DNA of 64,000 bases from Methanoplanus endosymbiosus (lineage in GTDB: Archaea > Halobacteriota > Methanomicrobia > Methanomicrobiales > Methanomicrobiaceae): the NCBI RefSeq assembly GCF_024662215.1, contig NZ_CP096115.1, forward strand, positions 496,001-560,000. Reading direction: 5' to 3'. Positions 1-64,000 of the stretch are shown here, in pieces. Position numbers and translations under genes: made by a program. Each line of letters begins with the position of its first letter. The stretch's first letter is position 1. The notes under the pieces are model-generated. The model made no database searches. It worked only from the letters and a program-made list of their open reading frames with translations, and was not told the origin of the DNA.

Positions 1-439
1 TGCCTGCAACATTTGCTATCTCATGCGGGTCTGCAATCACCGCTGTTGTCCCGTGCGGAATTACAAGCCTGCCATATTCAAAAGGTGTCAGAAGCGAACT
101 TTCGATATGCACATGCGAGTCAATAAGTCCGGGAATTACCCTCATACCCTTCAGATCAATATATTTCTCTGCACTGTAACCGGATTCTGAATTATCTGCG
201 CCTTTATCTTCAGCACTGCCTGAACCAGCCCCGGACTTATTTTCATCTTCTCCGGTATTGCCCAAACCGGAACCTGACTCTTCGTTATCAGCCAGGCCGA
301 CAATAATTCCGTCTTTCACATAAAAATCAAGCTTCAGCCATTCGCATGTAAACGGATTGAATAAAATTCCGTTTAAGAAACCAATGTCTGCTTTTTCTTC
401 CCCAAGTGCAGATTTGAGGAGGTTCACATCCGGAGACAT
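1..439 (-). CDS. ade: Adenine deaminase, N-terminal part (cut by window edge)
   Basis: The first 146 codons of an amidohydrolase on the minus strand are present; the rest lies off the left edge. The metal-binding motif [12 protein letters not shown] followed by [16 protein letters not shown] and ADPHEIANV is characteristic of adenine deaminase, which converts adenine to hypoxanthine in purine salvage. Other amidohydrolases such as dihydroorotase lack the HVHIESS form. The ATG overlaps the stop of the upstream lipoprotein gene as TAATG, suggesting translational coupling. Between the conserved GIIVGLAD and IDLKG segments there is a Gly/Ser/Glu/Asp-rich stretch of about 35 residues that I would not expect in this family. 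Confidence 0.85.
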
Positions 440-798
440 TATTCAACACCAATATCCCTGATCTCAGCCACTTTGCGCTCATCGTTCTCGATCAGATACA
501 AATACAGTTTATAATCTCCTTTTTCCAGTTCAATTGGAACTGAAACCAGATTTTGGCCTGTATTTAGATGTACATCCTCAACATATTTTCCGGTTTCAAT
601 CTGCCTGAAACCGGAGAGGTCAAATACAGTAACCTGAATATAGGCATCAGCCTCGTCACCGGCATTATTAATCTCAACATTTAATAGAGGATAACTGTAC
701 TCCACAGCCCCAAAGGATGTATCAAGACATCCGGCTGAGAATATTGCAAGTATCAGCAGCAGAGGAATTATCAGCAGGTTTTCTTTGGCAGAGATCAT
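439..798 (-). CDS. Small archaeal lipoprotein, unknown function
   Basis: This 119-residue protein starts with a lipoprotein signal peptide: a hydrophobic stretch at residues 8-20 ends in a lipobox FSAGC with Cys24. The mature part is about 95 residues of alternating hydrophobic residues, consistent with a beta-sandwich domain displayed on the outer face of the membrane. No catalytic motif is visible. It overlaps the adenine deaminase start by one base and is probably transcribed with it, but the sequence gives no functional link. I do not recognise the family. Confidence 0.7.
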
Positions 799-916
799 AG
801 AATCAAATTAATTATCCCGGAATTTAAAATATTCGGATTAGTTCCGGCACATGGGAAATTACAGTGTTTCAACATTACAGTGTTTCAACATTACAGTCAT
901 TCATCTATGCTTCGTT

Positions 917-1041
917 TCATCTATGCTTCGTTAAGTTATCCTCTCAGGAATAAATGGCGGCACTTTAAAATATCCATGAATTTTAAAGTCGGATGCTTAA
1001 AGGAGAACAATTTTAATTATTGAAAGTTACGTAAATTGACT
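917..1041. repeat. Left copy of a direct repeat of about 125 bp flanking the Rpn array
   Basis: This stretch is nearly identical to 3757-3882 and in the same orientation. Shared landmarks are TTCGTTAAGTTATCC, AATGGCGGCACTTTAAA and CGGATGCTTAAAGGAGAAC. Inside it is an inverted repeat, ACTTTAAAAT at 962-971 and ATTTTAAAGT at 980-989, with an 8-nt loop. Just before it (856-930) are short tandem duplications of TTACAGTGTTTCAACA and TTTCATCTATGCTTCG. The two copies enclose the complete Rpn gene and all its extra modules. Confidence 0.8.
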
Positions 1042-1264
1042 ATAAACAATCATACGCCTTTGCAATCAAAGGTTTTAGCCTCCGCAGCCATCTTTAACTC
1101 CTCCTTCGTTGTTTTGATTCAGAAAACATCAGGCAAAGATATTTCTGGATTGTTGTTACAGTCTGAAAAACCGGCTGCAACGGGGAAATAATGTACAGAA
1201 TGGAAATAATGGAGATTGGGAAAAATATAAGTTTCCGGAAGACAGATAAAAGCCTCAGTTCTCA
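1042..1264 (-). pseudogene. Truncated and decayed Rpn C-terminal cassette
   Basis: This is a fifth, broken copy of the repeated unit. It keeps the spacer at 1185-1264 and the beginning of the module down to the part equivalent to KIAKAY. It then ends abruptly at the left 125-bp repeat, so the IEKG repeat and the C-terminal helices are missing. Single-base changes and indels interrupt the frame; for example, the module start reads TTTTGATTCAG where the intact copies read TTTGCATTCAG. It marks the distal end of the array. Confidence 0.7.
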
Positions 1265-1615
1265 CTATGGTTCAACTTCAGATCTGAGCTGAGCAATTTT
1301 ATCTGCGGAAAGTCCGGTCGCTTTCATTATGATCTCGTCATCCATACCAAGTAATATCAGATTCTTTGCACTATGAATAATTCCTTCTTCTCTTCCTTTT
1401 TCTTCTCCTATCTCAATTCCTTTCTCAATTCCTATCTCTTCAGCCGCCTGTATCTTTAGATCAACCTCAATAATCTGTGCTATCCTCTCCTCATATAACC
1501 GCCTGTTCTCCTCATCATCGCTCATCTCAATCAAACGATTATATGCCTTTGCAATCTTCGGTTCAGCCTCCGCAGCCATCTTTAACTCCTCCTTCGTTGT
1601 TGCATTCAGAAACAT
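1265..1615 (-). pseudogene. Orphan Rpn C-terminal module, copy A
   Basis: This open frame encodes only the C-terminal region of the Rpn-type nuclease found complete at 2759-3634: MFLNA, a helical region, an IEKG-type repeat, then the closing part ending in LRSEVEP. The nuclease domain is absent. Four divergent 4-residue units are present (IEKG, IEIG, EEKG, REEG), so this copy differs most from the others. The ATG at 1615 is the first internal ATG of the module. A longer frame from a TTG at 1666 also exists, but a one-base difference near the junction puts it out of phase with the parental protein. It may be a silent cassette or a small expressed protein. Confidence 0.6.
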
Positions 1616-1750
1616 CAGGCAAAGGTATTTCTGGATTGTTGTTACAGTCTGAAAACCCGGCTGCAACGGGGAAATAATGTACAGAATGGAAATAATGGAG
1701 ATTGGGAAAAATATAAGTTTCCGGAAGACAGATAAAAGCCTCAGTCCTCA

Positions 1751-2113
1751 CTATGGTTCAACTTCAGATCTGAGTTGAGCAATTTTATCTGCAGAAAGTC
1801 CGGTCGCTTTCATTATGATCTCGTCATCCATACCGAGTAATATCAGATTCTTTGCACTATGAATAATTCCTTTCTCAATTCCTTTCTCAATTCCTTTCTC
1901 AATTCCTTTCTCAATTCCTTTCTCAATACCTATCTCTTCAGCCGCCTGTATCTTTAGATCAACCTCAATAATCTGTGCTATTCTCTCCTCATATAACCGC
2001 CTGTTCTCCTCATCATCGCTCATCTCAATCAAACGATTATACGCCTTTGCAATCTTCGGTTCAGCCTCCGCCGCCATCTTTAACTCCTCCTTCGTTTTTG
2101 CATTCAGAAACAT
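1751..2113 (-). pseudogene. Orphan Rpn C-terminal module, copy B
   Basis: This is the second detached C-terminal module, almost identical at DNA level to copy C and to the 3' end of the complete gene. It has five IEKG units. The unit including its spacer is 498 bp, exactly 12 bp longer than copy A and 12 bp shorter than copy C. The stop TAG is followed by a spacer of about 100 nt that is the same in each unit. No good ribosome binding site precedes the ATG at 2113 or the TTG at 2164, so expression is unproven. Confidence 0.6.
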
Positions 2114-2248
2114 CAGGCAAAGGTATTTCTGGATTGTTGTTACAGTCTGAAAACCCGGCTGCAACGGAGAAAGAATGTACAGAATGGAAATAATGGAGAT
2201 TGGGAAAAATATAAGTTTCCGGAAGACAGATAAAAGCCTCAGTTCTCA

Positions 2249-2623
2249 CTATGGTTCAACTTCAGATCTGAGCTGAGCAATTTTATCTGCAGAAAGTCCG
2301 GTCGCTTTCATTATGATCTCGTCATCCATACCGAGTAATATCAGATTCTTTGCACTATGAATAATTCCTTTCTCAATTCCTTTCTCAATTCCTTTCTCAA
2401 TTCCTTTCTCAATTCCTTTCTCAATTCCTTTCTCAATACCTATCTCTTCAGCCGCCTGTATCTTTAGATCAACCTCAATAATCTGTGCTATTCTCTCCTC
2501 ATATAACCGCCTGTTCTCCTCATCATCGCTCATCTCAATCAAACGATTATACGCCTTTGCAATCTTCGGTTCAGCCTCCGCCGCCATCTTTAACTCCTCC
2601 TTCGTTTTTGCATTCAGAAACAT
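2249..2623 (-). pseudogene. Orphan Rpn C-terminal module, copy C
   Basis: This is the detached module closest to the complete gene, with six IEKG units in a 510-bp unit. Apart from the repeat number its sequence matches the 3' end of the complete gene very closely, including synonymous positions. That points to recent duplication or ongoing gene conversion. In the region around the parental EIPWLM sequence the copies carry one additional base, so upstream residues would be read in another frame. Translation could still start at the internal ATG at 2623. Confidence 0.6.
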
Positions 2624-2758
2624 CAGGCAAAGGTATTTCTGGATTGTTGTTACAGTCTGAAAACCCGGCTGCAACGGAGAAAGAATGTACAGAATGGAAA
2701 TAATGGAGATTGGGAAAAATATAAGTTTCCGGAAGACAGATAAAAGCCTCAGTTCTCA

Positions 2759-3634
2759 CTATGGTTCAACTTCAGATCTGAGCTGAGCAATTTTATCTGC
2801 AGAAAGTCCGGTCGCTTTCATTATGATCTCGTCATCCATACCGAGTAATATCAGATTCTTTGCACTATGAATAATTCCTTTCTCAATACCTATCTCTTCA
2901 GCCGCCTGTATCTTTAGATCAACCTCAATAATCTGTGCTATCCTCTCCTCATATAACCGCCTGTTCTCCTCATCATCGCTCATCTCAATCAAACGATTAT
3001 ACGCCTTTGCAATCTTCGGTTCAGCCTCCGCCGCCATCTTTAACTCCTCCTTCGTTTTTGCATTCAGAAACATCAGCCATGGTATTTCAGGATTGTTCTT
3101 ATGTTGACTTATCATATTATTAAGTTTTGGTAGTTCAACAATATGCACCTCCAGCACATCTGTCAGTTCAATCTCATTCTCCCGGTCATAAAACCTGTAA
3201 GTGGTGTGCATCGGTTCAACTGAAACAAGAATGTAATCCAGAATTACCAGTGAGATGGTTTTCTTAAGCACCTGATACCCGTCTCCTGATGAGATCTGCG
3301 AGGCATACAGCCTTGAGAGATAAAAAAGCACCCTCTCCTTAATTGCAGGGTGATCGCTCAGTTGAATCTCGACATCAACCTGAGCTCCCGAATCCAGCAC
3401 AATTCTGATGTCAAGAATCCCGGTTTTGTCACCGGATAACTGCTTTAAAAGATAGGGATCCTTAATCGTAATGTCTTGGACCGGAATTTTCAGCATGGTT
3501 CTTAAAAAAGAGATCGTTATCTCTTTGTTTTTTTCGTCCCCAAAGAGCAGCCTGAACGCAAAGTCATTCTTTGGAGACATTATAAAACTGCCATCCGGCG
3601 TGGTTATTGTGGGCGGAAAGTTATGTTTTGTCAT
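2759..3634 (-). CDS. Rpn family PD-(D/E)XK nuclease / putative transposase
   Basis: The start MSPKNDFAFRLLFGDEKN, about 19 residues into the protein, is the hallmark of the Rpn (PDDEXK_2, TIGR01784) family. These proteins are DNA endonucleases that stimulate recombination or act in phage defence. The catalytic core is ILDIRIVLDSGAQVDVEIQ, supplying D...D-ExQ. The C-terminal part is helical and carries a single IEKG unit before the closing LRSEVEP. I chose the ATG at 3634 (291 aa) over the TTG at 3664, because a TATA box at 3669-3677 places the likely transcript start downstream of the TTG. The C-terminal third is copied in tandem downstream. It is the parent of the cassettes at 1042-2758. Confidence 0.85.
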   Translation of the reverse strand: MTKHNFPPTITTPDGSFIMSPKNDFAFRLLFGDEKNKEITISFLRTMLKIPVQDITIKDPYLLKQLSGDKTGILDIRIVLDSGAQVDVEIQLSDHPAIKERVLFYLSRLYASQISSGDGYQVLKKTISLVILDYILVSVEPMHTTYRFYDRENEIELTDVLEVHIVELPKLNNMISQHKNNPEIPWLMFLNAKTKEELKMAAEAEPKIAKAYNRLIEMSDDEENRRLYEERIAQIIEVDLKIQAAEEIGIEKGIIHSAKNLILLGMDDEIIMKATGLSADKIAQLRSEVEP

Positions 3635-3667
3635 GGCAAAATACAGGAAAATAATATCTGACAATCA

Positions 3668-3678
3668 CTTATATATTG
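3668..3678 (-). promoter_or_regulatory. TATA box of the Rpn gene
   Basis: Read on the minus strand the sequence CCAATATATAAG is a good archaeal TATA element. Transcription would begin about 25 nt downstream, near 3645-3650. That leaves a short leader before the ATG at 3634 and argues against the upstream TTG start at 3664. Confidence 0.5.
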
Positions 3679-3756
3679 GCATCTGTTCTCTCCGAAAATT
3701 CAGGAAAGTATTCATAAATCCAATTTTACTCTTGGTTATTCTCAATATTATAGTCA

Positions 3757-3882
3757 TTTACCTATGTTTCGTTAAGTTATCCTCTCAGGAATAAATGGCG
3801 GCACTTTAAAATTTCCACAAATTTTAAAGTCGGATGCTTAAAGGAGAACAATTATTAATTATTGAAAGTTACGTAATTGACT
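3757..3882. repeat. Right copy of the 125-bp direct repeat flanking the Rpn array
   Basis: This matches 917-1041. It contains a perfect 12-bp inverted repeat with a 4-nt loop, ACTTTAAAATTT at 3803-3814 and AAATTTTAAAGT at 3819-3830. In the left copy the stem is shorter, so this copy may be closer to the original. It lies upstream of the Rpn promoter. It could be a terminator-like element, a target duplicated when the region was inserted, or a recombination site. Confidence 0.75.
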
Positions 3883-4060
3883 GTATTGCCAATCACATTC
3901 AGAGAATGTCAGGGCATACGTGCTATAATTCATCAGATGAATTATTCATGAATCCGGAACATAATAAGAAATAATAAGCCAGAATATAATTCTGCGGACT
4001 GGCCTCTGCCGTTAGTTTTTTTAAAGGATAATATCAAAGAAATTATAAAGGTGAAATATC

Positions 4061-4903
4061 ATTTCAGTAATTACTTTTGCTCATCATAAAGGCGGAACAG
4101 GAAAAACCACATCATGCCTGAATATTGGGGGTTTTCTTCAGAAATCCGGAGAAAAAGTTCTGATAATTGACTGTGATCCACAGGCCAATGCAACAATTGG
4201 TCTTGGAATTAACCCCGATGAACAGGACATTAATATGTATGATGTCTTTATGAACATCTTTGAGGGATTTCCGGATGTGACAATAAAAGATGTCATTAAA
4301 GAGACAAAATCCGGAATATTCCTCGCGCCTTCATCACTTGACCTTGTGGGGGTTGAGCCTTATCTGTATAATATTGAAGACCGCTCTTCTGTTCTCAAAG
4401 AAGCTTTAAATTCTGTTATTAATGATTATGACCATATACTGATAGATACACCCCCAAGTATGGGACAGTTTGTATTAAACGGACTGATAGCCGCCGACAG
4501 GATTATTATTACCCTTGACAGCAGTTTTTTTGCAGGATATGGAATTGAAAGTCTCACAACTATTTTTTCAGATATTGAAGAGAGCATAGGCAAAAAAAGA
4601 AGTGCAGATATGGCAATCATCACAAAAACCGGAGAACTTCAGGAGGTAAAAGCACCTGTTGATGAGATGATTCAGTCTTTTAAACGGCTTTTATCCGGAA
4701 AGAAGGAAAAATTTGATGAGAATACTCTTCTTGATGAGATTGAATCCGATCTCAGGATAAATATAAAAGAGATCTGCACAGTTCCATATGATTTCAATAT
4801 AATATATTCACAGAAAGAAAATATGCCCATATCACACACACATCCCAAGTCCAGAGCAGCACAAAAGTACAGTGATATTTCAGAGATTGTCAGAAATTGG
4901 TGA
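4061..4903 (+). CDS. ParA/MinD-family ATPase with non-canonical start
   Basis: This is a deviant Walker-type ATPase of the ParA/MinD family, which forms ATP-dependent dimers and positions cellular cargo. Visible motifs are the Walker A AHHKGGTGKTT near the N-terminus, DCDPQAN, and the Walker B-like ILIDTPPS at about residue 128. A stop codon lies at 4052-4054. No ATG, GTG or TTG occurs between it and Walker A; the first ATG, at 4235, would delete the nucleotide-binding site. The natural start is therefore ATT at 4061 (or ATC at 4058), preceded by a GGTGA ribosome binding site at 4050-4054. The chemoreceptor gene begins 5 nt after its stop, suggesting that it positions that receptor. Confidence 0.8.
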   Translation: MSVITFAHHKGGTGKTTSCLNIGGFLQKSGEKVLIIDCDPQANATIGLGINPDEQDINMYDVFMNIFEGFPDVTIKDVIKETKSGIFLAPSSLDLVGVEPYLYNIEDRSSVLKEALNSVINDYDHILIDTPPSMGQFVLNGLIAADRIIITLDSSFFAGYGIESLTTIFSDIEESIGKKRSADMAIITKTGELQEVKAPVDEMIQSFKRLLSGKKEKFDENTLLDEIESDLRINIKEICTVPYDFNIIYSQKENMPISHTHPKSRAAQKYSDISEIVRNW

Positions 4904-4908
4904 TTTAA

Positions 4909-7900
4909 TTGAGCAATGATAAGCCAGGAATGAAAAGACCAGGAAGAAAAGCCTTATTTGCCGGGGCACAGACAGAAATTCCGGAGAGAAAGCCTGAAAA
5001 AAATGCGGAACTCATAAAATTCATTGATGAATTCAGAAGGGTATCAGGAGAATATGTAAAAGGGAATACTGATGCAAGGCTTAAAGACAGTTATTCTGAG
5101 AAGGACCTCTCAGATATTGCATCACTTACAAACTCAATACTGGATATTTCGTCTGAAAAATCTTCAGAAATACTGATCAGTTCAGAGAAGGAGGAAGAAT
5201 ATAAGCAGAAGATCAGTGAACTTGAAGATAAAATAACAGAACAGATTTCTGTTAAAGAGAGGGAAATCGGAATTTTAAAGCAGGAAATAAAGGAATATGA
5301 ATCAGGTAAACCAAAAATTTCCGGATATGAGAATGATATACAGAGCCTTACGAAAAAGACCGAAGAATTAAAGGATATAATAGAAGAACTTGAGTCAGAA
5401 AATAAGGATTTAAAAGATCTGCTCAATGAAAAGGATTCACTGATTGATACATTTAAAAAGGACATTTCTTCAATACGGGATAAAATAGAGGAGGAAAAAA
5501 AGGTTTCTTTTGAAAGTGGTCTGAATTCCGGAAGGGAAGAGAAGAATAAGGAAATTTCCGACATTAAAAGATCAATTCAGAGTGAAAAGGATAAATTTTA
5601 CAGGAAAGGTCTGGATAAAGGTCTTGAAGAGAAAAATAATGAAATAAACAGGCTTCAAAAATCCTTTGAAAAATTAAAGGGCAGTGCATTTGACGAAGGA
5701 TATAGCAAAGGGGCAAAAGAGGGGTATGAGAAGGGAAATAATGACGGATATAAGAAGGGAAAGAATGATGGATATGAGTGGGGAAACAGCGAAGGGTATG
5801 AGAGAGGAAATAATGACGGATATGAAAAGGGAAACAGCGAAGGGTATGAGAGGGGAACTGAAAAGAGTAACGATGAACTGAAATCACAGAATAATAAAAT
5901 TGAAGAGCTGAATTTACGATTAAAAGATAATCAAAAGGTAATAGAGAATTTAAGTGATGAAATTACCTCAAAAGAATCAGAATTCTCAGTAATATATTCA
6001 GAGACTGAAGCTATTAAATCTCAGCTGGCAGAGAAGGATTCAGAAATAAGTAAAATTGAATCTCAGCTTGCAGAGAAAGGTTCAGAGATTGAAGCTTTAA
6101 AATCCCGCTATTCAGAGGAAAAAACAGAAACTGAACTGTTAAAATCACAGCTGTCGGAGAAAAATGCAGAGATTGAGCAGATATACTCTCAGTTGACGGG
6201 AAAAGATTCAGAGACTGAAGAGATTAAATTACGACTGGCAGAGAAAGATTCAGAGATTGAGACTATAAAATCCCGGTATTCAGAGGAAAAAACAGAAAAT
6301 GAACTGTTAAAATCACAGCTGTCGGAGAAAAATGCAGAGATTGAAGAGATAAGATCTCAGCTGACAGGAAAAGATGCAGAGATTGCAGAGATTAAATTAC
6401 GACTGGCAGAGAAAGGTTCAGAGATTGAATCTATAAAATCCCGGTATTCAGAGGAAAACACCGAAATCGAACTGTTAAAATCACAGCTGTCGGAGAAAAA
6501 TGCAGAGATTGAAGAGATAAGATCTCAGTTGACAGGAAAAGATTCAGAGATAAAAGGGATAAAATCTCAGCTGACAGGAAAAGATTCGGAGATTGAGCAG
6601 ATAAAATCTCAGTTGACAGGAAAAGATTCGGAGATTGCAGAGATAAGATCACATCTGGCAGAGAAAGATTCGGAGATTGAAGAGATAAGAACTCTGATAG
6701 ATAATAATAATTCAACAATTAAAGAGAAAGAAAATCTGATTAATGACCGGAATCTTGAAATAAATAAATTAAAATCAGAACTGAACAAAAAAAATTCCGA
6801 TATAAAAGAGAAGGAATCAGAATTAACCAGAAAGGATTCTGAGATAAGAGAAGCAGAATCAGAACTGAACAAAAAAGATTCTGAGATAAGAGAGAAGGAA
6901 TCCAAATTAACCAGAAAGGATTCTGAGATAAGAGAAGCAGAATCTGAACTGAACAAAAAAAATTCCGATATAAAAGAGAAGGAATCAGAATTAACCAGAA
7001 AGGATTCTGAGATCAGAAAAGCAGAATCTGAACTGACAAAGAAAGATTCCGGGATAAGGCAGAAGGAATACGAACTGGGTGAACTCAGGAAGAGATATGA
7101 AAATGTCAGAGAGTCTGCATATAATGAAGGCTTCAGTAAAGGATTAAATGAAGCAGAAAGTAAAACCACAGATGAGATAAGAAGAATTAATCTTGAAAAT
7201 GAAAGTATTTCCTCCCGGTTCAGTGATTTGAATGAAGAACTGAGGAAAAATGAAGAATTATTCAATATAAAAAGAGACGAACTGGAAAACAGAGCTGAAA
7301 GATCAGAACGGTGGTTTGAGACAGTAATCCGTGAAAACCTGATGCCTGTTCTTCTTCTGGATAAAAATTTAAGAATTGTACATAGCAGCAGAGGATTTGA
7401 AAAACTGAGTAAACTTACGGAATACAAATTAACCGGAAGAAATATTAGTGAATTTAAAACCACTGTGATAACAGGAGATAAAATCTCATCGGTTATAGAG
7501 AATAAATCTGCATCTTCTTCAGAAGTAACAATTCAGTTACCCTCCGGAGAACATACTCTGAATCAGCATGCCATTCCTTTAAAAGAGAGAGACGGGACAG
7601 TATCCGGAGTAATTCTAATCTGCAATGACATAACCGCAATCAGAGAGAAGGAAGAGTTACTAAACAGAAAGCTCCGGCAGAACGAAGAACTCAAAAAGCG
7701 CTCAGAAACAATTGTACAGGAAAATCCAATGCCAATTCTCCTTGTTGACAACAGATTCAATATCATCGTCACAAACAATGCCTATGAAAAGATGAGCGGA
7801 ATATCACAGCAAAAACTGCTGAAGATGAATGCCAGGGATTTCACCCTCGCCTCTCAGGAGGGAGAAGGTCTGAATACAGCCCTTAAAAGCAAAAAGAGAA

Positions 7901-9171
7901 GTTATGGAGAGGTCACAGTTGATCTCCCTTCCGGCCGCCACATCCTTGAACAGTATGGCATACCTGTTCTTGACAGTAATAACAATGTACATGCGCTCCT
8001 GATTGTATATAATGAAATTACCAAAATCCGGGCAAAGGAGAGAGAAGTTCAGGAATTAATGGAGAAAGCCAGAACAGAAGCAGAAAAACTCTCAGAAAGT
8101 GCAAAAATTCTAAAGGTCCGGATGAAATTAATTGCATCAGGTGATCTGAGAGTGTCAGCAGAGATAACCGAAGATGATCCCCTTCATGACCTGAAAACGG
8201 ATTTCAACAACTCAATGAATAAAATAAACAGCCTTCTCCTTGGCATAGACGGAAATATTGGTTTAATTGACAAAACATCCAAAGAACTGAGCGGAAACAG
8301 CAGTAAAATATCATCTGCAACAGAAAAACTTGCAGTTAATTCAGGAGAATCCGCTGAATCCAACAGTAAGATAATAGATCTCTTCGGTGAGATCAGCAGG
8401 GGAATAACTGATCTCTCAGCCTCAATAGAAGAGATCTCCGGAACAAGCCAGGAAGTGATGACGCAGGCAAAGAAAGTTACTGAAGAAGGCAGATCAGCTG
8501 CTGAAATCGGTAAAAAAGCATCCGGAAAGATTGAAAATGTGGGTGTTATATCAAAGAAAAGTGTGGATGAAATAAATGCCTTAAACGAGGAGATGTACAA
8601 AATAAACGATATTGTCAGGTTAATTGCCGGAATTGCCGAGCAGACCAATCTCCTGGCACTGAATGCTGCCATTGAAGCCGCACGTGCAGGCGAGCATGGC
8701 CGTGGATTTTCAGTTGTAGCCGAAGAGATCAGAAACCTTGCCCGTGAATCAAAGGGTGCAACCAGGAATATTGAAGACTTAATTAATAAGATCCAGAAGA
8801 ACAGTGAGCAGACAACCGAATCCATGAAAAAGGTTGATGAAGAGATAACTGACAGTATTGGCAGTGTAAACCTTGCAATAGATGCCCTTAACAATATTGT
8901 AGAGGATATAGGCGGAGCAACAGACGGCATAATTGAAATAACCAGGGCAACAGAAAATCAGGCAGATGAAACCAATAAATTCCTGGAGAATATTGAAAAA
9001 GCCAACAGAATGGCAAATGAAAACCTTAAATCTGTACAGAACATATCTGCATTTGCAGATGATATCAGTGTAAGTACAGAGGAAGTCAGCAGTATTTCAC
9101 ACGAACTTCACAAAATGTCATCAAATCTTGAAGAGATGATGAAGAAATTTAAACTGAAATCTCCAAATTAA
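4909..9171 (+). CDS. Giant cytoplasmic methyl-accepting chemotaxis protein
   Basis: This 1420-residue chemoreceptor has no transmembrane segment. Order of parts: a basic N-terminal segment [11 protein letters not shown] (residues 9-19); coiled coil; an octapeptide Gly-Tyr repeat (about 264-318); 25 consecutive 14-residue coiled-coil repeats (371-720); two PAS domains (about 800-900 and 932-1045); a HAMP-like segment (about 1070-1110); and the MCP signalling domain with hairpin tip [19 protein letters not shown] near residue 1244. PAS domains usually sense redox state or small ligands, so an internal signal is likely. The start is a TTG at 4909 after GGTG at 4899-4902. The ParA-like gene lies 5 nt upstream and cheR follows. 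Confidence 0.9.
5698..5858 (+). repeat. 24-bp tandem repeat inside the chemoreceptor gene
   Basis: Six or more successive 8-residue units of the form GYEKGNND or GYERGNSE are encoded here. The spacing of Gly and aromatic residues resembles the IEKG repeats of the Rpn protein, although the codons differ. It forms a flexible or alpha-helical linker between two coiled-coil segments. Confidence 0.8.
6019..7068 (+). repeat. Twenty-five 42-bp units encoding 14-residue coiled-coil repeats
   Basis: The reading frame here consists of exactly 25 consecutive 14-residue units of the type [14 protein letters not shown], two heptads each, without a break. Units 3-6, 7-10 and 11-14 form a higher-order repeat of four units (SRYSEE, SQLSEK, SQLTGK and, in the first two, LRLAEK). 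Units 19-24 alternate SELNKK and SELTRK types. This indicates expansion by unequal recombination in several rounds. Confidence 0.9.
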
Positions 9172-9459
9172 ACAACTTATATCATATTATACCCTATTTT
9201 GGACAGAATCAGTATCTTCTATCCCACATCTGACTGACATCCGGCAAAGAGCCAACACCAGATCTCCCACAGATTCCACAGATTCCACATATTTTGTATC
9301 TGCCGGAAAATCAGATCTAAAAAAACAGGCATTTATCAGAATATATGAGACAATATTTTGCAGCATTATTTTTTTGCAGAACAAATAATTCCGGGAAACA
9401 ATACACTGATTAATAAATAAAAAAGAACAAAATATAATCCGGGTTTAAGTGATAATACA
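9172..9459. other. Intergenic region between chemoreceptor and cheR genes
   Basis: These 288 bp hold no convincing gene. The end is AT-rich and contains AAAATATAAT at about 9430-9437, a candidate TATA element that would give a nearly leaderless cheR transcript. A short direct repeat CAGATTCCACA lies near 9271-9290. Confidence 0.4.
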
Positions 9460-10257
9460 ATGTCAGATGCAGATTTTCAGAATTTAAAAAGAACAATACA
9501 GAAACTGCTGAATATACAGTGCGGAAGTTACAAAGAAGATTATATTAAAAGAAGGGTTCTCTCAAGAATGAGAATTACCGGAAAAACAGAATACAGCGAT
9601 TATAACAAAATACTGCTCTCAGATCAGAAAGAACAGGAACTCCTAAGAAATGCCCTGACAATAAACGTCACAAAATTCTGGCGTGACAGGGAGGTTTTTG
9701 ACCTCCTCAAAAGTGACATAATTCCGGGGATCATAAACAAAAAAGGAAGAATCAGAATCTGGAGTGCAGGGTGCGCAACCGGAGAAGAACCCTATACTCT
9801 TGCAATAATTCTGTATGATCTAACAAGACTGAAACCTGACACACAGATAACCATCTTTGCAAGTGATCTTGACAGAGAGGCCCTGAATAAAGCAAAAACA
9901 GGAATATATGATAAAAGATCACTTGAAAACCTCAGTGAAGGACAGTTAAGAAGGCATTTTTCTGAAATGCCTGACGGGAAATTTGAGATAAAAAAACATA
10001 TCAAAGATATGATCAGGTTTTCACAGCATGATCTGATGAGCGGAAAACCGGTCAGCAATTACCTTGATATGATTCTCTGCCGGAATGTTACCATATATTT
10101 CACTGAAAAACAGAAAAACGACCTTGCAAGAATGTTTCATCCGGCACTTGTCCAGAATGGCTTTTATGTTATGGGCAAAACCGAATTTCTCGGCCGTGAA
10201 GTTGAGGAATATTATGAACCACATGACGCACTCCAGAAAGTGTTCATTAAAAAATAA
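9460..10257 (+). CDS. cheR: Chemotaxis protein methyltransferase CheR
   Basis: CheR transfers methyl groups from S-adenosylmethionine to glutamates of chemoreceptors for adaptation. The 265-residue length is typical. The N-terminal helical domain contains YIKRRVLSRM, and the methyltransferase domain has the SAM-binding motif WSAGCATGEEPYTLA near residue 108 and DMILCRNVTIYF near residue 205. The adjacent giant receptor is its probable substrate. No cheA, cheW or cheB gene is in the window, so the rest of the pathway must be elsewhere. Confidence 0.92.
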   Translation: MSDADFQNLKRTIQKLLNIQCGSYKEDYIKRRVLSRMRITGKTEYSDYNKILLSDQKEQELLRNALTINVTKFWRDREVFDLLKSDIIPGIINKKGRIRIWSAGCATGEEPYTLAIILYDLTRLKPDTQITIFASDLDREALNKAKTGIYDKRSLENLSEGQLRRHFSEMPDGKFEIKKHIKDMIRFSQHDLMSGKPVSNYLDMILCRNVTIYFTEKQKNDLARMFHPALVQNGFYVMGKTEFLGREVEEYYEPHDALQKVFIKK

Positions 10258-10329
10258 GAGACAATCTCCTGTTTTGGGCAAAAAACAAAATAATACTCAA
10301 AGGATTTTGGTATGAAAAGATATGATTGA

Positions 10330-10575
10330 TTATTTTAAATCCTGATTATCTTTGGACATATCCATCTTTGATAATTTTTTCATCAGATCTTTTTTTGTAT
10401 TTACACTCTGAATCTCTTTTCTTATAAGTACAAAATTAATTCCCAGTACCAGAATAATCAGTGTAAGACCAATACCCAGCAAAAAACCCTGTGTAGTAAA
10501 AAAGAGAGTAATCAATAGTACAACAAAGGATATCAGATAAAAAATAATCCATGTGCGAACCTCTGTCGTATTCAT
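10330..10575 (-). CDS. Small two-helix membrane protein
   Basis: This 81-residue protein has two predicted transmembrane helices at about residues 8-28 and 32-51, followed by a charged, lysine-rich cytoplasmic tail. It resembles the many small DUF-type archaeal membrane proteins but I cannot name a family. It is convergent with cheR and has an AT-rich upstream region, so it is probably a single-gene unit. Confidence 0.55.
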   Translation of the reverse strand: MNTTEVRTWIIFYLISFVVLLITLFFTTQGFLLGIGLTLIILVLGINFVLIRKEIQSVNTKKDLMKKLSKMDMSKDNQDLK

Positions 10576-10854
10576 ACCTCTATTTCACACTTAAAATATA
10601 TAAATGTTTAAGAAGTAAACCACTTGTGAAATAATCACATATGAATTTTTTTACACCACTATTCTCTTATTCCACCCGTATTCTCTTATCCCGGCAAATT
10701 ATTACAGATACAGGATAGCCAACCATTCCGGTTAAAAATCCGGTCAACTCAGGGATAAACCTGCATATTACAGCAATAGATCTGCCAAACCAGATATATT
10801 GCAAGTTATGATAAATGAAAAAATTATATTAGCTATTCGCAACAGATAATCCCT

Positions 10855-11640
10855 GTGGATAAAAGGGACATAATCACCTTTCTTGTTGCCATAGGAATCG
10901 TTGCCGGAATTGCAGTGATAATAAATCCGCCGGACTTTGGCAATGAAGATGGAAACAACTCAATATCGGGCGCTGCCGCAGGCGGAGACATATGCACTGA
11001 TTCATCATGCTGCACGGCCGGCCCGCACTATACATACAGCACAACCCCATTAGAACCACCATTCAGAATATTTTACAACTATGATCTGGACTCAATATAT
11101 TCTCCGGGTCCCTCAGGATATCCAAGGCTGCACCTTCCAAAAAACCAGTACCTGCCTGAAAGTGAAATATTCACTCCGGAACATACCAAATACCATTTTT
11201 TCTCCGATATGGACAGATATCTCTCATCAGATCTCTTCTCTTCTTCAATCTGGGGCAGTAAAAATATGGACGTAAAAGAATTTGCATACATGGATGGAAA
11301 CTACAGTGGCTATTCAGAGATCTTTGGAGTCCCTTATAACCTCTGGCGGATAAATTCAAAGATGACCCCTGCCAGTGGCCAAAGCCTGCTTTACTCCTCA
11401 TTCCAGTGGATTTTAGTTGATGCGTCAACAGGGGACATAGTAACCGGAGGCAATATCTTATACAATGGAAGCATAGTCAGAAAAGTTGAATCCGGAGACC
11501 GGAAATATTACTTCATAATAGAGGCTGAAAATATTTTAAACTTTGAACTAGACCTTGAAACTCCTGAAACCTCTTATTATCAGCAGCAGATCCAGCCGGA
11601 GATGTATAATATTAAGGATATGCTCAGCACAATGGAATAA
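10855..11640 (+). CDS. Membrane-anchored extracellular protein, unknown
   Basis: This 261-residue protein starts at a GTG and has one N-terminal hydrophobic helix (residues 7-24) with a short positively charged start. The large remaining part is rich in Tyr, Ser and Pro and should lie outside the cell. A CTDSSCC cluster near residue 46 could form disulfides or bind metal. Upstream, AAATTATATTAG at 10819-10830 is a plausible TATA element. I recognise no family. Confidence 0.6.
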   Translation: MDKRDIITFLVAIGIVAGIAVIINPPDFGNEDGNNSISGAAAGGDICTDSSCCTAGPHYTYSTTPLEPPFRIFYNYDLDSIYSPGPSGYPRLHLPKNQYLPESEIFTPEHTKYHFFSDMDRYLSSDLFSSSIWGSKNMDVKEFAYMDGNYSGYSEIFGVPYNLWRINSKMTPASGQSLLYSSFQWILVDASTGDIVTGGNILYNGSIVRKVESGDRKYYFIIEAENILNFELDLETPETSYYQQQIQPEMYNIKDMLSTME

Positions 11641-11707
11641 ATATCATTTTATCTTAAAATAAAAAATAGGAACCTCTCAGGTTCAGAAATATTATCCTGT
11701 CAGGGCT

Positions 11708-12328
11708 TCAATCCAGTGCCTCAGAAAATTCTGTAGCAAGGTTTCCCATCAGCCTGTTAAGCCCGGAATACTGCACCTTCATTCCTGTAATTTCGCCCTG
11801 CATATCAAAGGGCACTTCATTCATATTTATGCCGTTTAAGCGTGTAATTGCGGAATTCAACTTATTCCTTGCAGAAGCAAGAGCCGAATCTGCGGTTTTA
11901 ATCTCCATCTCCCAGTTATACTTCTCATACGTGGACGCATAATAATCCGCATTATTATAATGCTCTATAACATTTGAGAGATCCATCAGAGAAGAGATCA
12001 GTTCCAGATTGGCGCATGAAATGGCCCTCATTGCATAAATATCTTTAGTCTCTTCAAAATTTTCAGGATTTAACAGCGAAAGCGAATCAAACACTATCTT
12101 AAAATCCACCTCAGCAGAAGAGAGCTTAGAACGGATGTTCACCGGATTTTCACTATTCCAGTTGATTGAAAAGATCTTCTCAGAACCCTGATCAATTAAA
12201 TCCTCTGCCTCTTTAAAGGTAATTGCATCCTCAGCATTCTGTGCTGTGCATCCGCCGGCAAACACAGACATTACAATAACCAACGATAATATGCCAAACG
12301 CCTTAAAATAAAATCTGTTTTTATCCAT
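11708..12328 (-). CDS. Helical lipoprotein, unknown function
   Basis: This 206-residue protein has a signal peptide (residues 8-26) ending in lipobox FAGGC. The mature part is predicted to be almost fully alpha-helical, like a four-helix bundle. It would be anchored to the outside of the membrane. It is followed by nothing on the same strand before the convergent gene at 10855. No catalytic motif is visible. Confidence 0.65.
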   Translation of the reverse strand: MDKNRFYFKAFGILSLVIVMSVFAGGCTAQNAEDAITFKEAEDLIDQGSEKIFSINWNSENPVNIRSKLSSAEVDFKIVFDSLSLLNPENFEETKDIYAMRAISCANLELISSLMDLSNVIEHYNNADYYASTYEKYNWEMEIKTADSALASARNKLNSAITRLNGINMNEVPFDMQGEITGMKVQYSGLNRLMGNLATEFSEALD

Positions 12329-12355
12329 CCTGATTAAATCTCCGGTTGAAAAGAT

Positions 12356-12568
12356 TCAGACCTTTTCAATTGTAATCTTTATCCTGTCACCCTGCTTAAA
12401 TCCATGACCCTTGGGAACATCAATATTATACCAGAGGCCATCGGGATTGCCCTCATCAGCTACAGCCTCATCCTGATTTGTGCTCTGGTTCATAAGGCAG
12501 TCCTTCTTCTCATTGATATTTGCAATAAACTCAACAGGAGAGATGAATTCAATAATTTTCTCACTCAT
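12356..12568 (-). CDS. Conserved small protein, unknown function
   Basis: This 70-residue protein ends with a probable beta-barrel-like segment, GHGFKQGDRIKITIEKV, resembling the closing part of small OB- or AbrB-like folds. The middle is polar and low in complexity. It lies between the lipoprotein gene and a small winged-helix gene on the same strand. Function is unknown. Confidence 0.5.
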   Translation of the reverse strand: MSEKIIEFISPVEFIANINEKKDCLMNQSTNQDEAVADEGNPDGLWYNIDVPKGHGFKQGDRIKITIEKV

Positions 12569-12628
12569 ATAAATAACTGCATTAAACAGCTTAATTAATC
12601 TAACGAAAAAAAACAGAGAAGAGTAACC

Positions 12629-12880
12629 TTAAGCAGCTCTTGCTTTGACACACCAGGTTGTACTATTGGAATAACTCCAGCGTGATATTTCAAGTTCATC
12701 ACAGATGTCAGCAAGGATTGCCATATTTGTACCTACTTCTTTTGGGGAGAGACCCAGCTCTTTTGCAATATATTTTGATTTAAAATACTGTTTCCCTTTA
12801 ACAAGTCCGGATTTCAGATATATCACAATCTTGCCCTGAGTCAAAGTATATCTCTCTTTGATGTCATCCTTTTTACTCAT
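12629..12880 (-). CDS. Small winged-helix protein (DUF7123-like)
   Basis: This 83-residue protein contains a helix-turn-helix segment YIAKELGLSPKEVGTNMAIL followed by a short wing ending in STTWCVKA. The pattern matches small archaeal proteins grouped as DUF7123, presumed DNA-binding regulators. It is probably monocistronic, and its target is unknown. Confidence 0.6.
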   Translation of the reverse strand: MSKKDDIKERYTLTQGKIVIYLKSGLVKGKQYFKSKYIAKELGLSPKEVGTNMAILADICDELEISRWSYSNSTTWCVKARAA

Positions 12881-13063
12881 AAATCCCCCTCCCTGATAAC
12901 TAATAAACAGTGTATATATTTAAACATTTCTGAATTATTCCGGTTCATTCCAATTCTGACAGATAATAAACCTTAGTTCCTAAGAAAACAGATTTAAATT
13001 TATTATGCACGAAATCTAATATGTGCATTAATATCCTAAAAATAAAATCACAGTATAAATGGA

Positions 13064-14908
13064 TCAGATAAGGTCTTCAACCCCAAATTCTCCAATCTTC
13101 TCAATAAGTTTGCCAATTACAACTTCCTTCATACCTTCAACAAACTTAATCGAACCGACTACAAGGTGGCCTCCGCCATTGACACCACCGCCAACGATCT
13201 CCTCACGAAGTTCACGAACCATCTGCGGAATGTTCATCTTAACACCGCGTGACCGTATAACAACAAAATCAGGCCCTACACCAAGTGTAACTACCGGTTT
13301 GCCAACATTTCTCTTGCAGAGAATGTCATGAATTTCACCTGATGTCTTTCCGGGCGGCGGGAATGTAAACCTGTGCGCATATATCTCAACATCGATCATA
13401 AAGAGATTTGCAGAATTTACAAGAACCCTCTCCTCAACATGAGGCATTGAAGTCTCTAACTGTTCATTAATTGCAAGATTTGCTTCCTGAACAAGGAGTG
13501 AGACCAGTTTTTTGTGCCTGCCGGAATTTCCATTGACATTGAGTATGTCCTTTACAATTTCTCTTCCGTCATTAAATCTGAGCCAGAACTGCTCATAATC
13601 AAGTGCCAGTGCAATATTCTTACATTCATCTTCAGAATAAGAATCTGCAATGAGATCAAGATACATCTGCCTCTCCGGCGCTTCACTTCTGTCACCCACA
13701 GCAGCCACGGCAGGGAAATGCCTGATATCAGATTCAACAGGCGGATGGATCATTCTTGCCAGTTCAGCACCAAGCATACCCGCAGTAACCCCGAAATCCC
13801 CGCCGACAAGGTACGGATTTACATGAGCCTCAAGATACGCATCTGTAGATTCATCAGGGTGATGGTGATCTACAACAACAATCGGTATATCATAAACTTT
13901 GGCCATCCTGTATGAAGCTTCATCCTCTTCAGTAGAACCGTTATCCATCATAACAATGAGCGGAAACTTCTGCCCGTACTTTACATTGTCCTTTAAGGCG
14001 TAATCGAGATCCCTTGTAACATCCTCAATCTCATAAAATGGTGCCTTGGACGGTGCTCTCTTAAAGAGATGGGCTTCACTGTCAAGATCTCCTCCATTAT
14101 CCTTTATGAGCATTGTTACTGCCCTCTCAACCGAAACTGCGGCCGCGATACCATCTGCATCAGCATGATGCCTGAGAATTATCGGCTGATTGGTGAAGAT
14201 TGCCTTTCGGATATAATATGCGACCTTCTGCATATCAGGCTTAAGCTTCTCAAGAATATCACTCTCAATCATGAAGGGGATGTCATCCGGACGTGACCTC
14301 TCATCAATTGCATCCTGAATCCTCTTTTTAACGGTCAGGATTTCATCATCTGAAAGAGCAGACATATCACTGATCTCAAGCTGGATCTGCCCGTTTCTCA
14401 TCATGATCTCTCCGCTGACACGGACAAAATCACCCAGTTCAATATCGGGGTAGGCTCTCTTTCCGGCTTCAACGAAACCTGCACCACTCTCAGTACCTGA
14501 ATCATCGACAAGGGTAAAGATTGTCGGGCCTGAAGTCTGCTTAATCTGTGCTATTTCAACTTCGAGGGTTACATTTCTGCCCACTTTCTTCTTTAAGTCC
14601 TTCAGTTTTGTCTGGGACCTGGAACAGTTTACAGCTTCAATCTCGTACTCTTCCGGAATAACCTCTTCAAGGTCAATATTGCCGTTATCTCTGATATTTT
14701 TCACTCTGACAAAGAGGAATTCACCCTCATTGTGCTCTGACTTCACATTGCTTATATGAACAAGCCCTTTTATGCTGTTATTTAAATAGACAAATGTTCC
14801 GAATTTTGCAAAACCCTGAACTCTGACTTCATAAATATTTCCGGACCTGATGTCTTCAAGCTCGCAGCCTGAACCCAGTCTGTAAACAGTTACTTTATTA
14901 TTTTCCAT
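13064..14908 (-). CDS. RecJ-like DHH phosphoesterase with S1 and OB domains
   Basis: This 614-residue archaeal RecJ-like protein belongs to the COG1107 type. Order: an S1 RNA-binding domain (residues 22-75, with FAKFGTFVYLNN and GLVHISN), an OB-fold nucleic-acid-binding domain (about 105-185), then the DHH catalytic region. The latter shows RHHADADGIAAA near residue 245 and VVDHHHPDE near 350, supplying metal ligands for nuclease activity. The C-terminal DHHA1-like region has GGGVNGGGHLVVG. Relatives degrade single-stranded DNA or RNA and associate with the replication machinery. It is a single gene with no obvious operon partner. Confidence 0.88.
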   Translation of the reverse strand: MENNKVTVYRLGSGCELEDIRSGNIYEVRVQGFAKFGTFVYLNNSIKGLVHISNVKSEHNEGEFLFVRVKNIRDNGNIDLEEVIPEEYEIEAVNCSRSQTKLKDLKKKVGRNVTLEVEIAQIKQTSGPTIFTLVDDSGTESGAGFVEAGKRAYPDIELGDFVRVSGEIMMRNGQIQLEISDMSALSDDEILTVKKRIQDAIDERSRPDDIPFMIESDILEKLKPDMQKVAYYIRKAIFTNQPIILRHHADADGIAAAVSVERAVTMLIKDNGGDLDSEAHLFKRAPSKAPFYEIEDVTRDLDYALKDNVKYGQKFPLIVMMDNGSTEEDEASYRMAKVYDIPIVVVDHHHPDESTDAYLEAHVNPYLVGGDFGVTAGMLGAELARMIHPPVESDIRHFPAVAAVGDRSEAPERQMYLDLIADSYSEDECKNIALALDYEQFWLRFNDGREIVKDILNVNGNSGRHKKLVSLLVQEANLAINEQLETSMPHVEERVLVNSANLFMIDVEIYAHRFTFPPPGKTSGEIHDILCKRNVGKPVVTLGVGPDFVVIRSRGVKMNIPQMVRELREEIVGGGVNGGGHLVVGSIKFVEGMKEVVIGKLIEKIGEFGVEDLI

Positions 14909-15214
14909 ATTTTACTTCCTAATGTTATTTTTATGCCCGATTGGCAGAAATTGCTGTAATATCCAAATAATTACAGCAGACATATTCAGTACATCTTCTT
15001 TGCCTGAGCAAAAAGGATCATCCGGTATATCCTGCAATTCTATAACCAACCTGGTTTTTACTGATAAATAATGATATTCTTATAGAGATATCAACATCCG
15101 CCCCCGGCATATTTGTGCACCCGCGTAAAATGAGCAACAGGCCGGAATCCGGATACATATGATAAATTACAGACAATTATTTTGCCTGAAAATCTATAAT
15201 ATTACCTATGCCGG
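14909..15214. other. Intergenic region of about 306 bp
   Basis: No gene is visible. The part next to 14908 is the presumed promoter of the RecJ-like gene on the minus strand; the part next to 15214 is downstream of the PhoU/TrkA-C gene. A palindrome-like stretch ATATGATAAATTACAG near 15157-15172 is the only other feature noted. Confidence 0.3.
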
Positions 15215-16414
15215 TCAAAGATCTTTAACATTCCTGTTCTTTGCCAGAGCTAAAAGACGGCACTCCCCGTCCCTTCTGCCTTTTGCAATAATAATATCTC
15301 CGGCTTTGAGTATATCATTCTTTCCGGGCCTGTATTTCCAGTTTCCGTTGCTGTTTATTGCAAGTACTACCATTCCTGTAACAGTACCAAGCGATGCCTT
15401 TTTTAATGTTTTACCAACAAGAGGGGACTTTTTATTCACATCAATTTTAGTGATGATCTCATCAGACTCACGGACAATCTTTTTAAATACAGGAGGAATC
15501 TCAATATCACGGATAATTACATCGACAATTGATTTTGCGGCATTACTGATACTCTCCGCAAAGGCTGACATATACAGAAGGCCTCTTAAATACTCCACAT
15601 TAGATATTCTTTTTGAAGCCTCCAACACCCATAAATCAAGTTTATAGCTCATATCATCCATTCTTGAATCAAGTGACACCACCTCATCCGCAACTTCACG
15701 GCTGTCAAACATAAGTGATGAATATGCAAGCCCTACTGCAAGCTCACTAAGATTCTTCATTTCAATTATGAGTGAGACTGCACGGTCAAGATCAGAGACA
15801 ACAGCATCTGAAAGCTCATCTTCAGCGGCCCTGACCTCATTTCCTGTCATATCGCTCAGAAGATCAATTCCGGCTTCAAGACCTTTTGCAATCAGAATAT
15901 CGCCATTAAGAATCCGTGTTTTACGGTCAGGATCATAGATCCACGAGACATCCCTTCTTATAGCAATAATCCTCATTCCGGTAGTGCTCTGAAGTTTCTG
16001 CTTTCCAAGGGTTTTGCCGTCAATTTGACTGCTCTTCTGAACCCTCATATGCACAGTAACTTCCTCAGCTTCAGGAAGGGCCTGTTTTAATTTAGCCGGA
16101 AATTTTACATCCTTAAGAATCTTTTTTGCAATGTCAGAGGCAGAATTAGAGATGATCTCAGCAGACTCTGCAACCTGAAGCATCCCGCTCATAGATTCTG
16201 CCTCTTCAATGCGCCTTGCACCGAGAATGCTCTGAATACGTGCCTGATAGACAAGCTGATTCATACTCTCTTCAAGATTTAAAACCTCACGTGCGATCTC
16301 CTTGTTCTCAAAAAGAATTGCGGAATAAGCAAGATCAACCATAAGTTCAGCAATATCCTTCATTTCAATAAGGACATCCTTTAAACTGACAGGCTGATAT
16401 TCTAGTTCGGTCAT
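15215..16414 (-). CDS. Duplicated PhoU/TrkA-C regulatory protein
   Basis: This 399-residue soluble protein consists of two similar halves. Each has a helical PhoU-like segment (about 1-105 and 205-305) followed by a TrkA-C (RCK_C) domain (about 115-190 and 315-390). The TrkA-C parts are recognisable from GKTLGKQKLQSTTGMRIIAI with ILNGDILIAKG, and GKTLKKASLGTVTGMVVLAI with LKAGDIIIAKG. TrkA-C domains bind nucleotides or ions to gate transporters. The gene lies directly downstream of the MgtE-like permease, so it is probably the cytoplasmic regulator of that transporter. Confidence 0.85.
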   Translation of the reverse strand: MTELEYQPVSLKDVLIEMKDIAELMVDLAYSAILFENKEIAREVLNLEESMNQLVYQARIQSILGARRIEEAESMSGMLQVAESAEIISNSASDIAKKILKDVKFPAKLKQALPEAEEVTVHMRVQKSSQIDGKTLGKQKLQSTTGMRIIAIRRDVSWIYDPDRKTRILNGDILIAKGLEAGIDLLSDMTGNEVRAAEDELSDAVVSDLDRAVSLIIEMKNLSELAVGLAYSSLMFDSREVADEVVSLDSRMDDMSYKLDLWVLEASKRISNVEYLRGLLYMSAFAESISNAAKSIVDVIIRDIEIPPVFKKIVRESDEIITKIDVNKKSPLVGKTLKKASLGTVTGMVVLAINSNGNWKYRPGKNDILKAGDIIIAKGRRDGECRLLALAKNRNVKDL

Positions 16415-16466
16415 CTGTTATAATCCTTTAAAATAATGAAGTTATTGATTATTTATATTATATGCT

Positions 16467-17681
16467 CTACAGAAGTAAATTAATAACGCTTACAAGCATG
16501 GTTGCACCGGCAAGATCAATAAAACTGGTGATGACAGGAATACCAAAATTGTCCGGGTCAAAACCTCTCTTAAATGAGAATACTGCTGTTGCATAGCCGA
16601 TTATATTTACAAAAGTAACCACAATCAGCCCTGCAATAAGGCTAATTTCAATAATAACCAAAAGTCCGGGTGAATCCATCGAGAAGAAGATGGCCGAACA
16701 GTGGGCGATTACAGCCATTAAGGGCAGCAGTATTACTGCATATAAATAGGTTACAGAGAAATAACCGAATATCTCTCTTCCGGGCTTTAGATTATACGGA
16801 ATTTCTCCCATATGCATTCCGGTGGCAAGCCTTGAGCATAAAATTCCGCCAATTGAACCACAACCACCTGTAAAAGGCGGAATTAATACCAGAAAAACAG
16901 AGAAGGTTATCAGTTCCTCCATATCCACTGCATAGGTAATCCCCGCAAAAGTCCCGACAACAGACAGAACAGCAAGTAACGGGAGAATCTCCCTTGTAAT
17001 CTCAGCTATATCCACACTATTTTTAAAGGCCATATAAAGGCATAACAGCGAGATCAGAAGAACCACAATTCCGGCAATATACTTCACTTCAGCCGGAAGC
17101 GAGATGACAAGTATTGCCGTCATCATAAGCGCAGGCAGGGTTATGATGTCCCCTGAAGTGGTGACTGCCGGAGATGCAATCATATCAAGATCAATCTCTC
17201 TTTTATAACTCACAATTGTGATCAATATTGAAATTCCGGTTACTAAAAGCCCGGATAAAATTCCGGATATGACAGATATTAAAATAAAATCCAGCAGAGT
17301 TATACCTGCCAGTCCAAAGAAGGCAGTGATCACATATGCAATAATTCCAAGCAGAAATGCAATTACTGTTGTAACATAAATGGAAGCACGGACATTATAA
17401 CCAAGCACACTCGATTTGGAGAAATCGATCTCAAACTCCCCAAGGTGCATTGAAGAGGCAAGCCTTGAGGTTAAGACACCCGTAACACTGCCCCGCATAT
17501 TGATGGAGGGCGGAACCAGAACGATGAGGCCCGGAATTAAGGCAAGAAGCTCCCTAACCGAGCCTAAATAAACGCCTGCGGCAGTAGCTGCAAATGCAGT
17601 TATAAGCAATGCCAGGAGACCTGTCAGAATCATCCTGCAATATCCAGAGTCTACTGCCGTACGGAGATTCATCACCTTCAC
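16467..17681 (-). CDS. MgtE/SLC41-like divalent cation permease
   Basis: This 404-residue integral membrane protein has two homologous halves, each with about five transmembrane helices. Each half carries the repeated pattern of an SLC41/MgtE core: LIVLVPPSINMRGSVTGVL with SRLASSMHLGEF, and VFLVLIPPFTGGCGSIGG with SRLATGMHMGEI. It lacks the cytoplasmic N and CBS domains of bacterial MgtE. That role may be filled by the PhoU/TrkA-C protein encoded 52 nt downstream. The likely substrate is Mg2+ or another divalent cation. Confidence 0.82.
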   Translation of the reverse strand: MKVMNLRTAVDSGYCRMILTGLLALLITAFAATAAGVYLGSVRELLALIPGLIVLVPPSINMRGSVTGVLTSRLASSMHLGEFEIDFSKSSVLGYNVRASIYVTTVIAFLLGIIAYVITAFFGLAGITLLDFILISVISGILSGLLVTGISILITIVSYKREIDLDMIASPAVTTSGDIITLPALMMTAILVISLPAEVKYIAGIVVLLISLLCLYMAFKNSVDIAEITREILPLLAVLSVVGTFAGITYAVDMEELITFSVFLVLIPPFTGGCGSIGGILCSRLATGMHMGEIPYNLKPGREIFGYFSVTYLYAVILLPLMAVIAHCSAIFFSMDSPGLLVIIEISLIAGLIVVTFVNIIGYATAVFSFKRGFDPDNFGIPVITSFIDLAGATMLVSVINLLL

Positions 17682-17693
17682 CTGTCATCATAT

Positions 17694-18638
17694 TCACCTG
17701 AAAGGCAGTTCAGTCATATCCAGATCGTCCGGAGAGATTATAGTGCCGCCATAGTATTTTTCTGCATCCTGTATATGGGTTGTTGTTTTGGTATATCGTG
17801 AACTGATATGAATTAGTGCCAGCATCCGTGCAGAGATTGCTGTGGCAACCTCCGCAGCCTCACCGGCTGTGGAATGAAATACCTCCGCAGCCCTCTTCCT
17901 CTCAGAATCGTCATAGGTTGCATCGTGAATGAGCAGATCAGCATCCCTGGCCCATGTTATCCATTCGCCATCTAACTGCGGCCTTGTATCTCCGGAATAG
18001 ACGACTTTTCTTCCGGAACGCGCAGGCCCCATTACATCCTCAGGGCGTACAACTCTGACTTCCCCGTCAGGAAGCTCAGCTTCAACATCCTCCCCCCTCT
18101 GAAGCCTTCCAAAGAGAGGACCGGGCCTGACACCAAGCTCAATGGCCTTCTCACGGTCAAATTTTCCGGGGCGCATATCCTCTTCAAGAATATATCCAAG
18201 ACCTGGCATCCCGTGATCTGACGAATAGGCACGCACAGTATAACCGTCAAAGGGCACAACAGAACCATGCCTCAGCTCTGACGGGATTATCCTGAAATTC
18301 AGTCTTGTCTTTGATATCTTTTCAACGTAGTCAATAAATTCATATATCCAGGACGGCCCGTACACCGTCAGGGGGTTTTCCCGCCCGTTAAAAGACATCG
18401 TCTGCACAAGCCCGCAGACACCAAGATAATGATCGGCATGCCAGTGTGAGATGAAGACTGCATCAACAGTAAAACCTGTCCTTGCCCTCATCATCTGCTG
18501 CTGAGCACCCTCACCGCAGTCAAATAACAGAGTGTCAGAACCGCGTCTTATCATATAACAGGCAGGATTTTTGTTGGTTGTCGGAAGTGCACCCGCAGTG
18601 CCTAAGAAATATACCTGAAGTGTCTCACCCGCTATAAT
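17694..18638 (-). CDS. rnz: Ribonuclease Z, apparently starting at AUU or AUA
   Basis: RNase Z removes 3' trailers from tRNA precursors. The metallo-beta-lactamase motif SHWHADHYLG, the N-terminal FLGTAGALPTT, FDCGEGAQQQM and the later YSGDTRP and HSTAGEAA motifs are present. The first ATG (18554) is 28 codons too late and would remove the conserved FLGTAGALP strand. In-frame sequence continues upstream to AGETLQVYFLGTAG without ATG, GTG or TTG. The only plausible starts are ATT at 18638 or ATA at 18635, lying 5 and 8 nt after a strong AGGAGG inside the preceding gene. It overlaps the preceding gene's stop by a few bases. Confidence 0.88.
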   Translation of the reverse strand: MIAGETLQVYFLGTAGALPTTNKNPACYMIRRGSDTLLFDCGEGAQQQMMRARTGFTVDAVFISHWHADHYLGVCGLVQTMSFNGRENPLTVYGPSWIYEFIDYVEKISKTRLNFRIIPSELRHGSVVPFDGYTVRAYSSDHGMPGLGYILEEDMRPGKFDREKAIELGVRPGPLFGRLQRGEDVEAELPDGEVRVVRPEDVMGPARSGRKVVYSGDTRPQLDGEWITWARDADLLIHDATYDDSERKRAAEVFHSTAGEAAEVATAISARMLALIHISSRYTKTTTHIQDAEKYYGGTIISPDDLDMTELPFR

Positions 18639-19408
18639 GCATTCCTCCTGATAAATTCAAGGCTCTTCTCTGCCTCATCAATATTTCTCCCTTCTACAAC
18701 ACATATTCCCCTGTAATCTGATCTCTTTATCGCAGAGAATACATCGTCCCAGTGTATAGTTCCGTCTCCGACTGCCTTATGCTCATCACTCTTCCCGTTA
18801 TTGTCGTGAATATGCAGATGTGAGATCCTGCTGAGATCTTTCAGGAAACCGTTCAGTGTTCCGGTGGTATTTGCATGGCCGCAGTCAAGGGTTATACCAA
18901 TGCCTTCGATTCCTTCGGTCATGCCGAATATCTCATCCGGAAATCTGCACAGAAAGTCAGGAATGTCCGGCATATTTTCAAGACATACCAGTACCCCGCA
19001 GTCCGATGCAGTTTTGCCAATCTCTCTGAGAGCTTCTTTATGAAGGTCCCATACCTTTCCGGGGAGAAGTTTTGCAGCCGGGGACATATATCCGGGGTGG
19101 ATGGTCACCCGGTCGGTAAAATCAGCAGCATTTGTCACACATGCCTGCAGCTGACGGATCGACTCATGGTATATCGGATAATTCAGAGAGGCGAGATTTA
19201 AGTCTGAAAAGGGCGCATGGACAGATACTGACAGATTCGTATTGCCGAGTGTCTCAGCGATCCTCTCCTTTGATTCCCTGACATCAAGCCTGTAATTGCC
19301 TTCAGCCGAGATCTCCCATCCGTCATATCCTTTATCCTCAATGCCGTATATCCACTCTATAGCAGACCAGATCTTACCTGAAGATGCAAAATAAACAGGA
19401 TTTTTCAT
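18632..19408 (-). CDS. AP endonuclease family 2-like TIM barrel protein
   Basis: This 258-residue TIM barrel of the xylose isomerase-like/endonuclease IV superfamily has typical metal-ligand positions: SVHAPFSDLNLAS, TIHPGYMSP, VCLENMPD, ITLDCGHANTTG, HLHIHDNNGKSDEH and CVVEGRN. Members act as sugar isomerases/epimerases or AP endonucleases. The shorter length fits the sugar isomerase-like group as well as nucleases, so the exact reaction is open. Its start overlaps the preceding kinase gene by four bases (ATGA). Confidence 0.8.
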   Translation of the reverse strand: MKNPVYFASSGKIWSAIEWIYGIEDKGYDGWEISAEGNYRLDVRESKERIAETLGNTNLSVSVHAPFSDLNLASLNYPIYHESIRQLQACVTNAADFTDRVTIHPGYMSPAAKLLPGKVWDLHKEALREIGKTASDCGVLVCLENMPDIPDFLCRFPDEIFGMTEGIEGIGITLDCGHANTTGTLNGFLKDLSRISHLHIHDNNGKSDEHKAVGDGTIHWDDVFSAIKRSDYRGICVVEGRNIDEAEKSLEFIRRNAL

Positions 19409-19962
19409 ACCCTGCTCCGGATATTCTTTATGGTGAGTATGACTTTTTCAGAGAAATCATCAAGCGAACCTTCATTTTCAATCCGGAAATCTGCCATCTT
19501 AAATGCCCTGCCAAGTCCCCATCCGGTCTCTCTTTCGTCACGTCTCCTGAGAGATTCTTCATCAGCTGTATCATCTGATCTGCCTCTTGTACCCATCCTC
19601 TTAAGCCTTGATTCAAATGAGCTTTCAATGGAGACAAGACAGAAATTATCGAAGTGATCCCTGTACAGTTCCACCTCGGAATCACCCCTTATGCCGTCAA
19701 CAACCACAAGGTCGCTATCTTTATCTTCGATATCCGGAATAGTCAGTTTTGCAAGGCCGTCCATTCCAAGACCGGCGCGGAGATGCCTGGACATCTCCCC
19801 CATATTCAGGTCTGTCCGTTTAAGCCCGGCATCATCAAGAGCCTTTCGTACTACATCACCCATCACAACGACAGGTATGTCCATCTTTGTTGCAATATTT
19901 GAAAATTCCCCTTTACCGCTTCCGGGAAGGCCAACAACTCCTATGACTATCATATCAAACAT
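19405..19962 (-). CDS. UPF0200-type P-loop nucleotide kinase
   Basis: This 185-residue P-loop kinase has Walker A GLPGSGKGE at residues 11-19 and resembles dephospho-CoA and adenylate kinases. The archaeal UPF0200 family has this layout, with VVVMGDVVR, LVVVDGIRGDSEV and the RDERETGWG lid-like segment. The substrate is unknown. It is the first gene of a three-gene unit with the TIM-barrel protein and RNase Z. Confidence 0.8.
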   Translation of the reverse strand: MFDMIVIGVVGLPGSGKGEFSNIATKMDIPVVVMGDVVRKALDDAGLKRTDLNMGEMSRHLRAGLGMDGLAKLTIPDIEDKDSDLVVVDGIRGDSEVELYRDHFDNFCLVSIESSFESRLKRMGTRGRSDDTADEESLRRRDERETGWGLGRAFKMADFRIENEGSLDDFSEKVILTIKNIRSRV

Positions 19963-20265
19963 CCTGTAATTTTAAAAACTCAATTTATTAAAAATCCAAT
20001 ATTATTATTAATTTAAGCATTTATGATATTATTGGATATTCGGTAGTTTTGACTGTGCTCCGATACCGGATGAATGCCGGTTCTGATATTGGCAGATCCG
20101 GCTGTACCTATGACTGTCTCCGGCTGCCTGTCCTGACATTGTATCATTGTATTAATGCCGGTTCTGACAGTATCAGGTATTTCAGGAAAATATCCGGAGA
20201 ACATAATATTGACAGATCTCAGGCCGAAATCAGATCAGAGCACCATTCGGCAGATTTTTGCTGCA
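19963..20265. other. Intergenic region of about 303 bp with short repeats
   Basis: No gene is seen. The segment AATGCCGGTTCTGA occurs twice (about 20072 and 20154) in direct orientation, each followed by a similar TAT or CAGTATC stretch. The left side serves as promoter region for the UPF0200 operon, with an AT-rich stretch at 19975-20040. Confidence 0.35.
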
Positions 20266-21030
20266 TCAATAACTCCTCCTTGCCTGAAGGATATCAGTCA
20301 GCGGGATTGAATCTGCAATAAGTATCCTGCCGTTTTCATAGGCAATCTCACCGTCTTCCCTCGTCTGAATCCGGACCCTTCTCCTCATCTTATCGCCAAT
20401 CCTCTTTAAGTCCTCAAACATTAGAGGCGGAATCCTGCCTTCAATCCCCTGCTGAAGCACTATATCAATATCATCATCGACTTCCCTGGCAATATATACT
20501 GCATCATCCTCACGCCCCGGAAAGAGCGTCACAGCAATTTCAAGTTTTGAGAGTTTTTCCGAATGATAAGCATCTTTGCAGAATTCAAATGACTCCTTTA
20601 TCTTCCCGACCACATCGCAGTCCACCTTTAAGAGAAGCGGATAATGCTCCCATCTTGTTTTAATATCCAGATGGACAAGATCAAGAAGTCCGGCATCAGT
20701 CATCTCCTTTAGGGTATCAGGATAGCCGCCATTGGTCTGGATACCGACCTTCAGACCCATCTTCCGGCATCCCTTTGCCATCTCCATCAGTGCATCCTTC
20801 TGCATTGTCGGTTCTCCGCCTGAGAAGATAACACCTGATATAACCAGTGAGGACTCTTTTATCATTTCAAGGATCTCCTTTGTGTCCCTGAAATCCTGCC
20901 CGGACTGTATTTCCCTGTTATGACAGTAGTGGCATCTCACCTGACATCCTCTGAGGAATACCACACATACTGACTTACCACGCCAGTCAACTGTACTTAA
21001 TGGAACAAATCCGCCAAAATTTACCTTCAA
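20266..21030 (-). CDS. NrdG-like radical SAM activating enzyme
   Basis: This 254-residue radical SAM protein has the cluster motif GCQVRCHYCHN (CX3CX2C) at residues 29-39, then VIFSGGEPTMQ and IQTNGGYPD. This pattern matches the activating enzyme of anaerobic ribonucleoside-triphosphate reductase, which generates a glycyl radical on NrdD. The reductase gene is not in the window, and related pyruvate-formate-lyase-type activases share these motifs, so the partner is inferred. Confidence 0.82.
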   Translation of the reverse strand: MKVNFGGFVPLSTVDWRGKSVCVVFLRGCQVRCHYCHNREIQSGQDFRDTKEILEMIKESSLVISGVIFSGGEPTMQKDALMEMAKGCRKMGLKVGIQTNGGYPDTLKEMTDAGLLDLVHLDIKTRWEHYPLLLKVDCDVVGKIKESFEFCKDAYHSEKLSKLEIAVTLFPGREDDAVYIAREVDDDIDIVLQQGIEGRIPPLMFEDLKRIGDKMRRRVRIQTREDGEIAYENGRILIADSIPLTDILQARRSY

Positions 21031-21207
21031 AAAAAATCACCAGTCTGAATAATTTTTTATCTGATGAAGCATGAAAGTTTCAGTATGATCCCATACAGAT
21101 TATGACCGGAGTCATACGGAAATAACAGCAGTTTGCCGGCAATACAGCAATTGAATCAGATAATCAGGATAATATGAATCAGATCAGTTATCCGGACAGA
21201 AAATATA

Positions 21208-21885
21208 ATGATTATAATGATGACACCAAAAACCGCAATATCACTGACCTCCTATTCAGAGGAGAACCTAAAGACTGCACAACATGCAGATTATATTGAA
21301 ATAAGACTGGATTTATGCGATAAAAGAGAAAGAGAGGATTTCATAGCTTATTTTTCAGATGACAATAATAAGCACAATGCTCCGGTCATCGCAACTGTCA
21401 GAAGTATAAAGGAAGGCGGAAAATTCTCAGGCAGTAAGAGAGACTGGCTGGATCTTGTCATGCCATGGGCAGATATTGCAGACTATACTGACATTGAAAG
21501 GGATTACTCGGAATATGCCGGAGAGTTACGTAAAAAATCAGGGATTATATCCTCAGTGCATCTCAGTTACATGCCTGGTGATGATGAACTAAAGGAGACA
21601 GATGATGAACTCAGAAATTACGGCGACCTGCCAAAGATCGTAGTCACACCGGGCAGCACAGATGACATCCTGAAGCTGGCAGAGTTTACACTAAGCTGTA
21701 AAAAATCCAGAAAACCGATTATTACCAGCATTATGGGGAGTGAATACTACTGGGCAAGGGTGATTATGCCGCTGTTTGGATCAGAATGTGTGTACTGTCA
21801 CTGTGGTGAGGCTGCGGCAGAAGGGCAGTATGAACTTGATGTAATGAATGAGATATTTGCCCTAATCTGTGGCCGGCAGACATAA
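21208..21885 (+). CDS. aroD: 3-Dehydroquinate dehydratase, type I
   Basis: This 225-residue enzyme converts 3-dehydroquinate to 3-dehydroshikimate in aromatic amino acid biosynthesis. Type I features are the IEIRLD strand near residue 30, ATVRS near 70, the catalytic His in SSVHLSY near 118, the Schiff-base Lys in PKIVVTPG near 147, and the C-terminal EGQYELD loop. The gene stands alone. Three closely spaced start codons are possible (ATG at 21208, or the pair at 21217-21222). Confidence 0.9.
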   Translation: MIIMMTPKTAISLTSYSEENLKTAQHADYIEIRLDLCDKREREDFIAYFSDDNNKHNAPVIATVRSIKEGGKFSGSKRDWLDLVMPWADIADYTDIERDYSEYAGELRKKSGIISSVHLSYMPGDDELKETDDELRNYGDLPKIVVTPGSTDDILKLAEFTLSCKKSRKPIITSIMGSEYYWARVIMPLFGSECVYCHCGEAAAEGQYELDVMNEIFALICGRQT

Positions 21886-22191
21886 TATTAATTTCAGACT
21901 GAAATCAAAAAAATCAGATTATACTTTTTTCCGGGCAACAAATTATATATAATCACATTCCGATTAACAGTTAATCCAAAAAAACCGGGGAAATTTGCGG
22001 CGAAAAAAACCGGCAGTTACAGACAATAATGTACAGTAATCTGATATATACAGGACTCTGACGATTTAAAAATTTAAATTCAATAAAATTCCGGTGCAGA
22101 ATCAACAGATTCCATAGTTACAGTTACATTTTAGCTTAAATCAGATAATTCCCCGCCAAAGATACTTTTTGGGGAAATATGATCTGGGACA
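21886..22191. other. Intergenic region upstream of the CDC48 promoter
   Basis: No gene is found. The stretch includes an AT-rich run with ATTATATATAATC at about 21941-21953. An inverted repeat at 22149-22174 pairs TTCCCC with GGGGAA and CCAAA with TTTGG around a GATACT centre, forming a possible hairpin or protein site upstream of the CDC48 TATA box. Confidence 0.4.
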
Positions 22192-22221
22192 AAGTATAAA
22201 TATCATTGGCACTAACCAATG
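22192..22221 (+). promoter_or_regulatory. CDC48 promoter with palindromic operator
   Basis: The TATA box AGTATAAAT at about 22194-22202 is followed at once by a perfect inverted repeat, CATTGG at 22204-22209 and CCAATG at 22216-22221 with a 6-nt spacer. The expected transcript start is near 22222-22226, so a protein bound to the palindrome would block initiation. The downstream operon encodes an unfoldase and a small heat-shock protein. A heat-shock repressor is therefore a reasonable guess, although the sequence does not match the known Phr or HSR1 sites closely. Confidence 0.5.
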
Positions 22222-22249
22222 GTGAAGATAAATTGCAGAGGTAATTATT

Positions 22250-24748
22250 ATGACATATTCACATTCACCAGAACTTACAGTAAAAGAAGCTGCACATGAG
22301 GACGCAGGACGCGGAATTGCAAGAGTCAGCATAGATATAATGCAGGCACTTGACCTCAGAAGCGGCGATGTAATTGAGATTTCCGGAAAGAATAAAGCAG
22401 CCGCAATGGTCTGGCCCGGATTTAACCAGGATACAGGGCGGGGCGTAATCCGGATAGACGGAAATCTCAGAAGTAACATCCAGACCGGAATTGACGAGAA
22501 GGTAACCATAAAAAAGGTAGATGCAAAGTACGCTGAGAAGATTGTAATTCAGCCAACCCATCCTGTGGCGCTCAGGGGCGGCGAGCAGTATATGACAAGG
22601 CTTCTTGCCGGCAGACCTGTGTACCAGGGACAGGTATTCCGTGTAAACATCATGGGCAATGCCCTGACATTTGTCATATCAAAGATCAAACCAGGCGGGG
22701 TTGCAATTGTAGGGCCGGATACGGTAGTAGAGATAAAGGAGACCCCTTACGAACCAAAGGAAGGTGAGAGCAAAAAGGATGTTCCCGATGTCCATTACGA
22801 GGATATAGGCGGACTTGGCAGAGAACTGGATCAGGTGCGTGAGATGATTGAACTTCCGCTCAGGCATCCTGAAATCTTTGAAAGGCTTGGCATAGAACCG
22901 CCAAAGGGAGTTCTGCTCTACGGCCCGCCGGGTACAGGAAAGACCCTGATTGCAAAAGCGGTGGCAAACGAAGTTGATGCAAACTTCATAACACTCTCAG
23001 GCCCGGAGATTATGAGCAAATACTACGGGGAGAGTGAAGGCAAATTAAGGGAAGTCTTTGAATCAGCACAGGAAAATGCCCCCACAATCATCTTTATTGA
23101 TGAGATCGACTCTATTGCTCCAAAGAGGGAAGAGACAAAGGGCGAAGTTGAGCGTAGAGTTGTTGCACAGCTCCTTGCCTTAATGGACGGCCTTAAGGGC
23201 AGAGGTGAGGTAATTGTCATCGCTGCAACAAACCTTCCCGACAGTATAGATCCTGCACTGAGGCGCGGCGGCAGATTTGACCGTGAAATTGAGATTGGAA
23301 TTCCGGACAGAAAGGGCAGGCTTGAGATCTTTCAGGTGCACACAAGAGGCGTACCGCTTGACCTTTCCGACATTGAAGTCTCAAAGGAAGAGAGTGAGGA
23401 ACTCTCAAAGACCTTTGCAGAATACGGAGAGGAAGAAGGAAAAAAGTTTGAGAATGAGATTAAAAGAAAGAAATTCCTTGAACCGTTCTCAGGTGTCACT
23501 CACGGTTTTGTGGGCGCAGACGTATCACTACTGGTAAAGGAAGCGGCAATGCACGCCCTGAGGGAAGAACTGAAATCCCTTAAAACCGGAGAAGACATAC
23601 CGATTGAAATTGTTGAGAAACTGAAGGTCACAAGGGCTGACTTTGATGAAGCCTTAAAACATGTCGAACCCTCGGCAATGCGTGAGGTTTTAGTTGAGAT
23701 ACCCAATGTATCGTGGGAGGACATAGGCGGACTTGAAGAGGTCAAGGCAGAACTTACAGAGGCGGTGGAATGGCCGCTGAAGTACCCTGAAATCTTTGAG
23801 AAGTTCACAACCAGACCACCAAGCGGCATACTGCTCTTTGGCCCGCCCGGAACAGGAAAGACAATGCTTGCAAAGGCAATTGCAAACAAGAGTGAATCAA
23901 ACTTCATATCTGTCAAAGGTCCTGAACTGCTCTCAAAATGGGTCGGCGAATCTGAGAAGGGTGTCAGGGACATATTCAGAAAGGCAAGGCAGGCATCACC
24001 ATCCATCATATTCTTTGATGAAATTGATGCCCTGCTTCCGAAGAGAGGTTCGTACCAGGGTTCATCCCACGTTACAGAGAGCGTCGTAAGCCAGATACTG
24101 ACCGAACTTGACGGCCTTGAGGAATTAAAGGACGTTATCATCCTTGGAGCGACAAACCGTCCCGATATGCTTGATGAGGCACTGATGAGGCCCGGAAGGC
24201 TTGACAGGGTCATATATGTGCCCCCGCCGGACACTGAAGGAAGAAAGAAGATATTTGAAGTATATCTCAACGATGCTGATGAACTCCTGGCAACTGACAT
24301 CGGCGTGGATGACCTTGTGGATAAGACAGAGGGATTTGTCGGCGCAGACATTGAGATGGTCGTCAGAGAGGCAAAACTTGGTGCAATGCGTGAGTTTATC
24401 ACCACGATGGCAGAAAGAACAGATGAAGAGAAGACCGATGCACTTGCCAATGTGAGACTTACAAAGAAGCACTTTGAAAATGCTCTTAAGAGAGTGAAAG
24501 GGACACTGGACAAGGATTCAGTTGAAGAGTATGAGAGAAAAGCCTGGCCTGTAATATACGGCTATGATGAGAGAAAAGAACTTGAAAACGCAGCATCATT
24601 ACTGAAGAGATCAGAATACGGAGATAAATCAGATGAGATCACAGCAGTCTCCGGAGAACTCTCAAAGATGGTCTATGCGCCAAAGAAAGATTTCAGTGAG
24701 ATAAAAAAACTCGCAGAAAAACTTGAAGAGCTGCTTGAAAACCGGTAA
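22250..24748 (+). CDS. CDC48/VAT-type AAA ATPase
   Basis: This 832-residue archaeal p97/VAT homologue unfolds proteins, often feeding the proteasome. It has an N domain (residues 1-185) and two AAA modules: D1 with Walker A GPPGTGKT near 224 and IFIDEIDS, and D2 with a second GPPGTGKT near 531 and IFFDEIDAL. Between the D1 helical region and D2 is a charged insertion (about residues 375-410, with [19 protein letters not shown]), longer than in typical VAT. The C-terminal tail is extended and helical. The ATG at 22250 follows GCAGAGGTAA. An Hsp20-like gene follows 30 nt downstream. Confidence 0.93.
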
Positions 24749-24778
24749 ACCGGAATCTGGTAATGGAGGTGTTTTAAC

Positions 24779-25243
24779 ATGCCCGGAGAAGATGACGAGA
24801 ACAGAGACGAAATATACAAATTCATCAGAGACACCATTGAATCAGCGATTAAAAGCGGAAAAATGCCGTCAAAGGTAGGCTTTTCCATAACTATCACCGG
24901 CGGAAATCTGCCTGAGGAGATAGAAAATCCGGGAGAAGAATCCGGTGAAGACTCCAAAAACAACAGAAATCACGATTCACCGGCAAAGATGCTTTCAGAA
25001 CAGAAAAGAGGTTTTCACACGGAAGTCCATAAAAACGGCGATGAAATTATTGTATATGCTGAAATTCCCGGAGCAGACAATTCAAACACCGCCGTATCAC
25101 TGGACGGTGAAAATATGATAATCACCTCCCTGCCGGAAGAGACAAAGTATCAGGAAATTGTCAAAATCCCGCCACTTAAGAAGGAGACATTAAAATTCCG
25201 TTCGAGAAACGGAGTTTTAGAATTATCAGCCATACTTGAGTGA
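24779..25243 (+). CDS. Hsp20/alpha-crystallin-like small heat shock protein
   Basis: This 154-residue protein has an acidic, polar N-terminal half and a C-terminal alpha-crystallin-like beta-sandwich (about residues 78-154). The latter shows EVHKNGDEIIVYAEIPGA and the closing RSRNGVLELSAIL, matching the usual GVLEV element of Hsp20 proteins. The layout also resembles GvpH-like Hsp20 relatives. It lies 30 nt after the CDC48 gene behind a GGAGGTG ribosome binding site, so the two probably form a protein quality-control operon. Confidence 0.8.
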   Translation: MPGEDDENRDEIYKFIRDTIESAIKSGKMPSKVGFSITITGGNLPEEIENPGEESGEDSKNNRNHDSPAKMLSEQKRGFHTEVHKNGDEIIVYAEIPGADNSNTAVSLDGENMIITSLPEETKYQEIVKIPPLKKETLKFRSRNGVLELSAILE

Positions 25244-25391
25244 TAATTCAGAAGACATACCTTTTTTTGCACACTTACATGCACCTGCCCGGACATCTGT
25301 CAGACTGCTCCGGTATGAACCTTTACGGATAAATTTAATAGACTCCGGTTCAATAAAGATTTGAATTTGAAATTGTCCGGAGGAAAAGAAT

Positions 25392-26279
25392 ATGATAACA
25401 CTTGAAAATTATCTTGACTCGGCAGAGGTTGCAGAGGACTTAAAAGAATTAATAGTTCTGATCTCAAAGCAGGCGCTTCCGATCAGAAATGCATTTATTG
25501 AAAACCAGTCTTACGCAGGCACAGAGAATAAATCAGGGGAAATTCAGGCAGAACTTGATGTCTGGTCTGATGAGCACCTGATAAATGTCTTAAGAAAATC
25601 CTCCCTTGTAAGAGAGCTTGCCTCAGAAGAACAGCCTGAGGTACTGAAATTTGACAATGCAAAAGCTGATTATGCCGTTGTTATGGACCCGCTTGACGGT
25701 TCGTCACTGATACAGGTCAATTTGTGTGTAGGGACAATTATTGGCATATATGACAACGGAAGAGCACTGAACCGGGGTGAGGAGTTAACGGCTGCCATGT
25801 ATATGCTGTACGGCCCTATGAACGTGCTTGTCCTTACGGTTGGAAAAGGAGTCTATGTCTTTGCAATGGATGGGGAAAATAGATATAAAATGCTTGACGG
25901 CCCTGTTAAAATGCCGGAAGGCAAAATTTACGGCAGCGGTGCACTTCGTAAGGAATGGACACTGAAGCATAAGAGATTTATTGAGGAGATCGAAGAGGAC
26001 GGTGGGAAACTCAGATATTCAGGTTCATTTGTTGCAGACTTCCACCAGATACTCAGATACGGCGGTGTTTACTGCTATCCGGGCACTGATAAAAAGCCTG
26101 AAGGAAAACTCAGGCTTGTATTTGAGGCAAATCCAATTGGTTTTATTGCAAAACAGGCAGGCGGAGCAATATCTGACGGAAGTACAAATTTACTGACAGT
26201 AAAACCAAAAAAAGCAGATCATAAAACACCCATATATGTTGGCAGTGCCGGATTGATCAGCAAGCTTGAATCCATGTAA
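25392..26279 (+). CDS. fbp: Fructose-1,6-bisphosphatase, class I
   Basis: This 295-residue gluconeogenic phosphatase has the class I metal site DPLDGSSLIQVNLCVGTI near residues 99-116, an SEEQPE upstream acidic motif, the sugar-phosphate site YSGSFVADFHQIL and the later LRLVFEANPI. The fold and motifs distinguish it from the archaeal class V FBP aldolase/phosphatase. A GGAGGA ribosome binding site precedes the ATG. It appears monocistronic. Confidence 0.92.
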   Translation: MITLENYLDSAEVAEDLKELIVLISKQALPIRNAFIENQSYAGTENKSGEIQAELDVWSDEHLINVLRKSSLVRELASEEQPEVLKFDNAKADYAVVMDPLDGSSLIQVNLCVGTIIGIYDNGRALNRGEELTAAMYMLYGPMNVLVLTVGKGVYVFAMDGENRYKMLDGPVKMPEGKIYGSGALRKEWTLKHKRFIEEIEEDGGKLRYSGSFVADFHQILRYGGVYCYPGTDKKPEGKLRLVFEANPIGFIAKQAGGAISDGSTNLLTVKPKKADHKTPIYVGSAGLISKLESM

Positions 26280-26353
26280 TCCGGAGGTTTAAGATGAACA
26301 GAAAACCGGATCATGGAAATTATTAATTATTATACAGCCGTATATAAAGGAAG

Positions 26354-26590
26354 ATGGTAAACAGCATTGTATTGCCCATAAAAAAAGTCTATGCCCTGAC
26401 AGAATCCAGAATTACTGTTGAGATTAAAGATGACGGACGGAAACTAAAGGGAGTATTAGCCGCCGTTGATGAGCATCTCAACATCCAGATGGATCAGGCA
26501 ACTGAATACACTAATGATGTAAGGGGCAGAAATCTTGGTACAGTTGTTATCAGGGGCAGCAACATTTTAACAATTGCTCCTGAAATCTAA
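26354..26590 (+). CDS. Sm-like RNA-binding protein (LSm)
   Basis: This 78-residue protein shows both Sm motifs: Sm1 with ITVEIKDDGRKLKGVLAAVD and MDQATEY, and Sm2 with LGTVVIRGSNILTI. Archaeal LSm proteins form heptameric rings that bind U-rich RNA. It lies 19 nt upstream of a winged-helix gene on the same strand. Confidence 0.88.
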   Translation: MVNSIVLPIKKVYALTESRITVEIKDDGRKLKGVLAAVDEHLNIQMDQATEYTNDVRGRNLGTVVIRGSNILTIAPEI

Positions 26591-26609
26591 GTGATGGAAG
26601 GGTTGCCAA

Positions 26610-26957
26610 TTGGAAATTGAAGATCAGGCATTAAAGCTTATTGTGGATAGCCCTGAGGGCGTGCTCCAGAGTGAGTTATGGAAACTGCTTAAGATAGACA
26701 GCAGAAAATGCTCAAGAGTAGTTAAAAAACTGCTGGACGGCGAAAAGATCGAAAGACTTGAACATAAATCAGACGGAATTAAAACATTCCGTCTGAGGCA
26801 GAAGAAGAAAATTTTAAATCCTGACCTTATAATGGCCGGCGGAGAACTTCTCCCATGTATAGGCTGTGAAGAGGAATGCAGTTTTGAGGAATGCCCTTAC
26901 CTCATGGACTGGATGTACCAGCTTGCTATTGAGGGTTATCAGGAAACTTCTGAATAA
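26610..26957 (+). CDS. Winged-helix protein with four-cysteine C-terminal cluster
   Basis: This 115-residue protein (TTG start) has an N-terminal winged helix (residues 8-63, with LQSELWKLLKIDSRKCSRVVK) and a C-terminal CIGCEEECSFEEC segment, giving CX2CX3CX4C. That spacing could bind zinc or an iron-sulfur cluster. The layout is reminiscent of RPC34/TFE-beta-like winged-helix proteins that carry a C-terminal Fe-S site, but they are longer and the match is only architectural. It is probably co-transcribed with the LSm gene. Confidence 0.65.
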   Translation: MEIEDQALKLIVDSPEGVLQSELWKLLKIDSRKCSRVVKKLLDGEKIERLEHKSDGIKTFRLRQKKKILNPDLIMAGGELLPCIGCEEECSFEECPYLMDWMYQLAIEGYQETSE

Positions 26958-26999
26958 TATAAATAACTTTTTTTAATAGTTCATCCTAATAGATTTTTA

Positions 27000-27506
27000 T
27001 TGAGGGGTATATCTGAATTTGGGGATGCGAATTCCAAAGTAATGGCCAATATACTGCTGGTTTTAATTACAATTATCCTTGCAGCTCTTGTACTGTTAAT
27101 GATTCCTGAGCTTGATTTTTATCAGCCGGAGGATGAACCACCTGTAATATTTGAAATTATGGTAATATATTCAGAAGAACCTGATTACGACAGCAGGATT
27201 ATTCTGAGAAATACCGGGATAAATATGTATGAGAACAGGCTACTGTCTGCTGAGATACACTTAAGCCGTGGAGATAAGGTCTGTCAGGTAGAGACCTTTA
27301 ACGGGCATGATTTCATACCGACACACCATTTCGGAGTGCAGACAATGGGAGGTTCGGGATGCTGTGATAATTACTGGTGCACACGGGAGAAAATTGCACT
27401 GGATCTCTCAGATAAAAGCATCCGTACCGGAGATGTAGTCGAAATCGAATTTTATTCCGGAGAAAGCACTGACGTTATATCAAGAGATACATATACTCTG
27501 AACTGA
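27000..27506 (+). CDS. Type IV pilin-like archaeal protein
   Basis: This 168-residue protein starts with a short polar leader, then DANSKVMANILLVLITIILA. This aligns in pattern with the conserved N-terminus of archaeal pilins of the DUF1628 type, with the hydrophobic helix at residues 15-34. The remainder is an extracellular beta-rich domain with a GGSGCCDNYWC cluster. A TATA-like AATATAAATAA at about 26955-26965 supports the TTG start at 27000; a second possible start is the ATG at 27042. Confidence 0.65.
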   Translation: MRGISEFGDANSKVMANILLVLITIILAALVLLMIPELDFYQPEDEPPVIFEIMVIYSEEPDYDSRIILRNTGINMYENRLLSAEIHLSRGDKVCQVETFNGHDFIPTHHFGVQTMGGSGCCDNYWCTREKIALDLSDKSIRTGDVVEIEFYSGESTDVISRDTYTLN

Positions 27507-27628
27507 AACTGCCACATTGCTCCTGTAATAATATCACTCATCTGTCGGCATTTCCGCCTTCAAGCAGATTATGGATGAAATATCAGGATCTCTGATGATA
27601 ATGTTTCATGAAAATCTGTAATGACAGT

Positions 27629-28207
27629 TTATTCCGGCCGGCCTGAACTGATATAATCAAAGCAGCTTTTGGCACATATCCGGGCAAGGCGGAGAGGTTC
27701 AGGTATTCTTCCCTGAAGGGTCATAATGTTGCATATCATGGCGGCATCTCTTATATCCACACCTGATGTCCGGATAAAAACCCTGTAGCCGGTCTTCAGA
27801 TCAATTGGTGTTCTTCTGCCAAGTCGTTCATATTCAGCCATTCTCTTACTGTCACCCGGAAAATGCCGCTCAATATCCCCGGCAAGTCCTTCAGAATCCT
27901 CATATGTCACTGCAATTACCGGCAGTCCGGTCTTTTCAGCAAGGTCGTCCGGATTTATGATATTGAACCACGAGACCACAGTTCCGGACAGCATTATGCA
28001 GTTAATATCACCTCGTTTCAGAGAGAAGAAGAGACCGGCTGCAGAATCTGTTGCATCATAGCCGCCCACCGTTATACTGCCGTAGCAGATCCCGTCCACA
28101 ATGAGATCCCTTCTCATAACAATGCCGCAGGCAATAGATCTGCCCGCGCCCCTCACTGTGCTTTCAGCAACACCAAGAATTCTTATGCCGGATTTCGCAG
28201 TATTCAT
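27629..28207 (-). CDS. DUF99 family protein (endonuclease V-like fold)
   Basis: This 192-residue protein matches DUF99, a family related to endonuclease V, proposed to act on deoxyuridine- or inosine-containing DNA. Recognisable parts are RILGVAES at the N-terminus, DGICYGSITVGGYDAT, the SGTVVSWFNI segment, and PVIAVTYEDSEGL. The gene is divergent from aglJ with a gap of 40 nt, so promoters overlap. Confidence 0.8.
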   Translation of the reverse strand: MNTAKSGIRILGVAESTVRGAGRSIACGIVMRRDLIVDGICYGSITVGGYDATDSAAGLFFSLKRGDINCIMLSGTVVSWFNIINPDDLAEKTGLPVIAVTYEDSEGLAGDIERHFPGDSKRMAEYERLGRRTPIDLKTGYRVFIRTSGVDIRDAAMICNIMTLQGRIPEPLRLARICAKSCFDYISSGRPE

Positions 28208-28247
28208 GAAAGGTCTTATAAAATGAGATTATTAAATAATTTACCTA

Positions 28248-29171
28248 ATGGAAATAAACAAGGATGAGGTCTGCATCTTCATCCCCACCCTTAATGAAGG
28301 GCCGACAATAGGCGGGCTGATTGGAACCTTCAAAGAAAACGGGTTTAAACATATTCTTGTAATTGACGGCAAAAGCAGTGACAATACTGCGGAAATAGCT
28401 GAATATGCAGGAGCAACAGTAATAATACAGGATTCAAAAGGGAAAGGCAATGCAATAATTGAAGCAATAGAATATTTTGACCTCCCATATATACTGATGC
28501 TGGACGGGGACGGGACTTATCTTCCGGAAGAAGCGGAAAATATGTTAAAGCCGTTATTTGACGGCTCTCAGCATGTCATCGGAAACAGACTCAATAATTT
28601 TGAAAAAGGAGCACTCAGTACCTTAAATCTCTACGGAAATCAGGTTATAAACTATCTCTTCAAAGTGGCACACGGTACATATCTCTCTGACATTCTGTCA
28701 GGCTACAGGGCATTTGATATAGAATCAATAAAAAGAATGAAGCTGAAAGAAGCCGGTTTTGAGATTGAGACAGAGATGGCGGTTGAGGCCGTAAGAAATG
28801 GCCAGAAAATTTCAGTCGTGGAGATCTCATACTTAAAGCGGCCAGGTACCGAGACAAAGCTTCATCCGTTCAAAGACGGAGCAAAGATAATATCCACAAT
28901 ATTTAAGCTTGCAAGAGTGAGCAATCCAATCTTTTATTTTGGATTTATAGGGTTTATCATTGCAGTATTTGGAGTATTAATCGGGATTTATGTTGTAATC
29001 GACTGGTTTTCAAGCATTACCCACACCGAACTTGCAATTCTGACCGTCCTTCTGATTGTTATGGGATTTCAGATCTTCATGTTCGGGGTTATAGCTGATA
29101 TGCTGGTATCATTTAACAGGGAGATGAGAGATGAGATTCAGAGGCTTCGGCCCCCAAATCCACCCATATAA
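28248..29171 (+). CDS. aglJ: Dolichol-phosphate glycosyltransferase, AglJ-like
   Basis: This 307-residue GT2 family enzyme has a GT-A domain with IFIPTLNEGPTI, VIDGKSSDNT and the DXD-like LMLDGDGTYLPE. Two C-terminal transmembrane helices follow (about 229-250 and 263-285). This layout matches AglJ, which adds the first sugar to dolichol phosphate for S-layer glycoprotein N-glycosylation. Its 3' end overlaps the convergent aldolase gene by 34 bp. Confidence 0.82.
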   Translation: MEINKDEVCIFIPTLNEGPTIGGLIGTFKENGFKHILVIDGKSSDNTAEIAEYAGATVIIQDSKGKGNAIIEAIEYFDLPYILMLDGDGTYLPEEAENMLKPLFDGSQHVIGNRLNNFEKGALSTLNLYGNQVINYLFKVAHGTYLSDILSGYRAFDIESIKRMKLKEAGFEIETEMAVEAVRNGQKISVVEISYLKRPGTETKLHPFKDGAKIISTIFKLARVSNPIFYFGFIGFIIAVFGVLIGIYVVIDWFSSITHTELAILTVLLIVMGFQIFMFGVIADMLVSFNREMRDEIQRLRPPNPPI

Positions 29172-29701
29172 TATATGACCCTGCACGCATGCTCAGCAAT
29201 TGATGTCAGGAGATAGGCTTCTTTTAGATTACCGGCACAGGCAAATGTCCCGTGCCCCCTGGCTATCGCTACCGGAGATATGCCTATTACAGATGCAATA
29301 TTGTCTGCAAGTTCTTCTGTGCCAGGTTCTCCGGTTCTGACCGGAATTTTCGGGCAGAGCATCTTTCCCTCACTGTCGTTCGGGATTATTTCATCATAGT
29401 AAAAAGAGGCTGCAACCGACATGGCAGGATGGGCATGCACTATCGCAGATACTTCCGGCGATCTGCTGTAGATTCGGTGATGGACACGCCATTCACTCGA
29501 TGCCCCGTTTTCCGGAATTCCTTTCAGGTCCACAAATTTAAGGTCATCCTCCTCATCAAGATACGAGCCGGACGAGGTTATGAAAAAACCATTTCTGCCG
29601 TCATCTGAAACGCCGCGTACACTCATATTCCCAAAATTTCCACCGACAAGACCTTCGGAAAAAAGCCTCACCCCTATCTCTTTAAATTCTTTATTCTGCA
29701 T
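29138..29701 (-). CDS. Class II aldolase/adducin family protein
   Basis: This 187-residue protein resembles L-fuculose-1-phosphate aldolase and relatives. The motifs are GNFGNMSVRG, ITSSGSYLD, the HAHPAMS zinc-ligand pair near residue 80, and the C-terminal GHGTFACAGNLKEAYL with a third His. It could cleave a sugar phosphate such as fuculose-1-phosphate, as used in methanogens to make lactaldehyde for F420 synthesis, but the substrate cannot be told from sequence. It overlaps the upstream endonuclease gene by 28 bp. Confidence 0.8.
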   Translation of the reverse strand: MQNKEFKEIGVRLFSEGLVGGNFGNMSVRGVSDDGRNGFFITSSGSYLDEEDDLKFVDLKGIPENGASSEWRVHHRIYSRSPEVSAIVHAHPAMSVAASFYYDEIIPNDSEGKMLCPKIPVRTGEPGTEELADNIASVIGISPVAIARGHGTFACAGNLKEAYLLTSIAEHACRVIYYMGGFGGRSL

Positions 29702-30312
29702 ATATCACACATCTCCTTATTACAGTATTTTTTCCCGTACTCAACAAACCAACCATGAAATTTCCTGTAACATGAATTGTCCTGAGGAATAACCATTTCA
29801 ACTGCCTCTTTGAGTTTCCCCTTTTTAAGCGGAATTCCGGCACAGGAACAGATCCTCTCTGTATAGGCATCGATCACAAAACTGTTTCTGTAAAGGGCAT
29901 AACAGAGAATGCTGTCTGCCGTCTCTTCGCCCACCCCTTTTATCGAGAGGAGATCCCTTCTTATCGTTGCAGTATCCTCCCTCTCCCAGTATCCGGAAAT
30001 ATCTGACTTTTCACAGTAAAATTCAGCAAATGCCTTAAGGCGCTCAGTTTTCATCCGGTAAAATCCCGTGCACCGTATGCACTCCTGAATGGTCTCATCC
30101 GGAGCTTTGGATATATCCTCAAATGTGCATATGCCGCATGACTTCAGATTATCAAGGGCCTTTAGTACATTTCGCCATTTTGTCTGCGGCGTAAGGACTG
30201 ACCCGGCCATGACCTCCCAGGGGAGAGCAGGCCACCATTCAGTATCGCCGAACTCTTCACCAAAAAGAGAGATTATTCCCAGAATCTGCGAATTAAAATA
30301 TTCATCCGGCAT
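29674..30312 (-). CDS. Endonuclease III-like DNA glycosylase
   Basis: This 212-residue HhH-GPD protein has the helix-hairpin-helix LLSIKGVGEETADSILCYAL and catalytic Asp in FVIDAYTERIC near residue 147. A C-terminal Cys-rich end, CNKEMCDIC, with an upstream Cys, is typical of the 4Fe-4S cluster. It belongs to the archaeal endonuclease III/mismatch glycosylase group; the substrate base is uncertain. The reading frame extends 28 bp into the aldolase gene. Confidence 0.82.
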   Translation of the reverse strand: MPDEYFNSQILGIISLFGEEFGDTEWWPALPWEVMAGSVLTPQTKWRNVLKALDNLKSCGICTFEDISKAPDETIQECIRCTGFYRMKTERLKAFAEFYCEKSDISGYWEREDTATIRRDLLSIKGVGEETADSILCYALYRNSFVIDAYTERICSCAGIPLKKGKLKEAVEMVIPQDNSCYRKFHGWFVEYGKKYCNKEMCDICRIKNLKR

Positions 30313-30330
30313 AAAAAAAAGATTGGTTAT

Positions 30331-30600
30331 TCAGATCAGTTTCTCAAGAAAAGCCTTAAGGGTTTCAAGAGGAGTTACGCCTTCAAGGCGGTGTTCAACC
30401 TTGCCATCCTTCTCTATTACAAGAGTTGGCACTACCTGTATGCCGTACTTCACTGCAAGCTCCATATTCTGGTCAACATCGATCTTCTTAATCTCTACAG
30501 AATCACCCATGAGATTTTTTAATTCATTTAAAATGGGTGTCTGCATCTTACACGGCCCACACCATTCTGCAAAAAAATCCATTAAAATTGGTTTTGACAT
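30331..30600 (-). CDS. Thioredoxin
   Basis: This 89-residue thioredoxin has the active site WCGPCK (residues 13-18), the cis-proline motif VVPTLVI and the C-terminal LEGV turn. It is a cytoplasmic disulfide reductase. It lies just upstream of the endonuclease III-like gene, and co-transcription is possible. Confidence 0.9.
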   Translation of the reverse strand: MSKPILMDFFAEWCGPCKMQTPILNELKNLMGDSVEIKKIDVDQNMELAVKYGIQVVPTLVIEKDGKVEHRLEGVTPLETLKAFLEKLI

Positions 30601-30669
30601 TATTTGATTACCTCTTTTTAAGAAGATAGTTAAAAAAGGATATAAATTTTTTTATTTGCTAAATTTAAA

Positions 30670-32145
30670 TTATGACGGTTTTTTTGACAAAATTGCCATA
30701 ATTATCTTTCCGTATGCCGGTCTTGTGATTAATACACCGATTACCACACCAAGTATTGTAACTATTGCAAAACCCTTGAGTGAGGATAAATCCATTACAA
30801 TAAGTGGGAGCATTGCAAAGACTACTGTAGCCGCTGCCACCAGTATAATTCCAAGTGCCCTGTTTAAGCGCTTCAGATAAACATTAGGAGACGGCACACG
30901 GCCCTCATGCAGCACCTCATCGGTGATAACAATGAGCTGATCAATACCTGTACCCAAAACTGCTATGATTCCGGCTATAGCTGCAAGATCAAGCTGCTGA
31001 ATATATCGTGCAACCCCAAGCAGAATGATTACCTCTACAACATTTGTCATAACCATAGGAAAGACAATTGAAGGTTCATGATAGCGGTAATATACAGTGA
31101 TTCCAACTGCTATAAGCGCAAGAATTCCTGCAATTATACAGACCATCTTGAAGTAATCACCAAGCGCTGCCGGAACTGATCCTGAACCGGCTATGCTGAC
31201 ATCAACCGGAAGTGCTCCGGCACGCAGGTGAATCTCAAGTTTCTGAGCTTCTTCAAGGCTTTCCTCGCCGCTTCCGGTGGAGGCACTGAGATCACGGACA
31301 GTTCCCTTCAGAAGCTTTGAAGCCAGATCTGTTGAGAGAGGGGCATGATAAACCTCATCACCGTCAAGATACATCAGCAGTTCATGATCTTCAGGACTGC
31401 TCACAGCACCGTATTTTATTGCAGATGCACGGAATGCAGCCGCACCACTGTCATCAAGTGTGAATGCAACACCCCAGCTTCCACTTCCCGGAGGTGACTG
31501 CTGCGGCCTTGAAACACTTGTTACACTGTCTCCAAAGAGAACATGATCTGTCTCTTCACCATCTGTCTGTATCCTTATCTCAAATTTACCCTGGGAACTG
31601 ACAATGTCCTGTGCAGTCTTAATGTCAGTGCCTGCCAGTTCAATTCTCATATAATGGACTATGCCATTCATTCCGGCGATGGTGTTAATCTTTGCGTCCT
31701 TTGTTCCGAGACTGTTTACTTTATCCTCAAGAATTCTCTTGACATCATCTGCTGTATCAGGTGAGACACCCTGATCATAGGATACTATCTCTGCTCCCAG
31801 TTCGTCAAAGATTTTACGAAGTTCATCTTCAGAGATATCTTTTCTGATCTCAATCTGATCCTCACTGAAGGGGATCACCTCAGCATCGATCTTCTTTGAT
31901 AACCCGGCTGCAAATTCATTTGCAGACATATCAGATGAGAATCTTACAACCTCAGAATCAAATGAGAGCTGTATCCACGATCCACCTTCGAGATCAAGTC
32001 CGAGCTGAAGATTACCTTCCAGTCCATTGTCAAAATTCGGCGGCAGGATGTATATGCTTGCAATTGAAAAGATGACAAGCAGGACCATGGCAATTACACG
32101 CCAGTCTGAAAATATTTTCTTTAAAGTACTGTCTTCATCATTCAT
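30670..32145 (-). CDS. secD: Protein export membrane protein SecD
   Basis: SecD works with SecF to assist protein translocation using the ion gradient. This protein (491 aa from the ATG at 32145) has one N-terminal helix (about 20-40), a large periplasm-equivalent domain beginning with LGLDLEGGSWI, and five C-terminal helices with the conserved GIIAVLGTGIDQLIVITDE. I chose 32145 over 32172, because 32145 gives an ATGA overlap with secF and follows GGTGGAAGGA. Confidence 0.92.
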   Translation of the reverse strand: MNDEDSTLKKIFSDWRVIAMVLLVIFSIASIYILPPNFDNGLEGNLQLGLDLEGGSWIQLSFDSEVVRFSSDMSANEFAAGLSKKIDAEVIPFSEDQIEIRKDISEDELRKIFDELGAEIVSYDQGVSPDTADDVKRILEDKVNSLGTKDAKINTIAGMNGIVHYMRIELAGTDIKTAQDIVSSQGKFEIRIQTDGEETDHVLFGDSVTSVSRPQQSPPGSGSWGVAFTLDDSGAAAFRASAIKYGAVSSPEDHELLMYLDGDEVYHAPLSTDLASKLLKGTVRDLSASTGSGEESLEEAQKLEIHLRAGALPVDVSIAGSGSVPAALGDYFKMVCIIAGILALIAVGITVYYRYHEPSIVFPMVMTNVVEVIILLGVARYIQQLDLAAIAGIIAVLGTGIDQLIVITDEVLHEGRVPSPNVYLKRLNRALGIILVAAATVVFAMLPLIVMDLSSLKGFAIVTILGVVIGVLITRPAYGKIIMAILSKKPS

Positions 32146-32996
32146 TTCCTTCCACCTCTGGTCATGTACCATTTAAGAAGCCCTGCATTGAGCATCCAGG
32201 TATTCATAACATCAACAACAAGTCCGATTAGGAGCACTGCGGATATATCCCTGATTATTACAACATTGCCTATAGCCGAGACGATAAACATCGCAAAAAC
32301 GGCAGTAAAGGTTGTACTGGTCATGATAATTCCGGTCCTGAATGCTCCGGTCATCTTCTCCTCAAGTTTACCCTTACGTTTCAAAAGGCGCGTTGTAAGC
32401 AGAATGTCACTGTCAACCGAATAACCGATGAGCATCAGAAGTGCTGCGGTTGTCCCAAGAGAGAGGGTGATTCCGGCAACATCCATAATCGCAGCGGTAA
32501 TTACAATATCAGAGAGCGCGGAAATTACAACAGCCACTGAAGGGACAAAATTTCTGAATGCCGCAAATACGACTATTGCCATCAGTATAAAGGATATGAG
32601 AATTGCCCACAGAGCCTGCCCCTGCAATGTTTTCCCAAACGTTTCTCCGATCTGATCAATCTTTGCTTCAGGATATCCGGAGATCACATGATCTGTCAAA
32701 TCCCTGAATTCATCATCTCCCATATTCTGAAAGACGATATAATAACCATTGTTTATGCTTTCTCCAATGCTCTGTATCGGATAACCTGAGAAATAACTCT
32801 CAATATCCTCTTTTGAATCATCAGAGAAGACAGTCACAGAGATACCTCCTGCAAAGTCAATACCTGGCTCTATCGGCATTCCGGTAGTAAATAAATTGAA
32901 TGCCAGAAAAAGAACAGATATAATAAACAGACCTGCAGGGAGTGCAACCATCTGCTTTGGTTCATACCTGTTAATATCGTAGGTAAACTTACCCAT
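32142..32996 (-). CDS. secF: Protein export membrane protein SecF
   Basis: SecF has six transmembrane helices and the diagnostic GIDFAGGISV after the first helix and GYSVDSDILLTTRLL in the fourth helix region. I place the start at the ATG at 32996 (MGKFTYD). A GTG at 33047 is open in frame, but a TATA box CTTATAAATA at 33032-33041 sits downstream of it, so the GTG cannot be in the transcript. It overlaps secD by four bases. Confidence 0.92.
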   Translation of the reverse strand: MGKFTYDINRYEPKQMVALPAGLFIISVLFLAFNLFTTGMPIEPGIDFAGGISVTVFSDDSKEDIESYFSGYPIQSIGESINNGYYIVFQNMGDDEFRDLTDHVISGYPEAKIDQIGETFGKTLQGQALWAILISFILMAIVVFAAFRNFVPSVAVVISALSDIVITAAIMDVAGITLSLGTTAALLMLIGYSVDSDILLTTRLLKRKGKLEEKMTGAFRTGIIMTSTTFTAVFAMFIVSAIGNVVIIRDISAVLLIGLVVDVMNTWMLNAGLLKWYMTRGGRK

Positions 32997-33031
32997 GAAT
33001 AATTTTTGTTTTTTAAGTGAATAAACATTGG

Positions 33032-33041
33032 TATTTATAAG
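33032..33041 (-). promoter_or_regulatory. TATA box of the secFD operon
   Basis: CTTATAAATA on the minus strand is a strong archaeal TATA element. The predicted transcript start is near 33012, giving a leader of about 16 nt before the SecF ATG at 32996. Confidence 0.55.
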
Positions 33042-33209
33042 ATTCACTTAAATAATCTCAGATTCTTAGATATTTGAGAAAAACAATAAATTATTGGCAT
33101 AATAATAAATTCAAAGGCCGTATTTACCCGAAACCGGCAGACTGAAAAAATTAAAGATCGTTACAAATTTAAGAAAGGTATAAATACAATTCAACCAAAT
33201 AAAGAAATT

Positions 33210-33527
33210 ATGAGGTCAGCGGCCGATCTAAAAAAAGAGATTGAGAAACGTCTCAAAAATTATCTTTCAAGAGATAAAGACGGCATACGTCGTGAGCTGC
33301 TGAATATCTTCGTCAGGGTTAAATCAGTGACTGTTGAAGATACACATAATAAGCTTAAAGAAAGATTTGCAATATCTTATCAGTCTGTTGCATCAATGAT
33401 TGGAATTATTGCCTCAAAGATGGGCATTCTCCACATTATTAAATCAAGGGATAATGATCAGACGCGGTATGTTCTAAAGGATCAGTATGCCGATCTGGTG
33501 GCGCGTGTCGTTGACATAAGCACCTGA
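33210..33527 (+). CDS. DUF2551 family winged-helix protein
   Basis: This 105-residue protein is predicted to be helical with a winged-helix core (residues 20-95, containing YQSVASMIGIIASKMGIL). It matches the methanogen-specific DUF2551 family, whose function is unknown and which is presumed to bind DNA. TATA-like TATAAATAC at about 33179-33187 precedes the ATG. It is followed by a small gene on the same strand. Confidence 0.75.
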   Translation: MRSAADLKKEIEKRLKNYLSRDKDGIRRELLNIFVRVKSVTVEDTHNKLKERFAISYQSVASMIGIIASKMGILHIIKSRDNDQTRYVLKDQYADLVARVVDIST

Positions 33528-33565
33528 ACTATTACAAAACTATTTTTAACCAAGTTTCAAATAAT

Positions 33566-33838
33566 ATGGAAATGATTTTTGAAACAGCAGATTTATCTAA
33601 AAATTATATTTCAGTCTCTGATGAAGTAGAGAGGTATATAAAAGACCGCAGATGCGATTTCAGGGTATGTACATCATGCGGAGGGCCGATAATATTATCC
33701 ACAATGGTAAAGCCTGCCAAATCATCCGACCTTGAAATTCCGGTGGGCGACTATACCCTGTATATATCAATATATCAGGCAAGGTATATTGACAGAATAG
33801 ATATGAATATGATCCCAAAGTATTCTGATTACTTCTAA
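33566..33838 (+). CDS. Small CxxC protein of unknown function
   Basis: This 90-residue protein contains a VCTSCGGPI segment and, later, the hydrophobic YTLYISIYQARYID. A single CxxC with a third Cys could bind metal in a dimer. I recall similar proteins in methanogens near archease genes but cannot name a family. It lies 27 nt upstream of the archease gene and may be in the same operon. Confidence 0.6.
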   Translation: MEMIFETADLSKNYISVSDEVERYIKDRRCDFRVCTSCGGPIILSTMVKPAKSSDLEIPVGDYTLYISIYQARYIDRIDMNMIPKYSDYF

Positions 33839-33865
33839 GATTTTTCGGAGATTAGATGACATACA

Positions 33866-34285
33866 ATGCCTTTTGAAGAGATAGATCACACTGCGGATTA
33901 TATGTTCAGATGCTCCGGCAGGACATATGATGAATTATTCACCTCTGCTGCCGAAGCTATGTTTACCCTGATGTTTGATTCCCGGAAATATGCCGGCATA
34001 TCAAGGAGGATATCACTTGATGCAGTATCTCCTGAATCACTGCTTGCAGATTTTTTATCTGAAATTCTGTTTATATCAGAAGTTGACGGAATTGTCTTTT
34101 CAGATGCTGTAATCTCTGTTGAAAACTCTGATGGCAGGTATGTACTCTCTGCACAGGTTAAAGGGGAGAGTTTTAACAGCGACCTTCATGCCGGAGGAAC
34201 GGAGATAAAAGGGATATCAAGATCAGAGATGAATATTATTAATAGAGACGGGACTTATTACACAGACATAATCTTTGATGTCTGA
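33866..34285 (+). CDS. Archease, RtcB cofactor
   Basis: Archease helps RtcB complete guanylylation, allowing multiple turnover in RNA ligation. The 139-residue protein has the N-terminal FEEIDHTADYMFRC, the VSPESLLADFLSEILF helix, and the C-terminal DGTYYTDIIFDV strand with conserved Asp. Its end overlaps the rtcB start by 11 bp. Confidence 0.92.
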   Translation: MPFEEIDHTADYMFRCSGRTYDELFTSAAEAMFTLMFDSRKYAGISRRISLDAVSPESLLADFLSEILFISEVDGIVFSDAVISVENSDGRYVLSAQVKGESFNSDLHAGGTEIKGISRSEMNIINRDGTYYTDIIFDV

Positions 34286-35729
34286 GGATAGATCAATGCT
34301 TGACGGAATAAAAAGAATCAACGAATTTGAATGGGAAATTGAGAAAGGTTTTGTCCCGGAGATGAGAGTTCCCGGTAAATTTTACCTCTCAGAAACCCTT
34401 TCAGAGACCCTTGAAGAGGGTGCAGTCAGACAGCTCGCAAATGTCGCCACAATGCCTGGAATTGTCAGATATTCCCTTGCAATGCCGGATGTCCACTGGG
34501 GATATGGTTTTCCCATAGGCGGAGTTGCGGCATTTAATATGGAGGAAGGGGTGATCTCGCCGGGCGGTGTTGGTTTTGATATTAACTGCGGTGTCAGGCT
34601 TTTAGCCCTCCCTATAACAAAGGATGACTTTTCCGGAATTAAAGGCATTATTAATCAGCTATTTGATACAGTCCCGACAGGAGTCGGAAACAAGAGTGCT
34701 CTTAGGCTCTCTGAAAAAGAGCTTGAAGATGTCATGACAGAGGGTGCAGGATGGGCCGTAAATAACGGTTATGGCACTAAAGATGACATTATACGATGTG
34801 AAGACGGAGGGTGTATTGATGGTGCTGATACTGAACATGTGAGCAGGAAAGCGAGGCAGAGAGGCATGCCGCAGTGCGGCACGCTTGGTTCAGGCAATCA
34901 TTTTCTTGAGATACAGTCGGTGGATGAGATCTTTGATGACGGGGCAGCGGAGAAGTTCGGCCTTGTCAGAGATCAGATCTGTATAATGATCCACTGTGGT
35001 TCAAGAGGTCTTGGTCATCAGGTCTGCACTGACCATTTAAAGGATCTTGAGGCTGCATCAAAAAAATATAATATTAAACTCCCGGACAATCAGCTCGCCT
35101 GTGCACCACTGAAGAGTCCTGAAGGTAAGGCATATCTCTCTGCAATGGCAGCCTCTGCAAATTACGCCTGGGCCAACAGGCAGATAATCACCCACCTTGT
35201 ACGGGAAGTAATCTGCAAAAAACCCGGCATTGAGTATGACGATATAAAACTCATCTATGATGTGACGCATAATGTCGCTAAATTTGAAGAGCATATTGTA
35301 GACGGGAAGAAGCAGACACTATGCGTGCACAGAAAGGGTGCAACAAGGGCTTTTGGTCCGGGATCTCCCGGACTTCCGCCGGAGCTTGACAGTACAGGCC
35401 AGCCGGTTCTTATTCCGGGCAGCATGGGCACACCGTCATATGTTCTTAAAGGAACAGAGAAAGCGATGGAATGCACATTCGGAAGCACCTGCCACGGTTC
35501 AGGGCGTATTATGTCACGATCACAGGCAAAAAAGAGCAGTGACGGATCAGATATAAAAGAAGAACTTGCCGGAAAGGGAATATATGTCAGGGCCACAAGT
35601 AACAAAGTAATTGCCGAGGAATCTCCACAGGCCTACAAATCGAGCAGTGAAGTGGTAAGAACTGTGCACAATGCCGGGCTGTCACTGAAGGTTGCAAAAC
35701 TTACACCTATGGGAGTTATCAAAGGATGA
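34275..35729 (+). CDS. rtcB: RNA-splicing ligase RtcB
   Basis: RtcB joins 2',3'-cyclic phosphate and 5'-OH RNA ends, including tRNA halves after intron removal; an intron-containing tRNA-Met is at 48297. The 484-residue protein has the metal-binding GVGFDINCGVRLL, QCGTLGSGNHFLE, MIHCGSRGLGHQV, DVTHNVAK and the guanylylation-site histidine in TCHGSGRIMSR. It has no intein, although many archaeal rtcB genes do. It overlaps the next gene by four bases. Confidence 0.95.
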   Translation: MMSEDRSMLDGIKRINEFEWEIEKGFVPEMRVPGKFYLSETLSETLEEGAVRQLANVATMPGIVRYSLAMPDVHWGYGFPIGGVAAFNMEEGVISPGGVGFDINCGVRLLALPITKDDFSGIKGIINQLFDTVPTGVGNKSALRLSEKELEDVMTEGAGWAVNNGYGTKDDIIRCEDGGCIDGADTEHVSRKARQRGMPQCGTLGSGNHFLEIQSVDEIFDDGAAEKFGLVRDQICIMIHCGSRGLGHQVCTDHLKDLEAASKKYNIKLPDNQLACAPLKSPEGKAYLSAMAASANYAWANRQIITHLVREVICKKPGIEYDDIKLIYDVTHNVAKFEEHIVDGKKQTLCVHRKGATRAFGPGSPGLPPELDSTGQPVLIPGSMGTPSYVLKGTEKAMECTFGSTCHGSGRIMSRSQAKKSSDGSDIKEELAGKGIYVRATSNKVIAEESPQAYKSSSEVVRTVHNAGLSLKVAKLTPMGVIKG

Positions 35730-36304
35730 AATCCAAAGCCGGAATAGCATGGGAATGTGAAGGGTATATTCACAGATATCTTGGCGACTGCGGGATAAAC
35801 TGTGAAGCTGTAACCCCTCAGCTTATGGCAGCGCCGTTTTTCAGGGGGAATTTTATTGCAGTGATCATCCCGACAGGGTTTGCAAATCCGGTTTATTCCG
35901 GACTTTTGCCCGCTCTCAGGGCATCTTCGGAGAGAATAAGGAAGTTTGTGCAGAAAGGCGGCAATGTTATGGTCTTTGGGGCGATGACCGATAAGCCTAA
36001 GGTATATGACTGGCTGCCCTTTGAACTTGAGTATAATTATGAGTATTTCTCATCCGGAATTTTGGTGAGGGAGGACCATCAGTTCTCCTCGGTAATGGAT
36101 GATTTTGATATTACAGACCTTGAAATGGACGGATATTTCTCAGGTTATGGAGGAAATCCCCTTGCAGAGACGAGGGACGGTAAAGCAGTCATGATAGCTG
36201 AAAAGTATGGTGACGGCCATTATCTTGTCACATCCATACATGAATTTCCATCCAGGGAATTTCTGAAAAAATTCTGCTCCGGCGATGCGGAAATTTTATT
36301 TTAA
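35726..36304 (+). CDS. Glutamine amidotransferase-like protein, unknown function
   Basis: This 192-residue protein looks like a flavodoxin-like alpha/beta domain of the class I amidotransferase-like group: VIIPTGFANPV, then a helix and KFVQKGGNVMVFGAM. The catalytic Cys/His triad is not visible, so amidotransferase activity is unlikely. It overlaps rtcB by four bases and probably belongs to the archease-RtcB operon, perhaps with a role in RNA repair. Confidence 0.6.
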   Translation: MKSKAGIAWECEGYIHRYLGDCGINCEAVTPQLMAAPFFRGNFIAVIIPTGFANPVYSGLLPALRASSERIRKFVQKGGNVMVFGAMTDKPKVYDWLPFELEYNYEYFSSGILVREDHQFSSVMDDFDITDLEMDGYFSGYGGNPLAETRDGKAVMIAEKYGDGHYLVTSIHEFPSREFLKKFCSGDAEILF

Positions 36305-36338
36305 ATAAGACTTATTTTACTTAGTGGAGGATTTAAAT

Positions 36339-36758
36339 TTGAACAAAAACAGAATTAGTGAAGATTCTGATTCATCTGATATTCTGCCGGTTGCAATGGC
36401 TGTGCACAGGATAACAGGGCTGCCTGCAACTGCAAGGTCACAGAATAAGAGAGGGGTCAGAATAGAAGAAGGAAATGTTGTTGATGATGACTATTCAGGC
36501 CCTGTGCTTGAAGAGGCTATTAAAGCCAACAGCCTGCTGAAGACAACCCCTGTAACCGGCCAGTACAAAGGTGTGCCTGTAATCGTTGCTCCGGTAAGGA
36601 ACGGGGATAATGAAGCTGTTGCGGCAATTGGTGTGGTTGATATTACAGGAATCTTTGACCTTGCAACCCTGATGGAGCATCAGTCGGTAATCTTAAAGCA
36701 GGTCTGCGGCATGAGCCCATGCCCTCTTCCTGACGAACAGACTTCAGCAAAAAGGTAA
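36339..36758 (+). CDS. DUF2111 family protein
   Basis: This methanogen-associated protein has the two-part DUF2111 pattern, AVHRITGLPATARSQNKRG and PVTGQYKGVPVIVAPVRN followed by AAIGVVDITG. It resembles a small sensor-like domain; the function is unknown. I place the start at the TTG at 36339 (139 aa), because the in-frame GTG at 36324 is part of its GTGGAGG ribosome binding site. It precedes birA by 5 nt. Confidence 0.8.
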   Translation: MNKNRISEDSDSSDILPVAMAVHRITGLPATARSQNKRGVRIEEGNVVDDDYSGPVLEEAIKANSLLKTTPVTGQYKGVPVIVAPVRNGDNEAVAAIGVVDITGIFDLATLMEHQSVILKQVCGMSPCPLPDEQTSAKR

Positions 36759-36763
36759 TTGTA

Positions 36764-37744
36764 ATGAATGAAACTGCATTTAAAGTACTGGAAATCCTTG
36801 AAAACGGCCAGAATTCTATATCGGGCGAGGAGATCAGCAAAAAACTGGATATTACCAGGTCCGCAGTATGGAAGTGCATAAACGAATTAAAATCTCTTGG
36901 TTATGAGATAGAATCATCAAGAGCAGAAGGCTACAGGATTATAAGTTCTTCTGAAAAACTTCTCCCGCATGAAGTTTCAAAATATCTGAAGACTGATTTT
37001 ATAGGCAAAAATATCAGTTATTTTCAGAGTACGCCATCCACAACATGGATTGCAAAGGATCTCTGTAATAAGGAAGATCCCGATGATCTAAACGGGACTG
37101 TTATAATTGCTGAAGAGCAGACCGGAGGTACGGGCAGGCTTGGCAGGGCCTGGTTCTCACCCGAAGGCGGGATATGGGTAACAATAATTTTAAAACCGGA
37201 CATTCCCATTGACAGGCTCTTCTTTGTAACAATGGCCGGATCAATTGCTGTGGCACGTGCAGTACGGCGGCTGTATGGTATAGGCGCACTGATCAAATGG
37301 CCTAATGACATCTATATCGGCGATAAGAAGTTATCCGGCATACTGCTTGAACTTGCAGCAGAGGCTGATCAGATCCATTACTGCCTTCTTGGCATAGGTA
37401 TTGATGCAAATATTAAGACCGATCAGTTCCAGAGCGGCCTTAGGACACCTATCACATCTATCACAGAGGAGATGGGCCATGATATTAACCGTGCAGAACT
37501 GCTTGCAGTAATCTTAAAGGAATTTGAGAGAAGATATCTGCTGATTGAAGACGGAGAGTATGATTCCATTGTCAGGGAATGGAAGAGTCTCTCACTTACA
37601 ATTGAGAAGAGGGTTAAGATAACCACCCCACGAAGAACATTTGAGGGCGAAGCCATTGATATTGATGAATACGGGGCACTTATCATCAAAAAAGACAATG
37701 GGATGATAGAGAAGGTAATTTCAGGGGACTGCACGCCTATCTGA
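36764..37744 (+). CDS. birA: Bifunctional biotin ligase and repressor BirA
   Basis: BirA attaches biotin to the BCCP lysine and, with its DNA-binding domain, represses biotin genes. The 326-residue protein has an N-terminal winged helix (residues 1-62, with ISGEEISKKLDITRSAVWK), a central ligase domain with EEQTGGTGRLGRAWFSP and LIKWPNDIYIGDKKLSG, and a C-terminal SH3-like domain. A matching operator lies upstream of bioY at 37896-37927. Its substrate, the PycB biotin domain, is encoded downstream. Confidence 0.95.
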   Translation: MNETAFKVLEILENGQNSISGEEISKKLDITRSAVWKCINELKSLGYEIESSRAEGYRIISSSEKLLPHEVSKYLKTDFIGKNISYFQSTPSTTWIAKDLCNKEDPDDLNGTVIIAEEQTGGTGRLGRAWFSPEGGIWVTIILKPDIPIDRLFFVTMAGSIAVARAVRRLYGIGALIKWPNDIYIGDKKLSGILLELAAEADQIHYCLLGIGIDANIKTDQFQSGLRTPITSITEEMGHDINRAELLAVILKEFERRYLLIEDGEYDSIVREWKSLSLTIEKRVKITTPRRTFEGEAIDIDEYGALIIKKDNGMIEKVISGDCTPI

Positions 37745-37807
37745 ATCAATCCCAATCCTAATCCTAATTTACAGCAAAAACCAGAATAAAATATAGAATA
37801 TTCTCTG

Positions 37808-37858
37808 GTGAACTACCTCTGGGCTAAAGACCAAGGGGATTTACGCTAAATTTTTAAA
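37808..37858. repeat. 51-bp dispersed repeat, copy 1
   Basis: This 51-bp block matches 45544-45594 with three differences. It begins GTGAACTACC and ends TTTTTAAA. The centre can form a stem between CCTCTGG and CCAAGGGG around CTAAAGA. The shape and the GTGAACTACC end resemble sub-terminal hairpins of IS200/IS605-type elements, but no transposase or other part of such an element is nearby. Confidence 0.7.
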
Positions 37859-37895
37859 TCTGAATGAATATGAGAGAATAGTATGAAAATCTTTT

Positions 37896-37927
37896 TTGTC
37901 AACCGGAACAAAAAATATGGTTGACAA
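37896..37927 (+). promoter_or_regulatory. BirA-type operator upstream of bioY
   Basis: TTGTCAACC at 37896-37904 and GGTTGACAA at 37919-37927 form a perfect 9-bp inverted repeat with a 14-bp spacer. This spacing and sequence match the known BirA operator design in bacteria and archaea (half-sites near TTGTWAACC, N14-15). It lies between birA and bioY and overlaps a false in-frame TTG, so it should control the biotin transport genes. Confidence 0.8.
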
Positions 37928-37944
37928 CAGGTGAAAATGTTAAC

Positions 37945-38460
37945 ATGTACGGCGATGAGAGAAGAACCCTTCTGATTACAGGAACAGCGGCTTTTATTGC
38001 CTTAATGGCAGTAGGGGCAAATATAGTCATACCAATGTTTCCTGTGCCCATTACACTCCAGACACTTTTTGTACTCCTTGCAGGTGCTGTAATGAAAAGA
38101 TATGCCGTAATTCCGGTCATATTATATGTCATCCTCGGTATTGCCGGGCTTCCTGTATTCCATCAGTTCGCATCCGGGCCGGGTGTGCTGATGGGGCCGA
38201 CAGGAGGTTATATGGCCGCCTTTATTCCGGCTGTTGTCATTGTCGGGCTTGCATATGAGAGAAAAAACCGGAATTTAAGAATATTATCGCTTGTCTTTGC
38301 ATCTATGCTCATTCTCTTCTGCGGAACCCTGTGGATCTCGGTCTCATCCGGAATCACAGTTCTTCAGGCAGCAGTTGTAGGATTTCTGCCGTTTGTATTC
38401 GGTGATCTGATAAAGTCCGGTGCTGCCTTTATTATTGCAGAAAGGCTTGATGAGAGATAG
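37945..38460 (+). CDS. bioY: Biotin transporter substrate-binding subunit BioY
   Basis: BioY is the substrate-specific (S) component of an ECF transporter for biotin uptake. It has about six transmembrane helices and the family motif IVIPMFPVPITLQTLFVLLAGA near residues 30-50. An LPVFHQFASGPGVLMGPTGGYM segment follows. I start it at the ATG at 37945 (171 aa), since the upstream TTG at 37921 is inside the BirA operator. AGGTGA precedes the ATG. Confidence 0.92.
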   Translation: MYGDERRTLLITGTAAFIALMAVGANIVIPMFPVPITLQTLFVLLAGAVMKRYAVIPVILYVILGIAGLPVFHQFASGPGVLMGPTGGYMAAFIPAVVIVGLAYERKNRNLRILSLVFASMLILFCGTLWISVSSGITVLQAAVVGFLPFVFGDLIKSGAAFIIAERLDER

Positions 38461-38603
38461 TGTGGTATCATTCAGAGCGGTATTATTCAGGATGGTATTA
38501 TCCAAAGGAAAACCCGGTTATTCCCGGATTATTCCCGGATATAACAACTAAAAAAAGATCAGTCTGAGAGATTCAGCCGGATTGTGAGTGAAATTACTGA
38601 GAT

Positions 38604-39278
38604 ATGATAGAGATAAACGGCCTGAATCATGGCATTCTGAATATTGATGAAGCTATAATTCCGGAAGGGATAACAGCAGTTGCCGGCAGAAACGGCAGTG
38701 GAAAGAGCACACTGTTAAAGCTTGTCTCAGGCCTTAAAATCCCTGACTCAGGAAGTATTCATATTGACGGAAAAAATCCCCGTAAACTGGATACAGGTTA
38801 TGTATCCGAATATCCGGATGATAACAGCATCTTCGGGATGGTATATGATGAGATAGCTTCATCACTGAGATTTAAGCATGCGGGCTGCGATGAGACTGAC
38901 AGGAGAGTTACAGAGATCTCATCGCTCTTTGAGATCAGCCACCTCCTGAAAAGGGAGATAAGAACCCTTTCCGGCGGAGAAAAGGTGATGGTCGCCCTCG
39001 CTTCGGCATGTGCAGACCGTCCGGATCTCCTCGTAATTGATGAACCGGATTCACATCTTGACAGGGAGTCAGCAGAGATATTCTTTGAAAGTGTACTGAA
39101 TACAGGTTCAGAACATATCATAATCTGCACCCACAATATGGAGACTGTATCAAAAGCAGACAATATGATCTTTTTAGAGAGCGGCAGAATAAAATTTCAG
39201 GGCACTCCGGAAGAAATATTCGCAAATTTTCTGAAAAAAACCTGTTTTTATCCGCCATTGTGGAGATTTAAGAAATGA
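38604..39278 (+). CDS. ECF-type biotin transporter ATPase, first subunit
   Basis: This 224-residue ABC ATPase has Walker A GRNGSGKST (residues 28-36), signature LSGGEKVMVALA, Walker B LLVIDEPDSHLD and the His switch ICTHNM. The Q-loop glutamine is replaced: the usual VFQNPDDQ reads VSEYPDDN. Together with the next two genes it forms the energising module used by BioY. It overlaps the second ATPase gene by four bases. Confidence 0.88.
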   Translation: MIEINGLNHGILNIDEAIIPEGITAVAGRNGSGKSTLLKLVSGLKIPDSGSIHIDGKNPRKLDTGYVSEYPDDNSIFGMVYDEIASSLRFKHAGCDETDRRVTEISSLFEISHLLKREIRTLSGGEKVMVALASACADRPDLLVIDEPDSHLDRESAEIFFESVLNTGSEHIIICTHNMETVSKADNMIFLESGRIKFQGTPEEIFANFLKKTCFYPPLWRFKK

Positions 39279-39973
39279 AGCTCACCCTGAATAATATCAC
39301 CATAAAAAACGGTGACTTTATCCTGAAGGCAGACGGGGAATTTGGGAGGGGAATTCATCTCATTACCGGAAAGATCGGCAGTGGAAAGACATCCCTTGCT
39401 ATGGCAGTAGCGGGATTTCTGAAAATTTCCGGGGGCAGGATGGATAAGTCAGGCATATCTTCAGAGATCTACTCTATGCAGAATCCTGAGCATCATGTAA
39501 CGGCAGACAGGGTGAGAAAGGAGATCATATCGTGGGGTCTTAAACCGGAATTTATCACAGATAAATATGGTTTTGAAGAAATTGCGGATGACGATCCAGT
39601 GCTTCTCTCAAGGGGTGAGTTAAAAAAACTTGAACTTGCCTGCATTATAGAGAGAAATCCTGACCTGCTCCTTCTTGATGAACCATTCAGCTCGCTTGAC
39701 TGTGTGGAAAAGAAGAGATTCATCAGTGGTCTTCCTGACCGGAAAGATCAGATAACCATAATATTTACACATGAACAGGCTGTACTGCCAAAGGCTGATT
39801 ATATCTGGGAGACGGAGAAAGGCCGGCTTATCTGCCACGGCAAAACTCCGGAAGCGATACTGAAATGGAAAAATCCCCCGCAATATATAACAGAGGCGAT
39901 AAGCAGAGGGATAATTCCGGACAATATTACCATTGATGACGTTATGGAGGCATTATGCAGGATGCAAGAGTGA
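39275..39973 (+). CDS. ECF-type biotin transporter ATPase, second subunit
   Basis: This 232-residue ABC ATPase has Walker A GKIGSGKTS, a normal Q-loop (YSMQNPEHH), Walker B LLLLDEPFSSLD and the His switch IFTHEQ. Its signature is degenerate, LSRGELKKLELA in place of LSGGQ. The two ATPases therefore have complementary defects, as expected for a heterodimer with one canonical site. It overlaps the T-component gene by 19 bp. Confidence 0.88.
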   Translation: MKLTLNNITIKNGDFILKADGEFGRGIHLITGKIGSGKTSLAMAVAGFLKISGGRMDKSGISSEIYSMQNPEHHVTADRVRKEIISWGLKPEFITDKYGFEEIADDDPVLLSRGELKKLELACIIERNPDLLLLDEPFSSLDCVEKKRFISGLPDRKDQITIIFTHEQAVLPKADYIWETEKGRLICHGKTPEAILKWKNPPQYITEAISRGIIPDNITIDDVMEALCRMQE

Positions 39974-40590
39974 GGTTTTTTTCAGTCATACTGCTCTCTA
40001 TAGCGGCTTTCACCGGATATGCAGGATCAGCTCTCGCATTTCTCTGGTGGCTTCTCTTCTCTGAGAGGAGGCGTTCACTTCCGGAACTTAAGTTCTTCGC
40101 CGGAATTATAGCCATGATCTCTGCCATATCCCTGCTTATGTACATGCAGGGGCTTAACGGCCCGGAATATTTTGTTAAGATGGCCGTTATTCTGCTCATT
40201 GCATTTTATGCCTGGTCTGAATTTGTGCCGGGAGAATTTCTGAATATAATGGTCTGGCTTTTTGGCAGCAGGTATGGATTTGAACTTGGAATGATAGCTG
40301 AGCTGTCTCTCGAAAATATCAGAAGAATCAGTTATGACATCTCAAAGGCACGCATGGCACTTAAGATAAAATATGAGAAGCAGAAGATCAAAAATATCAT
40401 TCCGGTTGCAGGAAATATCACCATTCAGGCGGTCAGAAGGTCATATGAACAGGCAGGAATTCTGGCAATGAGAGGGTACAGCCACGGAGGAAGTTTACGT
40501 CCTTCATTTAAGACTTCAGGAAAAGATATTGCAGCAATGCTCTTCTCAGCCGGCTTTTTTAGTATTTCAATACTACTGGGGATATTTTAA
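39955..40590 (+). CDS. ecfT: ECF transporter transmembrane T-component
   Basis: This 211-residue membrane protein links the ATPases with BioY. It has about five transmembrane helices and two cytoplasmic coupling-helix motifs: SYDISKARMALK near residue 125 and ILAMRGYSHGG near 163, matching the X-R-X/ARG motifs of EcfT proteins. The gene overlaps the preceding ATPase gene. Confidence 0.88.
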   Translation: MQDARVRFFSVILLSIAAFTGYAGSALAFLWWLLFSERRRSLPELKFFAGIIAMISAISLLMYMQGLNGPEYFVKMAVILLIAFYAWSEFVPGEFLNIMVWLFGSRYGFELGMIAELSLENIRRISYDISKARMALKIKYEKQKIKNIIPVAGNITIQAVRRSYEQAGILAMRGYSHGGSLRPSFKTSGKDIAAMLFSAGFFSISILLGIF

Positions 40591-40670
40591 TACTTAACAG
40601 ATACAAGTAAATAAAGGCTAAAATTCGATTATACAATATCCTTTATTCCCCTGTTTACCGGAGGTAATTT

Positions 40671-42410
40671 ATGAGTGTGACAAATCCTTTAAAAATAACC
40701 GACACTACTCTCAGAGATGCACATCAGTCCTTAATTGCCACGAGGATGAGGACTGAAGATATGATCTCTCTCGCCCGGGCAATTGACAAAATAGGCTTTT
40801 TTTCCGTTGAAGCCTGGGGAGGGGCTACTTTTGACAGCTGTATCAGATACTTAAATGACGATCCATGGCAGAGACTTTCCGATCTGAATGACGTTTTGGA
40901 GAATACTCCAATCCAGATGCTTCTTCGCGGGCAGAATCTTGTAGGATACAAACATTATCCCGATGATGTCGTTGTAAAGTTCATAGAAGCGGCGGGCAGA
41001 AACGGCGTTGACATATTCAGGGTCTTTGATGCGCTCAACGACATACGGAATATGGAAAAATCAATGGAGACTGTAAAGGACATAGGCGCACATCTTCAGG
41101 GCACAATCTGCTACACAACAAGTCCTGTACATTCAAATGAAAAGTTCATTGAAATGGCAGAAGATCTCTATGCAAAGGGCAGTGACTCAATCTGCATCAA
41201 AGATATGGCCGGACTTATTATGCCCGATGATGCGAGGGACATCATAACCGGCATAAAACGGACAATTGATATTCCGGTCGGCCTTCATTCACACTCCACA
41301 AGCGGAATTTCACCTATGAGTTATCAGGCGGCAATTGAAGCAGGGGTCGATATTCTTGATACTGCAATGTCACCCTTTGCAATGGGAACATCCCAGCCGC
41401 CGACAGAGAGCATTGTTGCAAGTCTCATCGGAAGAGAGAGGGACAGCGGCATTGATCTCTTAAAGCTGAGGGACGTAAGGAACATATGCCTGAAGATCAG
41501 GGACAAATATGGCGGGCTTATTGATCCCATCTCAGAACTTGTTGACAGTGATGTGCTGATATATCAGCTCCCCGGCGGAATGATCTCCAATCTGGTCTCG
41601 CAGCTCAAAGAGCAGAATGCACTTGACAGAATTGAAGAGGTCCACAAAGAGATCCCGAAGGTCAGAGAAGATCTCGGATACCCACCACTGGTTACACCGA
41701 CAAGCCAGATTGTAGGTACACAGGCGGTCTTAAATGTCCTGATGGGCGGCGAACGGTATTCCAATATCACCCAGGAAGTCAAGGATTATGTAAGAGGACT
41801 CTATGGCAAACCTCCGGGAATAATTCCGGATGAAATCCGCCTGAAGATAATCGGTGAGGAGAAGCCATATGAAGGAAGGCCCGGAGATCTCCTATCACCG
41901 GCATATGATAAGATGGCAGCTGAGGCACGTGAAGGAGGATTTGTCAGAAAGGATGAGGATATTCTTACATATATCCTCTACCCTGCAATTGCACCGTCAT
42001 TCCTGAAAGGAGAGAGGAAACAGGAGTTAATTCCAAAGAAATCAGCACCTGCCAAAGCTTCCGTCCCGGAGATTCCAAGCTGCATGGAAGTTGAGGTTGA
42101 CGGGGAGATCTTTGCAGTCAGGATTTTATCTGTTGAGGGCAGTGCCATTGAATCACAGAAGAGCATGGGGCAGAAGAAGATACCGCATACCACGATAAAA
42201 GGCGGTGTTAACAGCAACATGCAGGGAATGGTTTTAAAGATTGAGACAAGCATCGGTGCACAGGTCAAAGCCGGAGATGTTCTTGTTGTTCTTGAAGCGA
42301 TGAAGATGGAAAATCCGATTAAATCGCCAAGGGACGGCAAAGTAACTCAGATATTTGTTGATTCAGGCGACACTGTGCAGAATGGTGATGTTCTGCTGGT
42401 GGTTGAATGA
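40671..42410 (+). CDS. pycB: Pyruvate carboxylase subunit B
   Basis: This 579-residue subunit transfers carboxyl from biotin to pyruvate, giving oxaloacetate for the incomplete TCA pathway. The carboxyltransferase domain starts with ITDTTLRDAHQSL and contains CIKDMAGLI and VGLHSHSTSG. The C-terminal biotinyl domain carries VLEAMKMENPI, where the Lys of AMKM is biotinylated by BirA. It has a GGAGGT ribosome binding site and overlaps pycA by four bases. Confidence 0.95.
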   Translation: MSVTNPLKITDTTLRDAHQSLIATRMRTEDMISLARAIDKIGFFSVEAWGGATFDSCIRYLNDDPWQRLSDLNDVLENTPIQMLLRGQNLVGYKHYPDDVVVKFIEAAGRNGVDIFRVFDALNDIRNMEKSMETVKDIGAHLQGTICYTTSPVHSNEKFIEMAEDLYAKGSDSICIKDMAGLIMPDDARDIITGIKRTIDIPVGLHSHSTSGISPMSYQAAIEAGVDILDTAMSPFAMGTSQPPTESIVASLIGRERDSGIDLLKLRDVRNICLKIRDKYGGLIDPISELVDSDVLIYQLPGGMISNLVSQLKEQNALDRIEEVHKEIPKVREDLGYPPLVTPTSQIVGTQAVLNVLMGGERYSNITQEVKDYVRGLYGKPPGIIPDEIRLKIIGEEKPYEGRPGDLLSPAYDKMAAEAREGGFVRKDEDILTYILYPAIAPSFLKGERKQELIPKKSAPAKASVPEIPSCMEVEVDGEIFAVRILSVEGSAIESQKSMGQKKIPHTTIKGGVNSNMQGMVLKIETSIGAQVKAGDVLVVLEAMKMENPIKSPRDGKVTQIFVDSGDTVQNGDVLLVVE

Positions 42411-43894
42411 GATATTTTAATAAAATTCTTATTGCTAACAGGGGTGAGATTGCAATCCGTGTCATGCGTGGATGCAGGGAGCTTGGAATTGAAACCGTTG
42501 CAGTTTATTCTGAACCTGATAAGAATTCACTTCATGTAAAGTATGCAGATGAGGCATATCCGGCAGGTGAGGCGCACCCTTCCAAAAGCTACCTGAATAA
42601 GGAGAAGATAATCAGTATCGCAAAAAAATGCGGTGCTGAAGCTATTCATCCGGGATATGGATTTTTAGCGGAAAATTCAGAATTTGCAAGGCTCTGTGAT
42701 GAAGAGGGCATTGCCTTCATAGGCCCGTCTTATAAGACCATTGAGAAGATGGGATCAAAACTTGGATCCAAGCATATGGTATCATCAGCAGGTGTGCCTG
42801 TGCTTCCATATACGCATGACGGTGTCCGCTCAATTGATGAGGCAAAGAAGATCTCCTCAGAGATAGGCTATCCTGTAATTGTCAAGGCAAGTGCCGGTGG
42901 CGGCGGCATTGGTATGCAGATTGTAGAGGATGAATCCGGCCTTGAGGAAGCAATAGAGAAGGGTATGAGGATTGCCAGATCTGCATTCGGAGATGAAACC
43001 GTTTTTATTGAGAAGTACCTTGTCAAGCCGAGGCATATCGAACTTCAGATCCTCTGTGATCAGCAGGGCAACAGGGTGCACCTTTATGACAGGGAGTGCT
43101 CAATTCAGCGAAGGCATCAGAAACTTGTGGAAGAGGCACCATGCCCCATAATGACCGATGAGTTAAGGGAGAAGATGACAGGGTCTGCACTGAAGGTCGC
43201 AGAGGTTTCAGGGTACTATAATGCAGGCACTGTTGAGTTCCTGTATTCAAATGGTGAATATTATTTTATGGAGATGAATACACGCCTTCAGGTCGAGCAT
43301 ACTGTCACTGAGATGGTTACCGGAATTGATCTCGTAAAGCAGCAGATACGGGTGGCCTCAGGTGAAGATCTGGCAATATCACAGGACGATGTTAAACTGC
43401 ACGGCCATGCCATTGAGTGCCGGATTAATGCAGAAGATCCTCTGAATAACTTTACAGCTGATCCCGGAAAGATAGTCAGATACAGATCTCCGGGTGGGCC
43501 TGGCATCCGTGTGGATTCCGGAATTCACATGGGATATACAATTCCTCCGATGTACGATTCAATGATCTCAAAGCTCTGTTCATGGGGTTTTGACAGGGAA
43601 GAGAGCATTAACCGTATGAGAAGGGCAATATATGAATATGTTATTCTTGGTGTGAAGACTACCCTGCCGCTCCACCATGCAATTATGAATAACAGCCAGT
43701 TTATTGAAGGGAAAACACATACTCATTTCCTCACTGAAGAGCATGTTAAGAAGAATCTTGCAATGTACTTAAGAGAGGAAGAGACAAGAATGCAGACACT
43801 TGCAGCATCAATGAGGCTTGGTAAGGAGGCCGCTGCAATAACTGCTGCTGTAAATGTCTATGTTCAGAACATAAGGAATAATTCCGACAATTAA
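42407..43894 (+). CDS. pycA: Pyruvate carboxylase subunit A (biotin carboxylase)
   Basis: This 495-residue ATP-grasp enzyme carboxylates the biotin of PycB. Seen motifs are ILIANRGEIAIRVMR, HPGYGFLAENSEFA, the glycine loop KASAGGGGIGMQ, DRECSIQRRHQKL and EMNTRLQVEHTVTE. It is the last gene of the biotin region, coupled to pycB by ATGA overlap. Confidence 0.96.
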   Translation: MRYFNKILIANRGEIAIRVMRGCRELGIETVAVYSEPDKNSLHVKYADEAYPAGEAHPSKSYLNKEKIISIAKKCGAEAIHPGYGFLAENSEFARLCDEEGIAFIGPSYKTIEKMGSKLGSKHMVSSAGVPVLPYTHDGVRSIDEAKKISSEIGYPVIVKASAGGGGIGMQIVEDESGLEEAIEKGMRIARSAFGDETVFIEKYLVKPRHIELQILCDQQGNRVHLYDRECSIQRRHQKLVEEAPCPIMTDELREKMTGSALKVAEVSGYYNAGTVEFLYSNGEYYFMEMNTRLQVEHTVTEMVTGIDLVKQQIRVASGEDLAISQDDVKLHGHAIECRINAEDPLNNFTADPGKIVRYRSPGGPGIRVDSGIHMGYTIPPMYDSMISKLCSWGFDREESINRMRRAIYEYVILGVKTTLPLHHAIMNNSQFIEGKTHTHFLTEEHVKKNLAMYLREEETRMQTLAASMRLGKEAAAITAAVNVYVQNIRNNSDN

Positions 43895-43999
43895 TATCCT
43901 TTTTTTATGCAATACAGTTAATGTATTGATTATATCTTAGATTTTTTTTAGTTCTGGTTTGGCAACCGGAATATTGGTGTCTTAAAAAAGAGAGTTGGT

Positions 44000-44899
44000 T
44001 TATTTCCCAAGCCATTCGTTTACAAGGTCAGGATTGTTTTTGATCCACTTTGAAGCGGCTTCAGTCACATCCATTCCTTCATTGACATCAAGCATTATTG
44101 ATTCCATGTCGGATGATTCCCAATGGTAACGCTCAAGGAATTCATAAAGTTCAGGATAATCATCTTTGAACCCTTCTCTTGTGAAGGTTGTAATGTGCTC
44201 TATGCCGCCATAGACATTCTCCGGATCGTCAAGATATTTAAGATCCCATTTTACAAACATCCAGTGGGGGGACCAGCCTGTAACAACAATTGGCTCCTTT
44301 TTATCGAGAGCTGATTTAAGTGCAGTACACATTGCAACTTCACTACCGGAGGAAACCTCATAGTCAAGGCCATACTCTTCAGCTGCGATCTCTGTGCTCT
44401 TCATAATACCTGCACCAGGCTCAATTCCGACTATTGCTGAATCGAATATATCAGAATGATCCTTTAGTTCTTCAATTGAATTAACATCAACATATGCAGG
44501 GACTACAAGTCCGCATCTTGTGCCGACCATGTTTTCTGAGACGAGAACCATGTCGTCCTTGTACTTATCATAGTACTGACCGTGGCATGTCGGCAGCCAG
44601 GCACCTACGAAGAAGTCTCCGGAACCTGAGGCTATCCCCTGAAATGCAAGCCCGACATCGACTACTTTAAGGTCAACATCATAGCCGTTTGCATCAAGTA
44701 CCTGTTTAATGACATTTCCGCTTGAGAGTTCGGTGTCATATGGGGTTGAGACTAAGACAACTTCTTTGCTGCCTGAATCTGCTGCACTTCCTGTATTGCT
44801 TTTATCTGATGATTCGGTGCCGGTACAGCCGGCAGCCAGAACAATAGCGAGACAAACCAGAAAGATTATTGAAAATTTTTTGATTCCTTTATAAATCAC
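44000..44899 (-). CDS. Glycine betaine/proline-type ABC binding lipoprotein (orphan)
   Basis: This 299-residue lipoprotein (lipobox LAAGC, Cys25) has an OpuAC/ProX-like fold, with DVGLAFQGIASGSGDFFVGAWLP, a CGLVVPAYV segment, a GIEPGAGI motif and the aromatic-rich GWSPHWMF binding-box element. It should capture glycine betaine or a related quaternary amine outside the cell. No permease or ATPase gene is adjacent. Confidence 0.85.
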   Translation of the reverse strand: MIYKGIKKFSIIFLVCLAIVLAAGCTGTESSDKSNTGSAADSGSKEVVLVSTPYDTELSSGNVIKQVLDANGYDVDLKVVDVGLAFQGIASGSGDFFVGAWLPTCHGQYYDKYKDDMVLVSENMVGTRCGLVVPAYVDVNSIEELKDHSDIFDSAIVGIEPGAGIMKSTEIAAEEYGLDYEVSSGSEVAMCTALKSALDKKEPIVVTGWSPHWMFVKWDLKYLDDPENVYGGIEHITTFTREGFKDDYPELYEFLERYHWESSDMESIMLDVNEGMDVTEAASKWIKNNPDLVNEWLGK

Positions 44900-45681
44900 A
44901 ATTACACAACCAGATTAAATCAGTCCGAAGGAAGAATTTTTTTTCTGCATCTGTTACAGTTATCCTCCGGACATAATGTGTGGCCGGAAAAATTGTTCCG
45001 GAAATTCTTTTGATTATAAGAATAAACAGAATTTTCCAGCATTTATTCTGTTATTCCGGAATAATACACATTATGTTATTAGCGTTACAAAAAGCATTAT
45101 ATATGTGTTGTCTTTGACATTTTTTAAATTTGGCCTCTATATTGCTTTATTTCAAAATTTAAGGACATATCCCGATTATATTCATATTGTAAGAACCGGA
45201 AACCATTAATATTGTGTTTTATTGTGTGTGTATCTCCTAAAACGAAATTAAAGGAGTTATTTTCCATAAATATCAATATTAGCAGGATATTTTCCAGTAT
45301 ATTAAATAATATCAGTATAGTTACGCACAATATGAATATAAAGGCCTTATGGCTCCCAGATCCGGATAATCCCCCCAAAAACAGGTCTGATAGGAATATA
45401 GCGGATAGTCTGTGCTTTTCGGATAACCGGTCGCGCACAGAAAAATCTCCTGATTTTCTGTTTAGAAATGAAATTTCAGAGTGTGTAACCGGTGGTATTT
45501 CTGTCTCAGACATCTGTTCTCTGAGAGTCTAAGTCAGAATTTAGTGAACTACCTCCGGGCTAAAGACCCAGAGGATTTACGCTAAATTTTTAAAATGATA
45601 AAAATATAATATAAATTCAGTGCAGAGTGGGGTTTTCAGGTATGAAGTGCCTGAACTGATTTATGGAAGTACTGTGGTCGT
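44900..45681. other. Intergenic region of about 780 bp
   Basis: I see no convincing gene. It holds a perfect 14-bp palindrome TTATTCCGGAATAA at 45051-45064, a TATA-like ATTATATATG at about 45096, and the second copy of the 51-bp dispersed repeat at 45544-45594. A 129-codon open frame on the minus strand (45124-45513) lacks a ribosome binding site and known features. The region separates the housekeeping part from the accessory part of the window. Confidence 0.4.
45544..45594. repeat. 51-bp dispersed repeat, copy 2
   Basis: This copy matches 37808-37858. Here the central hairpin is better: CCTC-C-GGG pairs with CCC-A-GAGG around CTAAAGA, with one mismatch that is a T-A pair in copy 1. It lies at the boundary of the accessory region. 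Confidence 0.7.
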
Positions 45682-47091
45682 ATGGATGAGACAATAAAGA
45701 TCGAAGGAAACTGGCAGATCCGGAAATCCGGTGGTTATGATATTAACAGGGATTTTCCCGGACTTTTAACTGTTAAGCCATATGATTATGCAGTGCTTGA
45801 ATGCAGTATTTTCCGCTCCGGAGCTGATGGTATTGGTGCAGATAGAGTGTATTCTCCGGATGGCAGTAAATACTGCATAATTAACAGGGTTCCTCTTATC
45901 TCCGGAAGAGGAATCAATGGTTCGGAAATAACCCTTGTCAATAACAGAATGGTCTATAAAGAGAGATTGCATTCTTTTCCTGGCAGAGAAGACAGCGACA
46001 GTAATATTCTTTTTCTCCCGGAGATTGTGATAGATGGTTATAACTTTAAGGATAATGATGAGATTAAATTCTGCAGGGTTGTGCTGGTTCCGGATGATTT
46101 TGTTAACTGGGTTGGTTTTGGGCATTTTTCCGGAGATGGTGATAACGGTATAATCATTTATTCTTCCAGAGACTTTAAAATAAAAATCAAAGTGTGTGGA
46201 GGTGAGTCTGAGTATAATTTAGTTATTGAATATCCGGAGGAGAAGATATTAACAGATATCATCTCTGATCTTCAGGTTATTCAGAATATGATCACATTTT
46301 TTATGAATAAACCGGCATTTTTTATTTCAATTACGGGAGAGCATGAGAAAAATCCTTATTTGTCTGATTATGCCGGTGAGAAAATTATGAGCAGTTGCAC
46401 TATTTATTTTAATAATAACAGGCTTACGAACCGGAAATTTACTGATTATTCCCGTTATGGCAGTTTTTTGATTTCTTTTGATGAGCTGGAGGATTTTTCG
46501 GGAGATATTATTGGACGTTGGAGAGAATTTTGTGAAAATTACGTTTCAATGGTGAGGCTTTATTTTTCTGTTGTCTTTAATCCGGAGATGTACACAGAAA
46601 ATGTTTTTCTGGGATTTACGGAGTGTATTGAGATTTACCACCGGAAGAATGACTATTTTAAGGATTATACTACTGATCCTGAGGAATATAAGGAAAGGAC
46701 TGATGCAGTAAAGAGACTTCTTGGTGAGAAGCATATCTTTACAAAGAAGGTACGTGAGTCCATTGTAAATACCCTGAAGTTTGGAAATAAACCAAATCTT
46801 GAGAACCGGTTAAATGATATATGTGATCATTTCGGGGTCTATCTTGAGGCACATATACCGGATTTTAAGGAGTTTTCATCTGCTGTTTCGGTTAACAGGA
46901 ATTATATTGCACACAGGGATGCTAAGGAAGATTTTTCATATGCAGAGGGGACTGAACTCTGCGGTTTTGTTGCAAAGCTTGAAATGGTAATATATGTGAT
47001 ATTTCTTCATGAGTGTGGTTTTGAACCGGAATTCATAAAGATAGCTTTGAGCAGGTTTATGAAACGAAAGGCTCTGGAATGTTTTGGTTGA
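45682..47091 (+). CDS. ApeA-like HEPN anti-phage protein
   Basis: This 469-residue protein fits the ApeA layout. A large N-terminal beta-rich domain (about 1-290) is followed by a helical C-terminal HEPN domain with the catalytic Rx4H motif in SVNRNYIAHRDAKE near residue 412. ApeA-type HEPN RNases act in abortive infection by cleaving tRNA or other RNA. The family assignment rests on the architecture and motif rather than close similarity. DUF389 follows after 15 nt and may be part of the same transcript. Confidence 0.7.
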   Translation: MDETIKIEGNWQIRKSGGYDINRDFPGLLTVKPYDYAVLECSIFRSGADGIGADRVYSPDGSKYCIINRVPLISGRGINGSEITLVNNRMVYKERLHSFPGREDSDSNILFLPEIVIDGYNFKDNDEIKFCRVVLVPDDFVNWVGFGHFSGDGDNGIIIYSSRDFKIKIKVCGGESEYNLVIEYPEEKILTDIISDLQVIQNMITFFMNKPAFFISITGEHEKNPYLSDYAGEKIMSSCTIYFNNNRLTNRKFTDYSRYGSFLISFDELEDFSGDIIGRWREFCENYVSMVRLYFSVVFNPEMYTENVFLGFTECIEIYHRKNDYFKDYTTDPEEYKERTDAVKRLLGEKHIFTKKVRESIVNTLKFGNKPNLENRLNDICDHFGVYLEAHIPDFKEFSSAVSVNRNYIAHRDAKEDFSYAEGTELCGFVAKLEMVIYVIFLHECGFEPEFIKIALSRFMKRKALECFG

Positions 47092-47106
47092 ATTAAGGGT
47101 ATATAT

Positions 47107-48096
47107 ATGAAAAAAATTCTTATTAATGCCAGATATGAGGATTATCCGGGTCTAAAGCCCCTTCTGGATGGGTACCTTCATGTTGACAATGAACAGAAGA
47201 ATTACGTTGAAGTGAGAGTCTTTGTTCCTGATGCCGAGATTAACGATGCAATAGAGAAGCTCAGGCAGCCGCTTGATCTGAGGTATAAAGAGTCACTGAT
47301 TGTAGTTTCAACTCCGGATTTTGTTATCTCGTCTGCACTTCAGAGGGCAGAGAAGAAGGTCAGTACAGGTCTTAAGACTCCTGTTGAAAAGCTGATTGAT
47401 ACGGCTAAGGACTATACAAAAATTGATTACTGGTATCTTGCCCTGGCCGGTATTGCAGGACTTATTGCACTTATGGGCCTGTTTCTCAATAATGTTGCAA
47501 TAATTATCGGGGCAATGCTTTTATCTCCGATTCTTGGCCCGATTCATTCATTTGCGATCTATTCTGCTACCGGAAAGGTAAATGAGGCATTAAGGAGTAT
47601 TTTTGTTCTGGCTGTAAATCTTGCGCTCATCTTCCTGCTTGCTCTTACTGCTACATTTTTAATGTCGCTTTTCACCGGATTTTTTACGGGAGCTGTTCTT
47701 AATCTCTCTCTGACTGAGGAGATTATGATCAGGACAATCTCAAACCCGATATACATAATTATGGCAGTTCTTCTGGGTATTGCGTCAATAATTGCACTTA
47801 CTAAAAACATATCCGAACTTATTGCCGGAGTCGCGGTTGCTGCGGCACTGCTTCCGCCGACGGTCGTTGCCGGAATTACTGTTGTTCTTTTGCCGGAGAG
47901 ATCTCCGGGTGCGGTGCTTTTAGTCCTGGATAATGTAATCGGGCTTATTGCCGGTGCGCTCATTGCCACACTTGCACTTAAGATTGCGCCGAGAAAAGGC
48001 AGTGATATTAAGACTGCAAAGAGTTTCATCCGGAGAAGTATTATTCTGATACTGATTTTAATCGGCATTCTGGCCGTTTCATCAATAATGATTTGA
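47107..48096 (+). CDS. DUF389 family membrane protein
   Basis: This 329-residue protein of the DUF389/TIGR00341 family has an N-terminal soluble domain (1-100) and about seven membrane helices from residue 113 on. Family motifs are NNVAIIIGAMLLSPILGPI and AGVAVAAALLPPTVVAG. Function is unknown. The gene is 15 nt behind the ApeA-like gene. Confidence 0.85.
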   Translation: MKKILINARYEDYPGLKPLLDGYLHVDNEQKNYVEVRVFVPDAEINDAIEKLRQPLDLRYKESLIVVSTPDFVISSALQRAEKKVSTGLKTPVEKLIDTAKDYTKIDYWYLALAGIAGLIALMGLFLNNVAIIIGAMLLSPILGPIHSFAIYSATGKVNEALRSIFVLAVNLALIFLLALTATFLMSLFTGFFTGAVLNLSLTEEIMIRTISNPIYIIMAVLLGIASIIALTKNISELIAGVAVAAALLPPTVVAGITVVLLPERSPGAVLLVLDNVIGLIAGALIATLALKIAPRKGSDIKTAKSFIRRSIILILILIGILAVSSIMI

Positions 48097-48296
48097 TTTT
48101 TGCCGGAATTTTTATGGATGGTGATCCTGGATATACAAAATATCCGTGATCTCGTTTATGGGTAGAATTACTGTATCATGTCTGAAGATGCAATAATTCC
48201 GGAGAAAAATTGAAAGTCAAATCATAACTTTTAACTGTTTAAAGATCCTTTTTGTTATGCACACTGTGTGTAACTGCCGACAAACAGAATTTAGTT

Positions 48297-48409
48297 GCTG
48301 TCGTGGCCTAGTCGGTTAGGGCGCCAGACTCATAGGGTTTTGAGCACATTTCGGAGGCGCTGATATCTGAGATATCTGGAGGCCGTGGGTTCGGATCCCA
48401 CCGACAGCA
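48297..48409 (+). tRNA. tRNA-Met (CAT) with intron
   Basis: The acceptor stem GCTGTCG pairs with CGACAGC (48402-48408). The D-arm, the anticodon stem CCAGA/TCTGG and the T-arm GTGGG-TTCGGAT-CCCAC are intact. The anticodon CAT is at 48331-48333. A 39-nt intron at 48335-48373 lies between positions 37 and 38. Its borders fit a bulge-helix-bulge: CTCA pairs with TGAG and the 3-nt bulges TAG and ATA carry the cut sites. The mature tRNA is 74 nt without CCA. It is probably the elongator Met tRNA, but Ile-CAU (tRNA-Ile2) is not excluded. Confidence 0.9.
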
Positions 48410-49253
48410 CTTTTAAGCCAGATTTACTTTTGTTTTTCGATTCTAAGCCCATCCTGACGTTTTTCTAATTACTACGTTAACTTTAACGTTAATAAATGTT
48501 TCTGCTCTCTCACTGCTCTGATTTTTTTATGTCATACCCCAATCGCGCAGAACTTCGTACTAAAAAACAGTATTCTGAAGTTCTTTTGTTCAGATATCTG
48601 AGTCGCCGCAGATGGTTTGTGTAGGCGGTATATGGGATATGTCTGAGTTATGCGCCGGATTATATGCGCACTTTTCTGTGGCGAATTATAGTGAATTATC
48701 CTTAATCTGCTCCTGATTCTGTGGATAGTCCATGTTATCTGCAAAAGGATTTTGTTATGGAGCTGTGATGAATTTATACCGGATTTTGTGGTGTCATGGT
48801 GAATCTGTGACAGATGTGTGAACAGTGCCCGGACGCTTTGGTCCTGACACATGTAAATTACTATAAAATGCTGATATTTTGATTTAACGTTAAAATTAAC
48901 GTTAAATTCTGCCGGAAAAATTTTTAACGTTAATTTGTGAGACAATTGTATCTGAATATCTGATAAGACATCATCCAGGTATCCGGAAGGAAGTTTAAGG
49001 AGAGGGTTTCTTCCGGGGATGTTTTGGTGGAGGAAAACAGGCGAACGGTGGCTTATAGGGAACAGTCTGGGGGACATTCATTTCCCGGTGACTGAAGCGA
49101 AATCATACTGTTAGTGAAAGGATTCTGTTTCCTTTTTGGGAATGCCTGTGGCCTTCATTTCCGGGTTTTAAGCTGATGAAGAAGAATCAGAGATATTCAG
49201 ATTATAATAACGAACCGGTTGTCATAATGAAATTCCGGATGTGATAACCGGAA
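48410..49253. other. Non-coding region of about 840 bp downstream of tRNA-Met
   Basis: No solid gene is found. The main feature is two groups of the palindrome TTAACGTTAA, at 48483-48492 and at 48884-48893, 48896-48905 and 48924-48933. A short open frame at 48529-48624 (ATG, 31 codons) has a protein-like composition but no ribosome binding site and may be a remnant. A 181-codon frame on the other strand looks spurious. The position beside a tRNA gene is typical of integration hot spots. Confidence 0.45.
48483..48933. repeat. Four TTAACGTTAA palindromes in two groups
   Basis: Perfect 10-bp palindromes occur at 48483-48492, 48884-48893, 48896-48905 and 48924-48933, with a half-site ACGTTAA at 48474-48480. 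The palindrome centre spacing in the second group is 12 and 28 bp. Such clusters often bind a dimeric regulator or recombinase. Confidence 0.75.
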
Positions 49254-49586
49254 TTATAGATCAAGAAGATCTCTTATCAGTTCTTTTATGCATTCCAAGT
49301 CTGTTTCCGACAATATGCCGTTTTTTTTGATAAATCTCTCTTTATCAAGTGCTGAAATTTGAAAACAGAGTGCAAAGCTTAACCTTGAAAGACCATTTTT
49401 TGAGTCTGGTCCAACCATATGGGTATGGGGAAAGCGGGCGGCTTTTTCTGAAGTTGTAAATGGGACAACTGTGTACATTCCAACCGATTCTGCAAGAATG
49501 ACTGCCGGACGTATGCCGGACTGCTCATGCCCGCGGGTACCTTCAGGTTCAATCAGCCATACTTCTCCGGACTTCCTGAAATTCAT
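49254..49586 (-). CDS. PemK/MazF family toxin
   Basis: This 110-residue endoribonuclease-type toxin has the MazF signature MNFRKSGEVWLIEPEGTRG, RPAVILAE, TVVPFTTS and the later FALCFQISALDKERF. MazF toxins cut RNA at short motifs. The start overlaps the preceding gene by four bases. The usual AbrB- or RHH-type antitoxin is missing; the two upstream genes are the candidates. Confidence 0.88.
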   Translation of the reverse strand: MNFRKSGEVWLIEPEGTRGHEQSGIRPAVILAESVGMYTVVPFTTSEKAARFPHTHMVGPDSKNGLSRLSFALCFQISALDKERFIKKNGILSETDLECIKELIRDLLDL

Positions 49587-50119
49587 TTAAATTCCTTCAT
49601 TGATTTCAGGGAGGCACGCTGCATCGGCCCGGTCTCTTCTTTAAGCCAGTCAAGATCTTCTAAAGTTGGTTCAAACAAAAACTCCTTTGCTTTTGATATT
49701 CCTTTTGCGATTTTTGTATCCGGATAAAACCCTTTCTCCTGTTTTACTATTCCAAAAGCTTCGATGGGTGATTTGCCCAGATTTTCGGTCAGATAGGCAT
49801 ATGTTGCTCCTATCTCAAGAAGAGACGGACTTTTTTTAAAGAGGCTGTCAAGTGCATTGACTGTTATTTTCTCATCTTCCGATAATGTGGTATCGGTGAT
49901 GAGATTTTTAAATTCGTGATTGTAGTTATAGTAATCCCTGGTAAACTCTTTGGAGTATGAACCCCTGATATTCAGTCTGAAGGGATAATTCAGGTTCATG
50001 CCTTTTAACTGAAGCATGCAGATAATCTTTTGTGCTGCCAGTTTCTCTTCAAATCTGTTGCAGTCAATGGGAAATTTCATTTCCTTAAAGACTGCAACGG
50101 CTTTCTTCCAGTCGCCCAT
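49583..50119 (-). CDS. YwgA/Panacea-like protein, candidate antitoxin
   Basis: This 178-residue helical protein contains KLAAQKIICMLQLKG followed by LNIRGSYSKEFTRDYYNY. This corresponds in pattern to the xxKLxxLLQ...GPYSxxL region of YwgA and Panacea/SocA-like proteins, some of which neutralise toxins encoded next to them. It directly precedes and overlaps the MazF gene. The assignment is a pattern judgement, so moderate confidence is appropriate. Confidence 0.55.
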   Translation of the reverse strand: MGDWKKAVAVFKEMKFPIDCNRFEEKLAAQKIICMLQLKGMNLNYPFRLNIRGSYSKEFTRDYYNYNHEFKNLITDTTLSEDEKITVNALDSLFKKSPSLLEIGATYAYLTENLGKSPIEAFGIVKQEKGFYPDTKIAKGISKAKEFLFEPTLEDLDWLKEETGPMQRASLKSMKEFK

Positions 50120-50120
50120 T

Positions 50121-50453
50121 TTATTTCTCCTCTCCTATGAGCATAACGAGCCATTTTTTTATTTTATTCCATTCTTCAAGGCCGGACGGGGTAATGGTAT
50201 ATAATTCAAGGTTCTCTTTTGATTCAAATGGTACTTTTTGCATCCGGAGATAACCCATATCTGTGAGTGCGTTTAAATTTGAATAGGTTGAACCGTCATT
50301 TCCGATATTAAGACCGTTTTTTATCTGTCTTGCTGTTGCTCCGTCTTCACCAAGTTCAGATAAGGCCCAGAGTATTTTTATCCGGATTAGTGAGAATAAT
50401 TTAGAGTTTAAATTCCCGGATTCATCTACAATTTCAAGAAATTTTTCTTCCAT
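50121..50453 (-). CDS. Winged-helix transcription regulator (MarR/PadR-like)
   Basis: This 110-residue regulator has a winged helix with KILWALSELGEDGATARQIKNG, a GSTYSNLNALTDMGYL recognition helix, and a wing ending in LYTITPSGLEEW. I choose the ATG at 50453, preceded by GGAG, rather than the ATG at 50498. It is the first gene of a three-gene operon ending in MazF, with one base between its stop and the next start, and should autoregulate it. Confidence 0.72.
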   Translation of the reverse strand: MEEKFLEIVDESGNLNSKLFSLIRIKILWALSELGEDGATARQIKNGLNIGNDGSTYSNLNALTDMGYLRMQKVPFESKENLELYTITPSGLEEWNKIKKWLVMLIGEEK

Positions 50454-50498
50454 GTGTCTCCACGCACCCGTTATACTTTTTGTAATATGATTATTCAT

Positions 50499-51086
50499 AA
50501 TAGTAACTTGAAGTTTAAATTAATTTTTGAAGAAACATTGTTCATAAAAATGGGGCCGCATGAGGTCATGCCGGAAGCCTTCACCATAGCAAAGGGCCGG
50601 GGGTATTCAGATTAATGACGGGCTGGTTGTTTTACTGAAAAGAGGTTTTCCGAAGCAGTGCCTTCTTTTACTTACCAGGTATTCTAAACGCCCAATACCT
50701 CTGATTACCTCAGAGTCACCCGGCTGCTCTCACCCGCGTATCACAACCCTGCGGGAGGGAGGGAATGTAAATGAGGGGGTATGTTTTTTTCGTTGAATTT
50801 ACCGGATACAGACCACCTCATTCACAGGCAGATGACAATGACCCCCAGGAAAGCCGCACTGTAGTAAAACGCAGATGCAGGTGTTAGAAAACTCAAAAAA
50901 ACATAGCCTGACATAACAGGTGAAAGGACAGTAAAAAGGAAATTAAATAGCATAGGGAGCAGTCACCTCCAAACTATACCACTTTGGATATTAAGTTAGT
51001 AAAATGTGTACATGATCCACATAATAAGTTGCAATAATGTGTACTTTACACACATAATATATACTTAAAGGTGCAAAATTCATTTC
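50499..51086. other. Intergenic region of about 590 bp
   Basis: No gene is detected on either strand. The middle part (50560-50780) is GC-richer than its surroundings with runs such as GGGCCGGGGG and GCGGGAGGGAGGG, which could be remnants of an insertion. The right end contains two promoter-like AT stretches, including ACACATAATATATAC at about 51050-51064 before the DUF4143 gene. Confidence 0.35.
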
Positions 51087-52412
51087 ATGAAGCGGCTCAT
51101 TTACGGTACTCTGCTTGAATGGAAAGAGAGTGAGGATCGTAAACCGGTTATTCTTGAAGGAATCCGGCAGTGTGGGAAAACCTGGATATTAAAGCATTTT
51201 GGCGAGGCGGAATTTAAAGATGTCGCATATTTTAACTTTGAGTATGACGACCGTCTGCAAAAAGTATTTGATGGTGACCTGAATGTTTCAAGAATTATCA
51301 AAGACCTTGGCATTCTGAGGAATAAATCCATCCGGCCTAAAACAACCCTCCTCATATTAGACGAAATCCAGATCTGCCCCCGTGCGATAACTTCTCTCAA
51401 ATATTTCTGCGAAAACCTCCCCGGACTCCATATCACTGCCGCCGGTTCCCTGTTGGGAGTGGCTGTTGCACAGATGGGAAAAAACATCTCATTTCCGGTT
51501 GGTAAGGTGCAGATGCTTAAGATGTATCCTCTTAGTTTCCCGGAATTTCTCCTGGCAAAGGATGAAGAACTCCTTTACGGGTACCTGAGTGATTTGTCCC
51601 ATGACGAAGAGATATCCTCTGCATTTACCGGCAGACTGGAGGAGGCATATCGTGAATACCTGATCACCGGAGGTATGCCGGAGGTTGTCAGCTCATGGAT
51701 AAATAACCATGACATCGTAGCTGTAGAGACGATACAAAGCGAAATTCTCAGTGATTATGAAAAGGATTTTGTGAAATATGCATCTGTATCCGAATTTCCA
51801 AAACTTACCCTTATCTGGAACGCTATCCCTGCACAGCTTGCAAAGGACAATCAGAAATTTATATTCTCCCACGTTAAGCATGGAATGCGTGCACGCGATC
51901 TGGAAGATTCCCTTCAGTGGCTTATCTCGGCAGGCCTCATATATAAGGTCGGGAAGATTGAGCGGCCATATATTCCGGTTACAACATATGCGGACACTAC
52001 ATACTTCAAGATCTATTTCTCAGATGTAGGTCTTTTACGCAGGATGAGCAAATTTCCGGCAGATGTAGTTTTTGACACTTCTTCACTGACCGCCGACATG
52101 CGGGGTATTCTCACAGAAAATTTCGTGCTGACAGAACTGATTGCAAACGGATTCCAAAGGCCTTATTTCTGGAAATCCGGCGGGATTGCCGAGGTTGATT
52201 ATATCATACAGGAGGGTATCGATGTCATTCCGGTAGAGGTTAAATCAGCAAAAGGGACCCGTTCAAGAAGTCTTACAGAGTACAGGAAAAAATACAGACC
52301 AACTGTTGCCATCCGGACCAGCCTTAATAATATTGCCAGACATTCGGATGAATACGGTGAAGTCCTGGAGATGCCATTATACCTTATCTGGAGATTAAAG
52401 GCATATATCTGA
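51087..52412 (+). CDS. DUF4143 AAA+ ATPase
   Basis: This 441-residue protein has the N-terminal AAA_14 domain with a P-loop GIRQCGKTWIL, Walker B LLILDEIQICP and sensor AGSLLGVAV. A C-terminal DUF4143 domain (about residues 220-440) has the nuclease-like end FWKSGGIAEVDYIIQ and VIPVEVKSAKGTRS, where the D...E-x-K arrangement is PD-(D/E)XK-like. These predicted ATPases are common in mobile regions of archaea and have unclear function. It appears monocistronic. Confidence 0.85.
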   Translation: MKRLIYGTLLEWKESEDRKPVILEGIRQCGKTWILKHFGEAEFKDVAYFNFEYDDRLQKVFDGDLNVSRIIKDLGILRNKSIRPKTTLLILDEIQICPRAITSLKYFCENLPGLHITAAGSLLGVAVAQMGKNISFPVGKVQMLKMYPLSFPEFLLAKDEELLYGYLSDLSHDEEISSAFTGRLEEAYREYLITGGMPEVVSSWINNHDIVAVETIQSEILSDYEKDFVKYASVSEFPKLTLIWNAIPAQLAKDNQKFIFSHVKHGMRARDLEDSLQWLISAGLIYKVGKIERPYIPVTTYADTTYFKIYFSDVGLLRRMSKFPADVVFDTSSLTADMRGILTENFVLTELIANGFQRPYFWKSGGIAEVDYIIQEGIDVIPVEVKSAKGTRSRSLTEYRKKYRPTVAIRTSLNNIARHSDEYGEVLEMPLYLIWRLKAYI

Positions 52413-52467
52413 AGATTTACTATTTGCTGATTTTTTATCCGGAAATAACAGTTCAGGAATTATTTTT

Positions 52468-52797
52468 GAAGGTGGAGTCAATCTGCCGGTGCCCTGATTC
52501 CCTAAACTCTTTTGTGCCGGAAAAGGCTGCCGGGATTCCTGGGGGATGTTTTGGCCTCTCTGCTGATGCCGGTTAGGTGTGGTCCGGCCGGAGGTTTAAG
52601 GGCCAGGTAACTTCAGAAGAGGTTTTGGGGGTTTTGGAAAGGCAGGGTGTTTTTGTTGATGGACGGAAGTGCGGCGGGGAGCTGCTTTGGGCCTGAGTTT
52701 TTGAGGAGAGGGTTGGTTTTGATGTCTGCTTTTCTCCGGTTGAGACTTTGATTGGGGAAGAAGATTGAGGGGTTTTGGAGGGGGTGAGGTATTGAGG
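52468..52797 (+). pseudogene. Decayed gene fragment, repeat family copy 1
   Basis: This copy of a family shared with 54874-55208 and 57203-57589 starts at about TTTTGTGCCGG. It has a deletion of about 20 bp relative to copy 3, where GGTTATTTCTTCC... is shortened to GGTTAGG. Frame shifts remove any long reading frame. The underlying protein, best read in copy 3, contains VTSEEVLGVLEGQG and FDVCFSPVG. I do not recognise it. Confidence 0.7.
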
Positions 52798-52803
52798 CAT
52801 AGG

Positions 52804-52832
52804 CTTCTGCCGCAGCAGGAGGCGCAGTGGCG
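52804..52832. repeat. CTTCTGCCGCAGCAG repeat, copy 1
   Basis: The 29-bp sequence starting CTTCTGCCGCAGCAG and ending GGCGCAGTGGCG recurs with one difference at 57021-57049 and in altered form at 59930-59954. Each copy lies at a boundary between gene groups of the accessory region. Confidence 0.7.
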
Positions 52833-52858
52833 TAGTTCACTTTGTTATCCATCCCAAC

Positions 52859-53770
52859 TTAACTTGTATCATAATCAGTAAGTGTATATGTCCGGTTTTT
52901 GCTCTCACCGACTCTTCTTTCCAGTAGCTGAATGGTTGCCGGCATATTGAGATTCTGATTAATCAAATCTGCTTTTTCAATTACAGAGTCCACTCTGCCT
53001 GAGATAATTTCCTCTGAATTATCTTCAAAAAATTCAAAAATCCTTTTTTTAGGGAGATAACCGATAAAATGACCTTTCAGTGTGATCTCTTCCTGACGTA
53101 TATTGTCCTCACTGAGTCTGCTTTCACTTTGACGAATCTGACCTACATCGGTGAAACCAAAGGCATCTCCTTTTGACTTCAGTGTGCATATAGCATCCTG
53201 ATCTGCAAGAGTTTTTAAAAATTCACGAATGGTTTTAATCGCCCGTGGATCAGCTTCCGATAGTGCTTCGTTCAACTCCTCATCAGTTCCGGTTGACGCT
53301 TTGAATATCGCCATAGTTGTACTTATAGCAAGTTCGACAGGAGAGGGTTCATTGTTTAACTTAGGATTTTGTGACACTTCTTCTATTACAAATCCAAATG
53401 ACCCCCTGGTTGTTCCGGTTATCAACATCTTATATTCTTCACGGTTTGGCAACATACCCCGCGATCCCAGAGTGTCTGTCTGACTTGCTCCGACTGCTGC
53501 GACTGCATCAGTGAATAGTCTGATGGCATTTCCTCCAAAGTCTGCCTGAACTCCATGGCTGTTGATAACAGGAGCGCCCCGGAATGTTATACTGAATTGA
53601 GCAGGATTATAAAATTGACTCTCAAATGAGGCAAGTGAGGCCTCAATATCATCTTTTCTGGATTCCAGACTGAGTCGCTCAATGACGCTGGACCTTGGTA
53701 GTTGTATAAGCATTTTATTTAATGTGGATAACTCCGCTTTTAAATGCTGATAATTCTGATTGGTCATCAT
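52859..53770 (-). CDS. DUF6932 partner protein, unknown function
   Basis: This 303-residue protein begins with a helical hairpin (residues 6-50), then a mixed alpha/beta region including FSITFRGAPVINSHG and GTTRGSFGFVIEE, and ends with a beta-rich part. No known catalytic motif is evident. It overlaps the DUF6932 gene by four bases (ATGA) and must be translated with it. The two may form a toxin-antitoxin or effector-regulator pair. Confidence 0.6.
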   Translation of the reverse strand: MMTNQNYQHLKAELSTLNKMLIQLPRSSVIERLSLESRKDDIEASLASFESQFYNPAQFSITFRGAPVINSHGVQADFGGNAIRLFTDAVAAVGASQTDTLGSRGMLPNREEYKMLITGTTRGSFGFVIEEVSQNPKLNNEPSPVELAISTTMAIFKASTGTDEELNEALSEADPRAIKTIREFLKTLADQDAICTLKSKGDAFGFTDVGQIRQSESRLSEDNIRQEEITLKGHFIGYLPKKRIFEFFEDNSEEIISGRVDSVIEKADLINQNLNMPATIQLLERRVGESKNRTYTLTDYDTS

Positions 53771-54348
53771 AAAGAATCCTCCTCTTTCATCATTGCATCA
53801 AGGTTGCTCATAGCAACCTGATCTTCTTTACCGGAAAGTTCTATTTGTATAAATCCTTTCCACTGTCCGTCTCTTCGGTGTGACCAGATGCTGTACCAAT
53901 ACGTGATTTGCCTGATAAGCATCTCGTATTCATCTGAGTTTAATTGTACAAAATATGCATCAACATTATATTCATCTTTCGTCCTTTTGGGGTTGAAGAG
54001 ATCTTGGTTAGAGGATAAAAGGGTCTCCTGACTTGTTTCTTCAGGCAGAATAAAAAATGTGACAAGATCGATATCATTGGGATTTCTTTCTTCTGTTTTC
54101 TCAACATTTTCAAGGAAACTTCCATCAATCCACTGAAAGCCTTCAGTAAGCCCTGATTCATGCAGAGCAGAACGGAAATTCATAAAACCTTTTATGATCT
54201 CTCTACGGTGTTTGGTATTTGCAAACCGGAGAATTAAGTCAGTTAAAGAGATTGAATAGGGGGACCTTTCAAAACCTGTTGGATCAGCCATATTTATGGG
54301 TGGTAAAATCCCGTCAGTGTTCCAGTCCGGTATCACGTCTTTATTCAT
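53767..54348 (-). CDS. DUF6932 nucleotidyltransferase-like protein
   Basis: This 193-residue protein matches the DUF6932 pattern: DWNTDGILPPINM, ERSPYSISL, then FQWIDGSFLENVEK and NPNDIDLVTFF. The GS(F) followed by DID is the nucleotidyltransferase arrangement, with the two Asp as metal ligands. Such proteins may transfer nucleotides to RNA or to a protein. It is the first gene of a two-gene operon with an AAAGGAG ribosome binding site. Confidence 0.75.
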   Translation of the reverse strand: MNKDVIPDWNTDGILPPINMADPTGFERSPYSISLTDLILRFANTKHRREIIKGFMNFRSALHESGLTEGFQWIDGSFLENVEKTEERNPNDIDLVTFFILPEETSQETLLSSNQDLFNPKRTKDEYNVDAYFVQLNSDEYEMLIRQITYWYSIWSHRRDGQWKGFIQIELSGKEDQVAMSNLDAMMKEEDSL

Positions 54349-54502
54349 TAACGTCTCCTTTGAAAGTTCTGCTTTTACTCATTATTTTATCCCCTATGTG
54401 ATTTCTTTCTGTTTTCTGAATATCTCTGCCAGTTTTATGATCCATATAGAATCTGACTAAGGGTTATTGAGTTGTATTTAGTTCCCGGATAAAACACGCA
54501 GT

Positions 54503-54724
54503 TTAGCCAAAAGCCACGTCCATCCGTGTGATATAGATCTCCCCGTGGAACCGTGACTGAATCTCCTGCAAAGATGCGGTTTTTAAAAAAAGCTCCAAAG
54601 CCTCATGAAGGTTATTACGGGCCTCTTCTACAGTACTGCCCTGGCTTGCAATATCATATTCCGGGCAGAATGAAACATAGCCATCGCCTTCCTTTTCAAT
54701 AATGGCTGTAAGCTGTTTTCGCAT
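54503..54724 (-). CDS. HicB-like antitoxin without HicA
   Basis: This 73-residue protein has the HicB N-terminal fold: TAIIEKEGDGYVSFCPEYDIASQGSTVEEA, then a helix NLHEALELFL. HicB neutralises the HicA ribonuclease toxin. No HicA gene occurs on either side within about 500 bp. It lacks a clear C-terminal DNA-binding domain. It may be a solitary antitoxin that acts on toxins elsewhere. Confidence 0.75.
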   Translation of the reverse strand: MRKQLTAIIEKEGDGYVSFCPEYDIASQGSTVEEARNNLHEALELFLKTASLQEIQSRFHGEIYITRMDVAFG

Positions 54725-54780
54725 TATTTTTTATCTCCCGTATTTTGTAATAATATCTGTTACTATATCATAATAATTCC

Positions 54781-54813
54781 GTAACAATTCAGTAACAATT
54801 CAGTAACAATTCA
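54781..54813. repeat. Three tandem copies of an 11-bp repeat
   Basis: GTAACAATTCA occurs three times in a row, followed by GTAA. It lies just upstream of the HicB-like gene and could be an operator or simply a slipped-strand expansion. Confidence 0.8.
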
Positions 54814-54873
54814 GTAAAAGAGAGAGGAGGAACTAAAGAGGCTGAGGCTTTTTTGAAGGTCAGTCTTGTCTGC

Positions 54874-55208
54874 CGGCGGCTTGACGATCTCAATTGTTTT
54901 GTGCCGGGTAAGGTTGCTGGAATTCCTGGGGGATGTGTTTTGGTATCTCCGCTGATGCCGGTTATTTCTTCCTTGCTGCCTGGTCGGTGTGGTCTGGGCG
55001 GAGGTTTAAGGGCCAGGTAACTTCAGAGGAGGTTTTGGGGGTTTTTAAAAAGGCAGGGTGTTTTTGTTGATGCCTCCGGTTCTGCCGGAAGTGTGGTGAG
55101 GAACTTTTGAGGGCCGGAGTTTTTGAGGAGAGAGTTGGTTTTGATGTCTGCTTTTCTCCGGTTGGGACTCCGGCTGGGGAAGAAAGTTGAGGGATTTTGG
55201 AGAGGATG
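54874..55208 (+). pseudogene. Decayed gene fragment, repeat family copy 2
   Basis: This is the second member of the family at 52468-52797 and 57203-57589. It keeps the TTCTTCCTTGCTGCC segment missing from copy 1. Indels (an added T in GGGGGATGTG, and TTTTTAAAAAGG) break the frame. It lies between the HicB-like gene and the HEPN operon. Confidence 0.7.
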
Positions 55209-55241
55209 AGTGATAATATCCCTCTAAAAAAGCTTTGAAAT

Positions 55242-55610
55242 TTATCTGTCCAACGATTTAATTATTTCATCAGCAACTTTTAGGGAGCTTTTCAGATTTG
55301 ATTCCAAATTATAAACTGGTTCAATATAATCTGCATCCTTTCGCCATTGATGAAGACGTAGTAATTTCCTTTTTATGTCGGGTTTTCCCTGTGACTGATA
55401 GAATTCTCTGATTAATTTATGGTCTGCTCCTGTATTTCTGGGAGCATATCCCATAGTATCTTTTGCATGACTGAGGGAATATCCAAATGCTGCATAATAG
55501 GCCCTGCTTATTGAGCATCTGTATGCCGCTTCCAAAGGCAAGGCATCGTTTTCAGCCTGTGCCTTTAAAAATCTGGCAACATCCAGAAACTGAGACCAGC
55601 AAAACATCAT
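55242..55610 (-). CDS. HEPN domain protein
   Basis: This 122-residue helical protein has the HEPN pattern AAYRCSISRAYYAAFGYSL (residues 29-47) and a later RKDADYIEP. The RNase motif RX4-6H is not visible, so this may be a regulatory or antitoxin-type HEPN. It overlaps the preceding gene by four bases and is last in a three-gene operon. Confidence 0.75.
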   Translation of the reverse strand: MMFCWSQFLDVARFLKAQAENDALPLEAAYRCSISRAYYAAFGYSLSHAKDTMGYAPRNTGADHKLIREFYQSQGKPDIKRKLLRLHQWRKDADYIEPVYNLESNLKSSLKVADEIIKSLDR

Positions 55611-56182
55611 ACTTTATTCTGAGGGGGTTTATAATCGGTTGTCAAAAGAAGCCACCCCGACTGACCAGCCAGTTCACCCTCAAATTCCTCACAGATTCTG
55701 TCCATTTTTTCTATGATGTCATCTGCATAATTTTCCTGACGGATATATAATGTGAGATACTTGTCCTGACTTTCATCATCATAATATAATTCAAGGGAAA
55801 CTTCAGAGTTCTTAATAAATTCTTCACATGCAAGAAGACAGGCATAGAGAACAGCATCACAGATTCCGGGATGCTTAGTTATGTAATCGATTACTTCTCC
55901 GGGATTTGGAATGCTCATATCAAGATATTCTGCCAGGTGAAGCAGGGTTGATTCAGTATAGGCATAACTACATGAACTATTATATGTGATATCTCCCGGA
56001 CCTGTCTGAACAGACAGGAAGTTAAGATGCTCCGTACTGGTTTCGCTGAAGAGTTCTATCAGAAGTGTCTGAAGCTTTTGTCGTAGCGAATCCTTACCTT
56101 CTTCTGAATAATACTCTTCCAAAGTCAGGTATCTTTTTTGATTTCCGATACCACAACCGGAGAAAGAATCAGAATATAACAT
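55607..56182 (-). CDS. Unknown protein in TIGR04255-HEPN operon
   Basis: This 191-residue protein has an acidic composition, a helical middle, and no motif that I recognise. It is placed directly between the TIGR04255 gene (stop TAA adjacent to this ATG) and the HEPN gene (4-bp overlap), so its product should act with both. It lacks membrane segments. Confidence 0.6.
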   Translation of the reverse strand: MLYSDSFSGCGIGNQKRYLTLEEYYSEEGKDSLRQKLQTLLIELFSETSTEHLNFLSVQTGPGDITYNSSCSYAYTESTLLHLAEYLDMSIPNPGEVIDYITKHPGICDAVLYACLLACEEFIKNSEVSLELYYDDESQDKYLTLYIRQENYADDIIEKMDRICEEFEGELAGQSGWLLLTTDYKPPQNKV

Positions 56183-56923
56183 TTATTCGGCTCCTTTAAA
56201 CAATGATTCTGTTTTTTCTGTAATGCAATTCCTGAAGATATTTTTTATTTCAGTATGGGCCACTTCTGTCCAGAGCAGAGCATCATCCGGTTTCACAGAT
56301 CCCGGTTTTGCAGTGAAGAAATCGGTGGTGAGAAGGAATGCTATATCTTCCTTTTTTTCAGGAACTGCTCTTGTCAGCTGAACTCTGCATATGTCTTTTC
56401 CGTGATTGTAAAGAAAATCAGATGCCATATTGATATTTCCAACGGTCAGGTTCAGCTTTTCAGGCATATTTGGGTAAAATGTGAAATATTCTTTTAATTC
56501 CACAGGTTTGTCTGAGATTTCAATCTTATTGACATATAACAGTCCTATTCTTTCAATTCCGTTAATATCTGTCAGTTCACCCAATGTATTATAGGCTAAT
56601 CTTATTTTTTCTTTAAACACTTCCCATGAAGGATAAGGCTTTAAACAGCTTATTGAAAGAACTCCCTGAGTAATCTGAATTATATATCTTCTGTCGTTGT
56701 CAAAGAACAGATGTCTGTCATTTAACTCATTTTTACTGTTCTGAATGCCTTTTATTGTTGCCTCTACCTGGAAGTGATGAACTTTATTTACTTCCTTTTT
56801 AGGAAATTCCGATTTTATCTTTTCGTAAAATTTCAAAGACAGGTCTTTGTCCCAGCCGGTCTTTTTTGAAAACCTAAATTCACATACAGCTTCTCTTATT
56901 GGTGAATTGCTATAATCAGTCAT
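56183..56923 (-). CDS. TIGR04255 family protein
   Basis: This 246-residue protein shows the family's N-terminal SPIREAVCEFRF element, the central RRYIIQITQGVLSISCLKPYP region, and the YVNKIEI strand. TIGR04255 proteins are sporadically distributed in bacteria and archaea and have no known function. It is the first gene of a three-gene operon. Confidence 0.75.
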   Translation of the reverse strand: MTDYSNSPIREAVCEFRFSKKTGWDKDLSLKFYEKIKSEFPKKEVNKVHHFQVEATIKGIQNSKNELNDRHLFFDNDRRYIIQITQGVLSISCLKPYPSWEVFKEKIRLAYNTLGELTDINGIERIGLLYVNKIEISDKPVELKEYFTFYPNMPEKLNLTVGNINMASDFLYNHGKDICRVQLTRAVPEKKEDIAFLLTTDFFTAKPGSVKPDDALLWTEVAHTEIKNIFRNCITEKTESLFKGAE

Positions 56924-57020
56924 TGGTTTTCACTTCTGCTATCTGGAATATATTTCCGGGGATAATTAATATAACTTATCTTACGGATTCACAGGAGGGT
57001 TATTTGGGCAAGCCACAAGC

Positions 57021-57049
57021 CTTCTGCCGCAGCAGTAGGCGCAGTGGCG
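57021..57049. repeat. CTTCTGCCGCAGCAG repeat, copy 2
   Basis: It matches 52804-52832 with one difference. It lies upstream of the TIGR04255 operon. Confidence 0.7.
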
Positions 57050-57069
57050 GTCGTCCATCAGCCGGAAGG

Positions 57070-57090
57070 GACTCCGGGGAACCCGGAGTC
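57070..57090 (+). other. Perfect 9-bp hairpin with GAA loop
   Basis: GACTCCGGG, GAA and CCCGGAGTC form a stable stem-loop. No T-run follows, so it is not a simple terminator. It is adjacent to the second CTTCTGCCGCAGCAG repeat. Confidence 0.6.
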
Positions 57091-57202
57091 ACTTGGGCGT
57101 TAATAATCCAGCTTAGCGATAAAACCAGCGAACCGTTCACGGCTAAAGTGTAACGAGGCCGGGAATCGTGAGCGGTATAATACTTTTATTTCTTCCGGAA
57201 AG

Positions 57203-57589
57203 GCCCTGTTATTTCATCTGAATCCAACACATAACCGGAGTCTTGCTGAACTGGACTCTTTTGTGCCGGGTAAGGTTGCCGGAATTCTTGCGGATTGTTT
57301 TGGTATCTCTGCCGATGCCGGTTATTTCTTCCTCGCTGCCTGGTCGGTGTGGTCCGGCAGGAGGTTTAAGGGCCGGGTAACTTCAGAGGAGGTTTTGGGG
57401 GTTTTGGAAGGGCAGGGGGTTTTTGTAGATGACCGGAGTGATGGGTGTCCTGGTGCTTCCGGTTCTGTTGGTTGTGTCGGGGAGTTATTGAAGGCCGGAG
57501 TTTTTGAGGAGAGAGTTGGTTTTGATGTCTGCTTTTCTCCGGTTGGGATTCGGTTGGGGAAGAAGATTGAGGGGTTTTGGGGGGGGTGA
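57203..57589 (+). pseudogene. Decayed gene fragment, repeat family copy 3
   Basis: This is the best preserved member of a family with copies at 52468-52797 and 54874-55208. The frame is open from upstream (about 57107) to the TGA at 57589, reading LAELDSFVPGKVAG, DAGYFFLAAWSVWSGRRF and VTSEEVLGVLEGQG. No ATG with a ribosome binding site starts it; the only start is GTG at 57263. Codon use is unusually GC-rich. I do not recognise the protein, which could be the C-terminal part of a larger gene. Confidence 0.6.
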
Positions 57590-57766
57590 AACAATATTTT
57601 TGATGCACGATAATTTCCTTATTTATTTTAGGATATTTCTAACTGTTATTTCTATATAGATCTAGAATTTCAATTCGACAGTATTATTTTAGATTCCCAC
57701 ATTAACAAAAATATAAGGGATTGGGGAGTAATTTTTTTTGAAACTTTGATATGTATAATAATCTAA

Positions 57767-57979
57767 TTTCAAAATGAGTTCCCTGGTATTTCCGGTTTTT
57801 CAGCGTCCAATCTCTGGAGAATGAAAAATTTTTATGAGACTTATCGTAGCTCTGAAAAACTCGCACCACTGGTGCGAGAAATAGGCTGGAGTCATAATAT
57901 CATTATTATGGAGAGATGCGGGGACAATTTGGAATATGAGCGATATAATGTTACCATCTGGAAAAAGCCTATATGTTAA
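57767..57979 (+). pseudogene. Remnant of a DUF1016 (YhcG) PD-(D/E)XK nuclease gene
   Basis: This stretch reads FQNEFPGISGFSASNLWRMK, KNFYETYRSS, and LVREIGWSHNIIIMERC. These match the N-terminal part of DUF1016/YhcG-type nucleases in the order of motifs. It is preceded by an in-frame stop and ends with TAA after about 70 codons. The catalytic C-terminal domain is missing. It lies immediately before the GHKL-STAS operon. Confidence 0.75.
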
Positions 57980-58044
57980 TGTGCAAAATTCATGAAACAA
58001 TTATCTGTTATTGAATTGTATTCTATTAAGGATTCACCATAAAT

Positions 58045-58923
58045 ATGACAGATATTCTTAAAATACCAAATATTCTCGATAACACTTCTGGTTTTATGCT
58101 ACTATTTGATGTCTGGGATGAATACAATCATTCCGCAGATCTCACATTTGATTTTTCTGAGTGTACTTTCATAAAACAGAACGGCGTTGCTTTCCTTGCA
58201 GGTCTGGCATGTCATATCCGGAAGAATGGTGGAGTGGTCTTTATTGATGAGAGTACAATTATCCCGAAAGTCATGATGAATCTTGCACAAAATGGATTCT
58301 TAAAAGAGATTACGGGGGAAAGTGAACCCTGGGATGGTAATTCTGTTCCTTTAATGCAGTACTTCGCACATGATATTAATTCAATTGAGAAGTATCTGGA
58401 AGATAAATGGATTGGCAGGGGGTGGATTTACACAAGCAGTCTTTTATCTGAAAAAATCATCGGTAATATCTTAGAACTTTACGAAAATGCTTTTGAACAC
58501 AGTTTCTCTGATGTCGGAGTATTTACATGCGGGCAGCGTTTTCCAACAAAAAATGAATTGGTCCTGACAATAATAGATTTTGGTATAGGCATTCCACAGT
58601 CATTAAATAAATATTTTAAAGAGAGCAAAGAGTCATTTGACGGAAATTACCGGTTAGAAAAAGCTTTCCAGGATGGTTTTTCCACAAAAAGAAGAGAACA
58701 GCCAAGGGGCGTTGGTCTTGATCTTCTTAAAGATTTTATTTTAAAGAATCATGGACAAATGGATATATACAGTAATAATGAGTGTGCCCGTATCAAATCA
58801 GGCAATATCAGATATGCAATTAAGGACTTTTATTTCAATGGAACTGCGGTAAACATAAAGTTGAAGTGCGATGAGAAGTATTATCTTATTGAAGGAGAGC
58901 CTGTAGATCAACCCTATTTCTAA
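58045..58923 (+). CDS. STAS-like/GHKL ATPase fusion protein
   Basis: This 292-residue protein has an N-terminal STAS-like domain (about 1-95, with LTFDFSECTFIKQNGVAFLAG) and a C-terminal GHKL ATPase domain. The latter shows N-box ELYENAFEHS near residue 152, G1 DFGIGIPQS near 179, and G2 PRGVGLDLLKDF near 229. It has no kinase-type dimerisation or phosphoacceptor helix, so it resembles anti-sigma factor or Hsp90-like ATPases. A DUF4325 protein and a PIN nuclease follow after 7 and 9 nt, forming one operon. Confidence 0.8.
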   Translation: MTDILKIPNILDNTSGFMLLFDVWDEYNHSADLTFDFSECTFIKQNGVAFLAGLACHIRKNGGVVFIDESTIIPKVMMNLAQNGFLKEITGESEPWDGNSVPLMQYFAHDINSIEKYLEDKWIGRGWIYTSSLLSEKIIGNILELYENAFEHSFSDVGVFTCGQRFPTKNELVLTIIDFGIGIPQSLNKYFKESKESFDGNYRLEKAFQDGFSTKRREQPRGVGLDLLKDFILKNHGQMDIYSNNECARIKSGNIRYAIKDFYFNGTAVNIKLKCDEKYYLIEGEPVDQPYF

Positions 58924-58930
58924 TGATAAT

Positions 58931-59278
58931 ATGACAATAAATGTTCAAAATATAATCGGGGAAAACTGCATAACGCTTGAGGATGGTGAAAAAGTTTACA
59001 GACTGATTCTATCTGCTCTTAATAATAATCAGAATGCAGAACTTGATTTTACCGGCGTGCGTATTTATTCATCACCTTTTTTCAACGGTGCGGTTGCTAA
59101 ACTATTGGGCAGTTTTACACCGGAGGAACTCAATGCGAGGGTTAAATTTGCTGGTCTTACTAAACATGGCGATCAGGTTTTAAGGCGTGTCATTCAAAAT
59201 GCCCGTAAATATTATTCCAATGATAAGTTTCGGAGTGCAGTCAATAAAGTAGCAGCTGAGCATTCTGAAAGTTGTTAA
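58931..59278 (+). CDS. DUF4325 STAS-like protein
   Basis: This 115-residue protein has the DUF4325 form, with VRIYSSPFFNGAVAKLLG and LKFAG-like turns (VKFAGLTKHGDQVLRRVIQN). DUF4325 is a STAS-like domain often next to GHKL ATPases. It is probably a binding partner of the preceding ATPase. No phosphorylated Ser equivalent was identified with certainty. Confidence 0.75.
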   Translation: MTINVQNIIGENCITLEDGEKVYRLILSALNNNQNAELDFTGVRIYSSPFFNGAVAKLLGSFTPEELNARVKFAGLTKHGDQVLRRVIQNARKYYSNDKFRSAVNKVAAEHSESC

Positions 59279-59287
59279 TGTGATCTG

Positions 59288-59914
59288 ATGGCTTTTGAAG
59301 ATCATATCAAAGCGTCTGTTGTAGATGTCAGGACTGATGTTCCGAAACGAACAGATGCCTTTTTTGTGGATACCAATGTCTGGTACAATTATACAACAAC
59401 CTATACGACATTGCCTGATTCATATCAAAAGAAGTACTATCCGGCATATCTTTCAAAGATGCTTCACGCAAATTCCGGAATATTCAGAAGTGAACTTGTT
59501 CTCGCTGAACTATCCAGTGTGATTGAAAAATCTTTGTACAGGATTTTTATTGGGGAAAATGATTTTGGCCCGGATGACGTCCCTATAAAGAATTTCAGAT
59601 ATGATTATCCGGATGAGAGGGATAATTTTATTGATGAGTTAAGTATGGCCTGGGACAGCATAAGGGATGTTTCTGAGTCCTTTGATTCCGTTATTGACAG
59701 TTCAGTGTCTGAATTTATTCTGAAGGGTTTTTATAATTCATATCTGGACGGGTATGACCTTTTATTTCTTGATTTAATTCAGAAGAAAATGGACAAACCA
59801 TATATTTTAACAGATGACAGGGATTTTGCAACCGTTCCGGCCATCACTGTTTTTACAGCGAATAATACAATAATCAATGCCGCAGATAGCATAGGTCTGC
59901 TTGTTGTGCGATGA
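59288..59914 (+). CDS. PIN-like nuclease
   Basis: This 208-residue protein has a PIN-like fold with acidic positions FFVDTNVWYNY (Asp28), LVLAELSSVIEKS, DGYDLLFLDLI and ILTDDRDFATV. This is the D-E-D-D arrangement of PIN ribonucleases. The gene ends the GHKL/DUF4325/PIN operon. Such nucleases are often toxins, so the upstream ATPase and STAS proteins may control it. Confidence 0.82.
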   Translation: MAFEDHIKASVVDVRTDVPKRTDAFFVDTNVWYNYTTTYTTLPDSYQKKYYPAYLSKMLHANSGIFRSELVLAELSSVIEKSLYRIFIGENDFGPDDVPIKNFRYDYPDERDNFIDELSMAWDSIRDVSESFDSVIDSSVSEFILKGFYNSYLDGYDLLFLDLIQKKMDKPYILTDDRDFATVPAITVFTANNTIINAADSIGLLVVR

Positions 59915-59929
59915 AATTTAAATGTTATT

Positions 59930-59954
59930 TGCCGCAGCAGGAAGGTAAGTGGCG
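59930..59954. repeat. CTTCTGCCGCAGCAG repeat, copy 3 (diverged)
   Basis: TGCCGCAGCAGGAAGGTAAG followed by TGGCG resembles 52804-52832 but has several differences. It lies between the PIN gene and the helicase gene. Confidence 0.6.
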
Positions 59955-60030
59955 CCCCTCAATATCACTTTTTTATTCATTATAGGCTCATATCCAAAAA
60001 TATTACTTGCATTACAGATAATGATTTTAT

Positions 60031-63000
60031 ATGGTGGGTTCTATCTCCTCTCCGGAGCAGATTATTGAGATTGTCAATGATGCTTTACAGGTCAGGGAAA
60101 ACAGCACAGTAAATATTCTCAACGATAAACTAACACTTACTGTATTTTCAGAACTTGAAAAAAACCTGAAAAATGTCCGGGAAATAAATTTTATAATACG
60201 CGGGACTAATTCCGGTCCAAAAAATAAAGAAATGGTGCAGGAGTTTGAACTTGCTGCATCTCCTTCAGATGTACTTTTCAATAACTACGAAATTGTTAAG
60301 AAAAACAAGCTGAAATACTTCCACAAAGCCAGGGCAATGCATGATTTCATCGAATCTCATGTAAATGTCAAGAAAGTCAAATCTCCGGAAATGGTCAAAG
60401 GAAATATCTTAATAATTGACGAGGACATCCAGATTCAGGGGACATCCTCACTTGAAATAACCAAATCCAAAAAAATTAAAGGTCTGCCCCAGATAAATTT
60501 TGACACATTCATCAATAGTTCGATGGACACTGATCAGATAAAGCGATCTGTTCAGTCATTCTATACTCTGTGGAATAACAGAGGCTATACCTCAGAATAT
60601 AAAGAAGAACTTCTTGAAGGGTTAAGGTACATCTATAAGGATTATTCTCCGGAATTTTTGTATTATTTTACTCTCTACTCACTTTTTGGAGATCAGCTTG
60701 ACTCAAGTGTTGAACATTTTGAAAATGACAGTACCCGGTTTAAACAGACAAAGATCTGGAATACCCTTTATAATTTTCAGAAAGATGCAGTTGTTTCAGG
60801 CATTCAGAAAATCAATAAACACAACGGCTGTATCATTGCGGACAGTGTCGGTCTTGGAAAAACATTTGAGGCCCTTGCAATAATAAAATATTTTGAGATG
60901 AGGAATGACAATGTATTAGTCCTTGCCCCGGCAAAGCTCTACGATAACTGGGATTCCTTCAGGAGTCCGTATAAGGACAACCCTCTTGCAGGAGACAGAT
61001 TAAACTACAAAATTCTTTCTCACACAGATCTCTCCCGGAATAAAGGGTTCTCCCGTTCAGGACTTGACCTATCAAGAATAGACTGGGGCAGTTTTGATCT
61101 TTTAGTCATTGACGAGTCACATAATTTCAGAAACAGAATAGAGAGTGAAGATCACGTCACCAGATACCAGAAGCTGCTTAGAGATATTATTCATAAAGGA
61201 GCCAATACAAAAGTCCTCCTCCTATCCGCAACTCCGGTGAACAACTCCTTAACAGATCTTAGAAACCAGATTAGTATAATCACATCTGACCGTGACTATG
61301 CATTTGAGGAGGATGGCATTTCCAGTGTTCAGCATCTGTTAATACGTGCCCAAAAGGACATTAATGAATGGTCTAAAACCTCACGAAGAAATAAGACTGA
61401 ACTTCTGGACCGGCTGCCTTCTGAGTTCTACAAACTTCTTGAGATGGTTACGATTTCAAGAAGCAGAAAACATATCACCCGTTATTATGGCACCGAAAAC
61501 ATCGGTGTATTCCCAAAGAAACTTACACCCATGATTTTTAGGCCGGAAATCGACTCGGAATCCGAGATTATGCAATTTGCGGATGTAAACGAAGAATTAG
61601 AAGGTCTGCTCCTCTGTGTTTATTCTCCTATGGCTTACATTCTTCCGAAGTATAAGGAGATGTACAGGGAGAGGTTTGCAACCAAAATTAATGGTAAGAG
61701 AATATTTGATCATGAGCAGAGAGAGGCCATAAATGTCAAACTCAACCGTTTTAATCTGTGCAAAAGACTTGAGAGTTCAGTTTATTCATTCGGAAAAACG
61801 GTTGAGAGGCTGCTTGGCAGAATTGATTCACATATATCGAGGATGTCTTCGGGAACAGGCACTGTTTCTGATGAATATGATTTGGAGGATGAAGAGGAAT
61901 TCTTCCTGGAGTATAAGTATGACATTGATGTCAGGCACCTTGATGTAAGGAATTATCTGGAGGACCTGAGATCTGATAAGGAGAAACTTGAGAGGATTTC
62001 AGGCCAGGTCAGGATCATTCTTGATGAAAAACGGGATTTTAAGCTGCATGAAATTACAGCATTTGTCAGGAATAAGATTAATGAGACTCCTTACAATCCG
62101 GGAAATCAGAAGGTTTTGATATTTACAGCATTTGCCGATACTGCCAATTATCTGTATGATTCTTTATGGCCAATTTTAAAGGAGGAAGGGGTTCATACTG
62201 CTATTGTTACAGGCACCGGAAGTCCTAAGACGACAATTAAGGGTGCAAATCTGAAGTATAATGAGGTCTTGGCCAGGTTTTCGCCAAGGTCTAAGGGGAG
62301 ATCAGGTGATACAGATACAGAAATTGAAGTTCTGGTTGCAACGGACTGTATCTCTGAAGGTCAGAACCTTCAGGACTGCGATTGTGTGATTAATTTTGAT
62401 ATTCAGTGGAATCCGGTTGTTCTGATTCAGCGTTTTGGAAGAATTGACAGGCTTGGAAGTATCAATCCTCAGATACAGATGGTTAATTTCTTCCCTCATA
62501 TGGACCTGAATGACTATCTTCAGCTTGAGGAGCGTGTGAAGCGGAAGATGGTTGCAGCAAATATTGGTTCTACAGGGGATGAGGATCTCTTAACTCCTGA
62601 TCTCAATGATCTGGAGTTTAGGCGTACCCAGCTTGAGCGTATTCAGGAGGAGGTTGTTGAGCTTGAGGAGATGGGTGATACAATATCCCTGACTGATCTG
62701 AATATGAACGGTTATCTCAATGAGCTGTATGAGTATGTGAAAGAAAATCCTGATGTTAAGAAAGTTCCGGCAGGGGTATTTTCGATTACAAAAGGAGAAG
62801 AGAAGGGGTGCCTCTTCTGTTTCCGGCATAGTGAGGACTTAGCCAAACCAAAGAGTGACAGTTCTCTCTATCCGTATTATCTTATGTATGTGCAGAATTC
62901 CGGTGAGGTATATATCGGGATGCACAATGCCCGTGAGGCCCTGGCTGAGTTCCGCCGGATTTCTTATGGTAAGTCTGAACCGGATGATGTTCTTATCCGG

Positions 63001-63198
63001 AATTTTAATAAGAAGACGCATAATGCAGAGGATATGACAAGGTATTCAAAGCTTATTACAAAGGCAATTTCAGGAATTACAGGGGCAGAAAGAAAGCGGG
63101 CTGAGGAGAGTATCTTTGACTTTTCCGGGTTTAGTGATGAGTTTTCAGATTCCGGTGAGGATGATTTTGAGCTTATCTCTTTTCTGATTGTGGAGTGA
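60031..63198 (+). CDS. SNF2-type helicase with PLD-like N-terminal region
   Basis: This 1055-residue superfamily 2 protein starts with a region of about 240 residues resembling a phospholipase D-like nuclease domain, although its HKD motif is not clear. The helicase core has motif I ADSVGLGKTFEA (near 271), motif II VIDESHNF (near 366), motif III LLLSATPVNNS, motif V ATDCISEGQNLQ and motif VI LIQRFGRIDRLGS. Such helicases accompany methyltransferases in restriction-like defence systems. Codons for the DUF4391 gene begin 5 nt downstream. Confidence 0.85.
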   Translation: MVGSISSPEQIIEIVNDALQVRENSTVNILNDKLTLTVFSELEKNLKNVREINFIIRGTNSGPKNKEMVQEFELAASPSDVLFNNYEIVKKNKLKYFHKARAMHDFIESHVNVKKVKSPEMVKGNILIIDEDIQIQGTSSLEITKSKKIKGLPQINFDTFINSSMDTDQIKRSVQSFYTLWNNRGYTSEYKEELLEGLRYIYKDYSPEFLYYFTLYSLFGDQLDSSVEHFENDSTRFKQTKIWNTLYNFQKDAVVSGIQKINKHNGCIIADSVGLGKTFEALAIIKYFEMRNDNVLVLAPAKLYDNWDSFRSPYKDNPLAGDRLNYKILSHTDLSRNKGFSRSGLDLSRIDWGSFDLLVIDESHNFRNRIESEDHVTRYQKLLRDIIHKGANTKVLLLSATPVNNSLTDLRNQISIITSDRDYAFEEDGISSVQHLLIRAQKDINEWSKTSRRNKTELLDRLPSEFYKLLEMVTISRSRKHITRYYGTENIGVFPKKLTPMIFRPEIDSESEIMQFADVNEELEGLLLCVYSPMAYILPKYKEMYRERFATKINGKRIFDHEQREAINVKLNRFNLCKRLESSVYSFGKTVERLLGRIDSHISRMSSGTGTVSDEYDLEDEEEFFLEYKYDIDVRHLDVRNYLEDLRSDKEKLERISGQVRIILDEKRDFKLHEITAFVRNKINETPYNPGNQKVLIFTAFADTANYLYDSLWPILKEEGVHTAIVTGTGSPKTTIKGANLKYNEVLARFSPRSKGRSGDTDTEIEVLVATDCISEGQNLQDCDCVINFDIQWNPVVLIQRFGRIDRLGSINPQIQMVNFFPHMDLNDYLQLEERVKRKMVAANIGSTGDEDLLTPDLNDLEFRRTQLERIQEEVVELEEMGDTISLTDLNMNGYLNELYEYVKENPDVKKVPAGVFSITKGEEKGCLFCFRHSEDLAKPKSDSSLYPYYLMYVQNSGEVYIGMHNAREALAEFRRISYGKSEPDDVLIRNFNKKTHNAEDMTRYSKLITKAISGITGAERKRAEESIFDFSGFSDEFSDSGEDDFELISFLIVE

Positions 63199-63202
63199 TT
63201 GC

Positions 63203-63925
63203 GTGTTTAAAATTCCGGAAGAATACAATACAGGACTTGTTACAGATAAAAAGAGGTTTCCTCTCTCTCATTTAAAACAGGCTGAGAGGCAGCGTTTCCG
63301 CCGGACTCTTAAGGAACTGGTTCTTGATGCGGTTGTAAAGGATGATATTATTCCCTCTTTTGTAAGTGATACGGACTCTGTCAGGGCAGTTCAGTTTTTC
63401 ACAGCAGATGTAGATTCTGTACGCTCGGCACCTTTTGTCTGCGGAATTTTGCAGCGGATGACAAAGACTCCTTCTGTTATTAAGGTCAGGGATGATAAGA
63501 AGGAGTTGTATTCTTTTGCTCTAAAGCGGCTTAATCTTCAGGATAAGGATTTGGTTGTTGTGACTGATGAATTTCTGACCCATTCTCTTACACGGGGTGT
63601 GTCCGGAACGGAGGACCGGCTGATTCAGGACTTTGCCGGGTGGGACTGTATTGTGAATAAGACGGATCTGTATTCGTGGTATCTGGAGATGATGGTTAAG
63701 TGTTATATTATTACGAACCGGGATTTGTGGTCCGGGATGAATGACCTTCTCTCATCTAAATCTAAAGTCTGGTATAACACAGAGGACGTTTTACTTCTCT
63801 TTGAGGACGTTAAGGTTCTGGTCAGACTTACGGATGAGAGGAGCCGGTCAGTAACAACCGGAAATGCCTCCCGGATTAACGGCGAATTGAAGAGAACATA
63901 CGCTAAGCTGAAAGGTTATGTCTGA
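63203..63925 (+). CDS. DUF4391 family protein
   Basis: This 240-residue protein, read from the GTG at 63203 that follows GGAGTGA, matches DUF4391: FKIPEEYNTG, KKRFPLSHLK, then VYSFALKRLN-type (LYSFALKRLN) and a C-terminal DNA/RNA-binding-like part. DUF4391 proteins lie between a helicase and a type III-like DNA methyltransferase in many genomes. This gene is directly behind the helicase. The TTG at 63188 is in frame but overlaps the helicase gene and is less likely. Confidence 0.8.
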   Translation: MFKIPEEYNTGLVTDKKRFPLSHLKQAERQRFRRTLKELVLDAVVKDDIIPSFVSDTDSVRAVQFFTADVDSVRSAPFVCGILQRMTKTPSVIKVRDDKKELYSFALKRLNLQDKDLVVVTDEFLTHSLTRGVSGTEDRLIQDFAGWDCIVNKTDLYSWYLEMMVKCYIITNRDLWSGMNDLLSSKSKVWYNTEDVLLLFEDVKVLVRLTDERSRSVTTGNASRINGELKRTYAKLKGYV

Positions 63926-63940
63926 AGGTGAATTCAGAGG

Positions 63941-64000
63941 TTGTTGATTAATTTTAATGAGTTCTTTTCAGATTTTCTTCAGAGTTCCTTCCGGATTGCT
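63941..64000 (+). CDS. Start of a further gene (cut by window edge)
   Basis: After the DUF4391 stop, AAGGTG at 63925-63930 precedes two TTG codons (63941, 63944), from which LINFNEFFSDFLQSS reads openly to the window end. In similar clusters the next gene is often a DNA methyltransferase or nuclease, but 20 codons do not allow identification. Confidence 0.35.
   Translation, partial: MLINFNEFFSDFLQSSFRIA

What the first reader, a model, noticed from the sequence alone, without database searches (positions are those of the whole stretch)
1042..3664. Rpn nuclease gene followed by a tandem array of its own C-terminal modules
One complete Rpn-family gene is followed by three open copies and one broken copy of only its C-terminal part, nearly identical in DNA and head to tail. 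In E. coli, work on Rpn phage-defence proteins described small proteins made from inside the gene that contain only the C-terminal part and block the full-length toxin. An array of detached C-terminal modules would therefore be a ready store of antitoxin-like proteins, or a cassette store for changing the C-terminus by recombination. I am not aware of an archaeal example of such an array.
Basis: partly seen in the sequence, partly recalled or inferred. Interest (0 to 1): 0.8.

Follow-up and report, generated by a model that had tools for sequence, protein, structure and literature searches.

The report
Tandem stand-alone antitoxin-like Rpn tail genes
In a methane-making archaeon, a nuclease gene of the Rpn toxin family is followed by three intact copies and one ruined copy of just its tail, each intact copy keeping its own start signal for protein synthesis and differing mainly in the number of a four-residue repeat, so they look like a small array of separate antitoxin-type genes rather than debris; single genes of this kind were already known in E. 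coli, but not such an array in an archaeon.

Summary
On the minus strand, a full Rpn gene (2759-3634; PF12784, PD-(D/E)XK residues intact) is followed head to tail by three open C-terminal modules and one broken one. Among 48 divergent Rpn genes, 30 have SD>=5 plus ATG in this 12-codon stretch, against 10.1+-2.5 in synonymous shuffles. The module tail matches the crystal structure of E. coli RpnA-S (profile E 4.7e-5; 46/46 residues, 1.6 A). All six substitutions between copies outside the repeats are synonymous (P about 1e-4). The sister species, Methanospirillum and some bacteria also have detached modules. Best reading: stand-alone rpnS-type (antitoxin) genes. E. coli ypaA/rpnE-S is already published, so this is a new variant: a tandem array, archaeal, PF12784 branch, with a longer S. 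The modules carry 24/28/32-residue linkers against 12 in the neighbouring toxin; by the E. coli rule they should not neutralise it, so their target is open. Expression, binding and toxicity are untested.

The parts
2759..3634 (-). Full-length Rpn (RpnL-type) gene, PF12784/TIGR01784; catalytic-type residues D85, E99, Q101 (numbering of the 301-aa ORF that starts at 3664)
   Evidence: Pfam E 1e-55; TIGR01784 E 3.6e-49; D85/E99/Q101 invariant in 55 sequences; AF2 pLDDT 89.5
3046..3052 (-). Internal Shine-Dalgarno AAGGAGG inside the full gene (candidate internal translation start)
2759..3037 (-). Predicted internal S product of the full gene, ATG at 3037, 92 aa, linker 12 residues
2249..2587 (-). 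Stand-alone S module 1, 112 aa, linker 32 residues; SD at 2596-2602
1751..2077 (-). Stand-alone S module 2, 108 aa, linker 28 residues; SD at 2086-2092
1265..1579 (-). Stand-alone S module 3, 104 aa, linker 24 residues; SD at 1588-1594
1042..1195 (-). Broken fourth module: SD and ATG (1091) kept, but frameshifted and cut off
2363..2446 (-). 12-bp tandem repeat (GIEK units) of module 1
1865..1936 (-). 12-bp tandem repeat (GIEK units) of module 2
2603..2758 (-). Spacer plus junction leader between full gene and module 1 (repeated before modules 2 and 3); holds a TATA-like CTTATATT, function untested
3753..3879 (-). 127-nt dispersed repeat upstream of the full gene
921..1034 (-). Second copy of the dispersed repeat (96%) just beyond the broken module; array and gene lie between the two

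Best explanation
The array is a set of stand-alone rpnS-type genes (three intact, one dead) downstream of their parent rpnL-type gene. A C-terminal piece cut just upstream of an internal ribosome-binding site was duplicated and then amplified in tandem; slippage of a 12-bp repeat made the copies different in length (shown by sequence). Each intact copy would be translated from its AAGGAGG-ATG into a helical S protein of 104-112 aa that dimerises through the repeat-bearing long helix and binds Rpn C-termini, restraining Rpn nuclease activity (inferred from E. coli RpnA and RpnC). Because the copies have repeat lengths unlike the adjacent toxin, the most likely targets are Rpn proteins or S partners of other lengths, or the length rule is looser in this branch (inference).
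For: Internal SD-ATG at position 210: 43 of 46 homologues with a start codon there have SD>=4; 30 of 48 non-redundant genes against 10.1+-2.5 in synonymous shuffles, no other window alike. Every intact window module keeps it, as do the intact modules examined in G001, L102 and L136. The L starts shown for G000/G001 lack an SD, so S should be translated better than L. Six of six substitutions among the four intact copies outside the repeats are synonymous, P 0.9-3.5e-4, while the broken copy changes at all codon positions. Module-to-module dN/dS is 0.12-0.29 elsewhere. The module profile hits PDB 7TH0 (RpnA-S), E 4.7e-5; 46/46 residues of 7TH0 align to model residues 249-294 at 1.6 A, Z 7.2. 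Linker lengths are all multiples of 4. Detached modules recur in the sister species, G199/L058 and L066, L102 and L136. In E. coli, ypaA starts exactly at rpnE's internal start and its protein is detected.
Against: No transcript, protein, binding or toxicity data. Repeat number never matches the neighbouring L, in the window or in the other pairs compared, E. coli included; in E. coli a one-repeat mismatch abolishes neutralisation. Synonymous-only change could also come from gene conversion with the full gene. Per-gene codon shuffles for the archaeal sequences alone are not significant (P 0.12-0.63); the signal needs the wider set. Two G001 pairs have dN/dS of 0.5-0.6. One of the four window units is dead. 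Modules in L058 and L066 have lost the ancestral SD-ATG, and only other, weaker starts are seen there.
Confidence: 0.6

Rival explanations
1. Neutral tandem duplication: the modules are unexpressed debris of a recombination-prone gene, kept similar by recent origin and unequal crossing-over.
For: Copies are nearly identical and therefore young; one is already broken; fragments and decayed copies also occur elsewhere (L108, L077, remnant next to L012).
Against: Six of six synonymous changes in intact copies against changes at all codon positions in the broken one; SD-ATG kept; recurrence with junctions upstream of the SD in several lineages; low dN/dS between modules.
Confidence: 0.2
2. Cassette store: modules are donors that change the C-terminus and repeat number of the full-length gene by recombination.
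For: High DNA identity would allow conversion; repeat numbers differ between units; G001 module 15230 has a tail identical to a distant full gene, not to its neighbour.
Against: No converted full gene seen in G000: L011 and L012 tails differ from the array tails; a donor needs no SD or start; variation in repeat number can arise by 12-bp slippage alone.
Confidence: 0.1
3. Dosage (a sub-case of the best explanation): the modules simply add antitoxin against the adjacent toxin, repeat number being irrelevant in this branch.
For: Same strand, short spacers, possible co-transcription; tail and helix sequence outside the repeats identical to the parent.
Against: In E. coli RpnC one extra repeat abolishes neutralisation; linkers are 12 against 24/28/32.
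Confidence: 0.25

Closest known systems
E. coli rpnE with downstream ypaA (rpnE-S), and rpnC with a second rpnC-S (Zhong et al. 2023, PMC10327210)
   Same: Stand-alone copy of the C-terminal module directly downstream, starting exactly at the parent's internal start; four-residue repeats differing in number from the parent
   Different: One module, not a tandem array; parent belongs to PF04754, not PF12784; S of about 49-81 aa starts just before the repeats, here 104-112 aa with extra N-terminal helical sequence
E. coli RpnA-S, PDB 7TH0
   Same: C-terminal three-helix part homologous (profile E 4.7e-5; 1.6 A over 46 residues)
   Different: Here the S protein extends about 40 aa further upstream and the repeat helix is longer
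rpn gene arrays (tandem full-length genes, same paper)
   Same: Tandem direct duplication of an rpn region
   Different: Here only the C-terminal module is amplified

Membership tests
Rpn / COG5464 nuclease (PF12784, TIGR01784) | Full-length match above curated cut-off | tested here: met
   PF12784 189 bits (cut-off 27.4); TIGR01784 168 bits (cut-off 52.1)
Rpn / COG5464 nuclease (PF12784, TIGR01784) | Intact PD-(D/E)XK-type active-site residues | tested here: met
   D85, E99 and Q101 invariant in 55 sequences; model resembles McrC and NucS nucleases at Z 5-7 (modest scores)
RpnL/RpnS gene-within-gene toxin-antitoxin | Ribosome-binding site and start codon inside the gene for the C-terminal part | tested here: met
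   At sequence level only; translation itself not shown
RpnL/RpnS gene-within-gene toxin-antitoxin | C-terminal part homologous to RpnS | tested here: met
   7TH0 by profile E 4.7e-5 and by structure
RpnL/RpnS gene-within-gene toxin-antitoxin | Four-residue repeats of variable number in the S helix | tested here: met
   Linkers 12/24/28/32, all multiples of 4; long helix in models
RpnL/RpnS gene-within-gene toxin-antitoxin | Repeat number of S equal to that of the L it neutralises | tested here: not met
   For the stand-alone modules against the adjacent L (12 against 24/28/32); trivially met by the internal S. Not a formal family criterion, but a rule shown for E. coli RpnC
RpnL/RpnS gene-within-gene toxin-antitoxin | L toxic nuclease, S binds and blocks it, phage defence | not testable with these tools
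   No experimental data for this organism
Stand-alone rpnS gene (ypaA type) | Separate ORF beginning at the former internal start, downstream of an rpn gene | tested here: met

The most novel reading that the evidence does not exclude
The array is a ladder of antitoxin variants (linkers 24, 28, 32) that does not serve the adjacent toxin but protects the cell from Rpn toxins of other repeat lengths, arriving by gene transfer or arising by slippage: a growing, cassette-like immunity store in an archaeon.
Probability: 0.22. Interest if true: 0.85.

Novelty: new variant of a known kind. Interest (0 to 1): 0.62.

Why it matters
If right, the Rpn gene-within-gene toxin-antitoxin design extends to archaea and to the large PF12784 branch, with a precise predicted internal start that can be tested in dozens of species. 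The array gives natural length variants of one antitoxin next to one toxin, which makes the open question of what the four-residue repeats specify directly testable. It would also show how a nested antitoxin gene can escape from its toxin and multiply.

Tried and rejected
Assembly artefact: rejected, units differ. Module ORFs starting at TTG in the spacer: disfavoured; the leader is out of frame with the parent sequence at the junction, and the one amino-acid change between window modules outside the repeats (K to T) lies upstream of the internal ATG. A transposon with the flanking repeats as ends: the 127-nt repeat occurs at seven places in the genome, so it is a dispersed element rather than a target duplication made here. 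A joint L+S model by read-through of the stops: dropped, because the aligner put the homologues' tails on the S part, leaving L's own tail uncovered. Single-gene codon shuffles are too weak alone. phmmer with single sequences found no solved relative; the profile did. Foldseek E-values for both models were above 0.001, so the nuclease-fold match is supportive only. L066 is labelled Cloacimonadota, but its proteins are nearly identical to G199's, so it is treated as possibly misbinned.

Full report
What is there. The minus strand carries a complete Rpn gene, ORF 2759-3664, matching PF12784 at E 1e-55 and TIGR01784 at E 3.6e-49. Below it, in the same direction, come three open C-terminal modules and one broken one, in units of 450-510 nt that are 92-100% identical. 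From genome size and family I think the genus is Methanoplanus, but this was not tested. Two other full Rpn genes, L011 and L012, are 85-86% identical in protein and have no module array; next to L012 a 30-nt piece of a module junction remains.

The internal start. Upstream of each module's conserved part and at the same place inside the full gene stands AAGGAGG, 8 nt, ATG: SD 3046-3052/ATG 3037 in the full gene, and ATGs at 2587, 2077, 1579 and (dead copy) 1091. The ATG is Met210 of the 301-aa ORF, and E206, E207 and M210 are invariant in 13 diverse sequences. With 80 further loci from public genomes, position 210 is the top internal SD-plus-start column: of 91 sequences 46 have a start codon there, 43 with SD>=4 and 39 with SD>=5; the next column has 22. 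In 48 sequences less than 70% identical, 30 have ATG plus SD>=5 in codons 204-216 against 10.1+-2.5 (maximum 17 of 200) when synonymous codons are shuffled within each gene; no other window shows this. Single-gene tests on the archaeal genes are not significant, so the claim rests on the wide comparison. In the window only 3.8% of start-like triplets have SD>=5, and the full gene's own ATG has none, so the small protein should be the better translated product.

What the module encodes. AlphaFold2 on the full protein (55 sequences) gives pLDDT 89.5 and pTM 0.82: a mixed nuclease domain, then helices 205-214, 216-230, a long helix 232-273 with the repeat, and two short helices. The module alone gives helices 7-20, 23-84, 89-96 and 100-110, pLDDT 86.6 but pTM 0.47. 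A profile of the S part finds PDB 7TH0, E. coli RpnA-S, at E 4.7e-5; structurally all 46 residues of 7TH0 fit residues 249-294 at 1.6 A, Z 7.2 (Z under 8 alone would be weak, but sequence and structure agree). So these S proteins are RpnS with a further N-terminal stretch of about 40 residues. The nuclease part resembles McrC and NucS/EndoMS at Z 5-7, and D85, E99 and Q101 are invariant.

Selection. Outside the repeats, the four intact copies differ at six sites of the S frame, all third positions and synonymous; the chance is 0.9-3.5e-4 depending on transition bias. The dead copy differs at all codon positions. The one amino-acid change outside the repeats, K to T, lies upstream of the internal ATG. 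Elsewhere, module against module gives dN/dS 0.12 (L136), 0.22 (L066) and 0.29 (L058 against L066); two G001 pairs reach 0.5-0.6. Gene conversion from full genes could mimic part of this.

Recurrence. The sister species G001 has detached modules at L034 15230-15607, 17025-17342 and 17478-17807 and L035 12164-12541 and 4289-4708, plus one partly masked. The module at 17025 is cut just upstream of the SD, with the SD kept. G199, another family of the order, has two modules in one ORF after a full gene (L058 7887-8633); these and the related L066 modules have lost the ancestral SD-ATG, though their frames stay open and conserved. L066 has a longer array; L102 (Bacillota) and L136 (Clostridia) have one and two modules with the SD kept. 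In E. coli K-12 ypaA starts at rpnE's internal start.

Repeat number. All 18 linkers measured in G000 and G001 are multiples of four residues. In the window the parent has 12 and the modules 32, 28 and 24. No detached module that I compared matches its neighbour: window, G001, L102, L136 and five distinct E. coli allele pairs. Repeat number is hypervariable between full genes too, so this does not prove selection for mismatch. But Zhong et al. report that one added repeat abolishes neutralisation by RpnC-S, which argues against simple dosage.

Prior work. Zhong et al. 2023 (PMC10327210) reported internal RpnS antitoxins, stand-alone rpnS genes downstream of rpnE and rpnC, variable four-residue repeats, tandem rpn arrays and rpn genes in two archaeal phyla. 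Full-text searches found no later paper on RpnL/RpnS; most subscription journals are not held. I found no report of tandem module arrays or of the internal start of the PF12784 branch; supplements could not be read, so either may be there.

Conclusion. Shown: the array, the kept SD-ATG, homology to RpnS, synonymous-only change and recurrence. Inferred: translation, dimerisation and restraint of an Rpn nuclease. Open: which Rpn proteins the modules act on.

Noticed in passing
921-1034 and 3753-3879: A 127-nt dispersed repeat flanks the Rpn gene and array in direct orientation; seven matches in the genome at 80-100%, none in the sister species.
   Followed up: partly
4909-9171 (+): 1420-aa protein with long coiled-coil and tandem repeats (24, 42 and 84 bp), PAS domains and an MCP signalling domain, next to a ParA-like ATPase at about 4055-4903.
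   Followed up: no
858-932: Two 16-bp tandem duplications side by side (ATTACAGTGTTTCAAC and TTCATCTATGCTTCGT) next to the flanking repeat.
   Followed up: no
G199:C1:1392135-1399133: Run of seven Rpn-type C-termini in open frames of 344-370 aa about 1.1 kb apart: a tandem array of full-length Rpn-like genes.
   Followed up: no
L077 4974-5858; L062 3540-4480: Rpn genes split by a stop or frameshift so that nuclease part and S part are separate frames.
   Followed up: no
L164-L172 (E. coli): In five distinct rpnE/ypaA allele pairs the detached S never has the repeat number of the adjacent L.
   Followed up: partly
L066: Contig binned as Cloacimonadota carries Rpn genes nearly identical to those of the archaeal genome G199; probably misbinned or recently transferred.
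   Followed up: no
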